DNA of 64,000 bases from Rhodothalassiaceae bacterium (lineage in GTDB: Bacteria > Pseudomonadota > Alphaproteobacteria > Sphingomonadales > Rhodothalassiaceae), in contig BPKC01000001.1 of assembly GCA_026004935.1 (NCBI GenBank), positions 620,001 through 684,000 on the forward strand, written 5' to 3'. The notes under the pieces were generated by a model. That model saw only the letters and a program-made list of their open reading frames with translations. It ran no database searches and was not told the origin of the DNA. The stretch's first letter is position 1; every line of letters starts with the position of its first letter. The translations under genes were made by a program, and so were the position numbers. Positions 1 to 64,000 of this stretch are shown piece by piece.

Positions 1-549
1 GGGCTGATCGGCTACCGCAGCTACCGGATGATGGGGGATGCGCTCGCCGTCGGCATCTACGGCTTCGGCGCGGCGGCCCACATTCTGTGCCAGGTGATGG
101 TGGCGGAGGGCCGGCGGATCTTCGCCTTCACGCGCCCGGGCGATGCGGCCGCGCAGGAATTCGCCCGCGGGCTCGGGGCGGTCTGGGCCGGGGATTCGAC
201 GGCCCTGCCGCCCGAGCCGCTCGATGCCGCGCTCATCTTCGCGCCCGTCGGCGCGCTGGTGCCCGCGGCGCTCAAGGCCGTGCGCCCGGGCGGGCGGGTC
301 ATCTGCGGCGGCATCCACATGAGCGACATCCCGGGCTTCGCCTACCGGGAGCTGTGGGGCGAGCGGGCGATCATGAGCGTCGCGAACCTCACCCGCGCGG
401 ACGCCGACGCCTTTCTTGCCCGCGCCCGGGGCCTCGAGCTTGAGACCCATGTGAAGGTCTATCCGCTGGAGGCGGCGAACGAGGCGCTCGCGGATCTCAG
501 GGCCGGGCGGCTTCAGGGCGCGGCGGTGCTGGTGACGGAGCGGCGATGA
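1..549 (+). CDS. Zinc-binding alcohol dehydrogenase family protein, C-terminal part (5' truncated by window)
   Basis: The reading frame is open from base 1, so only the last 182 residues are visible. They begin GLIGYRSYRM, which in this medium-chain dehydrogenase subfamily is the end of the catalytic domain, followed by the NAD(P)-binding Rossmann loop GIYGFGAAAHI and a strand-helix run ending in IFAPVGALVPAALKAVRPGG. The zinc-ligand N-terminal domain lies outside the window. Expected role: NAD(P)-linked oxidation of an alcohol or reduction of an aldehyde; the substrate cannot be told. The stop overlaps the kynureninase start (ATGA), so the two are probably cotranscribed. Confidence 0.85.
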   Translation, partial: GLIGYRSYRMMGDALAVGIYGFGAAAHILCQVMVAEGRRIFAFTRPGDAAAQEFARGLGAVWAGDSTALPPEPLDAALIFAPVGALVPAALKAVRPGGRVICGGIHMSDIPGFAYRELWGERAIMSVANLTRADADAFLARARGLELETHVKVYPLEAANEALADLRAGRLQGAAVLVTERR

Positions 550-1787
550 TGGACGCGCCCGGCGCCGGCAAGGAGGATGGCGCGCCGCCCCTGCCGCCGG
601 GCCTCGACCAGGAGGCGGTGCGCGCGATGGATGCGGCCGACCCCCTCGCCGGGTTCAGGAACCGCTTCGTCATCCCCGACGGCGTCATCTATCTCGACGG
701 CAACTCGCTGGGTCCGCCCGCGGCCGGGACGGCCGAGCGGCTCGCCGCCTTCGTGCGCGCGGAATGGGGCGGGCGGCTCATCCGCGGCTGGTACGAGGGC
801 TGGATGGCGCTGCCCGAGCGGCTGGGCGATGCGATCGGCCGGCTCATCGGCGCCCCGCCGGGGGCCACCATCGTCGCCGATTCCACTTCCGTCAATCTCT
901 ACAAGGCGGCGCGCGCGGCGCTCGAACTCGCCGCCGGTCGGTGCAGGGTGCTGATCGACGAGGCGGATTTTCCGACCGACCGCTATATTCTGGCGGCCGC
1001 CGCGGCCGAGGCCGGGATGAAGCTCGAGGCCGTGCCGGCGGCCCGCCTCGCCGCCGCCATCGACGAGGACACCGCGCTCGTCGCCTTCAGCCATGTCGAC
1101 TACCGCACCGCCGAGGTCCGGGATCTGAAGGCGCTCACCGCGGCGGCCCACGCGGCCGGCGCGCGGGTGCTCGTGGATCTGTCGCATTCGGCGGGGGTCC
1201 TGCCGGTCGAGCTTGCGGCAAGCGGTGCGGATCTGGCCGTCGGCTGCGGCTACAAGTTTCTGAACGGCGGGCCGGGCGCGCCGGCCTTCATCTCGGTGAG
1301 GCCGGATCTGCTTGCGGTCGCCCGCTCGCCGATCCCCGGCTGGATGGCGCATTGCGACCCCTTCGCCTTCGCGCCGGAGTTCGTGCCGGCCGCGGGCATA
1401 CGCCGCTTCGCCTGCGGGACGCCGCCGGTTCTGGGGCTGCAGGCGCTCTCCGTGGCGCTGGAGAATTTCGCGGAGCTCGACGTCGCCGCACTCGCCGCCA
1501 AGGCGCGCCGGCTCGGCAGCCTCTTCCTCGCGACCCTCGAGGCCCGCCGCGGTCCGCTGGGCGGGGCGCTGCTCTCGCCGCGGGACGAGGCGGGCCGCGG
1601 CGCCCAGGTGTCGCTGCGCCAGGCCGAGGCGCGCCGGCTGATGGGTGAGCTTGCCGCGCGCGGCGTGATCGGGGACTTCCGGCCGCCCGACGTGATGCGC
1701 TTCGGATTCTCCCCGCTCATCCTCACCTATGACGAGGTCCGGCGCGCGGCGGAGATTCTGGCGGATCTGCTCGCCGCTCACAGATAG
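546..1787 (+). CDS. kynU: Kynureninase
   Basis: 413 residues, the normal length. Kynureninase is a cytosolic PLP enzyme that cleaves L-kynurenine to anthranilate and alanine (or 3-hydroxykynurenine to 3-hydroxyanthranilate) in tryptophan breakdown. Visible family signatures are IYLDGNSLGPP near residue 55, DLSHSAGVLPVEL, and the PLP-lysine segment CGYKFLNGGPGAPAF with Lys237. The ATG at 546 shares bases with the upstream stop (ATGA), supporting this start. The last 10 bases overlap, tail to tail, the end of the cardiolipin synthase gene. No tryptophan dioxygenase or kynurenine formamidase gene is beside it, so the rest of the pathway is elsewhere or absent. Confidence 0.95.
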   Translation: MMDAPGAGKEDGAPPLPPGLDQEAVRAMDAADPLAGFRNRFVIPDGVIYLDGNSLGPPAAGTAERLAAFVRAEWGGRLIRGWYEGWMALPERLGDAIGRLIGAPPGATIVADSTSVNLYKAARAALELAAGRCRVLIDEADFPTDRYILAAAAAEAGMKLEAVPAARLAAAIDEDTALVAFSHVDYRTAEVRDLKALTAAAHAAGARVLVDLSHSAGVLPVELAASGADLAVGCGYKFLNGGPGAPAFISVRPDLLAVARSPIPGWMAHCDPFAFAPEFVPAAGIRRFACGTPPVLGLQALSVALENFAELDVAALAAKARRLGSLFLATLEARRGPLGGALLSPRDEAGRGAQVSLRQAEARRLMGELAARGVIGDFRPPDVMRFGFSPLILTYDEVRRAAEILADLLAAHR

Positions 1788-3217
1788 GGCGTGAGCAGCC
1801 AGGCGGCACGATGGGCGAGCCGGCGCGCGACCGGCAGGCGCCGTCCCCAGTCCTGCGGAAGGGTCCGGGCATGGCGGGCGTGCCGGGCGATGCAGCGCGC
1901 CACCGTCCCCACAGCCGCGCGGCCGTAGAGCTCCAGATTGAGTTCGAAGTTGAGGCGGAAGCTGCGCACGTCCCAGTTGCTCGATCCGATCATGGCCCAG
2001 CGGCCGTCCACCACCATGAGCTTGCTGTGATCCATCGGCCGCGGGGTGAGATGGATGCGGCAGCCGAGCGCGAGAAGCTCCGGCCACAGCGCCCGCGAGG
2101 CGAGATCGACGAGCGGCTGGTTGCTGCGTTCGGGAAGAAGGATGTCCACCTCCACGCCCTTGAGCGCCGCCTGGCCCAGGCTCGAGAGGAGGTCGCGGTC
2201 CGGCACGAAATAGGGCGTGAGAATCGCGACCGAGCGCCGGGCGGCCGAGATCGCGGCGTCGAACATCCAGGCCAGCCGCGGCTGCCGGCCGTCCGGGCCG
2301 TCGGGCACCACGCGCGCAAGGCCGACGCCGCCACCTTCGGGGCCGCCGGCCCGCGGGGCCGCCTGCCCGGGCGCGACGAGTTCGGCGGGGATGTCGGTCC
2401 CCGTCTGCCAGCTCCAGTCCTGGGCGAAGACCTGCGCGAGCCCCGGGACGATCCCGCCCTCCAGCCGGAACATGACGTCGCGCGAGCGCTTGGGGTGATG
2501 CGGCCGGTCGGACAGGTGCCGGGCGGAGATGTTCATGCTGCCGAGGAAGGCGGTCTCGTCCGCGATCACGAGCTTCCTGTGGCAGCGCAGGTTGAAGATC
2601 GCCGGATGCCGCGGGCTCAAGGGATGGAAGACCGCGACGGGAAGCCCCAGCCGCCGCAGCCGGCGCGGGGTGCCGAGGGCGCCGGCGCCGTCCAGCAGGA
2701 TGCGGACGTCGACGCCGCGGCGATGGGCGAGCAGCAGATGCTCGGCGAACAGGGCGCCGACATCGTCCCAGTCGAAGATGTAGCTCTGAAGCCAGACGCG
2801 GCGTGCCGCCCGGTCGATGGCCTCCAGCATCGCGGGATAGGCCTCGTCGCCCTCCTCGAGCGGCATGCAGGCGGAAAGCGCCAGCAGGGGATTGCCCGTC
2901 AGCGCCGCCCCGAGCCGGGCGAGGGGCACGAGATCGCGGGCGACGGGCGGCCCGTCCCGGGCTTCCTCCGGAACCGGCCTCGTCTCCTCCTTTGCGCGGA
3001 CGCGGCGCCGGGCCCGGCGCTCCACGCGGTTGATGCCGAGCAGGAAGTAGAGCACGACGCCGCCGTAGGGCACCAGCCAGACCATGCCGATCCAGCCGAT
3101 CGCGGCGCGCACGTCCTCCTTGTTGAGGAGGATGTGGACGCTGGCGGCAAGCGACAGCAGGGGCGACAGCAGGATCGCAAGAGGCGCAAGCAGGCCGGTC
3201 CAGATCGTCTCCCACAT
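1778..3217 (-). CDS. cls: Cardiolipin synthase (phospholipase D family)
   Basis: 479 residues. Condenses two phosphatidylglycerols to cardiolipin at the inner membrane. The N-terminus has two hydrophobic helices (about residues 8-28 and 38-60) before a basic RRARRRVR stretch, as in bacterial Cls. Two PLD active-site motifs are seen: HRKLVIAD at 213-220, followed by GSMNIS, and HSKLMVVD at 397-404, followed by IGSSNWD. Both His, Lys and Asp sets are complete. ClsA and ClsB types cannot be separated here, although the N-terminal membrane hairpin favours a ClsA-like protein. Convergent with kynU, 10-base overlap. Confidence 0.93.
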   Translation of the reverse strand: MWETIWTGLLAPLAILLSPLLSLAASVHILLNKEDVRAAIGWIGMVWLVPYGGVVLYFLLGINRVERRARRRVRAKEETRPVPEEARDGPPVARDLVPLARLGAALTGNPLLALSACMPLEEGDEAYPAMLEAIDRAARRVWLQSYIFDWDDVGALFAEHLLLAHRRGVDVRILLDGAGALGTPRRLRRLGLPVAVFHPLSPRHPAIFNLRCHRKLVIADETAFLGSMNISARHLSDRPHHPKRSRDVMFRLEGGIVPGLAQVFAQDWSWQTGTDIPAELVAPGQAAPRAGGPEGGGVGLARVVPDGPDGRQPRLAWMFDAAISAARRSVAILTPYFVPDRDLLSSLGQAALKGVEVDILLPERSNQPLVDLASRALWPELLALGCRIHLTPRPMDHSKLMVVDGRWAMIGSSNWDVRSFRLNFELNLELYGRAAVGTVARCIARHARHARTLPQDWGRRLPVARRLAHRAAWLLTPYL

Positions 3218-3280
3218 GGCATCGTCCAGGATGCTGGCGGCCGCCCGCGCGCAGGACGGCCCGCCCGCCCGCCCTGCGCC

Positions 3281-3736
3281 TCAGTCGCGCGCGCAGCCGG
3301 CCTTGGCGGCGAGCGTCTGCAACAGGGGTTTGAGCGCCGGCATGTCGTAGCCCGCCGCCTTCACCCGCGCGAGCGCCCGTTCCACCGGCTCGCCGTCGAT
3401 GGCGACCTCCCTGGCGGCCAGCAGCGCCGCCGAGCGCGCGCCGCTGCGGCAGTAGGCGAGGGCGTGACCGCTGTTGGCCGCCAGCGCCCGGGCAAGCTCC
3501 TCGAGCTGCTGGCGCCGCGTGATGTCATGAAGCGCCGCGACCGGCAGATGAAGGAAGGCGATCCCCGCCGCGGCCGCGGCGGCGGCCGTCCGGGCGGCGC
3601 TCGGCTGGCCGCGGTCCTCGCCGTCCGGGCGGTTGCACACGAGAAGGGTAACTCCGGCTTCTCTCAGCGCCGGAAGCATCTCGAGCGCGATCTGGGGAGC
3701 GACGTAAATCCCGGGCGCGAACTCCCTTCCCGTCAT
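3281..3736 (-). CDS. TIGR01244-type sulfur transferase / CX5R phosphatase-like protein (Blh family, DUF442)
   Basis: 151 residues in one domain. It opens EFAPGIYVAPQI and VCNRPDGED, typical of the beta-lactamase-hydrolase-like (Blh) N-terminal domain, and carries the phosphatase-type P-loop CRSGARS with nucleophile Cys96. Known relatives are single-domain dual-specificity-phosphatase folds or the N-terminal half of a persulfide-dioxygenase fusion in sulfide detoxification. Here it stands alone: no dioxygenase, sulfide:quinone reductase or BigR regulator is adjacent. The start has a good SD (GAGGA, 7 nt upstream). Substrate unknown; phosphatase versus persulfide role is unresolved. Confidence 0.82.
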   Translation of the reverse strand: MTGREFAPGIYVAPQIALEMLPALREAGVTLLVCNRPDGEDRGQPSAARTAAAAAAAGIAFLHLPVAALHDITRRQQLEELARALAANSGHALAYCRSGARSAALLAAREVAIDGEPVERALARVKAAGYDMPALKPLLQTLAAKAGCARD

Positions 3737-3970
3737 GGGCGCGTCCTCAAAGCCGATCTCCTCCCTGCCCGGCCCCGGGCCGCTCGCGGCCGGGACGTCG
3801 CGCGGTCAAGGACTTGCGTTGCTTTCGGCGTTCTGTCAAGCAGATGGTCGCGGGAGCCCGGCGGGCGGGAGGGGCGCGCGATGGCCTGCGGAAGGAAGGA
3901 CGAGGCGTTGCCGGCCGGTGGGCTTGCGGTGGTTCTGCGGCGGGGGCGGAAAGGCTTGCGCCGGCGCAGG

Positions 3971-4762
3971 ATGGGTGTGATGCGCATGGCGGGCGTCGCC
4001 GCGCTCGCTGTGCTTCTCCTGTCCGTTCCCCGCCAGGCGGTCGAGGCGCAGGCCGATGACGGCCTCAAGGAGGTCACCGCCGCGGCGCTGTGGCAGGCCG
4101 CCGGCCAGTCCCGCGACCGGCAGGCGATCGCCCGCCTGCTGCAGCAGGCGATCCGCGGCGCGGGCAACAGCTGCGCCTGGGTGTCCGACTATCAGATCGT
4201 GGAACGGACGGACAGCCGGCTGCTGTTCAAGGCCAAATGCCCCGGCATGCCGCTCTACGGCGTGCGGATCACCCGCGGCGAGGGCCTTGAGCTCACGGTC
4301 GTGGGCGGCGACGGGCTCGTCGGCGCGTTCTCGGCGGCCGACGGCGAGATCGTCAGCTTCGACCACCCGCCCTCGGCCGGCATCTTCTCCGCTCCGCCCG
4401 CCGAACGCGAGGAGCGCACGGCCGGCGAGCCCGCGCCCGTCCTGCTGCTCGGGGCGGCCCTCAACATCCTGCTGCTCGTCCTGTTCGTCGCCGCGGTGGT
4501 CGCCGCGGTCCTCGTCATCCGGCGCGCGCAGCCGCTGCCGCCCATGGATTCGGCGACGAAGAACCGGCTGATGCTGCAGGCCCGCGAGGTGCTGCCCAAT
4601 GTCTACCGGCATCCCGACGGCTTCTACATCGTGCGCGGGCGCCACGGCCGGCGCCGCATCTTTCCCTGGCTCGTCTGCGCGCTGCTCTACCGCGATCTGG
4701 GGTTCCGGGTGCTCGAGCACCGCGCCCTGCGGTTTTCGGGCCTGCCCGGGGACGCGGAGTGA
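3971..4762 (+). CDS. Hypothetical exported/membrane protein
   Basis: 263 residues from the chosen ATG, which begins a signal-like segment (hydrophobic run at about residues 7-19, ending AQA). An upstream in-frame ATG at 3881 would add a basic 30-residue leader and cannot be excluded. The middle of the protein has two cysteines (NSCAWVS and KAKCPGM) about 35 residues apart that could form a periplasmic disulfide. A strong transmembrane helix follows (LLLGAALNILLLVLFVAAVV), then a cytoplasmic tail of about 85 residues rich in Arg (RGRHGRRRIFPWL). I recognise no family. Function unknown; topology suggests a membrane-anchored periplasmic sensor-like domain. Confidence 0.65.
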   Translation: MGVMRMAGVAALAVLLLSVPRQAVEAQADDGLKEVTAAALWQAAGQSRDRQAIARLLQQAIRGAGNSCAWVSDYQIVERTDSRLLFKAKCPGMPLYGVRITRGEGLELTVVGGDGLVGAFSAADGEIVSFDHPPSAGIFSAPPAEREERTAGEPAPVLLLGAALNILLLVLFVAAVVAAVLVIRRAQPLPPMDSATKNRLMLQAREVLPNVYRHPDGFYIVRGRHGRRRIFPWLVCALLYRDLGFRVLEHRALRFSGLPGDAE

Positions 4763-4777
4763 CGCCCGGCGCCGGGC

Positions 4778-4993
4778 TCACCGCAGCCAGCCCGCATCCG
4801 CCCCGCGCAGGCCCATGAGATGCAGCGCATGCGCGAGCGCGAGCAGCGCGACGAGCACGGCGAGAAAAAGCCACAGCTCCGGCGCGACAAGGGGCACGCG
4901 GTGCCGGCGCGCCGGCCGGCGCATGCGCCAGGACAGCAAGGCGGCCGCGCCGAGGGCGGCAACGAGCAGCGCAAGCGTCGCCCCGAGCTCCAT
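4778..4993 (-). CDS. Small two-helix membrane protein
   Basis: 71 residues starting MELGATLALL. The ATG at 4993 is preceded by a strong SD (GGAGAAGGAGA), whereas longer in-frame starts have none, so the short form is preferred. Two hydrophobic helices (about residues 3-19 and 33-54) flank a basic loop RMRRPARRHR, predicting an inner-membrane hairpin. Convergent with the unknown protein at 3971-4762 (15 bases between stops). No family recognised. Confidence 0.6.
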   Translation of the reverse strand: MELGATLALLVAALGAAALLSWRMRRPARRHRVPLVAPELWLFLAVLVALLALAHALHLMGLRGADAGWLR

Positions 4994-5162
4994 CCGGTCT
5001 CCTTCTCCCGTCGGTCGCGCATGCGCCGGCGACCGCCACAAAAGCCGTTGCCTCGCCCCCGCTCTCCCGCTATAAGCCGGGGCGCCGCCGGGGCAACCCC
5101 CGGGCATGCGGTGAAGGCCCGTGGCGGCATTCGTGCGGCGGGGCATGCGCCGCTTTCTCGAC

Positions 5163-5237
5163 GGGCGCGTAGCTCAGGGGTAGAGCACTGTGTTCACACC
5201 GCAGGGGTCGCAAGTTCGAATCTTGCCGCGCCCACCA
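5163..5237 (+). tRNA. tRNA-Val (anticodon CAC)
   Basis: A complete cloverleaf can be folded by eye. The acceptor stem GGGCGCG/CGCGCCC pairs fully, the D-arm starts TAGCTCAG, the anticodon stem CTGTG/CGCAG closes the loop TTCACAC with anticodon CAC at 5195-5197, and the T-loop is GTTCGAATC. Discriminator A and an encoded CCA end the gene at 5237. It reads GUG codons. No integrase or duplicated 3' end is next to it, so it does not look used as an attachment site here. Confidence 0.96.
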
Positions 5238-5413
5238 TTCCACGTCTTCTTTCGCCACGTGTCCCAACTCCCTGCGCCGCAGCGCTGACGCCTCGCCCGC
5301 CTTGCCAAGGGTCGTCCTTGTGCTCTAATCCGCGCTGACCGGCGCGCGCCGCGACGGGGCGTGCGCGCCGGGGAGGAGACGTCCTGCGGGAGCGGATGAA
5401 GGGGAGGACAGCC

Positions 5414-7039
5414 ATGGCGGTCATCGCCGAAGGACAGCACGAGAACTGGTCGTCGCGGCTCGGGTTCATTCTCGCGGCCGTGGGAAGCGCCGTCGGCCTC
5501 GGGAACGTGTGGCGCTTTCCCTATCAGGCCGGCGAGGGCGGCGGTGCCGCCTTCGTCATCGTCTACCTGCTCTTCGTCTTCGGCATCGGCGTGCCGGTGA
5601 TGATCGCGGAATGGACGCTCGGCCGGCGCGGGCGGATGAGCCCGCCGAACGCCGTGCGGCGCGTGGCCGAGATGGAGGGACGCAGCCCGCGCTGGTCGAT
5701 CATCGGCTGGATGGGCACGATCGGCGGCTTCTTCGTGCTGAGCTACTATTCGGTCATCGCCGGCATGACCGTCGCCTACATGGTCAAGAGCCTCTCAGGC
5801 GAGGCGGCGGCCGTGCCTTCAGGTGACGCCTCCCAGCATCTCTTCGCCGCCTTCGTCGGCGACTTCTGGGCGCTGCTCGGCTGGCATGCGGTCTTCATGC
5901 TGCTGACCGTCTTCGTGGTCGCCCGCGGGATCACCGGCGGCATCGAGCAGGCGGCGAAATGGCTGATGCCCGCGCTGTTCGCTCTGCTCGCCTTTCTCGT
6001 CGTCTACGCGCTCGCGGTCGGAGATGCGGGGCGGGCGCTCGCCTTCCTGTTCAGGCCGGACTTCTCGAAGCTTACGCTCGATGCCGTGCTCGGGGCGCTG
6101 GGCCAGGCCTTCTTTTCGCTGTCGCTGGCACTCGGCTCGATGATGGTCTACGGCGCCTATGTGCCGCGCGAGATCTCGCTGCCGCGCTCGGCGCTGATCG
6201 TGGCCGGCGCGGATACGGCCGTCGCCCTGCTGGCGGGGCTTGCGATCTTCCCCATCGTGTTCGCCTACCACCTCGACCCCGCGCAGGGCATGGGCCTCGT
6301 ATTCGTGACGCTTCCGATCGCCTTTTCGCAGATGCCCGGCGGCCTGCTGGTGGGCGGCGCCTTCTTCCTGCTGCTCGCGATCGCGGCGCTCACCTCCTCG
6401 ATCTCGCTTCTCGAGCCGCTCGTGTCCTGGCTGGAGGAGCATCGCGGAATCTCGCGCGCAAAGGGCGCCCTCATCGGCGGCGGCGGCGCCTTCGCGCTCG
6501 GAATTCTCTCGGTGCTCTCCTTCAACGGCCTCGCCGACGTGACCTTCTGGCGCGGCACCTTTCTCGACAATCTGGACTTTCTGACCAACAACGTCCTGAT
6601 GCCGGTGGGCGGGCTGCTGATCGCGCTGTTCGTCGGCTGGATGATGGCGGAGAAGAACCTGCGGGAAGAGCTGCCGCATCTGAGCGAGCGCCTCTTCCGC
6701 CTCTACCGCCGCCAGATCGCCTATGTGGCGCCGATCGCGCTGCTTGCCATCTTCTTCAATGTCTCGGGCGCGCAGACGCTCGTCTTGCAGATCATCTCGC
6801 TTGCCGGCTATGGCGTGCCCGACGAGCCCTGGCAGCAGATGCTTCATGCCACCGTGGTCGCGATCGTCGTGTTCCTGCCGACGCTGATCGCGATCCAGCG
6901 GCGCCATCCGCAGGCCGGGCTGTTCGTGTTCACCAATGCGGTCGCGGGCTGGACGCCGGTGGGCTGGCTGTTCTGCCTCTACTGGGCGCACCGGACGCGG
7001 CTGCTCGTGGACGAGGACGAGGCGACGTCGGCCGGGTGA
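5414..7039 (+). CDS. Sodium-dependent transporter of the SNF (neurotransmitter:sodium symporter) family
   Basis: 541 residues from ATG 5414, chosen because GGGGAGGA sits 7 nt upstream; an in-frame ATG at 5396 has no SD. The N-terminus WSSRLGFILAAVGSAVGLGNVWRFPY is the NSS signature covering TM1 with its unwound Na+/substrate-binding GSAVGLGN core. About 12 hydrophobic helices follow, the LeuT-fold number. These symporters use Na+ to import amino acids or related amines across the inner membrane. The substrate cannot be assigned. The gene follows tRNA-Val and is transcribed alone. Confidence 0.9.
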   Translation: MAVIAEGQHENWSSRLGFILAAVGSAVGLGNVWRFPYQAGEGGGAAFVIVYLLFVFGIGVPVMIAEWTLGRRGRMSPPNAVRRVAEMEGRSPRWSIIGWMGTIGGFFVLSYYSVIAGMTVAYMVKSLSGEAAAVPSGDASQHLFAAFVGDFWALLGWHAVFMLLTVFVVARGITGGIEQAAKWLMPALFALLAFLVVYALAVGDAGRALAFLFRPDFSKLTLDAVLGALGQAFFSLSLALGSMMVYGAYVPREISLPRSALIVAGADTAVALLAGLAIFPIVFAYHLDPAQGMGLVFVTLPIAFSQMPGGLLVGGAFFLLLAIAALTSSISLLEPLVSWLEEHRGISRAKGALIGGGGAFALGILSVLSFNGLADVTFWRGTFLDNLDFLTNNVLMPVGGLLIALFVGWMMAEKNLREELPHLSERLFRLYRRQIAYVAPIALLAIFFNVSGAQTLVLQIISLAGYGVPDEPWQQMLHATVVAIVVFLPTLIAIQRRHPQAGLFVFTNAVAGWTPVGWLFCLYWAHRTRLLVDEDEATSAG

Positions 7040-7067
7040 CGGCCATCGCCGTTTTCGTGCCGGATGC

Positions 7068-7089
7068 TGCGGCCGGGAGCTCGGCCGCA
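7068..7089 (+). terminator. GC hairpin behind the SNF transporter
   Basis: TGCGGCCG and CGGCCGCA form an 8-bp perfect stem around a 6-base loop between the transporter stop and the sugar-dehydrogenase start. No T-run follows, so termination would be weak or would need Rho; it may only slow read-through into the next gene. Confidence 0.35.
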
Positions 7090-7114
7090 CGCTCGTGATT
7101 GGAGGTAATCGGGT

Positions 7115-8394
<1,280 letters not shown>

Positions 8395-8398
<4 letters not shown>

Positions 8399-9810
8399 GC
8401 GCCGGCGGCCCGGCCGAGCCGCCAGTCCGCACGGCCGCGGCAACGGGCGCGCCGCCGCTGCGCGCCGCGATCGCGGGGCTCTCCGATGCGAGGCTCCACC
8501 GGCTGACCTGGGCGATCGCCCTGCCGTCGATCATCGCCAATGTCGCCGGGCCTCTCGTCGGCGTCGTCGACAGCTGGGCGATGGGGCGGCTGGGAGACCC
8601 CCTGTATCTGGCCGCGATCGCGGCGGGCAGCTACGCCTTCCACGTCCTCTACTGGTCCTTCGGTTTCCTGAGGATGGGAACCACCGGGCTCGTCGCCCAG
8701 GCTCATGGGCGCGCGGATCACGACGCGATCGCCCGGCATCTTGCGGCCGCACTCCTCGTCGGCCTGGCGGTGGCGGCCCTGGTGCTCGTGTCCGCGCCCG
8801 CGCTTTTCGCCGCGCTCGCGGACCTGCTGGCGCTGAAGGCGGACGTGCGCGAGACCGCCGCCGTCTACTGGCGGATCCGCGTCTGGGGCGCGCCGGCGAT
8901 TCTTGCGCGGCTTGCCCTCGTCGGCACCCTCATCGGCCTGCAGGCGGCGCGAAGCGCGATGATCGTCGAGGTCGCCCTCAACGCCGTCAATGCGCTGCTC
9001 ACCGCCCTGCTGGTGGTGGGCCTCGGGATGGGCATCGCGGGTGCGGCCTGGGGTTCGCTCGCGGCCGAGATCCTCGCCGTCCTGCTCGCCGGTCTTCTGG
9101 TCGGCGCGCATGTCCGCGGTCGGCCTGGTCTTGACGCGGCGCGCCTGCTGGCGGCCGCGCGCCGCCTTGCGCCCCGTGAGCTGCTGCATGTGGCGCGGAT
9201 CAACGGCTTCATCTTTCTGCGCACCCTGCTGCTCCTCGCCGCCTTCGGCCTGTTCTGGCGCGAGAGCGCCGAGCTCGGCACCATGACGCTGGCCGCCAAT
9301 CAGGTCGCCATCAATCTGCTGATGCTGACCTCCTTCGGCCTCGACGGGCTGGCCTATGCCGCCGAGGCGCTCGTCGGCGAGGCGGCCGGGCGCGGCGCGC
9401 GGACGCAGATCCTTGCGCGGGTGGCGGTGACGGGCCTGTGGTCCGCGGTCATGGCGGCGGGCTATGCGCTCGTCTGGTCGCTGGCCGCCGATGCGATCTT
9501 CGCCCTTTTCACCGACGATCCCGCGGTTCTGGCGATCACGGCGCATGTGAAGCCCGTGGTCGTGCTGCTGCCGCTTGCGGGCTTCCTGTCCTACCACATG
9601 GACGGGGTCTTCATCGGCCTTGCCGCGGCACGCGCGATGTTCGTGACGATGGCGCTGGCCTTTGCGGGCTACGGGCTCGCGCTCGCGCTTTTCGTGGCGC
9701 CGGACGGCGCGCGCGGCCTGTGGCTCGCGCTGGGGCTGTTCCTGCTCCTGCGCGGCCTGCTGCAGCTCGGCTGGCTCGTGCGGTGGGGGCCTGCCGGATC
9801 GGGGAGATGA
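8395..9810 (+). CDS. MATE family efflux transporter (DinF-like)
   Basis: 471 residues, GTG start overlapping the previous stop (GTGA), so translationally coupled. The 35-residue tail ahead of TM1 is Ala/Pro rich. TM1 carries WAIALPSIIANVAGPLVGVVDSWAMGRLGD, the MATE signature as in the DinF branch, and about 12 helices follow in two similar halves. MATE proteins export cationic compounds by H+ or Na+ antiport. Coupling with a UDP-sugar dehydrogenase is unusual, and a flippase-like role for a glycolipid is conceivable since MATE and Wzx belong to one superfamily; that is inference only. Confidence 0.87.
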
Positions 9811-9872
9811 GACCGGCACGCGCCGGACGCCAGACTGCACGCCACAGGATGCTGGAGAGGGGAGAAGGTTCC

Positions 9873-10835
9873 ATGCCGGCCGATGGCCAGACCCTGGACG
9901 AGGCCGCCGAGCGCGTGCTCGGCTTCCTGCAGCAGGCGGGCGCGCCGAAGGTTCACGAGCTGCCGGTGGACCAGGCCCGCGCGGTCTTCGAGGCCATGGC
10001 GCCCCAGCTCGACATGCCCAAGGCCGAGATGGCGCGCGTCGAGGACCGCAGCTTCACCGGCCCGGCCGGGGACCGGCGGGTCCGCATCTACCGGCCGCGC
10101 GCGGGGATGGCGGATGCGCCGCTCATCCTCTTCTACCACGGCGGCGGCTGGGTGATCGGTTCGATCGAAACCCATGACGGCGTCTGCCGGCGGCTGGCCA
10201 GGGCCGCGGATGCGGTGGTCGCCTCCGTCGACTACCGCCTGGCGCCCGAGCATCCCTTCCCGGCTGCGGTCGAGGATGCGCTGGCGGCGCTCGCCTGGGC
10301 GAAGGACGCCGCAGCCGGGCTCGGCGCGGATCCGGGGTCGATCTTGGTCGCCGGCGATTCGGCGGGCGGCAATCTCGCCGCGGTCGCGGCGCTGGCGGCG
10401 CGGGACGATGCGGCGCTGCCCGACCTCGCCGGCCAGCTGCTCTTCTATCCGGCGGTCGACATGGTGGGCGAATACGAGTCGCGGCGGCGATTCGCGGAAG
10501 GCTATTTCCTCGAGCAGGCCACCATGCTCTGGTTCGTCGACAAGTATGCGCCGGACGCCGCCCAAAGGGCGGACTGGCGCGCCTCGCCGCTCAGGGCGCC
10601 GGACCACCGCGGGCTGCCGCCTGCCTATGTGCTCACGGCCGGCTTCGACCCGCTCTGGAGCGAGGGCCAGGCCTACGCGCGCCGGCTCGCGGCTGCCGGC
10701 GTGCCGGTGCGCCTAGCGGACCGGCCGGGACTGATTCACGGCTTTCTCAACATGGGTGCCCTGATCCCCGCGGCGGCCGAGACCCTGGACGAGGCGGGGG
10801 CCTGGGTGCGCGAGACATGCGCCGCGCGCGGCTGA
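9873..10835 (+). CDS. Alpha/beta hydrolase, hormone-sensitive-lipase type esterase
   Basis: 320 residues. The ATG at 9873 has GGGGAGAAGG upstream; ATG 9849 lacks a good SD. It shows the HSL-family oxyanion motif HGGGW (89-93), nucleophile elbow GDSAGG with Ser163, acid Asp259 in AGFDPLWSEG, and His289 in LIHGFLNM: a complete catalytic triad. The SVDYRLAPEHPFPAA strand is also typical. Expected activity is hydrolysis of short- to medium-chain carboxyl esters in the cytosol. No signal peptide. Natural substrate unknown. Confidence 0.92.
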   Translation: MPADGQTLDEAAERVLGFLQQAGAPKVHELPVDQARAVFEAMAPQLDMPKAEMARVEDRSFTGPAGDRRVRIYRPRAGMADAPLILFYHGGGWVIGSIETHDGVCRRLARAADAVVASVDYRLAPEHPFPAAVEDALAALAWAKDAAAGLGADPGSILVAGDSAGGNLAAVAALAARDDAALPDLAGQLLFYPAVDMVGEYESRRRFAEGYFLEQATMLWFVDKYAPDAAQRADWRASPLRAPDHRGLPPAYVLTAGFDPLWSEGQAYARRLAAAGVPVRLADRPGLIHGFLNMGALIPAAAETLDEAGAWVRETCAARG

Positions 10836-10920
10836 CGCCGCAGCACCCGGCCGGCCTCAACCCGATCGTCGCATCCGGCAACCGGCCGTCCGCCGGCGCG
10901 GGCCGCCCTCTGGCACTCGC

Positions 10921-10980
10921 CGCCGGAGAGCGCTGCTAATAAAATAACGATTTTTTAATCAGCATCACAATAATATTGCG
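10921..10980. promoter_or_regulatory. AT-rich promoter-like segment upstream of usg
   Basis: Within otherwise GC-rich DNA, 10937-10979 is strikingly AT-rich (AATAAAATAACGATTTTTTA followed by CACAATAATATTG). It sits about 130 bases ahead of the usg start and contains TATA-like hexamers. It probably marks the usg promoter; no confident -35/-10 pair can be fixed by eye. Confidence 0.4.
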
Positions 10981-11108
10981 TCCGTGGACGGAAGTCTGCC
11001 ATGATCCGGGATGCAGGCCTCCGGGACGCGCGACATCGCGAAATGGGGCGATGCGCGCAGGGCCACAGGGCCCGGCCGGAGCCGCAACGGGAACGAGGAG
11101 TGTGCGAG

Positions 11109-11417
11109 ATGCCGAGACGCCTGAGTGTCGAGGACTTCCTGCCCCGGCTGCCGGAGTCCGATTTCGCCCGGCAGCTCATGGGCTACCGGCTCGCGACGGC
11201 CGAGATCCTCTATCACATGCCGGATCACCCGGATCTGCTGCAGAGTTTCGTGTGGCAGTTCCAGGATCTGGTGCCCGAGTTTCCGGTGCTGCGGCGCTTC
11301 CTGAAGTTCTGGGAAGAGAACATCGAGGCGCGGCTGCACTCGGTCACGGTCGCCTCCACCGCGCTGGTAAAGCCGGCGGAGCTGCGATTCGCCGACCGCG
11401 AGTATCGGCTGCACTGA
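11109..11417 (+). CDS. usg: Usg family protein (alphaproteobacterial, function unknown)
   Basis: 102 residues. LMGYRLATAEILYHMPDHP and QSFVWQFQDLVPEFPVLRRFLKFWEENIE followed by LHSV match the small Usg protein, first noted near trp genes in some alphaproteobacteria and essentially confined to that class. No enzymatic motif and no membrane segment; a soluble, mostly helical protein with many conserved aromatics. The ATG at 11109 has GAGGAG upstream; longer in-frame starts from 11001 lack one. No trp gene is adjacent, so context gives no functional clue. Confidence 0.88.
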   Translation: MPRRLSVEDFLPRLPESDFARQLMGYRLATAEILYHMPDHPDLLQSFVWQFQDLVPEFPVLRRFLKFWEENIEARLHSVTVASTALVKPAELRFADREYRLH

Positions 11418-11432
11418 ACCGGCGAACGGGCT

Positions 11433-11870
11433 TCAGGACCGGGGCGGGGCGGATCCGCCGTCGCGCTTATCGGCCTCGTCGGGGTGCGGGTGGTCGACAT
11501 CCACGATCACCGGCGGCACCGCGTAAGGATCGACCGGCGTCAGATCGGCCGGCGGCAGCGCGCATTGCGGGCGCGTGATGCCGCAATCCCAGGCGAAGCG
11601 GTCGGGCAGCTTGCGCGCCGCGTCACCGGGATGAAAGCGGCAGATACACAGCACATTGGCAAAGCAGGCGGTGATTCCCTCATGGGCCGCATCGCAGCGC
11701 GGCGGCTCGGCGGCGGCCGGTGCGGCCTCGGGCGCGGCCTCGGGTGCGGTCTCGGGAGCGGGAGGCTGCTGCTGAGCCCTCGCCGCGGCCGCAAACAGCA
11801 TCGCCAGCGCGATGACAAGCCCCGGCCCGGGGGCACGCATGATCCGGCTCGACCACCTGCGGACGCCCAT
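11433..11870 (-). CDS. Hypothetical secreted cysteine-containing protein
   Basis: 145 residues from ATG 11870, with AAGGGA 8 nt upstream; ATG 11840 is an alternative. A basic N-region precedes a hydrophobic core and an ARAQ signal-peptidase-like site near residue 31. A Glu/Ala/Pro repeat (PETAPEAAPEAAPAA) links to a small domain with Cys in PPRCDAA, TACFA, LCICRF, WDCG and PQCAL: six cysteines in about 60 residues, probably oxidised in the periplasm. Family not recognised. Convergent with usg (15-base gap). Its 5' side holds a long untranslated region with an FNR-type box about 290 bases upstream. Confidence 0.6.
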   Translation of the reverse strand: MGVRRWSSRIMRAPGPGLVIALAMLFAAAARAQQQPPAPETAPEAAPEAAPAAAEPPRCDAAHEGITACFANVLCICRFHPGDAARKLPDRFAWDCGITRPQCALPPADLTPVDPYAVPPVIVDVDHPHPDEADKRDGGSAPPRS

Positions 11871-11964
11871 TCGCCGATCCCTTCGCCCGGTCTCCGATTC
11901 GCACGCATCCGGATTGTAGCACAAAGCGTGCCGCAGCGCCCGAGGCGCCCGCTCCCCCGGCGCC

Positions 11965-11997
11965 GAAAGAAAGGGGCGGTCCGGAACCGGACCGCCC
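11965..11997 (-). terminator. Hairpin with U-rich tail (leftward)
   Basis: GGGCGGTCCGG and CCGGACCGCCC form a perfect 11-bp stem with a two-base loop at 11974-11997. Read on the minus strand it is followed by CCTTTCTTTC, an interrupted T-tract, making a plausible intrinsic terminator for a leftward transcript. It lies upstream, not downstream, of the annotated leftward gene ending at 11433, so it would end a separate upstream transcript or attenuate that gene. Confidence 0.5.
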
Positions 11998-12037
11998 GAG
12001 TGACGAGTCGTGCGTGCGGAAAGAGGAGAGATCCCAC

Positions 12038-12166
12038 ATGCCGGTGAAAGGCGCTTGGCGCTTCAGCCGATGCGATGGGCACCCCATCGACACATGCTGC
12101 GGCGTCATTCGCGTCTTCGCGCCGGCCAAAAATGCGCCTGGCAGATTCCGCGCGGGGCGGATTTGA
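12038..12166 (+). CDS. Candidate small ORF (42 aa)
   Basis: An ATG at 12038 follows the strong SD-like GGAAAGAGGAGAG (about 7 nt spacing) and opens 42 codons ending in TGA at 12164-12166, inside the FNR-type palindrome. The peptide starts MPVKGAWRFSR, has three cysteines (RCDG and TCCG) and a basic end. Third-position GC looks lower than in neighbouring genes, which argues against coding. The same stretch on the other strand could be a small RNA with a CU-rich loop. Low confidence. Confidence 0.25.
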   Translation: MPVKGAWRFSRCDGHPIDTCCGVIRVFAPAKNAPGRFRAGRI

Positions 12167-12178
12167 TCCAGATCAAAT
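12161..12178. promoter_or_regulatory. FNR/FixK-type operator (perfect palindrome)
   Basis: ATTTGATC-CA-GATCAAAT is a perfect 18-base palindrome containing TTGAT-N4-ATCAA, the consensus of the Crp/FNR-family regulators FNR, FnrL and FixK. The nearest leftward gene starts at 11870. Rightward there is no gene before 14363 except the leftward ggt. The site therefore either drives a long leader for the gene at 11433-11870 or an unannotated transcript. A box alone is not proof of regulation. Confidence 0.7.
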
Positions 12179-12388
12179 TTGCGCTACAAAATCGGCTGAA
12201 TCCGCCAGAAATTTCGTATCAGATGGAGCGGCGGCCCCCTCGCCGCCGCGATGGCGACCCGCGGAAGCTGGGGCCGCCGCGCCTGCTCTGCGCGGCCGAC
12301 CCGGCGCGCCGTTCTTTCCTCTCCGCTGCCCCCTCGTGGCGGGTCTTCCCGACAGTGGAGAGGGGTCTGCCGGGCGCGGGCCGGCCGG

Positions 12389-14245
<1,857 letters not shown>

Positions 14246-14362
14246 CGCGCTCTCTCCTCCTTGCGGCCGCGGCGCGAAGGCTAGCAGCATGGGCGCGATG
14301 GCGCTAGAATCACGATCGTTGACGGGCGCGGGACCGGACGGGGAGGGGAAAGGCGCGAGATC

Positions 14363-16677
14363 ATGAGACTTTTTGGCCTTGTGCGTATTCTCTTTGCGGC
14401 GGTGGCGCTGATGGCGGCGCTGCCGCTTGCGGGCTGCGGCGGCGGGGGCGGCACGCCGCCGGCCCCCAGTTCTCCGCCGCCACCGCCGCCTCCTCCTCCG
14501 CCGCCACCGCCGCCACCGCCCCCACCGCCGACGGAGAATTTCGACACGGCGGAGTTCCGCGCCTCCACGGGGCTCGACAACATCAAGGCGATCGCGGCCT
14601 ACGAGGCGGGGGCGACGGGCGCGGGCATCATCGTCGGCGTGATCGACACCGGGGTCGACCTCGACCACATCGATCTGAAGAACAACATCGATCCGCGCAG
14701 CCGCGACGTCGTGCGCACGGGGACGGATGCGACCCGGCGAACGATCCGGACGGCCACGGCACCTTCGTCTCCGGCATCATCGCCGCCGAAAAGAACGGGC
14801 TGGGCATGCATGGGGTGGCGTTCCGCGCGAAGATCCTGATGGAGCGCGCGGACTCGATCGGCTCCTGCGATGACGAGTGCAAGTTCTCCGACACCGCGAT
14901 CGCCGCCGGCATCAACGACGCCATCGCCAAGGGCGCGAAGGTCATCAACATGTCGCTGGGCGGCGAGGGCTTCGGATTTACCGTGCTGAACGCCGTGCGC
15001 AGCGCGGCGAACAGCGGCCTCGTCACGGTGATCGCCGCGGGCAACGAATCGCAGCCCGATCCCAGCGGCTTCGCCCATGTGGCCGCCGACGGCGTCGTGC
15101 TGGGGACCGCCATCGTCGTCGGCGCGACGGACCAGAACGACGTGATCGCGGATTTTTCGAACCGCGCCGGGGACCTGAAGGACATCTTTCTCGTGGCGCC
15201 GGGTGTCGATCTGCGCTCCACATGGATCGATGACCAGCTCGCGATCGGGGATGGGACCTCGTTTGCCGCGCCGCATGTCTCGGGCGCCGTGGCGCTGCTG
15301 TTCCAGCTCTTCCCCAATCTGACCGCGCGCGACGTCGTCGACATCCTGCTCACCACCGCCACCGATCTCGGGGCGCCCGGCGTCGACGAGATCTACGGCC
15401 ACGGGCTGCTCAATCTGGAGCGGGCCGTCCAGCCGATCGGGACCACCGCCGTGCCGGCCAGCGCCGACGCCTCCGTGCGCGTCGAAACAAGGGGCAGCTT
15501 CTTCGACCCCGGCTCGGTCTTCGGCGATGCGCTCGCGGCCGGCGCGCTCGACGGCGTCATCATGATCGACCGCTACCGGCGCAGCTATCTGGTCGATCTC
15601 GGCGCCGGCGTGGCCCGTGCGCGCCCTGCCTTCTCGCTCGCCGCCACCATGCCCTTCGCCCGGCGCACCGAGCTCATCCGCCGCCGGGCCGGGCGGTTCG
15701 CGCTGACCTTCGGCGCCCATGTCCCGGCGGCCGCGGAGGTGGCGGCGGGGCTCGGCGGCCTCGCGCGCACGAGCGTCCTTGACCGGCGGCCCTTCATGGC
15801 GGTGGAGGGCACGCTTCCCGGCGGGCTCACCTTCACGCTCGCGCGCAACATCGCGCTCGCGGAGGTGAGCGATCTGCCGGCGGATCCGGCCGCCGCGCGG
15901 GGCCTGTTCGCGCGGGCCTGGCGCGGGCCGCTTCAGGACGCGCTGGAGGAAAGCGTCGCGCTGCGTCTGGGGCTTGCGCTCGGCGCGCGCTGGCGCCTTT
16001 CCGTCGGCACCGAGCTGGCGCAGGCGGACGGCACCGTCCCCGGCACGCCGGCGGCTGCGGATCGCCTGCGCCGCCAGCGCAGCGAGATCACGCTTGCGCA
16101 TGTCGGCCGGCGGCTTGCGGTGGCGGCGGGCTTCTCGCATGTGCGCGAAGAGGGGCTCGTCTTCGATGCGCGCGGCGCCGGCGCGCTGGCGCTGGGTGCG
16201 GGCCGGCATCTGGGCGCCCGGCTGGCCGCGCGCTGGGCGCTCGCCCGCGAGTGGGCGCTGTTCGCGACCGCCTCGGTCGTGCGCAGCCGGCTTGCGGCCG
16301 CGGACAATCCGCTGCTCGCGGGTGCGAGCGCGCTCGTCGCCACCTCCTACGGCGGCGGGCTGGCGCGCCGCCATCTGCTGACGCCGGGCGACGAGCTCAG
16401 GCTCGGCTATCTCGCCCCCCTCGCGGTGCGCCACGGGGCGGCGCTGTTCCGCCTGCCGACGGGGCGCGACTATGCGGCGGACCGCTTCCTGTTCACCGAC
16501 CGCTCCGTGCGGCTGGCCCCCGCGCGGCGCGAGCGGGATCTGGAGCTCGCCTATGGTCTTCCGCTCGGCCGCGGCCTCAGGCTCGATCTGGGATTCCGGG
16601 CGCTCGCCCATCCCGGCCATGTGGCGCGCGCCGGCTGGGGCATGGAAGGCGGCATGAGACTGGGGCTGCGCTACTGA
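14363..16677 (+). pseudogene. S8 subtilisin-like lipoprotein autotransporter, interrupted by an apparent -1 frameshift
   Basis: The first frame (14363-14839) encodes a lipoprotein signal with lipobox LAGC (Cys25), a 19-residue polyproline tract, and the subtilase Asp motif VGVIDTGVDLDH (Asp95). The frame is lost near 14719-14722, where a run of four G would need five. The other frame then continues with the His motif DGHGTFVSG and, further on, GDGTSFAAPHVSGA with the Ser. The C-terminal 300 residues resemble an outer-membrane beta-barrel ending GMRLGLRY. Reassembled it would be about 771 residues with Asp-His-Ser complete. It is a true lesion or a sequencing error; the high quality of both halves favours a recent change or error. 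Confidence 0.82.
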
Positions 16678-16706
16678 TGAGAGCCCGGTCGGTGAAGGAG
16701 GCGATC

Positions 16707-17033
16707 ATGCGGCATCTTGCGGGAATGGCGGCGCTGCTGCTGCTTGCGGGCTGCAGCCCGCCGGGCGGGCAGGCCCCGCCCGGGAGCGGAGGAGACCGGA
16801 CCATGCACGAGAACGGCCGCGGCGAGGAGGCGAAGGCGCCGCCGCCGGGCGCGATCCCGATCGGCGAGGAGGTCTATGCCGTGCCCATCGGCGGGCCGGA
16901 CGAACAGGGGTGCCAGCGCTACCGGCTGTGGTCGCCGACGAAGATGGTGGTTCAGGCCATCCACTACCGGCGTGCGGACGGCAGCTTCACCATGCGCAAG
17001 GACGAGGCCGCCTGCATGCACAAGGAGGATTAG
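16707..17033 (+). CDS. Small lipoprotein of unknown function
   Basis: 108 residues. ATG 16707 has AAGGAGG upstream; an ATG at 16677 overlapping the autotransporter stop would add ten residues. The signal peptide MRHLAGMAALLLLAGC ends in a clear lipobox LLAGC with Cys16. After a Gly/Pro linker, a small domain carries VYAVPIGGPDEQGCQRYRLW and TMRKDEAACMHKED. The two cysteines may pair. Starting 30 bases after the autotransporter stop, it is probably in the same operon. Residue 17 is Ser rather than Asp, so outer-membrane sorting is expected. Confidence 0.7.
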   Translation: MRHLAGMAALLLLAGCSPPGGQAPPGSGGDRTMHENGRGEEAKAPPPGAIPIGEEVYAVPIGGPDEQGCQRYRLWSPTKMVVQAIHYRRADGSFTMRKDEAACMHKED

Positions 17034-17085
17034 CCGCTCGGCATCCGGCACCGCGTCCCCTCGGGCCGCGGAAGACACGCGCGTC

Positions 17086-17577
17086 TCAGCCGCACCCGGC
17101 CTGCGGCAGCAGGAAGTGGATGACGGCGCTGGCGACGGGCCGGCTGCGGTCGTCCTGCCAGGCCTCGGCGGCGGCGACCACGACGCGCCGGCCCCAGCGC
17201 ATCAGCCGCGCGGTTGCGAGCAGGTCCCGCTCGCCCGCCGGGCGCAGATAGTCCACGGTCAGCGTGATGGGTTTGGGAAGCGCGGCGGGAAAGCGGCCGT
17301 CGCGCCGTCCCGCCCGCCAGATCCAGGCGCTCATGCCGGCGATCTCGAGCACCGCGCCCACGACGCCGCCGTGAAACCGCCCGGGCGCCCCGATGAAGCC
17401 GGGCCGGAAGGGCGCGCGGATCACGATCTCGTCGGCGTGCGCCGGCTCGAGCTCGGCGACGAGCCCCATCTGCCGGCCGTAGGGGAAGCTGTCGAGAGGG
17501 GCTTCAAGCCGTCCACCCGCCGCCCCGGCGGAATCCGCGAGGGCGGCCGCGAGCCTGTGGAAGGGATCCGGCGTCAT
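17086..17577 (-). CDS. PaaI-family hotdog thioesterase
   Basis: 163 residues starting MTPDPFHRL. The hotdog signature is FHGGVVGAVLEIAGMSAW, where HGG precedes the acidic residue on the central helix, followed by TVDYLRPAGERDLLATA. Such enzymes hydrolyse acyl-CoA thioesters in the cytosol. Its start overlaps the stop of the upstream hotdog gene (ATGA at 17574-17577), so the two are coupled and may form a heteromer. The usual Asp after HGG is replaced by Glu (LEIAG), which is tolerated in some members. Confidence 0.85.
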   Translation of the reverse strand: MTPDPFHRLAAALADSAGAAGGRLEAPLDSFPYGRQMGLVAELEPAHADEIVIRAPFRPGFIGAPGRFHGGVVGAVLEIAGMSAWIWRAGRRDGRFPAALPKPITLTVDYLRPAGERDLLATARLMRWGRRVVVAAAEAWQDDRSRPVASAVIHFLLPQAGCG

Positions 17578-18053
17578 CCGCGCTCTCCTTCGGCCGCGCG
17601 CGGCCCGGCGCCCCGGCCGGGTGCGGGGGCGGCGCGCATGAAGGTGCCGGCCGCGTGGGCGACGATCGTGCCGTCCGGATGCCCGGCGCTGCCGCGCACG
17701 AAGGCGATCGAGCGGGTGAGACGGTAGCATTCCATGCGCGCAAGGAGCGGCGCGCCGGCGGTCGCGGGGCGCAGATAGTCGAGTCTGAGATCGAGGGTTG
17801 CGATCGGCTCGAACTGCCTCATCCGCGCGAACACGGCCATGCCGGCGGCGGTGTCGATGAGCGAGAAGACGGCGCCGCCCGCGAGCACGCCGGTCTCCTC
17901 ATAGGCGACGAAGCGCTCGTCGTAGGGCAGCACGAGCTCCGCCCAGTCGCGGCCGATGGCGGCCACATGGATGCCCATCTCGGCGACATGGGGCACCTGT
18001 CTGAGGTGGCCGTTGATGAGGGCAAGCAGCCCGCTGGAATCGTCGCCCGCCAT
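17574..18053 (-). CDS. PaaI-family hotdog thioesterase
   Basis: 159 residues from ATG 18053. The active-site helix is GVLAGGAVFSLIDTAAGMAVF, with catalytic Asp in LIDTAAG as in PaaI/YbgC-like acyl-CoA thioesterases, followed by TLDLRLDYLRPA. It is upstream of, and overlaps by four bases, the second thioesterase gene; the two proteins look like diverged tandem duplicates. Substrate (aryl- or acyl-CoA) not resolvable. The last residues are an Arg/Gly/Ala-rich tail. Confidence 0.87.
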   Translation of the reverse strand: MAGDDSSGLLALINGHLRQVPHVAEMGIHVAAIGRDWAELVLPYDERFVAYEETGVLAGGAVFSLIDTAAGMAVFARMRQFEPIATLDLRLDYLRPATAGAPLLARMECYRLTRSIAFVRGSAGHPDGTIVAHAAGTFMRAAPAPGRGAGPRAAEGERG

Positions 18054-18157
18054 GGCGCTCCATCCCTGGCCCGTCCGGACCCCGTCCGTCCGGCTCGGCC
18101 GGTCCATAGGACGGCCGCGCGCGCCGCGCAACCGCCGCATCCGGGACGCGGCGGGGG

Positions 18158-18994
18158 CTAGAAGCGGGCACCGATGCGCAGCAGCACCGCGTCGTCGCCA
18201 GTCGGTCCGCCATTCACCGTCGCGACATAGGAAACCCCGAACAGGAAGGCGCGGTAGTGTGCCAGAAATCCCGTTTCCACATCCCATTTGCCGCGGGCGA
18301 AAGCCCCGTCCTCGTAGCCGGCATGCCCGGTCCAGCCGAGCTCCAGCGCGCCCGTGTCGAAGCCCGGAAGCGTCAGGCTCAGGTCGGCGGCCAGATAGAG
18401 GTTGTCCTGATCCCCGCTGTTCGGTTGCGGCGGCACGTAGTGGACCCGACCGGTCCAGGAAAGCGGGCCGCGAGATGAGCCGGCTGCGGCGTAGAGCTCG
18501 CCATACACCGACCCGCGGCCGCCCGGAAACAGATAGACGATGCCGCCCAGGTCCCAGTCGAGTCCCAGCGCCGCAAAACCGCGCCCGACCGTCACGTCGG
18601 TCTCCACATCCGCACCCGCCACCGCGCGCTGGGAGGAGGCCCAGCCGGAGACATGCCAGCCGGCCCAGGCGAGCGCGACCTCCGCCTGCAGCGCGAAGTC
18701 CTTGCCGTTGAGCGACAGGCCGCGGAAACGGTAGTCGCTCGCCCAGGACAGGCTGCTGCTCACCGCCGGCCCCTCTTGCCCCACCGCCGGTGCCGGGCGG
18801 ACGGCCGCCAGCGCAGCCGCCACAAGGGCGAGAGCCCCACGGAACGGCCGCCCGCCGCATCCCGGCCGCCGGCGCCTCGCGGCCGCCCTGCGCGCCGTGG
18901 CCGTTGCCGCATCGCGGAATTGCGCGCCAGCCGTGCGCGCCCCGTGTCCCTCTTCTCGCCCACCGCCAAACCGTGTGGTGCTGCTCTTGCACAT
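18158..18994 (-). CDS. TorF-family putative porin (TIGR02001, Gcw_chp)
   Basis: 278 residues from ATG 18994 (GGGAGAGAG upstream). After a long Arg-rich N-region (ATARRAAARRRRPG) a hydrophobic stretch ALALVAAALAAV and a site near AVGQE would direct Sec export. The mature protein opens SSSLSWASDYRFRGLSLNGKDFALQ, the hallmark of this family, and alternates like an outer-membrane beta-barrel, ending LLRIGARF with terminal Phe as expected for BAM recognition. The unusually long signal N-region suggests the real start could be further downstream. Role: outer-membrane channel, solute unknown. Confidence 0.78.
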   Translation of the reverse strand: MCKSSTTRFGGGREEGHGARTAGAQFRDAATATARRAAARRRRPGCGGRPFRGALALVAAALAAVRPAPAVGQEGPAVSSSLSWASDYRFRGLSLNGKDFALQAEVALAWAGWHVSGWASSQRAVAGADVETDVTVGRGFAALGLDWDLGGIVYLFPGGRGSVYGELYAAAGSSRGPLSWTGRVHYVPPQPNSGDQDNLYLAADLSLTLPGFDTGALELGWTGHAGYEDGAFARGKWDVETGFLAHYRAFLFGVSYVATVNGGPTGDDAVLLRIGARF

Positions 18995-19051
18995 CGGCTC
19001 TCTCCCGTCCGGCCGGCTGTTCATGAGACCTTCAGCCGAACAGGATAAATG

Positions 19052-19067
19052 CGTCATTTCAATGACG
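19052..19067. promoter_or_regulatory. Operator-like inverted repeat upstream of the TorF-like porin
   Basis: CGTCATT-TC-AATGACG is a perfect 7+7 inverted repeat located 58 bases ahead of the porin start, in an AT-richer patch (GGATAAATGCG before it, TAATGTGAAAT after). Its size and symmetry fit a dimeric repressor or activator site for the leftward porin gene. The regulator is not identifiable. Confidence 0.45.
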
Positions 19068-19520
19068 TAATGTGAAATCTGGACATGGTTCAGGAATGGG
19101 CAATCCGCCCGTATCATGACCGTACGTCGCGCGGGCCCTTATTCCCCGTCCTGCGCGGGAAAGCGGCGCGCCGGCTGCCCGCTTGCATGTTGCGCTGCAC
19201 AAATTGGGGGCAGACGTGCGGTCAAGGGGAGAGCAGGAGGAGGGCGCCCGACGCGCCTTTTTTCACGCTTTCCTGCGCGACTCGCGTGCGGCGGCCGCCC
19301 CCGGGCGGGTGCGATGGTCGCCGTGCGGAGCTCCGGAATCGATTCGCATGGCTCCTTTGCGCTCTTGCCAAGGCGCAGGCGCATTCCTAAAGTCCGCGCG
19401 CGCCGCGTGCCGCCGGAAAACCCCGGCGGCCGGCGGGAGGAAACGGCAACGGGACCGCGCCGGCGCCGCAACTGCGGGTGGCCGGCAGGGGTCGTGAAAG
19501 CGGATGAGGAAACAGGGCAG

Positions 19521-21623
<2,103 letters not shown>

Positions 21624-21669
21624 GGGGACGGCACGGGGCGGCCCAGGGCGGCCGCCAGGACGCATCCCG

Positions 21670-21703
21670 GGGCCCGGTCGGAACCCTCCGGCCGGGCCCT
21701 TTT
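21670..21703 (+). terminator. Rho-independent terminator of hppA
   Basis: GGGCCCGG and CCGGGCCC pair across a 14-base loop that itself can add CGG/CCG pairs; TTTT follows. It lies 47 bases behind the hppA stop. Confidence 0.75.
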
Positions 21704-21791
21704 CCAGTCACCCGTGATCGAGGATCGATGGGAAGTTGTCGGCACGGGCGCGGCGGCGGCCCCACCACCGGCGGGTCCACTGCGTCTTCAC

Positions 21792-21900
21792 GTCATCTGC
21801 CGACCTGATCGGTGGATCCAGCGGACAGCGAAGACGACCTCCACCGTCGGGGGTTGTCACACGTACTGGCTGGATTCGCCGCTTTCGCGGCGAATGACGA
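21792..21900 (+). repeat. Composite palindromic element, type II (A-C)
   Basis: Module A (a degenerate copy, GTCATCTGCCGACCTGATCG then GTGGATCCAG) begins at 21792. Module C, GGATTCGCCGCTTTCGCGGC followed by GAATGACGA, begins at 21872, 80 bases later. The same A-C pairing recurs at 54435 and 54790. Noncoding DNA behind the hppA terminator. Confidence 0.65.
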
Positions 21901-22000
21901 GAAAGAAAGCGTGACGCGCCGGCGCACTCTTCTCCGTCACCCGCCGGCTCGATCCGCTGCTGCGCTCACTTCGGCGTCACCCGCCGCCCTTTCCCGTTGC

Positions 22001-22109
22001 GTCACCCGCCGGCTTGGCCGGCGGGTCCAGCGGGCGGCGAAGCCGACCCCAGGCCTGCGAGCCGCCTTCACCGCCGGTTGGGTTAGCCGGTCAAGCCGGC
22101 GCCCGACGC
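22001..22109 (+). repeat. Composite palindromic element, type I (A-B), diverged copy
   Basis: Module A, GTCACCCGCCGGCTTGGCCG then GCGGGTCCAG, starts at 22001. Module B, here degenerate (ACCGCCGGTTGGGTTAGCCG then GTCAAGCC), starts at 22070, 69 bases later. Total 109 bp, identical to the other type I copies. Half copies of A (CACCCGCCGGC) precede it at about 21940-21985, and an isolated full A follows at 22149-22178. The block 21840-22280 has no gene I can support. Confidence 0.65.
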
Positions 22110-22148
22110 GGTGGGGGAGGGTCACCCGCCGGCCCATTGTTCTCTCGT

Positions 22149-22178
22149 CACCCGCCGGCTTGACCGGCGGGTCCAGCG
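22149..22178 (+). repeat. Isolated module A palindrome
   Basis: GTCACCCGCCGGCTTGACCG then GCGGGTCCAG. The stem ACCCGCCGG/CCGGCGGGT closes over CTTGA. This is the consensus form of module A without a following B or C module. Confidence 0.75.
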
Positions 22179-22287
22179 GGACGCGCAGCCGGCCTCCCGG
22201 ACCGGGGACGCCGCCTTCCGATTGATTCGCCGGCGCAGCCGGAAGAGGGCGCGCGGGAGAATGCGTCGCCCCGCTCGCTCTCCACGC

Positions 22288-22569
22288 CTACCGCCGGCGC
22301 GGGGGTTCCGTGCGGCGGTGGAAGTCGGGCGGCTTGCCGGCCAGCCAGCGGATGAAGGCGGCGATTTCGGGATGGGCCCGCAGCCGGGCGAGGTCGTGAT
22401 AGCGGTCGCGCAGCTCGGACTCGCGGAAGACCGCATGGATCTTGCGGTGGCAGATGGGGTGCACGAGGACCGCCTCGCGCCCGCCATAGCGGCGCGGGAC
22501 GAGGTGGTGCCGTTCGCGTCGCCGGCCCAGCGGCCGCCCGCACAGGGCGCACAGCTCGCCGTCCGCCAT
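22288..22569 (-). CDS. HNH-type zinc protein (putative endonuclease domain)
   Basis: 93 residues from ATG 22569, with GGGAGAAGG about 8 nt upstream. A CALCGR cysteine pair near residue 8 is followed by RHHLVPRRYGG and HPICHRKIH: the paired Cys, HH and CxxH pattern of a compact HNH/ββα-metal fold. The C-terminal half is helical (SELRDRYHDLARLRAHPEI). Such proteins are common beside housekeeping genes in alphaproteobacteria, and nuclease activity is not shown for most. It is divergent from threonine synthase, 112 bases away. Confidence 0.75.
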   Translation of the reverse strand: MADGELCALCGRPLGRRRERHHLVPRRYGGREAVLVHPICHRKIHAVFRESELRDRYHDLARLRAHPEIAAFIRWLAGKPPDFHRRTEPPRRR

Positions 22570-22681
22570 CGACCGCCTTCTCCCTGCCGTCCGCCGGTGT
22601 GCGGGGTTCTTTGACAGCCCGCTCGCATCCGCATTACTGCTCGGCGCGGGCTTCCCCTGCAAGCCGAGGGAGGATCGCGCG

Positions 22682-23896
22682 GTGAGCCGTTTCGTCAGCC
22701 ATCTCGTCTGCAGCCGCACCGGAGAGCGCCTCGATCCCGGGCGGGTCTGGAACCTGTCCCCGGCGGGCGCGCCCGTTCTCGTCGAATATGATCTCGACGC
22801 CATCCGCTCCCGCCACCGGCGCGAGGATTTCGCGCAAGGCCCCGGCGGCTTCTGGCGCTGGCGGCCGCTGCTGCCGCTCTTCGGCCCCGAGGACGCGATC
22901 GATCTCGGCGAGGTGGATACGCCGCTCATTCCGCTTCCGCGCCTTGCCCGGGCGGCGGGCGCCGCGCCGGATGCGCTCGTCGTCAAGGACGAGGGCAGGC
23001 TTCCCACGGGCTCCTTCAAGGCGCGCGGACTGGCGCTCGCGGTGGCGATGGCCCGGCGCTTCGGGCTCCGGCGCCTTGCGATGCCGACCAACGGCAATGC
23101 GGGGGCGGCGCTCGCCGCCTATGCGGCCCGCGCGGGGATCGAGGCGCATGTCTTCTGCCCGGCGGACACGCCGGAGATCAATGTCCGCGAGATCGCGGCT
23201 CTGGGCGCACGGGTCTGGCGCGTCGACGGGATGATCGACGACTGCGGGAAGCTGGTCGCCCGCCACCGCGAGGCGATGGGGTGGTTCGACGTCTCCACCC
23301 TCAAGGAGCCCTACCGCATCGAGGGCAAGAAGACGATGGGGCTCGAACTTGCCGCCCAGGGCGGCTGGCGGCTGCCGGACGTGATCTTCTATCCCACCGG
23401 CGGCGGTACGGGGCTGATCGGCATGTGGAAGGCGTTCCGGGAGCTCCGGGCCCTCGGCTGGCTGGAGGAAGAGCGGCTGCCGCGCATGGTCGCCGTGCAG
23501 GCGGCCGGCTGCGCGCCGATCGTGCGCGCCTTCGAGGAAGGGCGCGAGACGGCGACCCGCTGGGAGAACGCCTCCACGGTGGCGGCCGGGATCCGCGTGC
23601 CCGCCGCCATCGGAGATTTCCTGATCCTGAAGGCGGTGCGCGAATCGGGCGGCTTTGCGATCGCCGTCGAAGACGCCGAGATCCTCGCCGCCCGTGAGCG
23701 CGCCGCGCGCGAGGAGGGCGTCTTGCTGTGTCCGGAAGGCGCGGCGACCCTCGCGGCCTGGCGGCGGGCGCTGGACGAGGGCCTCGTGCGGCCGGACGAG
23801 CGGGCGGTGCTGTTCAATTGCGCGACCGGCCTCAAATATCCGCTGCCCGATCTCAGCCGGCCATACGATCCGCAAGCCGTGGTCGGCGATCGGTGA
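22682..23896 (+). CDS. Threonine synthase-like PLP enzyme
   Basis: 404 residues, GTG start after GGGAGGATCGCGCG. The protein is a fold-type II PLP enzyme: an N-terminal HLVCSRTG segment, PLP lysine in PTGSFKARGL near residue 112, NGNAG phosphate contact, and the glycine loop YPTGGGTGLIG. Length and HLVCSRTGE fit the threonine synthase subgroup lacking the long N-terminal region of E. coli ThrC; it makes threonine from O-phosphohomoserine. Threonine dehydratase or a related lyase is less likely. Flanked on both sides by repeat blocks and transcribed alone. Confidence 0.85.
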   Translation: MSRFVSHLVCSRTGERLDPGRVWNLSPAGAPVLVEYDLDAIRSRHRREDFAQGPGGFWRWRPLLPLFGPEDAIDLGEVDTPLIPLPRLARAAGAAPDALVVKDEGRLPTGSFKARGLALAVAMARRFGLRRLAMPTNGNAGAALAAYAARAGIEAHVFCPADTPEINVREIAALGARVWRVDGMIDDCGKLVARHREAMGWFDVSTLKEPYRIEGKKTMGLELAAQGGWRLPDVIFYPTGGGTGLIGMWKAFRELRALGWLEEERLPRMVAVQAAGCAPIVRAFEEGRETATRWENASTVAAGIRVPAAIGDFLILKAVRESGGFAIAVEDAEILAARERAAREEGVLLCPEGAATLAAWRRALDEGLVRPDERAVLFNCATGLKYPLPDLSRPYDPQAVVGDR

Positions 23897-23928
23897 TCGG
23901 CGCGTCGGCAGGCCGCCGCGCTCGTCGG

Positions 23929-24003
23929 CTGGACCCGCCGGTCAAGCCGGCGGGTGACGCGGAAAGGGAAAGCTGGACCCGCCGGTCAAGCCGGCGGGTG
24001 ACG
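23929..24003 (-). repeat. Two module A palindromes in tandem (leftward)
   Basis: GGACCCGCCGGTCAAGCCGG then CGGGTGACG occurs at 23930-23958 and again at 23974-24002, separated by GGAAAGGGAAAGCT. Both are the reverse complement of module A. They follow the threonine synthase stop by about 35 bases and may end its transcript as hairpins, though no T-run follows. Confidence 0.75.
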
Positions 24004-24136
24004 AAGGGAGAGTGCCGGCGTGTGATGAAGAGAGAGCCGACGGGTGACCGAAAGAGTGCCGGCGGCCGGCGATTCACGGAGGAAAGCCGCGGCTGATGCC
24101 TGGGGGTAGGCACCGGCTGGCGGCGCTTTCCCCTTT

Positions 24137-24245
24137 GCGTCGTTCGCCGGCTTGACCGGCGAACCCATTGAGGCGGTGACGCCGTGCCCGGCGCCGGTGG
24201 TCGTTCCGCTTCGCGCTGGACCCGCCGGTCAAGCCGGCGGGTGAC
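24137..24245 (-). repeat. Composite palindromic element, type I (A-B), inverted copy
   Basis: Read leftward, module A starts at 24245 and module B (ACCGCCTCAATGGGTTCGCC then GGTCAAGCC) at 24177, 68 bases on, ending at 24137. Total 109 bp. Further module A copies lie at 24259-24287 (one stem change) and, truncated on one side, at 24329-24345. The block 23897-24369 holds no supported gene. Confidence 0.7.
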
Positions 24246-24369
24246 GAGGAAGGGGAGGCGGACCCGCCGGTCAAGTCGGCGGGTGATGAGAAAGGAAGAG
24301 GCCGGCGGGTGACGCGGAAAGGGAAAGCTGGACCCGCCGGTGGAGCCTCGGCCGACGAGCGGGCGGGTT

Positions 24370-25536
24370 TCAGACCTCGCCGGCCTCTTCCGGCTCCTCG
24401 ATGAGGCCCTTCTTGCGCGCCAGCTCGCGCACGGCCTTCTGGACCTTCTCGAAGGCGCGGACCTCGATCTGCCGGATGCGCTCGCGCGAGACGCCGTAGA
24501 CCCTGGAGAGCTCCTCCAGCGTCTTCGGCTCGTCGCTGAGCCGCCGCTCGACGAAGATGTGGCGTTCGCGCTCGTTCAGCGTCTTCAGCGCCTCCTCGAG
24601 CAGCGCATGGCGGACCTCGTACTCCTCCGCCTCGGCCACCTGTTCCTCCTGGTCGGGGGCCTCGTCGGTGAGCCAGTCCTGCCACTCGCCGTCGCCGTCC
24701 TGGCTCAGGGGCGCGTTGAGCGAGTGATCCCCGCCGGCCATGCGCCGGTTCATGGAGATCACCTCTTCCTCCGGCACGCCGAGCTCCCGGGCGATCTGGC
24801 GCACGTCCTCGGGCTTCAGATCGCCTTCCTCGAAGGCCTCGATCCGGCTCTTGACCCGGCGCAGATTGAAGAAGAGCTTCTTCTGGGCCGCGGTGGTGCC
24901 GAGCTTCACCAGCGACCAGGAGCGCAGGATGTATTCCTGGATCGCGGCGCGGATCCACCACATGGCGTAGGTGGCGAGCCGGAAGCCCTTGTCGGGATCG
25001 AAGCGCTTGACCGCCTGCATCATCCCGACGTTGCCCTCGGCGATGAGCTCGGCCAGCGGCAGGCCGTAGCCGCGGTAGCCCATCGCGATCTTGGCGACGA
25101 GGCGCAGATGCGAGGTGACCAGCTTGTGCGCGGCCTCGACGTCGCCGTGCTCCACCCAGGCCTTCGCCAGCATGTACTCCTCCTCCGGCGAAAGCATGGG
25201 GAACTTGCGGATCTCCTGCAGATAGCGCTGGAGCGAGGCCTCCGGCCCCAGCGCCGGCAGCGAATCCGCCACGGGCTTGAGATCCCCGGTCTTCGCCTTC
25301 GCGGCGGGAACCGGTGCGGGAGAGGCGGGCGCGACCGGCGCCGCGTCTTCCGCCCGCTCTGCCGGCGCGGGACTCTGCGCGGGCGTCTTCGCGGCGGGCT
25401 CCGCGGCCGGTTGCCGGGCGCCCCCGGTGCCGGCGGCCGGTGCCGGTGCCTGGCGCGCGGGCGAATCGGCACCCCGGCCCGCCTTGCGCGGGGCCGCGGC
25501 CGTCCGGGACTTGCGCTTTTTCGTCGGTGCCGCCAT
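24370..25536 (-). CDS. rpoH: RNA polymerase sigma-32 factor (heat-shock sigma)
   Basis: 388 residues from ATG 25536. Sigma-70 regions 2-4 are complete: LQRYLQEIRKFPML, region 2 RLATYAMWWIRAAIQEY, the RpoH box QKKLFFNLR at 218-226, which is specific to sigma-32, and the region 4.2 helix-turn-helix YGVSRERIRQIEVRAFEKV. It directs RNA polymerase to heat-shock promoters. The first 88 residues are an Ala/Pro/Lys-rich extension absent from typical RpoH (about 300 residues). An in-frame GTG at 25272 with GGGGAT nine bases upstream would give exactly 300 residues, so the start is uncertain. It follows rluD in the same direction. Confidence 0.93.
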   Translation of the reverse strand: MAAPTKKRKSRTAAAPRKAGRGADSPARQAPAPAAGTGGARQPAAEPAAKTPAQSPAPAERAEDAAPVAPASPAPVPAAKAKTGDLKPVADSLPALGPEASLQRYLQEIRKFPMLSPEEEYMLAKAWVEHGDVEAAHKLVTSHLRLVAKIAMGYRGYGLPLAELIAEGNVGMMQAVKRFDPDKGFRLATYAMWWIRAAIQEYILRSWSLVKLGTTAAQKKLFFNLRRVKSRIEAFEEGDLKPEDVRQIARELGVPEEEVISMNRRMAGGDHSLNAPLSQDGDGEWQDWLTDEAPDQEEQVAEAEEYEVRHALLEEALKTLNERERHIFVERRLSDEPKTLEELSRVYGVSRERIRQIEVRAFEKVQKAVRELARKKGLIEEPEEAGEV

Positions 25537-25601
25537 GCGCGCCTCGGCCGTTCTTCGCGATGCCGGAAGGGCGGATGCCGCCCCGTCCGACCATGTCCCT
25601 T

Positions 25602-26594
25602 CTAGGCGAGGGCGCCCGCGCCGGCAAGCGCCGCCGCCAGCGCCTCGAGATCCGCGGGAAGCCGGCTTTCGAATCTGAGGTCGCGTCCGGTGAGCGGATG
25701 GGTGAAACCCAGAACCCGCGCATGCAGCGCCTGGCGGGGGAAGGCGGCGATCGCCCGCGCGCCCGGCCCGCCGCCCTTCGCCCGCCGCCGGCCGCCGTAG
25801 AGCGGATCGCCGATCAGCGGATGGCCGAGATGCGCCATGTGCACCCGCACCTGATGGGTGCGGCCGGTGTGCAGCCGGCAGGCGACCCGCGCCGCGATCG
25901 GCCGGCCGTCGGCCTCGTGGTAGACATCCTCCACCTCGTAGTCGGTGACCGCGCGCTTGCCGCCGTCGACCACCGCCATCCTCACGCGATGGCGCGGATG
26001 CCGGCCGATCGGCGCATCGACCCGTCCCGCGCGCGGCTCGGGGATGCCGTGGACGAAGGCGGCATAGACGCGCTCGATGTCGTGGCGCGCGAACATGCGC
26101 TGGAGCCGCCAGTGGGCCTCGTCCCCCTTGGCGACGACGATGAGCCCGCTCGTGTCCTTGTCGAGGCGATGGACGATCCCCGGCCTCAGTATTCCCCCGA
26201 TCCCGGACAGGCTCTCCCCGCAATGGTGCAGCAGCGCATGGACCAGCGTGCCCGAGCCATGGCCCGGCGCAGGGTGGACCACGAGCCCCGGCGGCTTGTC
26301 GATGACGGCGAGATGCTCGTCCTCGTAGACGATGGCGAGCGGGATCGCCTCGGGCTTCGGCACGGCCTCCGCCGGCGGCGGCACCGAGACGATCACCTCG
26401 CCCGCCGCCGGCAGCCGGCGCGACGGCTGGTCCAGCGGCCGGCCGTTCAGTGTGACGAGGCCGTCGCTCATCAGCTGCTGGATGCGGCTGCGCGTGAGCC
26501 CCTTGTCCGCCAGCCGCTCGGCCAGCCGGCGGTCCGCCCGCGCGCCCTTGTCGGCGGGGGCCAGTTGCAGGATATGATGGGTGTAGCCGGGCAC
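25602..26594 (-). CDS. rluD: 23S rRNA pseudouridine synthase (RluD type)
   Basis: 330 residues. An S4-like RNA-binding domain (residues about 20-70, with LTRSRIQQLMSDGLVTLNG) precedes the RluA-family catalytic domain with HRLDKDTSG at 142-150 (catalytic Asp145) and the C-terminal GRTHQVRVHMAHLGHPLIGD. It isomerises uridines in helix 69 of 23S rRNA, important for ribosome assembly. It lies directly upstream of rpoH (65-base gap, same strand), an arrangement common in alphaproteobacteria, and is divergent from the small membrane protein at 26625. Confidence 0.95.
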   Translation of the reverse strand: MPGYTHHILQLAPADKGARADRRLAERLADKGLTRSRIQQLMSDGLVTLNGRPLDQPSRRLPAAGEVIVSVPPPAEAVPKPEAIPLAIVYEDEHLAVIDKPPGLVVHPAPGHGSGTLVHALLHHCGESLSGIGGILRPGIVHRLDKDTSGLIVVAKGDEAHWRLQRMFARHDIERVYAAFVHGIPEPRAGRVDAPIGRHPRHRVRMAVVDGGKRAVTDYEVEDVYHEADGRPIAARVACRLHTGRTHQVRVHMAHLGHPLIGDPLYGGRRRAKGGGPGARAIAAFPRQALHARVLGFTHPLTGRDLRFESRLPADLEALAAALAGAGALA

Positions 26595-26624
26595 GGGCGT
26601 TCAGATAGAAAGGGCGGGCGCGCA

Positions 26625-26819
26625 ATGCAAGGCGGCGCGGGCGGGACGGACGAGCGGCGCGACGGAGAGGGCGCCGGCATCGATGTCGGCGAGATCTGGC
26701 GGCGCTGGAGATGGCCGATCATCCTGGTGGGTCTGCTGACCGCGGTCACCTTCGCGCTCTTCGTCGCCGTCGTCGTGGGTCTGGCGATCGAGCTCGCCCG
26801 CTTGCTCGCGGCATCGTGA
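26625..26819 (+). CDS. Small single-helix membrane protein
   Basis: 64 residues from ATG 26625. A charged, Gly-rich N-terminus (about 27 residues) leads into WRRWRWPIILVGLLTAVTF and ALFVAVVVGLAIELARLL, one long or two short membrane helices, ending LLAAS. No SD stands out (AAAGGGCGGGCGCGCA upstream). Probably expressed with the metallopeptidase gene 31 bases downstream. No family recognised; it is supported mainly by hydrophobic coherence and position. Confidence 0.5.
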   Translation: MQGGAGGTDERRDGEGAGIDVGEIWRRWRWPIILVGLLTAVTFALFVAVVVGLAIELARLLAAS

Positions 26820-26850
26820 GCAGCGCCGGCCGCCCCCCGGGAGAGCCGCC

Positions 26851-27294
26851 ATGGCCGCCGAGATCGTCCTGCCGGATGCGCTGCGCGCCGTGATCGAGGC
26901 CGCGGCCGATGCGGCCTGGCCGGAAGAGGCCTGCGGGCTGCTGCTCGCCGCCGCACATGCGCCGGCGCGGCTGCTTGCCGCGGTGCCGGTGCCGAACCGG
27001 GCGCCCGTCGGCCGGCGCGGCAGCCGCTTCGTGGTCGACCCCGCCTTTCATGCGGCACTCGCCCGCCGCGCGCGGGCCGCGGGAATGGTGATCGCGGGCG
27101 CCTTCCACAGCCACGCACGAGGCCCGGCCGCGCTCTCGGCCGACGACCGCGCGGGGCTTCCGCCGGAGCCCGGCTGGATCACGCTCGTGCTGGGCGGGCG
27201 GGATGCGGCGGGCCGCTGGCGGATCGCGGCGTTCCGCAATGACGAACCGGCGGTTCTGCGCGTCGAGGAGACCGGCCCTCACCCGCGCCGGTGA
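26851..27294 (+). CDS. M67 (JAMM/MPN+) family metallopeptidase
   Basis: 147 residues, a single bacterial JAMM domain. The zinc motif is complete: Glu26 in PEEACGLLL, His86 and His88 in FHSHARGP, Ser96 and Asp99 in LSADD, which fits H-x-H-x7-S-x2-D. Bacterial members cleave isopeptide-like bonds or sulfur-carrier protein adducts. No ThiS/MoaD-like or E1-like gene is adjacent, so the substrate is unknown; the conserved position near rluD-rpoH is seen in related bacteria. The last 16 bases overlap the end of pyk, which runs the other way. Confidence 0.88.
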   Translation: MAAEIVLPDALRAVIEAAADAAWPEEACGLLLAAAHAPARLLAAVPVPNRAPVGRRGSRFVVDPAFHAALARRARAAGMVIAGAFHSHARGPAALSADDRAGLPPEPGWITLVLGGRDAAGRWRIAAFRNDEPAVLRVEETGPHPRR

Positions 27295-28748
27295 CGGAGC
27301 TCGTCGCCGGTGACGAATGCCAGATGCAGCAGATTGGTGGCGCCCGGCGTGCCGAAGGGAAAGCCGGCGGTGATGGCGATGCGGTCGCCGCCCTCGGCCA
27401 GACCGTGGCGCAGCGCCATGCGCTTGGCCTTGCCGGCCATCTCCTCGAAGCTCGTGACATCGCGCGTCTTGACGGTGAACAGCCCCCAGGCGAGGCACAG
27501 GCGGCGCGCCACCGCGATCTTCGGGGTGAGCACGAGGATCGGCACCTGCGGGCGCTCGCGCGCCGCCCGGAGCGCGGTGGAGCCCGAGGTCGTGAAGGTC
27601 ACGATCGCCTTCGCATGCACGGTCTCCGCCACCTGGCGGGCGGCGGCCGTGATCGCGTCCTCGGCCGTCTCCGTGGGCGCGACATGGGCGATCCGCTTCA
27701 GCCCGTAGGCCGGATCCTGCTCCACCTGCAGCGCCACCCGGTGCATGATCTTCACGGCCTCCACCGGGTACTCGCCGACCGCCGTCTCCGCCGAGAGCAT
27801 GATCGCATCCGCTCCCGACTCCACGGCATGGGCGACGTCGGAGACCTCCGCGCGCGTCGGCATCGGCGAGTGGACCATGGATTCGAGCATCTGGGTCGCG
27901 ACCACCACGGGCTTGCCCGCCTCGCGCGCCAGCCGCACGATCCGGCGCTGGATGCCCGGCACCTCCTCGAGCGGGATCTCGACGCCGAGGTCCCCGCGGG
28001 CGACCATCACCGCATCCGCGATCTCCAGAATGGCGGCGATGTCGGCGACCGCGCTGGGTTTCTCGATCTTGGCGAGCAGGCCCGCGCGGCCCGCGATCAG
28101 CTTCTTCGTCTCGGCGACGTCGCTGGCGCGCTGCACGAAGGACTGGGCGATCCAGTCCACCCCCTGGTCCAGCGCCCATTCGAGGTCGCGCATGTCCTTG
28201 TCGGTGAGCGAGGATACGGGCAGGACGACGCCGGGCAGGTTGACGCCCTTGTTGTCGGTCAGCCGGCCGCCGACCACGACCTCGGTCTCGAGGCGCGCGC
28301 GGGACGCCTTGAGGACCTTGAGGCGGATCCGGCCGTCGTCGAGCAGAAGCTCGGTGCCGGGACGCGCGGCCTGGAAGATCTCCGGATGCGGCAGCGGCGC
28401 GCGCCGGTCGTCGCCCGGGGCGGGATCGAGGTCGAGCACGAAGCGCGCGCCCTCCGCGAGATCCGCGCCGCCGCCCTTGAAGCGCCCGACCCTGAGCTTC
28501 GGCCCCTGCAGATCCGCCATGATCGCAATCGGCCGGCCCATCTTCTCTTCCAGCGCGCGGATGGCGGCCACCAGCGGCTCCTTGTCGGCCGCCGCGCCAT
28601 GGCTCATGTTGAGGCGGAAGACGTCGACCCCGGCCGCCCACAGCGCCTCGATCATCTCCGGATCGCCGCTTGCCGGCCCCAGCGTCGCGATGATCCGCGT
28701 CCGGCGCCGGGCGCGCTTCAGGAACAGTTCGCGGCGCGATGACACCAT
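27279..28748 (-). CDS. pyk: Pyruvate kinase
   Basis: 489 residues, the usual length. It transfers phosphate from phosphoenolpyruvate to ADP in glycolysis. The N-terminus RTRIIATLGPASGDPEMIEA, FRLNMSHG, the active-site EKPSAV...MVARGDLGVEIPLEEVPG block, and TQMLESM...MLSAETAVGEYP are all present. The C-terminal domain follows (SGSTALRAARERP). Start ATG 28748 has GAGGGG upstream. Tail-to-tail 16-base overlap with the metallopeptidase gene. No allosteric class can be inferred. Confidence 0.97.
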   Translation of the reverse strand: MVSSRRELFLKRARRRTRIIATLGPASGDPEMIEALWAAGVDVFRLNMSHGAAADKEPLVAAIRALEEKMGRPIAIMADLQGPKLRVGRFKGGGADLAEGARFVLDLDPAPGDDRRAPLPHPEIFQAARPGTELLLDDGRIRLKVLKASRARLETEVVVGGRLTDNKGVNLPGVVLPVSSLTDKDMRDLEWALDQGVDWIAQSFVQRASDVAETKKLIAGRAGLLAKIEKPSAVADIAAILEIADAVMVARGDLGVEIPLEEVPGIQRRIVRLAREAGKPVVVATQMLESMVHSPMPTRAEVSDVAHAVESGADAIMLSAETAVGEYPVEAVKIMHRVALQVEQDPAYGLKRIAHVAPTETAEDAITAAARQVAETVHAKAIVTFTTSGSTALRAARERPQVPILVLTPKIAVARRLCLAWGLFTVKTRDVTSFEEMAGKAKRMALRHGLAEGGDRIAITAGFPFGTPGATNLLHLAFVTGDELRHRRG

Positions 28749-28970
28749 GGGCCCCTCATTCCCGTCTCCTGGGCTGCCGCGGCAGTCATAGAAGCCCGCC
28801 TGCGGCCGGGCAAGGGGCGAGGGGCCGCAGCCACGGCCGCCGGTCGCCTTACCGGGACCGTGAGGCCGTGTGCGGCAGGCCTTGCCGCGCCGGGCGGCCG
28901 TGCTAGGATCGGCCGGCCCCGGGGAGGGCCGGCGGGCAGGGCAGGTGGGAAGAGGAAGAGGATGCCGCCC

Positions 28971-30629
<1,659 letters not shown>

Positions 30630-30740
30630 CCGGGGAGTGGTGAGCCGCGGGAGGCGAACGGACGGATTCGGCGGCCGTCCGCCCGATCGCAGCTTCTCCC
30701 GCGCGGTGCTCCTCGTTACCAGCCGGCTCCCTTCCTCCTC

Positions 30741-30845
30741 GTCACCCGCCGGCTCCCTTTCTCCTCGTCGCCCGCCGGCTCCCTTTCTCCTCGTCACCCG
30801 CCGGCTCCCTTTCTCCTCGTCACCCGCCGGCTCGACCGGCGGGTC
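30741..30845 (+). repeat. Tandem array of a 26-bp unit containing half of module A
   Basis: The unit GTCACCCGCCGGCTCCCTTT plus CTCCTC starts at 30741, 30767, 30793 and 30819, exactly every 26 bases (one C-for-A change in unit two). The fourth unit runs on into a full module A palindrome. Two more units of the same period occur at 31033 and 31059. There are no variable spacers, so this is not CRISPR. Confidence 0.8.
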
Positions 30846-30861
30846 CAGCTTCCCTTTCCGC

Positions 30862-30970
30862 GTCACCCGCCGGCTTGACCGGCGGGTCCAGCCGGCAGAA
30901 GAGCCGACCCCCGGCGCCCGGCCCGCGGTCACCGCCTCATGGGTTCGCCGGTCAAGCCGGCGAACGACGC
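30862..30970 (+). repeat. Composite palindromic element, type I (A-B), best copy
   Basis: Module A at 30862 (GTCACCCGCCGGCTTGACCG then GCGGGTCCAG), a GC-rich linker, and module B at 30931 (ACCGCCTCATGGGTTCGCCG then GTCAAGCCGGCGAACGACGC). 109 bp. Its first 73 bases recur at 31059-31131 with two mismatches. The block 30630-31125 between the acyl-CoA ligase and DUF2842 genes has no supported gene. Confidence 0.8.
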
Positions 30971-31058
30971 ATTGGGGGCAGCGCCATCCGCCGGTGCCCG
31001 CTCCGCGTGGTCATCCGTGGGACGCATTCATCGTCACCCGCCGGCTCCCTTTCTCCTC

Positions 31059-31131
31059 GTCACCCGCCGGCTCGACCGGCGGGTCCAGCCGGCAGAAGAG
31101 CCGGCCCCCGGCGCCCGGCCCGCGGTCACCG
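31059..31131 (+). repeat. Truncated type I element abutting the DUF2842 gene
   Basis: The 73 bases match 30862-30934 with two differences, covering module A and the whole linker. Identity stops at ACCG, exactly where module B would begin; from there the sequence is the 3' end of the leftward DUF2842 gene, whose stop codon (31126-31128) lies inside the repeat. Confidence 0.8.
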
Positions 31132-31332
31132 GCCCATCCAGCGGATGAGCGCCCGGGCCGGCAGCAGCCAGGCGAGGCCCGCGGCGAGGTAGAAGAGGGT
31201 CTGCCAGAGGACGGACGCCCCGACGAGCCGGTGTCCGATCTGGATCACGAGCATGGCGTAGACGGCAAGGCCGGCGACGAGCCCGAGCATGCCGACGAGC
31301 GACCGCCAGCGCGGGCGGGAGGGCGGCGTCAT
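31126..31332 (-). CDS. DUF2842 family small membrane protein
   Basis: 68 residues starting MTPPSRPRWRSLVG. Two membrane helices (LGLVAGLAVYAMLVIQIGH and LWQTLFYLAAGLAWLLPA) and the ending ARALIRWMGR match DUF2842, a family found essentially in alphaproteobacteria; function unknown. The ATG overlaps the stop of the upstream Nudix gene by four bases (ATGA), so it is coupled to it. Its stop lies inside a repeat element. Confidence 0.82.
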   Translation of the reverse strand: MTPPSRPRWRSLVGMLGLVAGLAVYAMLVIQIGHRLVGASVLWQTLFYLAAGLAWLLPARALIRWMGR

Positions 31333-31787
31333 CGTCCGGCCTTTCCCCGGCGGGCGCCCGCGGGGGATCCGGCGAGCCCGGCCGCCCTGCGGATGACCCG
31401 GCGCGTGACCTCCCACATCTCGACCTCATCCAGCCGGTCCACGGGCTGCCATCTGAGCGCCGACACGTCGCTCATCGCCCGCGCGCGCGATGCCTCCTTC
31501 TCGCCTATGCGTACCCAGTAGTCCACGAGCACGTAGTGGACGACCACTTGCCCGCGCCCGTCGCGGCTGATGAGCTCCGCCACGTCGGCAAGCCCGCCGA
31601 GCGCGGAAAGACGGATGCCCGTCTCCTCCGCCAGCTCCCGACGGGCGGCGGCTTCGAGATTCTCGCCCCATTCCAGATGTCCGCCCGGAATGCTCCATTC
31701 GCCCGCCTTCTCGCCCTTCGCGCGGCGCACGAGCAGCACCTCGCAGCCCTTGAAGACGACGACGCCGACGCCGATGAGAGGAGACAT
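31329..31787 (-). CDS. Nudix hydrolase
   Basis: 152 residues from ATG 31787. The Nudix box GGHLEWGENLEAAARRELAEETGI is complete (G-x5-E-x7-R-E-x2-E-E-x-G), with GEWSIPGG ahead of it as in nucleotide-pyrophosphatase members. It hydrolyses a nucleoside-diphosphate-linked substrate using Mg2+; MutT-like or NADH/ADP-ribose specificity cannot be separated. ATG 31859 is an alternative that would add 24 unconserved residues. It heads a leftward pair with DUF2842 and lies 65 bases downstream of the vapC stop. Confidence 0.88.
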   Translation of the reverse strand: MSPLIGVGVVVFKGCEVLLVRRAKGEKAGEWSIPGGHLEWGENLEAAARRELAEETGIRLSALGGLADVAELISRDGRGQVVVHYVLVDYWVRIGEKEASRARAMSDVSALRWQPVDRLDEVEMWEVTRRVIRRAAGLAGSPAGARRGKAGR

Positions 31788-31852
31788 CCGGCTGCCGCCT
31801 TTTTCGCCGGAAGAGAGGGGATGGGCGGGCGGGACCATGGCTTTCGCGGGCT

Positions 31853-32236
31853 CTACCACACCCTCTCCACGATCCCGTCAAACCGGCTGCCGGCCGAGAT
31901 CAGCGGCAGCTTCATCTCCAGAGCCGTCGCGGCGATGATGCGGTCGAAAGGGTCGCGATGCGCCCAGTCCATGCCGCCCGCCAGAATGGCCATTCGGGGA
32001 GAAAGGGGGGCGGCCAGTCCGCCCTGCCGGCGCAGCAGCTCGGGAAGCTCCGCAAGCCATTCCTCCATCTCCGGCCATTTCCCGACCCGCACCTTCTGCG
32101 CGATTTCGCAGAAGGAAATCGGGCTCAGCCAGACCGCATCGGCCCCCGCAATGGCGGCCAGTGCCGCCTCCGACAATCGCGGATCGCCCCACAGCGTCCA
32201 GACCCAGGCATGCGTGTCCAGCAGAACCGCCGTCAC
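31853..32236 (-). CDS. vapC: Type II toxin, VapC-family PIN-domain ribonuclease
   Basis: 127 residues, one PIN domain. The acidic residues expected for Mg2+ binding are present: Asp7 (LLDTHAWVW), Glu44 (SFCEIAQK), and Asp95/Asp98 (HRDPFDRIIAATA). The DTHAWVW opening and HRDPFDR block put it in the VapC subgroup paired with Phd/YefM-like antitoxins. It cleaves tRNA or other RNA when free of antitoxin. Its start overlaps the antitoxin stop (ATGA), as in coupled toxin-antitoxin operons. Confidence 0.92.
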   Translation of the reverse strand: MTAVLLDTHAWVWTLWGDPRLSEAALAAIAGADAVWLSPISFCEIAQKVRVGKWPEMEEWLAELPELLRRQGGLAAPLSPRMAILAGGMDWAHRDPFDRIIAATALEMKLPLISAGSRFDGIVERVW

Positions 32237-32469
32237 GCGTCGTCGCCTTCCCAGAGCCTGATCTCATCCTCGCCCATCTCGGCGAGAAAGTCGGGACCGG
32301 GACCGCTCATCCGATCCTTCAGGATGCCGACCCGGAAGGGCCGACAACGAACCGGCTCCAGGCGCACGAGCAGGGGACCGTCCGCGGCGATGACGACCTC
32401 TTCCCCGCGGCAGGCGGATGCGATCAACTCCTTCAGCCGTTTCCGGGCTTCTGACACGGACACGCGCAT
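32233..32469 (-). CDS. Type II antitoxin, Phd/YefM-like
   Basis: 78 residues from ATG 32469. The start MRVSVSEARKRLKELIASA and EEVVIAADGPLLVRLEPV form the Phd/YefM DNA-binding N-domain. The acidic tail (FLAEMGEDEIRLWEGDDA) is the part expected to wrap the VapC active site. It is encoded first, as usual, and probably represses its own operon. Divergent from the HMCES-like gene, with 88 bases between starts. Confidence 0.88.
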   Translation of the reverse strand: MRVSVSEARKRLKELIASACRGEEVVIAADGPLLVRLEPVRCRPFRVGILKDRMSGPGPDFLAEMGEDEIRLWEGDDA

Positions 32470-32557
32470 GCTAGGCTCCCGAGCTGGTGAAAATCTCCGG
32501 TGTTCCAGCCGGTCTGTCAAGCCGGCGACCGCCGCGCGGGCACGACGGGATACCGAC

Positions 32558-33289
32558 ATGTGCGGGCGCTTTCTGTTGACATCTCCGGCCGAGGCGATCC
32601 GCCGGCGCTTCGGGGTCGAGGCGGCCGGGCTTGATCTGCGGCCACGCTACAACATCGCGCCGGGCCAGGACATCCTCGTCGTGCACGCCGCGGACGGCGG
32701 CCGGCGCGCGGCGCCGATGCGCTGGGGGCTGATGCCCGCCTGGCTGAGCGAGCCGCCGGGCCGCCCGCTCATCAACGCGCGCATCGAAACGGTGGCCGAG
32801 CGCCCGGCCTTCCGCGCCGCCTTCCGCCGGCGCCGCTGCCTCGTGCCGGCCGACGGCTGGTACGAGTGGCAGCCGCAGGCGAAGGGGCCCAAGCAGCCCT
32901 TCGCCTTCATCCCGCGCGCCGCGCGCGACCGGCCGTTCGCCTTCGCCGGGATCTACGAGGAGCCGCATGCGGCGCGCTGGGGCGAGGAGCTGCCGGCCAC
33001 CGTCGCCATCCTCACCATGCCGGCCTGGCCGGTCTTCGCCGCGATCCACGACCGCATGCCCGTGCCGCTGGCACCGGAAGGCTTCGCGGCCTGGCTCGAT
33101 CCCGGCGCGCCGCCGCCCCCGCCGCTTCTGCCGCAGCTGCCGCTGCTGCCCGCGGAGGCCTTCGCGGTGCGCCCGGTCTCGCGCCTCGTCAACCGGGTCG
33201 AGATCGACTCGCCGGCAATCCTTGAGACGGCCGAAACACCCGCGGCACGCGGACGGCCGCCCGGCACCCAGGGCGACCTCTTCGGCTGA
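32558..33289 (+). CDS. SOS response-associated peptidase family protein (YedK/HMCES)
   Basis: 243 residues. Cys2 immediately after the initiator Met (MCGRF) is the residue that crosslinks abasic sites in single-stranded DNA. The other active-site features are visible: YNIAPGQ (Asn32), NARIETV (Glu77), WYEWQ (Glu103) and IHDRMP (His164). The family protects abasic sites through a stable DNA-protein link. The C-terminal part has a Pro/Leu-rich insert before VSRLVNRVEIDSP. Cys2 fixes the start. I saw no LexA-type GTTC-N7-GTTC box upstream, so SOS control is not supported. Confidence 0.93.
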   Translation: MCGRFLLTSPAEAIRRRFGVEAAGLDLRPRYNIAPGQDILVVHAADGGRRAAPMRWGLMPAWLSEPPGRPLINARIETVAERPAFRAAFRRRRCLVPADGWYEWQPQAKGPKQPFAFIPRAARDRPFAFAGIYEEPHAARWGEELPATVAILTMPAWPVFAAIHDRMPVPLAPEGFAAWLDPGAPPPPPLLPQLPLLPAEAFAVRPVSRLVNRVEIDSPAILETAETPAARGRPPGTQGDLFG

Positions 33290-33325
33290 GCGGCCCGCGC
33301 CGAGGGCGCGCGCCGGCCGGGGTCC

Positions 33326-34147
33326 TCACGCGTCCGCTGGCGCCTCCTCGAGGGCGAAGCGGCTGTGCGGCCGCATCGCGGCGGCAAGCGACATGTCGAG
33401 CAGCAGCACGGCGGCATTGATGAGCCCCGCGGCGCCGAGGCTCGCCAGCGTCGGAATCCGCCCGTCCGCCAGCAGCGCGTTGCTGAGCTCCACGACCAGC
33501 GCGCCGGCGAGCGCCAGCAGCACGGCCGCGCCGAAATAGGCCGCCCGGTTCCGGCCCAGGGCGTCGAAGGCCTGATGGATGGGCGTGCGCCGGCCCGCGG
33601 CCGTCTCCACCACGGCAAGCGCGTAGCAGGCGAACAGCGGCACATAGATCACGAGCGCCAGCACCCCGCCCAGGAGATTCGTGCCCGTCTCATCGAGCTT
33701 GAGACCGAGCAGGCCGAAGAGGCCGAGCACCAGGAAATAGAGGGCGAGGTACGGCACGGCGAGCAGGATGCTCCAGCCGAGGAGCGCGACACTGCGCCAG
33801 AGAACGCGAAGATAGCTTCCGACGAGCCCCTGCAGCGCCCCCTGCCGGCCGACGCTCAGCACCCGCGTCCAGACGGTGATCGCCAGCAGGAAGACGAGCG
33901 CAAGCAGGATGAGCCGCGGCAGCATCGCGGCGCCGAGCCGGGGCCCCTGTTCCTGCATGGCCGCGATGTCCTGGGCGACCGCCGCCTCCATGAGCGCGCG
34001 CAGCGGCTCGATCAGGTCGCGCATGAGCAGATAGTTCACGATTCCCATCAGTGCGACGAGCAGGGCGAAGACCTGCCAGTTCGCCAGCGTCCGGCAGGCC
34101 ATGTCCCTGATGAGGCCGACGACGCCGGCCGTGCTCTCTTCCGTCAT
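33326..34147 (-). CDS. Hypothetical polytopic membrane protein
   Basis: 273 residues from ATG 34147, preceded by GGGAGGAACGGCCC. About six hydrophobic helices, the first at residues 20-45 and the last near the C-terminus. A 50-residue amphipathic segment follows TM1 (LIEPLRALMEAAVAQDIAAMQ). ETAAGRRTPIHQAFDALGRNR is a cytosolic loop. The layout resembles glycerophosphodiester-phosphodiesterase-type or YciC-like membrane domains, but I recognise no signature. Transcribed alone. Confidence 0.7.
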   Translation of the reverse strand: MTEESTAGVVGLIRDMACRTLANWQVFALLVALMGIVNYLLMRDLIEPLRALMEAAVAQDIAAMQEQGPRLGAAMLPRLILLALVFLLAITVWTRVLSVGRQGALQGLVGSYLRVLWRSVALLGWSILLAVPYLALYFLVLGLFGLLGLKLDETGTNLLGGVLALVIYVPLFACYALAVVETAAGRRTPIHQAFDALGRNRAAYFGAAVLLALAGALVVELSNALLADGRIPTLASLGAAGLINAAVLLLDMSLAAAMRPHSRFALEEAPADA

Positions 34148-34252
34148 GGGCCGTTCCTCCCTCGTTCGGCTGCCCCTCGCCGGCGGGCGCACGCCTGCGC
34201 CGGCGCCGCGGCGATCCTGCCTCAGCCCATGCGTTCGTGTCCAGCCCGGCGC

Positions 34253-34762
34253 TCAGGCGTCATCGGGCGCATGCCCGCGCTTCGGCACCAGCACGGAGCG
34301 GATGAACTCGCACACCATCACGCCGTCCTGGTTGAAGCCGCGGGTCTTGACCGTGACGATGCCCTGGTTCGGGCGCGAGCGGGATTCGCGCACCTCCAGC
34401 ACCTCGGATTCCGCATAGATCGTATCGCCCACGAAGACGGGTGCCGTCATGCGGATCTCCTTCCAGCCCAGATTGGCGATCGCCTTCTGGCTGATGTCGG
34501 AGACCGACATGCCGAGCAGCAGCGAGACGGTGAAGGACGAGACCACCAGCGGCCGGCCGAACTCCGTGCGCTTCGCATACTCCTTGTCGAAGTGCAGCGG
34601 GTGGGTGTTCATGGTCAGCAGCGTGAACCAGGTGTTGTCGGTCTCGGTGATCGTGCGGCCCGGACGGTGCTCGTAGACGTCGCCGACCTTGAAGTCCTCC
34701 AGATAGCGCCCGAAGGATTCGCGGTAGCGCTGCGGGCCGATCTTCTCATGTGTCTGGACCAT
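34253..34762 (-). CDS. MaoC-family acyl-CoA dehydratase/hydratase
   Basis: 169 residues from ATG 34762, with GGAGGAGAAAAGG upstream. A single hotdog domain: ITETDNTWFTLLTMNTHPLHFD holds the catalytic Asp/His pair (D...N-x-H-P-L-H) of MaoC-type R-specific hydratases, followed by GRPLVVSSFTVSLLLGMSV. It hydrates enoyl-CoA or a related acid-CoA. Divergent from the CoA-transferase gene starting at 34897, whose product may act on the same acyl-CoA; that is inference. Confidence 0.87.
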   Translation of the reverse strand: MVQTHEKIGPQRYRESFGRYLEDFKVGDVYEHRPGRTITETDNTWFTLLTMNTHPLHFDKEYAKRTEFGRPLVVSSFTVSLLLGMSVSDISQKAIANLGWKEIRMTAPVFVGDTIYAESEVLEVRESRSRPNQGIVTVKTRGFNQDGVMVCEFIRSVLVPKRGHAPDDA

Positions 34763-34896
34763 CTGCCTTTTCTCCTCCTGCCTTGCCGCGGGCGGCCCTT
34801 GACTCGACATCCGCCAGGGCCGACTGTCGCGCCGGGCCGGCGTGCCGGCGCGGTGAGGCTATCCCGGATTGTGCAGCGCAGCAAGAGGAGCGGGGC

Positions 34897-36134
34897 ATGG
34901 CGGACGGAAGGCCGCAAGGGGAGGTGGCGGCGGGTGCGCTCGCGGGCGTGCGCGTCCTCGACATGACGCGGGTGCTCGCCGGGCCCTTCGCCGCGCAGAT
35001 CCTGGGGGACCTCGGTGCGGATGTGATCAAGGTGGAGCATCCCGCCCGCGGCGACGACACGCGCCAGTGGGGGCCGCCCTTCCTCGATGCGGCGGACGGC
35101 GGGCGGGTCGCCGCCTACTATCTCGCCGCCAACCGCAACAAGCGCGCGGTGGCGATCGATTTCGCGCGCCCCGAGGGCCGTGCCCTCGTTCTGCGGCTCG
35201 CCGAGCGCTGCGACGTGCTGCTCGAGAACTACAGGGTCGGGACCCTCGCCCGCCACGGCCTCGGCTACGATGCGCTCGCCGCCCGCAATCCCCGGCTCGT
35301 CATGGTCTCCATCACCGGCTTCGGTCAGACGGGGCCCTGGCGGGAGCGGCCCGGCTACGATTTCCTGATCCAGGCGCTCTCCGGGCTCATGAGCATCACC
35401 GGCGAGCCCGAGAGGCCGCCGATGAAGGTGGGGGTGGCGATCGCGGACCTGCTGACGGGGCTTTATGCGGCGATCGGGACGCTGGCGGCGCTGGCCGAGC
35501 GCGAAAGAAGCGGCCGCGGCCAGCATCTCGATCTCTCCCTTTTCGAGGCCACCGTCGGCACGCTGGCCAACCAGGCGATGAACTATCTGGTGACCGGGCC
35601 GCGCCCCCGACACGCCGGGGCAACGCGCATCCCAACATCGTGCCCTATCAGGACTTTCCCACCGCCGACCGGCGGATCGTCATCTGCGTCGGCAACGACC
35701 GCCAGTTCGCCGCGCTGTGCGAGGTGCTCCGGCATCCCGAGTGGGCGGCCGATCCGCGCTTTGCCACCAATCCCGAACGGGTGGCCCATCGCGAAATCAT
35801 CGTCGGGCGCATCAGCGAGGTGCTGATGACGCGCCCGGCCGCCGACTGGCTCGCCGCGCTCGATGCCGCCGGCATCCCCGCCGGCCCGGTCCAGGACATC
35901 GCGGATGCGCTCTCCTGTCCGCAGGCGGTCGCGCGCGCGCTGGTGCAGGAGATCGCGGATGCCGCGCTCGGCCGCGTACCGACGCTGGCCAGCCCCCTGC
36001 GGCTGTCGCGCACGCCGCCGCGCCTGCATCTGGCGCCGCCGATGCTCGGCGCGCACACCGAGGAGGTTCTCGCCGAGCTCGGGCTTGCCGCCCACGAAAT
36101 CGCGAGATTGCGGGAATCCGGGGTGATCGCCTAG
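34897..36134 (+). pseudogene. CaiB/BaiF-family CoA-transferase, interrupted by an apparent -1 frameshift
   Basis: Class III CoA-transferase. The first frame starts MADGRPQGE (AAGAGGAG upstream) and contains LDMTRVLAGPFAAQILGDLGADVIKVEHP, ENYRVGTLARHGL and YDFLIQALSGLMSITG. It breaks after NYLVTG near 35596-35601, beside GGG/CC runs. The next frame resumes with GNAHPNIVPYQDFPTAD and runs to the normal end at 36134. One extra base at about 35598 would restore a protein of about 412 residues, the family length. The lesion may be real or a base-call error. The enzyme would move CoA between carboxylic acids. Confidence 0.83.
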
Positions 36135-36171
36135 GCTCGCCGCCGCGACGCGGGCGGGAAGGAGAGCGGCC

Positions 36172-36981
36172 ATGGACTTTCGCGACCAGGTCGTATGGAT
36201 CACCGGCGCATCGAGCGGGATCGGCGCGGCGCTGGCGCGCGCCTTCGCCCGGCGCGGGGCGAAGCTGATCCTCTCCGCCCGGCGCCGGGAGCGGCTGGAG
36301 GCGCTGGCGGACGAGATCGCGGGCGCGGGTGGGCTCGCGCGCGAGGACATCGCCGTCCTGCCCTTCGATGTGACCGACGAGGCCGCGCTGCCCGGGGTCG
36401 TCGAGCGGGCGATCGCGGCTTTCGGGCGGATCGACGTGCTCATCAACAATGCCGGCATCAGCCAGCGCTCGCTGGCCTGGGAAACGGATTTTTCCGTCTA
36501 TCGCCGGATCATGGAGGTGGACTTCTTCGCGCCCGTGCACCTCACGCTCCTCGTCCTGCCGCACATGAGGGCCCGCGGCAGGGGGCTGATCGCCGTCACC
36601 GCATCGGTCGCCGGCAAGGTCGGGGTGCAGCTGAGGACCGCCTATTGCGCGGCCAAGCATGCGGTGATGGGCTTCTATGACGCCCTGCGCGCGGAGCTTG
36701 CGGGCGAGGGCATCCGGGTCGCCACCATCGTGCCCGGCTTCATCCGCACCGAGATAGGCCGCCATGCGCTCACGGGAAGCGGCGAGGAGGTCGGCACCGA
36801 CACGCCCGCGATCAAGGGCGGCATGGACCCGGACAGGGCGGCCGCGCGGATCGTCCGCGGGCTCGAGCGGGGAAGGCCCGAGATCCCGGTCGGCGAGGGC
36901 CCCGAGATGCACATCCTGTGGATCAAGCGGCTCTTTCCGCGGCTCGCCTTCGCCATCATGGCCCGCATGCGCCGCAGCTGA
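36172..36981 (+). CDS. SDR-family NAD(P)-dependent oxidoreductase
   Basis: 269 residues. Classical short-chain dehydrogenase: cofactor loop TGASSGIGAALARAFARRG (residues 11-29, Arg-rich, favouring NADPH), NNAGISQRS, catalytic Ser in TASVAGKV and YCAAK with Tyr/Lys. The C-terminal extension with ILWIKRLFPRLAFAIMARM looks like a membrane-associating helix, as in DHRS7-like or YqjQ-like members. It follows the CoA-transferase by 37 bases on the same strand. Substrate unknown, perhaps a lipid. Confidence 0.9.
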   Translation: MDFRDQVVWITGASSGIGAALARAFARRGAKLILSARRRERLEALADEIAGAGGLAREDIAVLPFDVTDEAALPGVVERAIAAFGRIDVLINNAGISQRSLAWETDFSVYRRIMEVDFFAPVHLTLLVLPHMRARGRGLIAVTASVAGKVGVQLRTAYCAAKHAVMGFYDALRAELAGEGIRVATIVPGFIRTEIGRHALTGSGEEVGTDTPAIKGGMDPDRAAARIVRGLERGRPEIPVGEGPEMHILWIKRLFPRLAFAIMARMRRS

Positions 36982-36994
36982 CGGCCCGCGCCGC

Positions 36995-38470
36995 TCAGTT
37001 CCGCCAGAAGCCGGGATCGAGCAGCACGAGCAGCGTAAAGAGCTCGAGGCGCCCCAGCAGCATCGTGCCCGAGAGGATCCATTTGGCGAGATCCGGCAGA
37101 TCCCGGAAATTGCCGGCCGGGCCGACGATGTCGCCCAGGCCCGGGCCGACATTGCCGAGCGCCGTGGCCGCAGCCGAGAGCGCGGTGACGAGGTCGAGCC
37201 CCAGCATCGTCAGCAGCACCGCGGCGACCGAGAACGCGCCGACGTAGACCGCAAGGAAGGCGAGCACGCTCGCCTCCACCTCGCGGTCGACCGGGCGGCC
37301 GCCATAGGTCACCCGCTCCACCCGGTGCGGGCGGGCGAGCCGGCGCGCGTAGCTTTTGACCGTCAGCCACAGGATCTGGTGGCGGTAGATCTTGATGCCG
37401 CCCGCCGTCGAGCCCGTGCAGCCGCCGATGAAGGTGAGGGCGAAGAACATCCCCACCGCGAAGGCGTGCCAGAGGGAATAGTCCTCCGTCGCATAGCCGG
37501 TGGTGGTGACGATGGAGACCACGTGGAAGGCCGCCTTGCGCAGCGCCGGCTCGAAGCCGGCCGTTCCCAGAGCCATCAGCCAGATCGCGACGACGAGGCT
37601 GGCGAGGGCGAGGAAGGCGATGAAGGCTCTCACCTGCACATCGCCGAAAAAGGCCCGCCACTGGCCGTTCACCGCCCGGATGTAGGCGACGAAGGGAATG
37701 CCGCCGGAGAGCATGAACACCACCGCCGCCCATTCGAGCGCCGGACTGCCGAACCAGCCGAATGAGGCGTCATGCGTGGAGTAGCCGCCGGTGGACAGAG
37801 TCGTCATCGCGTGCACCACCGCATCGAAGGCGGACATGCCGAGCAGGCGGTAGGTCAGGAAGCAGGCGAAGGTGAGCGCAAAATAGATCGCGACGATGTG
37901 GCTCACGAGCTCGCGCGCGCGCGGCGTCACCCGCTCCGAGCGCTCGGAGGACTCGGTCTGGAAGAGCTGCATGCCGCCCACGCCGAGAAACGGCAGCATG
38001 ATCATCGCCATGACGACGATGCCCACGCCTCCGACCCACTGCAGCAGCGCGCGCCAGATGAGAATGCCCGGTGGCAGCGATTCGAGCCCGGTCATCACCG
38101 TGGAGCCGGTCGTCGTGAGCCCCGAGACCGTCTCGAAGAAGGCGTCCGCGAATCCGAGCCCGCCGCCGTAGAACAGCAGCGGAAAGGAGCCCGCGAGCGA
38201 CAGCAGCAGCCAGGCCAGAGTCGTGAGCAGGAAGCCCTGGCGACGCGTGAGCGGCGGCATCCGGCTCGTGCGGGTCGCGAGCACCATCGCGCCGCCGATG
38301 AAGGCGGTGACCGCCGCCGCCAGCACGAAGACCGCCCAGTCGGGATTGCGCGCGCCGAGATCGACGAGCGCGGGAAAGATCATCGCGCCGGCCAGCACGA
38401 GCAGCAGCCAGCCGCAGATGAACATGACGGGCCGGACCGTCAGCATCGCATCGCCCTCACCGGCGGCCAT
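36995..38470 (-). CDS. trkH: Trk-type potassium uptake protein, membrane subunit
   Basis: 491 residues. The four pore repeats of the Trk/Ktr family are visible: SGLTTTGSTVMTGLESLP, AMTTLSTGGYSTHDASFG, SIVTTTGYATEDYSLW and LSAAATALGNVGPGLGDIVG, each with the selectivity glycine, and the gating loop FIGGCTGSTAGGIKIYRHQI. It takes up K+ across the inner membrane, normally with TrkA, which is not nearby. The start may be ATG 38470 or ATG 38446; neither has a strong SD. The upstream HAD gene ends 20 bases before, so they are probably cotranscribed. Confidence 0.95.
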   Translation of the reverse strand: MAAGEGDAMLTVRPVMFICGWLLLVLAGAMIFPALVDLGARNPDWAVFVLAAAVTAFIGGAMVLATRTSRMPPLTRRQGFLLTTLAWLLLSLAGSFPLLFYGGGLGFADAFFETVSGLTTTGSTVMTGLESLPPGILIWRALLQWVGGVGIVVMAMIMLPFLGVGGMQLFQTESSERSERVTPRARELVSHIVAIYFALTFACFLTYRLLGMSAFDAVVHAMTTLSTGGYSTHDASFGWFGSPALEWAAVVFMLSGGIPFVAYIRAVNGQWRAFFGDVQVRAFIAFLALASLVVAIWLMALGTAGFEPALRKAAFHVVSIVTTTGYATEDYSLWHAFAVGMFFALTFIGGCTGSTAGGIKIYRHQILWLTVKSYARRLARPHRVERVTYGGRPVDREVEASVLAFLAVYVGAFSVAAVLLTMLGLDLVTALSAAATALGNVGPGLGDIVGPAGNFRDLPDLAKWILSGTMLLGRLELFTLLVLLDPGFWRN

Positions 38471-38489
38471 CCGGCCGCATCAGCCGGCC

Positions 38490-39212
38490 TCACGCGCCGC
38501 AGACCGCGCGGGAACCCGCGGGCGCCCAGCGCCTCTCGACCGCCTTCGCGGCGGCGGCCGGATCGAAATCGGCCGGCAGCAGACTGGCGCGCCGGAGCGC
38601 CGCGCACAAGACTTGCGGATCGCGGAAGAGATGGGTGCGCCATCCAAGCCGCGCCGCCGATTCGACATTGGCCGGGCTGTCGTCGATGAACAGGCTCCGC
38701 CGCGGCCGGATCGCGAATCGCCGCGCCGCGCGGTGGAAGATCTCGGGATCGGGCTTGACCACGCTCTCCTCGCCCGAGACGAGGATGTCGCGGAACAGCC
38801 CGAGGAAGGGAAACTGCCGCCGCGCGCGCGGAAAGGTCTCGGCGGAATAGTTGGTGATGGCGTAGAGCGGCACGCCGCGTCCGTGCAGCGCCTCCAGCGC
38901 GGCGACGGATCCCCAGATGGGACCGGCGATGGTCTCGTCCCAGCGCTCGCGGTAGGCGGCGATGAGATCGGCGTATTGCGGAAAGAGGCGCTGGCGCTCC
39001 GGGATGGTCTGCGCATAGGAGCGGCCGCGGTCGTGCTCGAGATGCCACGACAGCGGCACCACCTCGGCCAGAAAGCGGGCGCGCTCGTCCGGGTCCGGGA
39101 TCAGCTTCTCGTAGAGGAAGGCCGGATCCCAGCGCAGCAGCACGTTGCCGATGTCGAAGACGACGGCCTCGATCGCGGGACCGCGGGCGCGCACCTCCTC
39201 GGACATCGCCAT
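38490..39212 (-). CDS. HAD-superfamily hydrolase (HAD-IA phosphatase)
   Basis: 240 residues from ATG 39212, after TTGAGGA. HAD motifs in order: FDIGNVLLRWD (Asp20 nucleophile; note I-G in place of D-x-D's second Asp), AITNYSAETF (motif II), ESVVKPDPEIF (motif III Lys) and FIDDSPANV (motif IV). The missing second Asp of motif I (D-I-G) is common in the YihX/haloacid dehalogenase-like IA subgroup. Likely a sugar-phosphate phosphatase or haloacid dehalogenase. It lies between rpmJ and trkH on the same strand. Confidence 0.87.
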   Translation of the reverse strand: MAMSEEVRARGPAIEAVVFDIGNVLLRWDPAFLYEKLIPDPDERARFLAEVVPLSWHLEHDRGRSYAQTIPERQRLFPQYADLIAAYRERWDETIAGPIWGSVAALEALHGRGVPLYAITNYSAETFPRARRQFPFLGLFRDILVSGEESVVKPDPEIFHRAARRFAIRPRRSLFIDDSPANVESAARLGWRTHLFRDPQVLCAALRRASLLPADFDPAAAAKAVERRWAPAGSRAVCGA

Positions 39213-39305
39213 GGCTTCCTCAACGCGCCGCACCGGCAGCCGCGCCGCGGCGCGCAGCGCAGACCGCAGCCCCCGCGCCGCACCGGCGCATGGTCGGCGA
39301 CGGCG

Positions 39306-39431
39306 TCAGCCCTGGCGGGCCTTGAAGCGCCGGTTGGTCTTGTTGATGACGTAGACCCGGCCGCGGCGGCGGATCACCCGGCAGTCGCGGTGCCGCGTCT
39401 TGAGCGACTTGAGGCTGTTCTTGATCTTCAT
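39306..39431 (-). CDS. rpmJ: Ribosomal protein L36 (zinc-independent form)
   Basis: 41 residues, [16 protein letters not shown] at the start and [13 protein letters not shown] at the end, the alphaproteobacterial L36. It has one Cys only, not the CxxC..CxxxxH ribbon of zinc-binding L36, so it should function without zinc. A small, strongly basic protein in the 50S subunit near the peptidyl-transferase region. The HAD gene follows 93 bases downstream. Confidence 0.96.
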
Positions 39432-39609
39432 CGGCGTGCGGTCCTCGATCTTCCCGGTTGCAAGACCAGCTTCCGGCACCGCCTGCGGGCCGGCTCGACG
39501 CGCGCGGAACATAGTGGCGGTCTCGTGGGGCGTCAAGCGGACGCGCGCGCGGCCGCTCCCTTGCGCCGCGCGATTGCCTCGGCCCGCCGGCGCCCCTAAA
39601 GAGGAACGC

Positions 39610-41043
39610 ATGATCGAGACGCGGCCCAACATCCGCGAATACACCGTCTCGGAGCTCTCCGGCGCGCTGAAGAACGCGGTGGAGGAGCGCTTCGGCCATG
39701 TGCGGGTGCGCGGCGAGCTGTCGGGGATCAAGATCCACACCCGCTCGGGCCATCTCTACGGCAGCCTCAAGGACGAGGGCGCGGTGCTGGACATCGTGTG
39801 CTGGCGCGGCACGGTGCAGCGACTGGCCTTCCGGCCCGAGGACGGGCTGGAGGTGGTGGCGACCGGCCGGCTGACCACCTATGCCGCGCGCTCCAAGTAC
39901 CAGCTCGTGGTGGAAAATCTCGAGCCCGCCGGCGTCGGCGCGCTCATGGCGCTGCTCGAGGAGCGCAAGAAGAAGCTCGCCGCCGAAGGCCTCTTCGATA
40001 CCGCGCGCAAGCGCCCGATTCCCTTTCTGCCGGAGGTGATCGGGGTGATCACCTCGCCGACGGGCGCGGTGATCCGCGACATCCTCCATCGCCTCGCCGA
40101 GCGCTTCCCGCGCCGGGTGCTGCTGTGGCCGGTGCTGGTGCAGGGCGAGGGCGCGGCCGAGCAGGTGGCGGCGGCGGTGAGAGGATTCAACGACCTGGCG
40201 GCCGAAGGCCGGCTGCCGTGCCCGGATGTTCTGATCGTCGCGCGCGGCGGCGGCTCGATCGAGGATCTGTGGCCCTTCAACGAGGAGATCGTGGTGCGCG
40301 CGGTCGCCGCCAGCCGCATCCCGGTGATCTCCGCCGTCGGCCACGAGACCGACACGACCCTCATAGATCTCGCCGCCGACCGCCGCGCGCCGACGCCGAC
40401 GGCGGCCGCCGAGATGGCGGTGCCCGTGCGCCGGGAGCTCGTCGAGCGGGTCGAAGGCCTCGCGATGCGGCTGAAGCAGGCGCTCCGGCGCCAGGGGGAA
40501 CGCGCGCGCGACCGGCTGCGCCAGCTCTACCGTCACCTCGCCCGGCCCCATGTGCTGGTCGAGGAGCCGCGCCGCCGGCTGGATGATCTGGACGAGCGGC
40601 TGCCGCGGGCGCTCGCGGGGCTGGCCCGGGCGCGCCGGCACCGGCTGGCGGAGCTCGTCGGCCGGCTGTCGCCGCGGGCGCTCGTCGGCGAGCTCAAGGC
40701 GGCCCGCACGCGGCTGTTGACGTCCGCCGAGCGCCTTCCGCGCGCCCAGACCCGCCTTCTCGACCGCAACCGCGAACGCCTGCGGCACGCAACGCGCCTG
40801 CTCGAGAGCATGAGCCACCGCGCGGTGCTCAAACGCGGCTTCGCGCTCGTGCGCGACGCCGAGGGCCGCGTCATCCCCCGCGCGGCCGGGCTTGCGGGCG
40901 GGGACGCCGTGGTGACCGAGTTCTTCGACGGCCGCGTGCCGATGCGGGTGGAGGAGGCCGACGGCGCCGCCCGCGCGCCGCGGCGGTCTTCCGCACCCCG
41001 GCGCGCCGGCGGCGGTCCGAAGGGCCAGCCGACGCTGTTCTGA
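39610..41043 (+). CDS. xseA: Exodeoxyribonuclease VII large subunit
   Basis: 477 residues. The OB-fold begins [28 protein letters not shown], followed by the Exonuclease VII catalytic domain with [30 protein letters not shown] and [14 protein letters not shown] long helical coiled-coil stretch (about 270-420) then leads to the C-terminal core. With XseB it degrades single-stranded DNA to oligonucleotides. XseB is not in view. ATG 39610 has AGAGGA upstream. Confidence 0.95.
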
Positions 41044-41211
41044 GGCTTGCTTGCGCATCCGGAAACGACATCCGGCGACTTCGGCATTATTTGCCGGCAT
41101 TTTGGTATGATTCCGAAATGATGCCTTCTGCGGCCCGTCGTTAATGGAATCGCAACCCTTCGCGTCGCAGATTCGCCGCGCGCGGATGGGGGCGATTCTT
41201 GGAGGTGCGCG

Positions 41212-41562
41212 ATGGCGATCAGCAAGGCCTATGAACGCTGTCTGCTCGCGTTGACGACGATGGTGCGCGGCACCGGCAGCATTCAGGAGCGGCTGCGGGA
41301 CGCCTTCCTGCAGCATCTGCGGCACATCGATCCCGAATCGGATCTGACCCCGGCGCTCGCCCAGCAGTTCCTGGAGCTCAAGGCGCTGGTGACGAGCCGC
41401 GAGCCGGAAGCCGACGGCGAGACGCGGGTGGAGGCGACGACGCGGGCGATGAGCGATCACGAGGCGCAGGAGACGGCCGACCAGTTCATCGCCTTTGCGA
41501 CCAATGTCGCGGGCGAATATCACGACCAGTCGCTCGCCGAGGTCCGGCGGATGGTCTCCTAG
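41212..41562 (+). CDS. Hypothetical alpha-helical protein
   Basis: 116 residues after TTGGAGG. It opens MAISKAYERCLLALTTMVRG and is helical throughout, with acidic C-terminal parts and no membrane segment, signal or catalytic motif. I do not recognise a family. The 168 bases upstream are AT-richer and contain an imperfect inverted repeat, CATTTTGG...CCGAAATG at 41098-41120, a possible operator. Tail-to-tail with bioA (11 bases). Confidence 0.6.
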   Translation: MAISKAYERCLLALTTMVRGTGSIQERLRDAFLQHLRHIDPESDLTPALAQQFLELKALVTSREPEADGETRVEATTRAMSDHEAQETADQFIAFATNVAGEYHDQSLAEVRRMVS

Positions 41563-41573
41563 CGGCGCGGGGC

Positions 41574-42854
41574 TCACAGTTCACCGACGACCTGCCGCAC
41601 CGCCGCGACCAGCCGCGCCAGGTCATCCTCCGGGATGGTGAGCGCGGGGGTGAGGTAGATCACCCGCTCCAGCGGGCGCACCCACACGCCGAGCTCGACG
41701 AAGCGACGGCCCACCGCATGCCGGTCGAAGGGCCATCCGGGTGCGATCTCGACGGCGGCGATCGCACCCAGCACCCGCACCTCGCGCACCTGGGGAAGAT
41801 CGGCGAGCCCGGCGAGCCCGTCCCGCAGCGCCGCCGCGATCGCGCGCGCCTGCGCCAGCCGGTCCTCGCGCGCGAAGAGCTCCAGCGAGGCGAGGGCCGC
41901 GGCCGCCCCCACCGCATGGGCCATGTAGGTCGGCCCGTGCATCAGCGCCTTTTCCGGATCCTCGTCGAGGAAGGCGGCGAAGACATGGGGGCGCGCGATC
42001 GCGGCCGAAAGCGGCGCATGCCCGCCGGTCAGCGCCTTCGACACCGTCATGATGTCCGGCACGATCCCCGCCTGCTCGCAGGCGAACAGCGTGCCCGTGC
42101 GGCCGAAGCCGGTGAAGATCTCGTCGGCGATCATGAGCAGGCCGTGGCGGTCGCAGGCCGCACGGATGCGGCGCAGCGTCTGCGCGTCGTGCATGCGCAT
42201 GCCGGCCGCGCCCTGGACCAGCGGCTCGACGATCACCGCCGCGAGCTCCCGGCGATGGGCCTCGAGCAGCCGGTCGAGCGCCGCCTCGCGCTCGGGATCC
42301 GTGGGCAGCTCGGTGAGGAGGTGCTCTTCCAGCATGCCGCGGAACAGCCGATGCATGCCTTCCTCGGGGTCGGAGACCGCCATGGCGGCGAAGGTGTCGC
42401 CGTGATAGGCGCCGCGGAAGAACAGCAGCTTCGGCCGCCGCTCGCCCCGGTTCAGCCAGTACTGGCGCGCCATCTTGATCGCGACCTCGACGGCCACCGA
42501 TCCCGATTCGGCGAAGAAGACGTGGGCGAGATCGCCCGGGGTCACGGCGGCGAGCCGCTCGGCGAGGCGTGCCGCCGGCTCATGGGTCAGCCCGCCGAAC
42601 ATCACGTGCGGCATGCGGTCGAGCTGGCGCTTCATGGCCGCGACGATGTGCGGGTGGTTGTAGCCGTGCGCCGCCGTCCACCAGCTCGCGATGCCGTCGA
42701 CGAGCTCGCGCCCGTCCGCAAGGACGATGCGGCTGCCCCGGGTCGCCACCACCGGCAGCGGCGCCGGCGCCGTCTTCATCTGGGTGTAGGGGCGCCAGCA
42801 GTGCCTCAGCGCCGCCTCGTACCAGTCGGGATGTCCGCCGCCGGTCGCAGCCAT
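41574..42854 (-). CDS. bioA: Adenosylmethionine--8-amino-7-oxononanoate aminotransferase
   Basis: 426 residues. Class-III PLP aminotransferase of biotin synthesis; it converts 8-amino-7-oxononanoate (KAPA) to 7,8-diaminopelargonate with S-adenosylmethionine as donor. HCWRPYTQM near the N-terminus and ASWWTAAHGYNHP are BioA-specific. The acidic DEIFTGFGRTG motif and the PLP lysine Lys273 in VSKALTGGHAP are present. No bioB, bioD or bioF is adjacent, so biotin genes are scattered. Starts with ATG 42854; divergent from the metallophosphatase gene. Confidence 0.93.
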   Translation of the reverse strand: MAATGGGHPDWYEAALRHCWRPYTQMKTAPAPLPVVATRGSRIVLADGRELVDGIASWWTAAHGYNHPHIVAAMKRQLDRMPHVMFGGLTHEPAARLAERLAAVTPGDLAHVFFAESGSVAVEVAIKMARQYWLNRGERRPKLLFFRGAYHGDTFAAMAVSDPEEGMHRLFRGMLEEHLLTELPTDPEREAALDRLLEAHRRELAAVIVEPLVQGAAGMRMHDAQTLRRIRAACDRHGLLMIADEIFTGFGRTGTLFACEQAGIVPDIMTVSKALTGGHAPLSAAIARPHVFAAFLDEDPEKALMHGPTYMAHAVGAAAALASLELFAREDRLAQARAIAAALRDGLAGLADLPQVREVRVLGAIAAVEIAPGWPFDRHAVGRRFVELGVWVRPLERVIYLTPALTIPEDDLARLVAAVRQVVGEL

Positions 42855-42936
42855 CGCCGCTCTCCCTTGCCGCCGCGCGCCGCGGGCCCCAGCTAGAACA
42901 GGGAGTTCTGCTGGCGCAAGCCGGAGGCGGATCGCC

Positions 42937-43653
42937 ATGGCGCACGAGAGCGCTGCAGATCGGGCCGTGATCCTGACGCTGCCGCCCAACCGCCGCGGGC
43001 GCGACTTCCTGCTTGGCGATCTCCACGGCGAAACGGGGATGCTGCGCGCGGCGCTCGCGGCCGTCGGGTTCGATCCCGCGCGCGACCGGGTGATCGGCGT
43101 CGGCGATCTCGTCGACCGCGGGCCGGACAGCGCCGGCGCGCTGGCGCTTGTCACCGAGCCCTGGTTCTTCGCCGTGCGCGGCAACCACGAGGAGATGATG
43201 CTGGCCGGGCTCGAGGCCGGCCCGGGCTCGGCCGCCTTCGCCCAGTGGATGCTGAACGGCGGCGAGTGGATCGCGGCCTGCGACGGGGCCGAGCGGGCGC
43301 GGCTTGCGGCCCTGGCCGCGGGACTTCCGATCGCCATCACCCTGGCGCGGTCGCACGGCCCGCCCGTCGGCGTCGTCCATGCGGAGTATCCCCATTCCCG
43401 CTGGGCGGAGCTCGGCGGGCGGCTCGCCGATCCCGCCTTCCGCGAGCGGCTGCTCTGGGGCCGGCGGATCCTGCGCGACGGCCGGCCCCACTGGACGCAG
43501 GACGTCGCCGCCACCGTCCACGGCCACACGCCGGTCCCGGAACCGGTGGTGCGCGGGAACGCCGTCTTCATCGACACGGGCGCCGTCTACGGCGGCGCGC
43601 TGACGCTGATCGCGGTCGACGACCTGCTTGCGCGCATCCCGCCGCGGGCTTGA
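42937..43653 (+). CDS. Metallophosphoesterase (serine/threonine protein phosphatase type)
   Basis: 238 residues. PPP-family metal motifs in order: [28 protein letters not shown], then HAEYPHSRW and HGHTPVPEP. This matches PrpA/PrpB-type bacterial phosphatases, which also hydrolyse phosphoproteins or dinucleoside polyphosphates. No membrane segment. Separated from pyrB by 85 bases on the same strand. Confidence 0.88.
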
Positions 43654-43738
43654 CGGGCGGCTTGCGGAGCCCGGCGCCTTCGCGCTAAGAGGCCGGCGCA
43701 AGGCGGCAGGAGACGACAAGAAGGACCCGCCTCAGGTG

Positions 43739-44734
43739 ATGCCGGGATCCGAGAGGGCCGAGACCGGTCACGGCCGCAGGGAGCGACCAGCGGCGGCGGA
43801 ACCCGATCCCTTTCCCCATCGCCATCTGCTCGGCATCGCGGGGCTCGAGCCGCCGGAGATTCTCCATCTTCTCGACGAGGCCGAGCGCTTCGTGGGCACG
43901 CGCCGGCCGCCGCAGGACGCCCTGCGGCCGGGGCTGACCCAGATCAACCTCTTCTTCGAGGCCTCCACCCGCACGCTGATGTCCTTCGAGATCGCGGGCA
44001 AGCGGCTCGGGATGGACACGGTCTCCTTCGCGGTCGCCGCCTCGTCGATCAAGAAGGGCGAGACGCTTCTCGACACCGCCCAGACGCTGAACGCCATGCG
44101 CCCCGACGTGCTGGTGGTCCGGCACGGCAGCTCGGGCGCGGCGCATCTGCTGGCCGCCAAGGTCAACTGCGCGGTGATCAATGCCGGCGACGGCCGCCAC
44201 GAGCATCCCACCCAGGCGCTGCTCGATGCGCTCACGATCCGTCGCCGCAAGGGCCGGATCGCCGGGCTCGTGGTCGCGATCTGCGGGGACGTGCTGCATT
44301 CGCGGGTGGCGCGCTCGAACCTGCTGCTGCTCGGCCGCCTGGGGGCCGAGGTGCGGCTGGTGGCCCCGCCCACGCTGCTGCCGCCGGCGGCCGAACGCCT
44401 GGGCGCGACGGTCTACGAGGACATGGAGGAGGGCATCCGGGATGCCGATGTCGTGATGATGCTGCGGCTGCAGAAGGAGCGCATGGCCGGCGCCTATCTG
44501 CCGAGCGAGAAGGAGTTCTTCCGCTTCTACGGGCTGACCGCCGAGAAGCTCGCGCGCGCGAAGCCCGACGCGCTCGTGATGCATCCGGGGCCCATGAATC
44601 GCGGCGTGGAGATCGCGACGGCGGTGGCCGACGATCTCGCCCATTCGGCGATCGAGGAGCAGGTGGCGATGGGGGTGGCCGTGCGCATGGCCTGCCTGTC
44701 GGTGCTCACCCGCAGCCGCAGGGAGGCCGCCTGA
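43739..44734 (+). CDS. pyrB: Aspartate carbamoyltransferase catalytic subunit
   Basis: 331 residues from ATG 43739; GTG 43736 is an alternative. Carbamoyl-phosphate contacts [20 protein letters not shown], then [12 protein letters not shown], and the aspartate loop domain with [16 protein letters not shown]. It forms N-carbamoyl-aspartate in pyrimidine synthesis. No pyrI regulatory gene follows; instead a pyrC-like gene overlaps its stop (ATGA region), the arrangement of the class with an inactive dihydroorotase partner. The first 45 residues, before HLLGIAGL, are longer and more basic than in E. coli PyrB. Confidence 0.95.
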
Positions 44735-46008
44735 TGGCCGATCGCAACCGGCCCCTGCTGATCCGCCACGCGCGCCTCCTCGATCCCGTGGATGGCGAGG
44801 GCGAGGGTGCGGTGCTGATCGCCGACGGCCGGATCGCCGCGATCGGTGCGGACGCCGAGGCGGACTCGCGCGGCGCCGTCGTGGTGGATGCGCGCGGGCT
44901 CGTGCTCGCGCCCGGGATCATCGATAGCGCAAGCTGGGCGGTGGATGCGCGGGCGGCGCTGGCCGGCGGGATTACGACCGTGCTGCTGATGCCCGATGCC
45001 GTCTCGCCGGTGATCGACCATGCGGCGATGGTGGCGCTTCATGCGAACGGCCATGGACGCGCGGGGCCCCGGGTGCGGCCCGTCGGCGCCCTGAGCCGGG
45101 GACTTGCCGGCGAGGTGCTGGCCGAGATGGGGCTGATGGCCGAGGCCGGGGCGGTGGCCTTCTCCGACGGCCGGCGCGCCGTGCGCTCCGCCCGGCTCAT
45201 GCGCCGGGCGCTGATCTATGCCCGCCGTTTCGGCCGGCCGGTGATCGCCCTGCCCCAGGAGCCGGAGCTTGCCGAGGGCGGCGTGATGCACGAGGGCGAA
45301 ATGGCCGCCGTGCTCGGCCTGCCCGGGATCCCGGCCGAGGCCGAGTGCATCCAGATCGAGCGCGACGCCCGGCTGGCGGCCGCCGCCGGCCAGCCGCTGC
45401 ATCTGTTTCCGGTCACGACGGCGGAAGGGGTCCGCTCGCTCAGCCGGCTCCAGGCGGAAGGCGCGCCGGTGACCGCCGGCACGACGCCCGCCTATTTCCA
45501 TCTCAACGACATGGCGGTGGGCGACTACCGCACCTTCGCGCGCCTCGACCCGCCGCTGCGCGGCGAGGACGACCGGCTGGCCGTGCGCGCCGCGGTCGCC
45601 GACGGCACGATCGCGATCATCGCCTCCGCCCACACCCCGCTCGGCGAGGACGACAAGCGCCTGCCCTTCGAGGAGGCGGCGGCCGGCGCCATCGGCTACG
45701 AGACCCTGCTGCCGCTCTCGCTTGTCCTCGTGCGCGACGGCCTGATCGATCTTGCGGCGCTCTGGCGGCGGCTCACCACGAATCCGGCCCGCATCTTCGG
45801 CCTCCCGGCGCCGCGCCTCGCGCCGGGCGCCGCCGCCGATCTCGTGCTCTTCGATCCCGACGAGCCCTGGCGGGTGAGCGCGGAGACCCTCGCGAGCGAG
45901 ACCGACAACACCCCCTTCGACGGCCTGCCCGTCACCGGCCGCGCCGTCTTGACGCTGGTGGGCGGGCGGGTCCAGTTTGACCGCCGCGGTCTCGTCGCCA
46001 CCGGCTGA
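44734..46008 (+). CDS. pyrX: Dihydroorotase-like protein, probably noncatalytic (PyrC'/PyrX)
   Basis: 424 residues, amidohydrolase fold. Dihydroorotase landmarks are recognisable but stripped of metal ligands: PGIID (60-64) is followed by SASWAVDARAA where D-x-H-x-H-L-R-E-P-G is expected; IALPQEPELAEGG replaces the His-containing HAEDP segment; HLFPVTTAEGV replaces the H-V-S-T histidine; and SAHTPLGEDDK has lost the catalytic Asp. The protein is also about 16 residues short at the first motif. Inactive PyrC homologues of this kind are needed to assemble PyrB in Pseudomonas. Active dihydroorotase must be elsewhere. Confidence 0.85.
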   Translation: MADRNRPLLIRHARLLDPVDGEGEGAVLIADGRIAAIGADAEADSRGAVVVDARGLVLAPGIIDSASWAVDARAALAGGITTVLLMPDAVSPVIDHAAMVALHANGHGRAGPRVRPVGALSRGLAGEVLAEMGLMAEAGAVAFSDGRRAVRSARLMRRALIYARRFGRPVIALPQEPELAEGGVMHEGEMAAVLGLPGIPAEAECIQIERDARLAAAAGQPLHLFPVTTAEGVRSLSRLQAEGAPVTAGTTPAYFHLNDMAVGDYRTFARLDPPLRGEDDRLAVRAAVADGTIAIIASAHTPLGEDDKRLPFEEAAAGAIGYETLLPLSLVLVRDGLIDLAALWRRLTTNPARIFGLPAPRLAPGAAADLVLFDPDEPWRVSAETLASETDNTPFDGLPVTGRAVLTLVGGRVQFDRRGLVATG

Positions 46009-46029
46009 GGCGGCGCGGGGGAGAGGACG

Positions 46030-46662
46030 ATGGACCAGAATCTCGTGCACGCGGTGGCCGCAGGCCTGCTGGGCTACCTGCTCGGCGCCGTTCCCTTCGG
46101 GCTGCTGTTCATGCGGCTTGCGGGCGGGCCGGACATCCGCCGCATCGGCTCCGGCAACATCGGCGCCACCAATGTCCTGCGCACCGGCCGCAAGGGGCTC
46201 GCGCTCGCGACGCTGATCGCGGACGCCGGCAAGGGCGCGGCGGCCTACGCCGTCGCGCGGGCGATCGCGCCGGAATGGGCGGTGCTGGCGGGCGCCGCCG
46301 CCTTCGTCGGCCACATCTACCCGGTCTGGCTGGGCTTCAAGGGCGGCAAGGGGGTGGCGACCTTCCTCGGACTCATGGTCGCGATCGCCTGGCCCGTGGG
46401 TCTGGCCGCGGCGGCGACCTGGCTGATCGTCGCGGTCCTGTTCCGGATCTCGTCGCTGGCGGCGCTGGTGATGGCGGCGCTCACCCCGCTCTATGCGCAT
46501 CTGTGGGGACCGCCGGGCCTGCCGCTGCTCGCCTTCGCCATGGCGGTCGTGATCTTCTGGAAGCATGCGGACAACATCCGCCGGCTCAGGGCCGGCACCG
46601 AGCCGCGCATCGGCGAGGCGCGCGCCGCGCGGACGGCCGGGCCGGAGGAGGCGGACGGCTGA
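46030..46662 (+). CDS. plsY: Acyl-phosphate:glycerol-3-phosphate acyltransferase
   Basis: 210 residues, five hydrophobic helices. The three PlsY motifs are present: GSGNIGATNVLRTG, the GFKGGKGVATFLG loop, and the C-terminal KHADNIRRLRAGTEPRIGE. It makes lysophosphatidate from acyl-phosphate and glycerol-3-phosphate in the inner membrane. The acyl-phosphate maker PlsX is not in this window. It begins 22 bases after pyrX, likely in one operon. Confidence 0.96.
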   Translation: MDQNLVHAVAAGLLGYLLGAVPFGLLFMRLAGGPDIRRIGSGNIGATNVLRTGRKGLALATLIADAGKGAAAYAVARAIAPEWAVLAGAAAFVGHIYPVWLGFKGGKGVATFLGLMVAIAWPVGLAAAATWLIVAVLFRISSLAALVMAALTPLYAHLWGPPGLPLLAFAMAVVIFWKHADNIRRLRAGTEPRIGEARAARTAGPEEADG

Positions 46663-46704
46663 CGGACGCAAAGGGGGCAGGCGGGGCGCAGAAGGGGGGC
46701 GATC

Positions 46705-47844
46705 ATGACCGGGACGGATCATGGAGGGGTCGGCTCCCGGCTTTCGGAGCGCGAGCGGCTGTGCCGCCTGAGACTGGCGCGCACGGAGACCGTGGGGCCC
46801 ATCGGCTTTCGTGCGCTGATCGCGCGCTTCGGCTCGGCCGAGGCGGCGCTTGCGGCCCTGCCCGAGCTGGCGCGCCGGGGCGGGCGGGAAGCGCCGCTGA
46901 AGATCCCCTCCGCGCGCGCGGCCGAGCGGATGCTTGCCGCGGCCGAGTCCCGGGGGGCGCGGCTCGTCGTCTTCGGCGACGCGGACTATCCGCCGCCGCT
47001 CGCCGCGATCGAGGACGCCCCGCCCGTGCTGTTCGCGAAGGGCCACGGCTCGCTGCTGCGCCGGCCGGCGGTCGCGGTGGTGGGCGCGCGCAACGCCAGC
47101 GCCGCGGGCCGCGAGCAGGCCCGGCGGATGGCGGCGGCGCTCGGCGAGGCGGGCTACGTCGTGGTCTCCGGCCTTGCGCGCGGCATCGATGCGGCCGCGC
47201 ATGAGGCCGCGCTCGCGCACGGGACGATCGGGGTCGCGGCCGGCGGGCTTGATGTCGTCTATCCGCGCGAGAACGCCGGGCTCATTGCGCGCATCGCCGA
47301 AGAGGGCCTGCTGCTGTCCGAAGAGCCGATGGGCGTGCGTCCCACCGCCCGGCATTTCCCGCGCCGCAACCGCATCGTCTCGGGACTGGCGCTCGGCGTC
47401 GTGGTGGTCGAGGCGGCCGAGCGCTCCGGCTCGCTGATCACGGCGCGGCTTGCGGGCGAGCAGGGGCGCGAGGTGTTCGCCGTGCCCGGCTCGCCGCTCG
47501 ATGCGCGTGCGGCCGGCACCAACCGGCTCATCAAGCAGGGCGCGCATCTGGTGGAGGACGCGGGCGACGTGATCGCCGTGCTGCGGGATCTCGCGCTGCC
47601 CGTCTTCGAGCCGGAACGCGAGGGGCCCTTCACCCTCGGCGGTCCGCAGGAGCCGCGGGCGGCCTCCGAGCGGGTGCGCACGGCGATCCGCGCCCTCGTC
47701 GGCTTCACGCCGGTCACCATCGACACCCTCGTGCGCGAGACGGGCGCGGATCCGGCCGAGGTGGCGGCCGCGGTGCTCGAGCTCGAGATCGCCGGCGTCC
47801 TCGAGCGGCTTCCCGGCGCGCGCGTCGTGCGCAAGGCGGGGTGA
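46705..47844 (+). CDS. dprA: DNA-processing protein A (Smf family)
   Basis: 379 residues. The Rossmann-like DprA domain has VVGARNASAAGREQARRMA, VSGLARGIDAAAHEAAL, GVAAGGLDVVYPREN, FPRRNRIVSGLALGVVVVEAAERSGSLITA and AVPGSPLDARAAGTNRLIKQGA. A winged-helix-like domain fills the last 60 residues. DprA loads RecA on incoming single-stranded DNA during natural transformation. Other competence genes are not near. Between plsY and topA, as in many alphaproteobacteria. Confidence 0.95.
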   Translation: MTGTDHGGVGSRLSERERLCRLRLARTETVGPIGFRALIARFGSAEAALAALPELARRGGREAPLKIPSARAAERMLAAAESRGARLVVFGDADYPPPLAAIEDAPPVLFAKGHGSLLRRPAVAVVGARNASAAGREQARRMAAALGEAGYVVVSGLARGIDAAAHEAALAHGTIGVAAGGLDVVYPRENAGLIARIAEEGLLLSEEPMGVRPTARHFPRRNRIVSGLALGVVVVEAAERSGSLITARLAGEQGREVFAVPGSPLDARAAGTNRLIKQGAHLVEDAGDVIAVLRDLALPVFEPEREGPFTLGGPQEPRAASERVRTAIRALVGFTPVTIDTLVRETGADPAEVAAAVLELEIAGVLERLPGARVVRKAG

Positions 47845-47946
47845 GCGGCGGGGGCCGTCATTGACAGGGCGGGTGCGGCCCATTAGCTCCAAGCCCGAGG
47901 CCGCGGCCGGGCCGTGGCATACCGGACACCACGCGATGGGAGCGGC

Positions 47947-50505
47947 ATGGACGTCGTCGTCGTCGAATCCCCCACCAAGGCCAAGACCATCAACAAATAC
48001 CTGGGCAAGGACACGCGGGTGCTCGCCTCCTTCGGGCATGTGCGCGACCTGCCGGCCAAGGAGGGCTCGGTGGATCCCGAGCACGACTTCCGGATGGTCT
48101 GGCGGATCGATCCCAAGTCCCAGAAGCATGTGAAGGCGATCGCGGAGGCGACCGCCAGGGCCGATCGTCTGATCCTCGCAACCGACCCCGACCGCGAGGG
48201 CGAGGCGATCAGCTGGCATGTGCTCGAGATCCTGAAGAAGCGCGGCGTGCTGAAGGACCAGGAAATCCGGCGCGTCGTCTTCCACGAGATCACGCCGCGG
48301 GCGATCCGCGAGGCGATGGAAAGCCCCCGCGGGATCGACGAGCAGCTGGTGAACGCCTATCTCGCCCGCCGCGCGCTCGACTATCTCGTCGGCTTCACGC
48401 TCTCGCCGCTGCTCTGGCGCAAGCTGCCGGGTGCGCGTTCGGCGGGGCGGGTGCAGTCGGTGGCGCTCAGGCTCATCTGCGAGCGCGAGATCGAGATCGA
48501 GCAGTTCCGCCCGCGCGACTACTGGACGATCGAGGCGACGCTCTCGCCGGCCGGGCGCGAGGAGGCCTTCCGCGCGCGGCTTGCGGCGGTGGACGGGCGC
48601 CGGCTCGGCAAGTTCGCGCTGGAAGACGAGGCGGGCGCCGAGGCGCTCGTCGCGCGTCTCCAGGATGCGGATCTCGTGGTGCGCGCGGTCGAGACGCGAC
48701 CCGTGCGCCGGATGCCGCCCCCGCCCTTCACCACCTCGACCCTGCAGCAGGAGGCCGCCCGCAAGCTCGGGTTGTCGGCCAAGGAGACGATGCGGCTCGC
48801 CCAGGCGCTCTACGAGGGCAAGGCGGTGGACGGCCGGACCATCGGCCTCATCACCTACATGCGTACCGACTCGGTCGCGATGGCCGCCGAGGCGGTGGAG
48901 GCGATCCGCGGGCATGTCTCCGCCAGCCTCGGCCGCGAATACGTGCCCGAGCGCCCGCACCGCTTCCGCTCGCGCGCGAAGAACGCCCAGGAGGCGCATG
49001 AGGCGATCCGGCCGACCGACCCCGAGCTGACCCCCGAGAGGGTCCGCCCCTTCCTCGATCCGAAGGAGGCCGCGCTCTACGAGCTCGTCTGGAAGCGCGC
49101 CGTGGCCTCGCAGGTGGCGGCGGCCGAGATCGAGCAGACGAAGGTGACGATCGCGAGCGCCGACGGCGGCCTGGAGCTCGTCGCGACCGGTCAGGTCGTG
49201 CGCTTCGACGGCTTTCTCCGGATCTACGAGGAGGGCCGGGACGAGACGGGCGAGGAGGAGGAAGAGGGCGGCGATCGCCTGCCCGCGCTCGCCGGCGGCG
49301 AGGCGCTGCGCCTGATCGCCGCGCGCGCCGAGCGGCATACCACCAAGCCGCCGCCGCGCTACACCGAGGCGAGTCTCGTCAAGAAGCTGGAGGAGCTCGG
49401 CATCGGCCGCCCGTCCACCTACGCCAGCATCCTCTCGGTGCTGCAGGAGCGCAACTATGTGCGCCTCGAGAAGCGACGCTTCGTGCCCGAGGACAAGGGC
49501 CGGCTGGTGACCGCCTTTCTCGAGAGCTTCTTCGACCGCTACGTCGAATACGACTTCACGGCGCAGCTGGAGGAGGCGCTGGACGCCGTCGCCCGCGGCG
49601 AGAAGGACTGGCGCCGGGTGCTGGCCGATTTCTGGCGCGACTTCTCGCAACGGACCGACGAGGTGATGAAGATCCGCACCTCCGAGCTGCTCGAGCGGCT
49701 GAACGACTATCTGGCACCCCTGCTCTTTCCGCCGCGCGAGGACGGCGCGGATCCGCGCGCCTGCCCCGAATGCGGCACGGGGCGCCTGTCGCTCAAGGTC
49801 GGCCGCTATGGCGCCTTCATCGGCTGCTCGAACTATCCGGATTGCCGCTACACCCGCCGCTTTGCCGACGGCAACGGCGATGCGGCGGGCGAGACGCCGG
49901 ATGCGCGTACCGCCGACCGGGTGCTGGGCACCGATCCGGACACCGGGAGCGAGGTCTGGCTCAGGTTCGGCCGTTTCGGCCCCTATGTGGAACGCCAGGG
50001 TGCCGACCCGCGCCGGCCGGATCGCGCGAGCCTGCCGAAGGGCGTGGATCCCGATTCGGTCGATCTCGCCTACGCCCTCAAGCTGCTGGCGCTTCCGCGC
50101 GAGATCGGCCGCCACCCCGAGACCGGCGAGCCGGTGGTGGCGGGGATCGGCCGCTACGGGCCCTATGTCGCGCATCAGCGGGTCTTCGCCAATCTCGAGG
50201 ACGGCGACGACGTCTTCACGATCGGCATGAACCGGGCGCTGCAGCTCTTGGCCGAAAAGCAGGCGCGGCGGGCGCGCACGGGCGGCGTCATCCGGGTGCT
50301 CGGCACCGATCCCGACACGGGCGAGGAGGTGGAGCTGCGCGCCGGGCGCTACGGCCCCTATGTGAGGCAGGGGCGCACGAACGCGAGCCTGCCGAAGGAC
50401 GCGGATCCGGACGCCATCACGCTCGATGAGGCGCGCGCCCTGCTTGCGGCGCGCCGCGAGCAGGGCGGCGGCCGCCGCCGCGCGGGAGGCCGGCGGAGCC
50501 GATGA
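47947..50505 (+). CDS. topA: DNA topoisomerase I
   Basis: 852 residues from ATG 47947 (MDVVVVESPTKAKTINKYLG). Toprim domain with DPDREGEAISWH, catalytic Tyr304 in LITYMRTDSV, and one C4 zinc finger CPECGTGRLSLKVGRYGAFI. Three further GRYGPYV/GRFGPYV repeats follow (about residues 680-830) without cysteines, the alphaproteobacterial C-terminal form, and the end is basic. It relaxes negative supercoils. Its stop overlaps the rnr start (ATGA). Confidence 0.97.
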   Translation: MDVVVVESPTKAKTINKYLGKDTRVLASFGHVRDLPAKEGSVDPEHDFRMVWRIDPKSQKHVKAIAEATARADRLILATDPDREGEAISWHVLEILKKRGVLKDQEIRRVVFHEITPRAIREAMESPRGIDEQLVNAYLARRALDYLVGFTLSPLLWRKLPGARSAGRVQSVALRLICEREIEIEQFRPRDYWTIEATLSPAGREEAFRARLAAVDGRRLGKFALEDEAGAEALVARLQDADLVVRAVETRPVRRMPPPPFTTSTLQQEAARKLGLSAKETMRLAQALYEGKAVDGRTIGLITYMRTDSVAMAAEAVEAIRGHVSASLGREYVPERPHRFRSRAKNAQEAHEAIRPTDPELTPERVRPFLDPKEAALYELVWKRAVASQVAAAEIEQTKVTIASADGGLELVATGQVVRFDGFLRIYEEGRDETGEEEEEGGDRLPALAGGEALRLIAARAERHTTKPPPRYTEASLVKKLEELGIGRPSTYASILSVLQERNYVRLEKRRFVPEDKGRLVTAFLESFFDRYVEYDFTAQLEEALDAVARGEKDWRRVLADFWRDFSQRTDEVMKIRTSELLERLNDYLAPLLFPPREDGADPRACPECGTGRLSLKVGRYGAFIGCSNYPDCRYTRRFADGNGDAAGETPDARTADRVLGTDPDTGSEVWLRFGRFGPYVERQGADPRRPDRASLPKGVDPDSVDLAYALKLLALPREIGRHPETGEPVVAGIGRYGPYVAHQRVFANLEDGDDVFTIGMNRALQLLAEKQARRARTGGVIRVLGTDPDTGEEVELRAGRYGPYVRQGRTNASLPKDADPDAITLDEARALLAARREQGGGRRRAGGRRSR

Positions 50506-52823
50506 CCGGATCCCGTGCAGGCAGAAAGGAATCGCGCAGCGGCGCCCGCAAGGCCGCCACCCCCCGCAAGGCGAAGCGTGCCGGTGCGCTTCCGACCCGC
50601 GAGGAGCTGCTCGGCTATCTGGAGACGGCCGAAGGCAAGGTCACGAAGCGCGAGATCGCCCGGGCCTTCCGGCTCAAGGGTGCGGCGCGGGTGCAGCTCA
50701 AGGGCCTGCTGAAGGAGCTCGAGGAGGAGGGCGTCATCGCCCGCGACGAGGGCCGCGCGCTCAGGCTCGCCCACCGTCTGCCGCATGTGATGGTGGTGGA
50801 GGTCACCGGCATCGACGAGCTCGGCGATCTGGCGGCCAGGCCCGTGCACTGGGAGCGGCCGGAGCCGCCGCCGCCCATCCACCTCGCCCCGCCGAAGGGC
50901 CGCGCGGGCCCCGCCGTGGGGGTCGGCGAGCGCGTGCTGGTGCGTCTGCAGCCGGCGGAAGGCGAGCCGGGCTATGTGGGGCGCATCGTCAAGGTTCTGG
51001 AGGGCGCGCCGAAGACCGTGCTCGGCGTCTTCCACGGCGGCGAGCTGGGCGGACGCGTGGTCTCGGTGGAGCGCAAGCAGCGCACGGAGTTCGCGGTCCT
51101 GCCCGAGGACACGGGCGGCGCGCGCGACGGCGAGCTCGTGCTGGCGGAGGTCCTGCCCCAGCGGCGCGGGCGCCACTACGGGCTGAAGCGGGTGCGCATC
51201 CGCGAGCGCTACGGGGATGTCAGCGACCCGCGCCACATCTCGCTGATCGCCATCCACCAGTACGGCCTGCGCACGGCCTTCCCGCCCGCCGTGCTGAAGG
51301 AGGCCGGGCGCGCGCGCCCCTTCACGCTCGAGGGCCGCGAGGATCTGCGGGACATTCCCTTGATCACCATCGATCCGGCGGATGCGCGCGACCATGACGA
51401 TGCCGTCTTCGCCGAGCCCGATCCGGAGCATCCCGGCGGCTGGCATCTCATCGTCGCGATCGCCGACGTCGCGCATTACGTGCGGCCCGGCTCGGCGCTG
51501 GACGAGGAGGCGCTGGAGCGCGGCAACTCGGCATACTTCCCGGATCGTGTCGTCCCCATGCTGCCCGAGGCGCTCTCGGCCGATCTGTGCTCGCTGATGC
51601 CGGAGGTCGACAGGCCCTGCCTCGCCGTCCACATCTGGATCGACGAAAACGGCCGCAAGCGCCGCCACCGCTTCGTGCGCGCGGTGATGCGCTCGGCGGC
51701 GAATCTCGCCTACGAGCAGGTGGAGGCGGCGGTGGTGGAGGGCCGCCCCGGCATCGTCGACGACGCGTTTCGCGCGCGCGTGCTGCGCCCCCTCTACGAG
51801 GCGCACCGCGCGCTCGCCCAGGAGCGCCGGCGGCGCGGCGCGCTCGAGATCGAGTCGGACGAGCGCGAGATCCTCCTCGGCGAGGACGGCCGGGTGGCCG
51901 ACGTGCGCCCGCGCCCGAGGCTTCTCGCCCATCGCGTGATCGAGGACATGATGATCGCGGCCAATGTCGCGGCCGCCGAGGAGCTCGAGCGCCACGCGCT
52001 CCCCCTGATCTACCGCGTGCACGAGCCGCCGGCGCCCGAAAAGGTGGAGGCGCTGCGCGAATTCCTCGAGTCGCTCGACTACCGCTGGCCGCGCGCGGGC
52101 ACGATCACGCCGCGCATGTTCAACCGCGTGCTCCGGCATTTCCGCGGCACGCCCCATGAGCGGCTGGTGAACGAGGTGGTGCTGCGCACCCAGATGCAGG
52201 CGCGCTACGACCCCGAGAACCGGGGGCACTTCGGCCTCGCGCTCAGACGCTATGCCCACTTCACATCGCCCATCCGGCGCTACGCGGACCTCGTGATCCA
52301 CCGCGGCCTTCTGCATGCCCTGGGCTTCAGGGATGCTGGGTTCGAAAAGATGCCGCTTTCCCGGCTCGACGAGATCGCGGCCCACATCTCGTCCACCGAG
52401 CGCATCGCCGAGGCGGCCGAGCGCGACAGCATCGACCGGTATCTGGCCGCCTATCTCGAGGGCCGCGTGGGCGCGGTGCTGCGCGGCGTCATCACCGGGG
52501 TCACCCGCTTCGGCCTGTTCGTGACGCTGGAGCCGTCTGGCGGCACCGGGCTCATCCCGATCTCCGAGCTCGGCGCGGACTGGTACGCCTTCGACGAGAA
52601 GCGCCACCTGCTCGAAGGCCGCCGGCACGGGCGGGTGTTCCGGCTCGGCGACCGCGTGCGGGTCCGCCTGATCGAGACCGAGCCCATCACGGGCGCCATC
52701 CGGCTTGCCCTCGTCGAGACGGAAGCGGGCGAGGAGACGGAGACCGGCCGCCGGCGCGGCCGCCGCCCGGCGGCGGACGGGCGCAACCGGCGCGCGCCGC
52801 GGCGACGCCGGAAAACCACATGA
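50502..52823 (+). CDS. rnr: Ribonuclease R
   Basis: 773 residues. A winged-helix-like N-terminus (EELLGYLETAEGKVTKREIARAF), cold-shock-like domains, the RNB catalytic core with ITIDPADARDHDDAVFAE, PEVDRPCLAVHIWID and YAHFTSPIRRYADLVIHR, and a C-terminal S1 domain followed by an Arg-rich tail. It degrades structured RNA 3'-5'. The ATG overlaps the topA stop by four bases. The last 30 residues are low-complexity basic. Confidence 0.96.
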   Translation: MTGSRAGRKESRSGARKAATPRKAKRAGALPTREELLGYLETAEGKVTKREIARAFRLKGAARVQLKGLLKELEEEGVIARDEGRALRLAHRLPHVMVVEVTGIDELGDLAARPVHWERPEPPPPIHLAPPKGRAGPAVGVGERVLVRLQPAEGEPGYVGRIVKVLEGAPKTVLGVFHGGELGGRVVSVERKQRTEFAVLPEDTGGARDGELVLAEVLPQRRGRHYGLKRVRIRERYGDVSDPRHISLIAIHQYGLRTAFPPAVLKEAGRARPFTLEGREDLRDIPLITIDPADARDHDDAVFAEPDPEHPGGWHLIVAIADVAHYVRPGSALDEEALERGNSAYFPDRVVPMLPEALSADLCSLMPEVDRPCLAVHIWIDENGRKRRHRFVRAVMRSAANLAYEQVEAAVVEGRPGIVDDAFRARVLRPLYEAHRALAQERRRRGALEIESDEREILLGEDGRVADVRPRPRLLAHRVIEDMMIAANVAAAEELERHALPLIYRVHEPPAPEKVEALREFLESLDYRWPRAGTITPRMFNRVLRHFRGTPHERLVNEVVLRTQMQARYDPENRGHFGLALRRYAHFTSPIRRYADLVIHRGLLHALGFRDAGFEKMPLSRLDEIAAHISSTERIAEAAERDSIDRYLAAYLEGRVGAVLRGVITGVTRFGLFVTLEPSGGTGLIPISELGADWYAFDEKRHLLEGRRHGRVFRLGDRVRVRLIETEPITGAIRLALVETEAGEETETGRRRGRRPAADGRNRRAPRRRRKTT

Positions 52824-52846
52824 GGATGTGTGAAAATTCACCGGAA

Positions 52847-52875
52847 TTGACAGGCCGACCGCCCGCACGATAGCT
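52847..52875 (+). promoter_or_regulatory. Sigma-70-like promoter candidate for the NYN-domain gene
   Basis: TTGACA at 52847-52852 is a perfect -35 box; ATAGCT at 52870-52875 is 17 bases further on, with only a moderate match to TATAAT. It lies 87 bases ahead of the start at 52962, in the only AT-richer gap between rnr and that gene. A small inverted repeat GTGAA-AA-TTCAC sits just upstream (52829-52840). Confidence 0.45.
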
Positions 52876-52961
52876 GTCTCGATGCGGGTGCCGCATCCCG
52901 CCCGGTCGAATTGATTTTGAAATGCATACTCGGGACGGAATTTTCATGGAAAGACGCCGAC

Positions 52962-53594
52962 ATGTTCTATGCTGACGAACGCCTCGCCGTATTCATCGAT
53001 GGCGCCAATCTCTACATGACCGCCCGCAGCCTGGGTCTCGAGATCGACTACCGCAAGCTGAAGGAATATTTCGCCGAGAGGGGTCGGCTGCTGCGCGCCT
53101 TCTATTACACCGCCATCGCCGACGATCAGGAATACTCGCCCATCCGGCCGCTCGTCGACTGGCTCGACTACAACGGCTACATGGTGGTGACGAAGCCGCT
53201 CAAGGAGTTCACGGACGAGAGCGGCCGGCGGCGGGTGAAGGGCAACATGGATGTGGAGATCGCGGTCGACATGCTGAACACGGCCGAGCATGTGGACCAC
53301 ATGGTGCTGTTTTCCGGCGACGGGGATTTCCGGCGCGTGATCGAGTCGGTGCAGCGGCGCGGCGTGCGGGTCACCGTGATCTCGTCCACCGCCACCCAGC
53401 CGTCGATGATCGCGGACGAACTTCGGCGTCAGGCCGATCACTTCGTGGATCTGACGGAGCTCGAGGATGCGTTCCTGCGCCCGCGCCGCCCGGCACGCGC
53501 CGATGATGCGGCGGAGCCGGGGCCCGATATGCCTTCCCTGGAGGAGGGCGAGGACGCCCCGGACCGGGAGGCCGGGGACGACGGCGGGGGCTGA
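52962..53594 (+). CDS. NYN domain-containing protein (LabA/DUF88-like putative RNase)
   Basis: 210 residues from ATG 52962. The PIN-like NYN fold shows acidic residues: LAVFIDGANLYMT (Asp13), GNMDVEIAVDMLNTAEHVDH, and LFSGDGDFRRVIE. The tail after residue 175 is acidic and Pro-rich. NYN proteins are Mg2+-dependent ribonuclease-like proteins; for most the target is unknown. Located 138 bases behind rnr and 75 bases ahead of the glycosylase gene. RNA metabolism is a reasonable guess from fold plus position. Confidence 0.87.
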   Translation: MFYADERLAVFIDGANLYMTARSLGLEIDYRKLKEYFAERGRLLRAFYYTAIADDQEYSPIRPLVDWLDYNGYMVVTKPLKEFTDESGRRRVKGNMDVEIAVDMLNTAEHVDHMVLFSGDGDFRRVIESVQRRGVRVTVISSTATQPSMIADELRRQADHFVDLTELEDAFLRPRRPARADDAAEPGPDMPSLEEGEDAPDREAGDDGGG

Positions 53595-53669
53595 GGACGT
53601 GTGCGGCCGGACGGGCCCGCGCCTTCGTGCCGAGGAAGAAGAACGAAACGACAAGGGGCTGCAGGGAGG

Positions 53670-54386
53670 ATGGAATTGGACAGCAGCGCAACGGCCGAGC
53701 CCGCGGTGACGGGAGCGGATTCCGCACCGAGCGAACCCGGCGCCCGTCCCGAGCCTCCGCGAGACTGCGGCCGCTGCCCCCGGCTTGCCGCCTCCCGGCA
53801 TGAGAACCGGCGCCGGTTTCCGGACTTCTTCAACGGCGCGGTGCCGAGTTTCGGGGACGAGCGGGCGCGCCTGCTCATCGTCGGTCTCGCGCCGGGCCTG
53901 AAGGGCGCCAACCGCACCGGCCGGCCGTTCACCGGAGACGCCGCCGGACGCGTGCTCTATGGCGCGCTCATCGCCCTCGGGCTCGCCGAGGGGCGCTATG
54001 ACGAGGACGGCGAGGACGACCTCCGGCTCAAAGGCGTCATGATCACCAATGCCGTGCGCTGCGTCCCGCCGGAAAACCGCCCGACATCCGCTGAAATCCG
54101 CCGCTGCAACCCGTACTTGCGCGCACGCATCGCCGCCCTGCCGGATCTCGCCGCGGTGCTCGCGCTGGGCCGCATCGCCCATGACGCGGTGCTGCGCGCC
54201 CTGGGCCGGCCGCTTCGCGCCCATCCCTTCGCCCACGGCGCCGGCCACCGGCTGGACGGCCTCGCCTTGTTCGACTGCTACCACTGCTCGCGCTACAACA
54301 TGAACACGGGGCGGCTTGACGAGGCGGGCTTCCGCCGCGTCCTTGCCGCCGCGAAGGCCGCGGCCTTCGCCGGCGACGGGGGGTGA
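53670..54386 (+). CDS. Uracil-DNA glycosylase, family 5 (UdgB type)
   Basis: 238 residues from ATG 53670 (GGGAGG upstream). Fe-S cysteine set: CGRCPRL near residue 30, NAVRCVPPENRP and YHCSRYNMNTGRL. The uracil-binding motifs are GLAPGLKGANRTGRPFTGDAAG and HPFAHGA. Family 5 enzymes remove uracil and other deaminated bases from double-stranded DNA. No acidic residue is present in motif A, which is normal for this family. Directly downstream of the NYN gene; a repeat block follows. Confidence 0.92.
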   Translation: MELDSSATAEPAVTGADSAPSEPGARPEPPRDCGRCPRLAASRHENRRRFPDFFNGAVPSFGDERARLLIVGLAPGLKGANRTGRPFTGDAAGRVLYGALIALGLAEGRYDEDGEDDLRLKGVMITNAVRCVPPENRPTSAEIRRCNPYLRARIAALPDLAAVLALGRIAHDAVLRALGRPLRAHPFAHGAGHRLDGLALFDCYHCSRYNMNTGRLDEAGFRRVLAAAKAAAFAGDGG

Positions 54387-54434
54387 TGCGGAAGAGGCGG
54401 AAGAGGCTGTCACGCGCCGGACGCAGCCGAAATC

Positions 54435-54540
54435 GTCATCCACGGGCTTGACCGGCGGATCCAGCGGAAGAGCGGGCCGCTCACCGGCGTCGGTAAGTCC
54501 CACCACCGGCCGGATTCGCCACTTTTGCGGCACATGACAA
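54435..54540 (+). repeat. Composite palindromic element, type II (A-C)
   Basis: Module A (GTCATCCACGGGCTTGACCG then GCGGATCCAG) at 54435. Module C (GGATTCGCCACTTTTGCGGC then ACATGACAA) at 54512, 77 bases later. The block 54387-55166 carries two type II and two type I elements plus isolated A copies at about 54550, 54911 and 55073; I see no gene there. Confidence 0.7.
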
Positions 54541-54588
54541 GAAAAGAGCGTCACCCCTGGGCTCCACCAGCGGGTCCAACTCCCCTTC

Positions 54589-54697
54589 GTCATCCGCCGA
54601 CTTGATCGGCGGATCCAGCCGGTAGCGAGGCCGGCGCCCGGCCTCGGAGCTGCTGCCGCCGCCTCATGGGTTCGCCGGTCAAGCCGGCGAACGACGC
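54589..54697 (+). repeat. Composite palindromic element, type I (A-B)
   Basis: Module A (GTCATCCGCCGACTTGATCG then GCGGATCCAG) at 54589. Module B (GCCGCCTCATGGGTTCGCCG then GTCAAGCCGGCGAACGACGC) at 54658, 69 bases on. 109 bp in all. Confidence 0.75.
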
Positions 54698-54789
54698 GTC
54701 CGGGAGCGCGTCATCCGCCATTGCGCACTCACATTTGTCACCCGCAGGCGCACAGCTTCAGGCATCATCTGCCGGGGCTCTCTTCGCTC

Positions 54790-54896
54790 GTCATCCGCCG
54801 GCTCGACCGGCGGATCCAGCGGATGACCGGGCCGCTCACCGGCACCGGGGATGCGCTGCCGGCGGCTGGATCCGCCGCTTTCGCGGCGCATGACGA
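54790..54896 (+). repeat. Composite palindromic element, type II (A-C)
   Basis: Module A (GTCATCCGCCGGCTCGACCG then GCGGATCCAG) at 54790. Module C (GGATCCGCCGCTTTCGCGGC then GCATGACGA) at 54868, 78 bases on. Its module C stem GCCGC/GCGGC is the best of the three. Confidence 0.75.
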
Positions 54897-54951
54897 AAGG
54901 AAAGAACCTGACCCGCCGACTTGACCGGCTGTTCCGGCTTTCCTTTTCCTC

Positions 54952-55060
54952 GTCACCCGCCGGCTCGACCGGCGGGTCCACCGGGCGGCGGTGGCATCGC
55001 CCGGCATTCGTGACGTGGTCACCGCCTCATGGGTTCGCCGGTCAAGCGGACGAACGACGC
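54952..55060 (+). repeat. Composite palindromic element, type I (A-B)
   Basis: Module A (GTCACCCGCCGGCTCGACCG then GCGGGTCCAC) at 54952. Module B (ACCGCCTCATGGGTTCGCCG then GTCAAGCGGACGAACGACGC) at 55021, 69 bases on. Module B differs from the copy at 30931 only in the GCCGG/GCGGA segment. Confidence 0.75.
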
Positions 55061-55166
55061 GGGAAGGAAACCTCACCCGCCGGCTTGACCGGCTGGTCCA
55101 GGCGGCGGCGGGGCCGGCGGCCGGCCGCCGATCACGGATGGCCGCAGACAGACAGACGCGGGCCGG

Positions 55167-56156
55167 CTAGAAATTCGCCTCCAGCACCCGGTCGGGCGGG
55201 GCGTGGCCGTCGACGAAGGTCTTGATGTTGATGATCACCTTCTCGCCCATGTCGATGCGCGCCTCTTCGGTGGCGGAGCCCATGTGGGGCAGGAGCACGA
55301 CATTGGGCAGCGCGAGCAGCCGCGGGTCCACCCGCGGCTCGCCCTCGAAGACGTCGAGGCCGGCACCGCCGAGGCGGCCTTCCTCCAGCAGCCGGATCAG
55401 CGCCTGCTCGTCGACGATTTCGCCGCGCGCGGTGTTGATGACGACGGCGTGACGCGGGAGCTGGCGCAGCCGGCGCTCGGAGAGCAGATGATAGGTCGCC
55501 GGCGTGTGGGGGCAGTGGATGGACAGCACGTCGACGCGCGGCAGCATCTGCTCGAGCTGCTCGAAGTAGCGGGCCTCGAGCTCCGCCTCCACCTCCGCCG
55601 GCAGGCGGTGGCGGTTGTGGTAGAGGATGCGCATGCCGGCCGCCCGCGCCCGGCGCGCCAGCGCGCGGCCGATGCGGCCCATGCCGACGATCCCGAGTTG
55701 GCGGCCCTTGAGCCGCGCCCCAAGCAGGCCCGTGGGCGCCCAGCCCTGCCAGCGGCCCTGGCGCAGCATCCGCTCGCCCTCGGCAAGCCGCCGCAGCGTC
55801 ATCAGGATGAGCGCGAAGGCGACATCGGCCGTGTCCTCGGTGAGCACGCCCGGGGTGTTCGTCACCGTGATCCCGCGCGCGCGGGCGGTGGCAAGGTCGA
55901 TGTGGTCGACGCCGTTGCCGAAATTGGCGATGAGCCTGAGCTGCGGCCCGGCGGCGGCGAGCACGCCCTTGTCGATCCGGTCCGTGACCGTCGGCACCAG
56001 CACCTCCGCCTCCGCCACCGCCGCGCGCAGCTCGGCCTGGGTGAAGGGATGGTCGTCCGGATTGAGACGGGCGTCGAACAGCTCCGCCATCCGGCGCTCC
56101 ACCACCGCCGGCAGCCGCCGGGTCACGATCACCTTCGGCCTCGGCTGAGCATTCAT
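55167..56156 (-). CDS. D-2-hydroxyacid dehydrogenase (glyoxylate/hydroxypyruvate reductase-like)
   Basis: 329 residues from ATG 56156; a GTG at 56165 would add three. NAD(P) loop GIVGMGRIGRALARR (155-169) and the catalytic Arg244 (NTARGEIVDE), Glu273 (DVFEGEP) and His291 (LLPHMGSAT) are all in place. Typical of GyaR-like enzymes reducing glyoxylate or hydroxypyruvate. Next to the SH3-domain gene, which runs the other way, an alphaproteobacterial neighbourhood that often includes irr. Confidence 0.92.
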   Translation of the reverse strand: MNAQPRPKVIVTRRLPAVVERRMAELFDARLNPDDHPFTQAELRAAVAEAEVLVPTVTDRIDKGVLAAAGPQLRLIANFGNGVDHIDLATARARGITVTNTPGVLTEDTADVAFALILMTLRRLAEGERMLRQGRWQGWAPTGLLGARLKGRQLGIVGMGRIGRALARRARAAGMRILYHNRHRLPAEVEAELEARYFEQLEQMLPRVDVLSIHCPHTPATYHLLSERRLRQLPRHAVVINTARGEIVDEQALIRLLEEGRLGGAGLDVFEGEPRVDPRLLALPNVVLLPHMGSATEEARIDMGEKVIINIKTFVDGHAPPDRVLEANF

Positions 56157-56328
56157 GGCCCGCACACCCTTTCGCGCGTGAAACCGGCGGCGCGACGTCC
56201 GCCGCCCCTTGCGCAGCTAGCAGAGGCCGCAGGCCAAGGCAAACCCCGCAAGCAGGGGGAGGGCGCAGCCCGGGCGCCGGTTGCGGCGCCGCCGCCGATC
56301 GCCTAGAGCTGCGCGAGGAGGTTCAGGC

Positions 56329-56919
56329 ATGGCGACGACGGACGGCAGGCTTCCCGCCCCGCCCTGGTACCGGCGCAGCCCCAGGGCCGCGCTCACCGCA
56401 CTGATCGCGGCGGCCGTGCTCGCACTCGGTGCAGGACTGTGGTGGTGGGCGGGCGATGGGCGCGAGAGGCCCGCGGTGGTGGACGACCGGCCGGTGGCAC
56501 CCAGCGGCCTGCCGCTGCCGCGCTTCGTCTCCATCAGCGCCTCGCGGGCCAATCTGCGCAGCGGGCCCGGGCGCGAGTATCCGGTGCGCTGGGTCTACGT
56601 GCGCCGCCACTGGCCGCTCAAGGTGGTGCAGGAATACGGCGTCTGGCGCAAGGTCGAGGACATCGACGGCACCACCGGCTGGATGCACGCGGCCCTGCTC
56701 TCGGGGCGGCGCACCGGCGTCATCCGCGGACCCGGCCCGGTGCCGCTCACCGCACGCCCGCGGGCGGACGCACCGGTGCTCTACGCGGCCGAGCCCGGGG
56801 TGCTGGTGCGGATTCTTTCCTGCGGGAAACAGTGGTGCCGCGTGCGCATCGCCGGCGGCAAGGCCTGGGTGCGCAAGGAGCGGCTGTGGGGCGTGCTCGC
56901 CCGGGAGATCATCGACTGA
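56329..56919 (+). CDS. SH3 domain-containing membrane-anchored protein
   Basis: 196 residues from ATG 56329 (GAGGAGGTTC upstream). A membrane anchor (ALTALIAAAVLALGAGLWWW, about 36-55) is followed by two bacterial SH3b-like repeats: ASRANLRSGPGREYPVRWVYVR with WRKVEDIDGTTGWMHAALL, and a second ending CRVRIAGGKAWVRKERLWG. Proteins of this type are periplasmic and may bind peptidoglycan or other envelope components. It ends ten bases before the Fur/Irr-like gene, tail to tail. Confidence 0.87.
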   Translation: MATTDGRLPAPPWYRRSPRAALTALIAAAVLALGAGLWWWAGDGRERPAVVDDRPVAPSGLPLPRFVSISASRANLRSGPGREYPVRWVYVRRHWPLKVVQEYGVWRKVEDIDGTTGWMHAALLSGRRTGVIRGPGPVPLTARPRADAPVLYAAEPGVLVRILSCGKQWCRVRIAGGKAWVRKERLWGVLAREIID

Positions 56920-56928
56920 CGCGCAGGC

Positions 56929-57270
56929 CTAGCGCGGCATGAGGTCCGGGTGGAGCCGGTAGCGCACCACGCCCTGGGCGCCGCGCGAGACGATCAGCGC
57001 GCCGACCGAGGCCAGACGGTTCAGGGTGTTGTAGACGGTGGCCAGCGCCAGCGGCACGCCGCTTTCCTTCGCCCGCGCCCTGAGCGCCGAGGCCGAAAGC
57101 GCATCGCCATCCGCACCCTCGCGAATCAGCAGATGCAGCAGCCACAGCCGCGCGCGGGTCGAGCGCAGGCCCAGCTTCTGGAGGAGGTCGGCCGCCTGCG
57201 AGAAGGTCGGCGATGTCGCCATGATGTCCAGTCCTTCCATCTGCGGATCATCCGATCGTCTCTCGGTCAT
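56929..57270 (-). CDS. Truncated Fur/Irr-family transcriptional regulator (winged helix only)
   Basis: 113 residues from ATG 57270, with GGGAGG and GGGG upstream. The first part matches the Fur/Irr DNA-binding domain: KLGLRSTRARLWLLHLLIREG and SGVPLALATVYNTLNRLASVGAL. The protein stops 20 residues later, at RYRLHPDLMPR, so the dimerisation and metal-binding domain (usually about 60 more residues, with HHxH) is missing. The next bases are the end of the SH3 gene, so a frameshift does not restore it. It could still bind DNA, perhaps as a short antagonist or a decaying gene. Confidence 0.8.
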   Translation of the reverse strand: MTERRSDDPQMEGLDIMATSPTFSQAADLLQKLGLRSTRARLWLLHLLIREGADGDALSASALRARAKESGVPLALATVYNTLNRLASVGALIVSRGAQGVVRYRLHPDLMPR

Positions 57271-57346
57271 GGCGCCCCTTGTCCTCCCTTGACACGTGCC
57301 GAAGCGATTCGCCGACCGATATGTGACATTTTTTTTCCGCCGGCGT

Positions 57347-58741
57347 CTAGTAGCCGGTGAGAATGCGCTCGACGAGCTCCTTCACGCTCGGGATGTAGCC
57401 GTTCGAGTAGAAGGGATCCTCGGCGAACCGGAAGGCGTTGTGCCCGGCGAAGACGAGATTGTCCTCCACCGAACCGCCGTGGGCGACGTCCTGGAGCGTC
57501 TTCTGGATGCAGAAGGAGCGCGGATCCGCCTTGGGCGGGGCGAACCGCTCCGGATCCTCCACCCAGCCCGAGAACTCGCAGCGCGACAGGCAGCCCATGC
57601 ATGCGCGCTGGTCGCGGCGGATCTGCTCGGCCTCCTCGCGGCTGACGAAGACCAGCGTGTTGGCCGGCGTCTTGAGCGCGATCGCGTGGCCGTCGGCCAT
57701 CCAGGCCCGCGCCCGCGCGGCATCGGCGGCGGTGACGTAGAACTGCCGCTTCGAGCCGTCGGTGAGCAGGGTGTCGTGTTCGCCGGCCGGCACCAGCGAA
57801 TAGGCGATCTGACGGGACGAGCGGTCGATGAGGCGCTTGAGGAAGCGGTTGACGATGGCCGAGGAATAGAAACCCGTCGGCGAAAACCGGTGCAGCAGGA
57901 CATCGCCGGGTTTGAGGGTGAGCAGCTTCTCCTTCCAGGCCTGCGGGATCGGGCTTTCGCGGGTGAGCAGCGGCCGGGTGCCGAACTGGAAGGCGATCGG
58001 GCCGAGCTCGGGATTGTCGATCCAGTCCTCCCACTCGCTCAGCCACCACACGCCGCCGGCCATGACGATGGGGACCTCGCCGAGGCCCGCCTCGCGCATC
58101 GTCTCGCGCAGGGCCTTCACGCGCGGATAGGGATCCTCCGGCTTTTCCGGATCCTCCGCGTTCGACAGGCCGTTGTGGCCGCCGGCGCGCCACGGGTCCT
58201 CGTAGACGACGGCGCCCAGATATTCCGCGAACTTGTGGTAGGCGCGCTTCCACAGGGCCCGGAAGGCCCGCGCGGAAGAGACGATGGGATAGTAGTAGAC
58301 GCCGTAGCGCGCGCAGATCTCCGCCAGGCGATACGGCATGCCGGCCCCGCAGGTCACCCCGTGGATCAGATCGCGCACCTTCTCCAGCACGCCTTCCAGC
58401 ACCCGCTGGGCGCCGCCCATCTCCCAGAGGATGTTGATGTTGAGCGCGCCGAGGCCGCGGGAGAGCTCGTAGGCCTTCTTCACCTGGGCGATGCCGCCGG
58501 CGATGGCGTAGCGGATGAGCTCCTCGTGGCGCTCGCGGCGGCTGCGGCCGTGGTAGACCTGCGGGATCACCCGGCCCTGCGCATCATAGGAATCGGCGTT
58601 GACCGCCGAGACCGTGCCGATCCCGCCCATCGCGGCCCAGGGGCCCGAGGAGGCGCCGGAGGTGACCGAGATCCCCTTGCCGCCCTCGATGAGCGGCAGC
58701 AGCTCGCGCCCGCCGATCCTGATGGCGTTCAGGGCCTTCAT
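57347..58741 (-). CDS. Nitronate monooxygenase-family flavoprotein
   Basis: 464 residues from ATG 58741; an in-frame ATG at 58862 would add a 40-residue unconserved leader. The TIM-barrel FMN enzyme family (2-nitropropane dioxygenase). EGGKGISVTSGASSGPWAAMGGIG opens the barrel; GVTCGAGMPYRLAE, PIVSSARAFRALWKRA, MAGGVWWLSEWEDW, and the FGTRPLLT loop follow. A C-terminal cysteine group (ACMGCLSRCEFSGW) is typical of the long bacterial subgroup. It would oxidise nitronates or act as an enoyl-ACP reductase-like flavoenzyme. Lies behind the pnp terminator. Confidence 0.85.
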   Translation of the reverse strand: MKALNAIRIGGRELLPLIEGGKGISVTSGASSGPWAAMGGIGTVSAVNADSYDAQGRVIPQVYHGRSRRERHEELIRYAIAGGIAQVKKAYELSRGLGALNINILWEMGGAQRVLEGVLEKVRDLIHGVTCGAGMPYRLAEICARYGVYYYPIVSSARAFRALWKRAYHKFAEYLGAVVYEDPWRAGGHNGLSNAEDPEKPEDPYPRVKALRETMREAGLGEVPIVMAGGVWWLSEWEDWIDNPELGPIAFQFGTRPLLTRESPIPQAWKEKLLTLKPGDVLLHRFSPTGFYSSAIVNRFLKRLIDRSSRQIAYSLVPAGEHDTLLTDGSKRQFYVTAADAARARAWMADGHAIALKTPANTLVFVSREEAEQIRRDQRACMGCLSRCEFSGWVEDPERFAPPKADPRSFCIQKTLQDVAHGGSVEDNLVFAGHNAFRFAEDPFYSNGYIPSVKELVERILTGY

Positions 58742-58898
58742 CGCCGCATCCGCAACCCGGTCCGACCCGGACGCCGCCGTCGCGGTGTCCGCCTGCGGGT
58801 CTGATATAAGCCTTCGCGCGCGGAAAAACCACCGACTTTGGTGTAATTGGGGGACGCGCATGGCGAAGCGCACACCGGCGCCACCGGCCGGGGGTACG

Positions 58899-58927
58899 AA
58901 AAAGTCCGCCGCAGCCTGCGGCGGACT
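58899..58927 (-). terminator. Rho-independent terminator of the infB-pnp operon
   Basis: AGTCCGCCGCA and TGCGGCGGACT form a perfect 11-bp stem with a three-base loop (58903-58927). Read leftward it is followed by TTTTT. It lies 42 bases behind the pnp stop and ahead of the nitronate monooxygenase gene. The best terminator in the window. Confidence 0.93.
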
Positions 58928-58968
58928 CTCGTGTGCGCGCGCGGCCGCGCTCGGCCGCGGGCGTCCGC

Positions 58969-61140
<2,172 letters not shown>

Positions 61141-61428
61141 CTCTCTTGTCTTCCTGACGTCCGGGGGCGCCCCTGCGGCGCCCGGTTCCTCTTCACTCTT
61201 CAGCTCGAATTCCAAACGCCGCGGCCACGCCCGCCGGCGTCGTGCCGGAGCGGCCGCGCATCGGCGCATCCACGCATGCGTGATGGTTCGACGGGGATGT
61301 GGGAAGCACCCCGGCGGCACGCAAGGCCCGCATGACCCGCACGCGGGCGGACCCGCGGCGCCCGCGGGCGCCCGCGCCGGCCCCGCAAGAGATCACAAGG
61401 GCAAGGTCGTCCGCCTCGTCGTCCATCC

Positions 61429-61698
61429 TCAATGGCGCAGTCCCAGCCGCGCGATCAGCGCGCTGTAGCGGTCCTGATCCTTGCGCTTGAGATAGGCCAG
61501 CAGCTTGCGGCGCTGGTTGACCAGATTGATCAGGCCGCGACGCGAATGGTGATCCTTCTTGTGCGTCTGGAAGTGCTCGGTCAGATTGCGGATCCGCTCG
61601 GTGAGGATCGCGACTTGCACCTCCGGCGAGCCGGTGTCCGAGGGATCGCGCTGAAATTCCCTGATCAGTTCCTGCTTGCGCTCGGGCGTAATCGACAT
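61429..61698 (-). CDS. rpsO: Ribosomal protein S15
   Basis: 89 residues, standard length ([16 protein letters not shown]...). [18 protein letters not shown] is the conserved core contacting 16S rRNA helices 20-22, with the C-terminal [25 protein letters not shown] primary binding protein of the 30S platform. Seven bases behind truB, before pnp, the usual order. Confidence 0.98.
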
Positions 61699-61705
61699 GG
61701 CTTCG

Positions 61706-62629
61706 TCATCTCCGCGACATCGGGTTCATCAGATTGCGGACGAGGCGTGCGCGGCCATTTTCGACCTCGACCAGGGCCACGGGTGCGCGCGCCAGATTGC
61801 GGAGCAGCATCGTGCCTTCGGTCTCGGTCGGAAGCCGGATCGTCTGCCCGTTGAGCAGGCGCCGCGCCTCGTCGTCGGTGACGGCCAGCGCCGGGATGTC
61901 GGCCAGCGCGGTCGTCATCGGCAGCACGAAGGAATCCCGCGTGGCGGGATCGGCCTCGCGCAGCCGATCGAGGGTCACGGCCTCTTCCTCGGAAAACGGC
62001 CCGACCCTGGTGCGGCGCAGATAGCCCAGATGCGCGCGGCTTTGCAAGGCCCGTGCGAGGTCGCGCACCAGCGCGCGCACATAGGTGCCCTTGCCGCACA
62101 CCATCCTGAGCCTGGTTTCGCGCGCCTCCGGGTCATGGGCGAGCAGCTCGAGGCTCATCACCTCCACCTCGCGCGGTTCGAGCTCGGCGTCGATGTCCTC
62201 GCCGGCGCGCGCGCGCTCATAGGCCCGCTCGCCCTTGATCTTGACGGCGCTGAAGCGGGGCGGGCGCTGAAGGATCCGGCCCGTGAAGCGGGGCAGGGCG
62301 GCGGCGAGGGCGTCTTCGTCCGGCACATGGTCGCTGGTCTCGAGCGCCTCGCCCTCGCGGTCGTCCGTCGTGGTCTCGGCACCCCAGATCATCGTGAAGA
62401 CGTATTCCTTCCTGGCCGAGACCAGCCAGGGCATCAGCTTCGTCGCCCGCCCCAGCCCGATGGGCAGGATGCCCTCGGCGAGCGGGTCGAGCGTGCCGGC
62501 GTGTCCCGCCTTCTCGGCATCGAGCAGGCGCTTGACCGCCGCCACCCCTTCCGCCGAGGTCATGCCCGCCGGCTTGTCGAGCACCAGCCAGCCGGTGACC
62601 GCGCGGCCGCGCCGCCGTCGTCTTGCCAT
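61706..62629 (-). CDS. truB: tRNA pseudouridine(55) synthase
   Basis: 307 residues. Catalytic Asp48 in [16 protein letters not shown] and the second motif [20 protein letters not shown] are present, then [12 protein letters not shown] and a C-terminal PUA-like part. It makes pseudouridine 55 in the T-loop of tRNAs. 12 bases behind rbfA and 7 before rpsO: one operon. Confidence 0.96.
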
Positions 62630-62641
62630 CGCTTCCGTTCC

Positions 62642-63043
62642 TCAGTCCTCGCCGCGGTGCGCCGGGTCCGCGAGATCGCGCCGGACCGCATCAGAGCGCA
62701 GCAGCTCCTCGATGCGCTGGGCCGCTCCGAACTGGCGATCCAGATGGAAGGCGAGCTCGGGCAGGCACTTCATGCGCATGTAGGGCGCAAGCCTGCCGCG
62801 CAGGAAGCGGCGGTGGCGGTTGAGCGCCGCCACCATCTCGCGCGAATCGCCTGAGAGCGCCGGCATCACGAACACCCGCGCATGCCTGAGATCGGCGCTC
62901 ACCTCGACCATGCTGATGGTCACCATCGCATCCCGGAGCGCCGCATCGCGGATCTCCTCGCGGCTCAGAATCTCCGCCAGCGCATGGCGGATCGCCTCGC
63001 CGACGCGCTGAAGGCGCACCCGCTGCCGTCCCCGTTCGCTCAT
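62642..63043 (-). CDS. rbfA: Ribosome-binding factor A
   Basis: 133 residues. KH-type fold: RVQRVGEAIRHALAEIL, VTISMVEVSADLRHARVFV, AALNRHRRFLRGRLAPYMRMKCLPELAFHLD. It matures 16S rRNA in late 30S assembly, especially at low temperature. Between infB (31 bases) and truB (12 bases), the conserved order. Confidence 0.95.
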   Translation of the reverse strand: MSERGRQRVRLQRVGEAIRHALAEILSREEIRDAALRDAMVTISMVEVSADLRHARVFVMPALSGDSREMVAALNRHRRFLRGRLAPYMRMKCLPELAFHLDRQFGAAQRIEELLRSDAVRRDLADPAHRGED

Positions 63044-63074
63044 GGCATCCGTCCGGTCCGGGCCGCCCGCCGCA

Positions 63075-64000
63075 TCACAGCGTGCGCGCGACCTCCTTCG
63101 TCTCGTAGGCCTCGACGATGTCGCCCGGCTTGATGTCGGTGAAGTTCTCCAGCGTCAGACCGCACTCCGTGCCGGCGCGCACCTCGTCCACATCGTCCTT
63201 GAAGCGCCTGAGCGAGGAGAGCTTGCCGTCGTAGACGATGACATCGTCGCGCATCAGCCGCGCCCGGGCCGAGCGCCGGATCACGCCTTCGGTGACCAGA
63301 CAGCCCGCCGCCTTGCCGGCCTTGCCCGCCTGGAAGACGGCGCGGACCTCCGCGCGGCCGATGACGGTTTCCTCGATCTGCGGGCCGAGGCGGCCGGCCA
63401 TCATCTCCTTCACGTCCTCGATGAGGTCGTAGATGATGCCGTAGTAGCGGATCGCGACCCCCTCGCGCTCGGCGGCCTCGCGCGCCTGGCGGTTGGCGCG
63501 GACGTTGAAGCCGATGATGAGCGCGTCCGAGGCCTCGGCCAGCGTCACGTCCGTCTCGGTGATGCCGCCGACCGCGGCATGGATGACCTGGGCGCGGATC
63601 TCGTCGTTGCCGATCTTCTCGAGCGCCTGGACGATCGCCTCGAGCGAGCCCTGGACATCCGCCTTGACGATGACGGGAAATTCCTGGGCCTTGCTTTCCT
63701 TCAGTCTTGAAAGCAGCTGCTCGACACTGGCCGCCCCGCGCGAGAGGCGTTTGCGGCGCCGCTGCTCCTTGCGGTATTCCGCGACCTCGCGGGCCTTGGC
63801 CTCGTCTCCGACGACGACGAAGTCGTCGCCCGCCTCCGGCGTGCCCTGCAGCCCCAGAACCTCGACGGGCTGCGAGGGACCGGCCTCTTTGAGCTTGCGG
63901 CCGCGCTCGTCCATCATCGCGCGCACGCGGCCCCATTCCGCGCCGGCGACGAAGACGTCGCCGACCCTGAGCGTGCCGCGGCGCACGAGCACGGTCGCGA
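63075..64000 (-). CDS. infB: Translation initiation factor IF-2, C-terminal part (5' truncated by window)
   Basis: About 308 residues visible, open to the window edge. They cover the end of the EF-Tu-like domain 2 (VLVRRGTLRVGDVFVAG), a linker, domain IV (FPVIVKADVQGSLEAIVQAL) and the C-terminal fMet-tRNA-binding domain ending EVRAGTECGLTLENFTDIKPGDIVEAYE. The GTPase domain lies upstream, outside the window. IF-2 brings initiator tRNA to the 30S subunit. First visible gene of the leftward operon that ends at the 58,899 terminator. Confidence 0.97.
   Translation of the reverse strand, partial: ATVLVRRGTLRVGDVFVAGAEWGRVRAMMDERGRKLKEAGPSQPVEVLGLQGTPEAGDDFVVVGDEAKAREVAEYRKEQRRRKRLSRGAASVEQLLSRLKESKAQEFPVIVKADVQGSLEAIVQALEKIGNDEIRAQVIHAAVGGITETDVTLAEASDALIIGFNVRANRQAREAAEREGVAIRYYGIIYDLIEDVKEMMAGRLGPQIEETVIGRAEVRAVFQAGKAGKAAGCLVTEGVIRRSARARLMRDDVIVYDGKLSSLRRFKDDVDEVRAGTECGLTLENFTDIKPGDIVEAYETKEVARTL

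Follow-up and report, generated by a model that had tools for sequence, protein, structure and literature searches.

A single, isolated FNR/FixK box in an intergenic region of the window (the whole 64-kb stretch of DNA analysed) raises the question of what it regulates. The box (TTGATCCAGATCAA, 12163-12176, assigned to neither strand) is the only exact match to TTGATN4ATCAA in these 64 kb, and the closest leftward gene start is ~240 nt or more away, in agreement with the original prediction that it lies far from any matching gene start. The 18 bases at 12161-12178 had been described as a perfect palindrome; both 8-nt arms, ATTTGATC and GATCAAAT, are perfectly symmetric, but the central CA that separates them is non-complementary, making the description a slight overstatement. 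Allowing up to one mismatch, two FNR sites were seen in the window compared to 0.29 expected, and exact boxes occur nine times genome-wide compared to none for the reversed-pattern control. An FNR-like site with one mismatch, TTGATCACCATCGA, is found at 51360-51373. There is also a copy of TGATACGAA at 12209-12222 on the minus strand, upstream of the box by ~35-45 bp, which is kept in G001, a genome of the same genus, within diverged surroundings, its G001 version forming ATGAT-N4-ATCAT.

The sequence TTGATCCAGATCAA or its complement also precedes nosR, ccoN, ubiT and a narK-like MFS gene in the same genome, and further boxes lie ahead of one universal-stress-like and one porin-like gene. The genes ccoN and ubiT were assigned by TIGR00780 and NF047962, respectively, and the NosR-like gene has a Fer4_5 match besides a weak FMN-binding one; our own inspection of the sequences is the basis for the names NosR, NarK, universal stress and porin. 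This set of box-preceded genes has the membership typical of an FNR regulon, one of whose words is identical to the box at 12163. The genome also encodes a candidate regulator (G000:C1:~922000), an FnrL-like protein with an N-terminal CX2CX7C motif, an ETVSR recognition helix and an extra central cysteine that aligns with the fourth cluster cysteine of solved FNR. Its top NCBIfam match is FnrL, with a score below the model cut-off. A gene for Hfq is present as well.

The direction of transcription was addressed using the spacing between the box and the -10 element in 11 comparison promoters, each with an FNR box and an assigned downstream gene, drawn from this genome, G005 and G006. In 8 of these 11, the dinucleotide [CT]A lies exactly 22 nt past the box, and it is found at any other offset in three or fewer. 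Reading leftward from the box, the hexamer at offset 22 is CAGGCG in the window (12135-12140, minus strand), which would place the box centre at -41.5, and TAGCGT in G001. GC or CC stands directly before these hexamers, which also holds for several of the other promoters. Reading rightward, the hexamers at FNR spacing are AATCCG and TTTTTA in the two species, and rightward transcription was rejected because neither resembles a -10 element. Class II spacing is found in the leftward direction only, in both species, which supports leftward transcription from the box. By E. coli standards the predicted -10 element is weak, which counts against the explanation that we favor below.

Promoter spacing would place the 5' end of the transcript near 12128. 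Leftward of this position lies a predicted Rho-independent terminator, a stem-loop at 11974-11997 (minus strand) whose 10 pairs (9 of them G-C) close a 4-nt loop, with the tail CTTTCTTTC behind it at 11965-11973. The hairpin and tail are where the original prediction had placed them, ending at 11965, but the stem has 10 pairs rather than the proposed 11 bp. The T-tract is interrupted by a C, a second point that counts against our favored explanation. Together, the box, the -10 element and the terminator delimit a predicted sRNA of about 164 nt (12128 to 11965, minus strand), close to the ~160-nt terminated leftward RNA that had been proposed, and it folds with -73.4 kcal/mol (z -2.6). Within the fold, the CU-rich stretch at 12019-12034 forms a loop, with UCUCUCCUCU at 12022-12031 (minus strand). 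A small peptide encoded by the block around this loop was considered and rejected, as a 1-nt indel inside the block between the two species breaks the minus-strand frames and the frame is not conserved. The locus has its own predicted promoter and Rho-independent terminator and appears to be non-coding, as is looked for in the gene of a trans-acting sRNA.

Comparison with G001, a fragmented MAG and the sole other genome of the genus in the comparison, shows which parts of the locus are conserved. Both species share the order ggt, box, core, terminator, small secreted-protein gene and usg-like gene, and the box is 14/14 identical and in the same place. The 132 alignment columns that follow the box are identical at 45/132, the random level, and near the terminator the block GGATCTCTCCTCTT..GCACGCACGACTCGTC, which holds the CU-rich loop, is identical at 30/32. 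The distance from box to block is 145 vs 148 nt. The G001 terminator has another stem sequence in the same place, still a G+C-rich leftward hairpin with a TTTTT tail. Local folds of both species place the CU-rich stretch in a hairpin loop on different stem pairs, the outer stem being UGUGGGA/UUCCGCA (window) or GCUGA/UCAGC (G001); on inspection there is one two-sided change, G-C to U-A, although two sequences are too few for statistics. In the full-length G001 fold this hairpin sits inside a larger stem. Thus box, CU-rich loop and hairpin, the three elements whose conservation in relatives had been proposed as a check, are all kept in G001, as are the -10 element and the 3' pairing block, and the remainder has diverged. 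The G001 terminator loop (L002:1447-1490) bears a second CU-rich stretch, CCTCTCTCCCC, which is absent from the window terminator.

Searches in wider sets of genomes point to a narrow distribution. BLAST of the whole intergenic region against 99 relatives found the core to be common to G001 alone, the eight remaining matches being short, and the element was not found downstream of ggt in G003. A profile of the block found no further homologue in 147 genomes; the matches inspected, in G113, G104, G132 and G002, were rejected because they have no upstream FNR box, and the one in G113 looks like the start of katG, in antisense. A pattern search of 296 genomes of the order also gave no further homologue, with a pattern whose gap was 1 nt off and which missed the window's own site. 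Against Rfam, the locus matched no sRNA family in gathering or E-value mode, and the FnrS-family covariance model was unmatched at its gathering score and at E up to 5. The CcsR1 or CCUCCUCCC-motif model (RF02791) scored 14.1 bits compared to a gathering score of 65.3, on the other strand and outside the sRNA. These results suggest that the sRNA is most likely genus-restricted and new, of a known kind and absent from Rfam. Its occurrence in just two species, one of them represented by a fragmented MAG, counts against the explanation favored below.

The conserved block also led to a candidate target. A genome-wide search with a 43-nt profile built on this block recovered the block itself (E 3.7e-10), followed by the antisense strand of G000:C1:1885937-1885973 (E 0.04), the sole credible non-self site. 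This site comprises the leader, Shine-Dalgarno sequence and start codon of a gene for an 857-aa TonB-dependent receptor (L104:1473-4043, equal to G000:C1:1885972-1888542), which has the promoter TTGACA-N18-TAAACT. In the predicted duplex, sRNA nt 87-128 (12001-12042, minus strand) form 36 base pairs, including two G-U pairs, with mRNA positions -36 to +6; the centre of this sRNA region is conserved in G001. The duplex energy is -60.4 kcal/mol, compared to means of -33.5 (sd 4.1) for leader shuffles and -36.4 (sd 4.1) for sRNA shuffles, and 0 of 2000 shuffles in each set were as good. Of the 390 start-codon leaders in the window, a single one, the antisense of the sRNA itself, exceeded the receptor duplex, the next leader reaching -52.4 kcal/mol. 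A full co-fold, which includes the cost of self-structure, gained 31 kcal/mol. CU-rich sequences pair with any purine-rich Shine-Dalgarno, so some of the duplex energy would arise in any case; a pairing of 36 bp also exceeds the usual length for a trans-acting sRNA, which counts against the explanation favored here. The general idea that the CU-rich loop could face purine-rich ribosome binding sites gains in this receptor leader a specific candidate.

The receptor of G001 (74%) is cut by a contig end and its start is missing, so that within the genus the complementarity is predicted from one species; the G001 block paired with the receptor leader of the present genome at -52.1 kcal/mol. Receptor orthologues were found in G004 (78% identity, N-terminal part) and G005 (61%), which represent two genera. 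The sRNA block was undetected in both, its absence being uncertain in G004, which is 64% complete, and the orthologue leaders pair at background, at -38 and -36 kcal/mol or weaker. A TTGACA/TAAACT-type promoter is retained in both orthologues, and the complementary leader is absent. G004 retains the receptor promoter and a AAGCTTAAACT stretch, and G005 retains them less strictly, despite the diverged leaders, which suggests additional shared control of the receptor. Elsewhere in the genome, the leader of a second TonB-dependent receptor, GGTGTGGAGAGAGGGAGAGACGCATATG (L115, G000:C1:2801373-2802116, minus strand), is predicted to pair with the sRNA block at -50.9 kcal/mol and is thus a weaker candidate target, and all remaining receptor leaders scanned ranked below it.

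The energy of this second leader, together with window starts reaching -52.4 kcal/mol and a CU-rich loop that is conserved as in anti-Shine-Dalgarno sRNAs, would fit an FNR-driven sRNA whose true targets are many mRNAs contacted through the loop alone, the receptor match being incidental or one of several. We regard this as unlikely, given that the conserved block runs 16 nt beyond the CU stretch (GCACGCACGACUCGUC) and that this GCACGCACGACUCGUC part sets the receptor leader apart by about 8 kcal/mol. The gene at 11433-11870, which starts some 95 nt beyond the hairpin and encodes a small secreted protein, offers another reading, in which the box drives the leader of this gene, with the hairpin acting as a regulated attenuator. 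It has the same position and strand in G001, but a G+C-rich hairpin with a T-rich tail intervenes in both species, the gene is without a Pfam or NCBIfam match, and the conserved block and its antisense match would be left unexplained, making an attenuator improbable.

Most improbable of all is that the block is read as something other than a regulatory RNA. On the plus strand it does read as a leader, resembling that of the receptor, with a Shine-Dalgarno sequence (AGAGGAGAG) and an ATG at 12039 that could start a small ORF; by eye, however, this ORF has no counterpart in G001, and the T-tract and the FNR -10 element are exclusive to the minus strand. A small peptide encoded on the minus strand, the variant of this reading, meets the same frame-breaking indel noted above.

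We therefore consider the probable explanation to be an FNR-activated trans-acting sRNA that pairs with the translation start of the receptor mRNA and represses the receptor at low oxygen. The box, its spacing, the direction, the terminator, the conservation, the regulator and Hfq genes and the complementarity were all read from the sequence. When oxygen is low, the FnrL-like protein in its [4Fe-4S] form would bind the box centred at -41.5 and activate leftward transcription of the ~164-nt RNA (11965-12128, minus strand), which would terminate at the hairpin 11974-11997. The block at 12001-12042, partly displayed as a CU-rich hairpin loop, would pair with the receptor leader, Shine-Dalgarno sequence and AUG, blocking ribosome loading and probably promoting mRNA decay, most likely with Hfq. 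The receptor would thus be switched off once respiration turns anaerobic. Transcription, its response to oxygen and the use of Hfq are what we infer from these features, and repression is the expected direction of regulation because the pairing covers the Shine-Dalgarno sequence and AUG.

Known systems provide partial parallels. FnrS and NarS are established FNR-controlled sRNAs of E. coli, and FnrS, found in Escherichia coli and other enterobacteria, is activated by FNR, made anaerobically and represses mRNAs that are dispensable without oxygen (PMC8139620). The RNA proposed here would likewise be an FNR-activated repressor at low oxygen, but unlike FnrS its locus has no Rfam match, it is predicted to act mainly on a TonB-dependent receptor, and its predicted pairing is unusually long. 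RusT of Caulobacter crescentus acts together with Hfq to repress several mRNAs for TonB-dependent receptors and responds to iron through NtrYX (PMC11005374). By description, it is the similar case of an alphaproteobacterial sRNA against TonB-dependent receptors, whereas the predicted sRNA would be under oxygen control through FNR. The original prediction had further held that Crp/FNR-controlled sRNAs with CU-rich loops are known in alphaproteobacteria. This is only partly right: PcrZ of Rhodobacter sphaeroides is a low-oxygen-induced, FnrL-dependent sRNA, but it has a PrrA site and needs PrrA, and its control by FnrL may be indirect (PMC8139620); unlike the predicted sRNA, it targets photosynthesis genes. 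CcsR1 shares the CU-rich loop motif, with only the sub-threshold match given above. A phrase search of the open-access literature found no FNR-, FixK- or FnrL-dependent alphaproteobacterial sRNA. The class of sRNA is itself known, and the novelty would therefore lie in the combination of FNR control, a TonB-dependent receptor and an unusually long target match.

Because the complementarity extends over 36 bp and spans the start codon, it suggests, as a tentative idea, that the sRNA gene could have arisen when the region around its target's translation start was copied in inverted orientation and came under the control of an FNR promoter, giving an sRNA dedicated to one receptor. The long antisense match may offer a usable case for the origin of trans-acting sRNAs, and the reading proposed here points to a single target with a single pairing site. 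If true, it would directly tie the FNR oxygen switch to outer-membrane receptor content in alphaproteobacteria.
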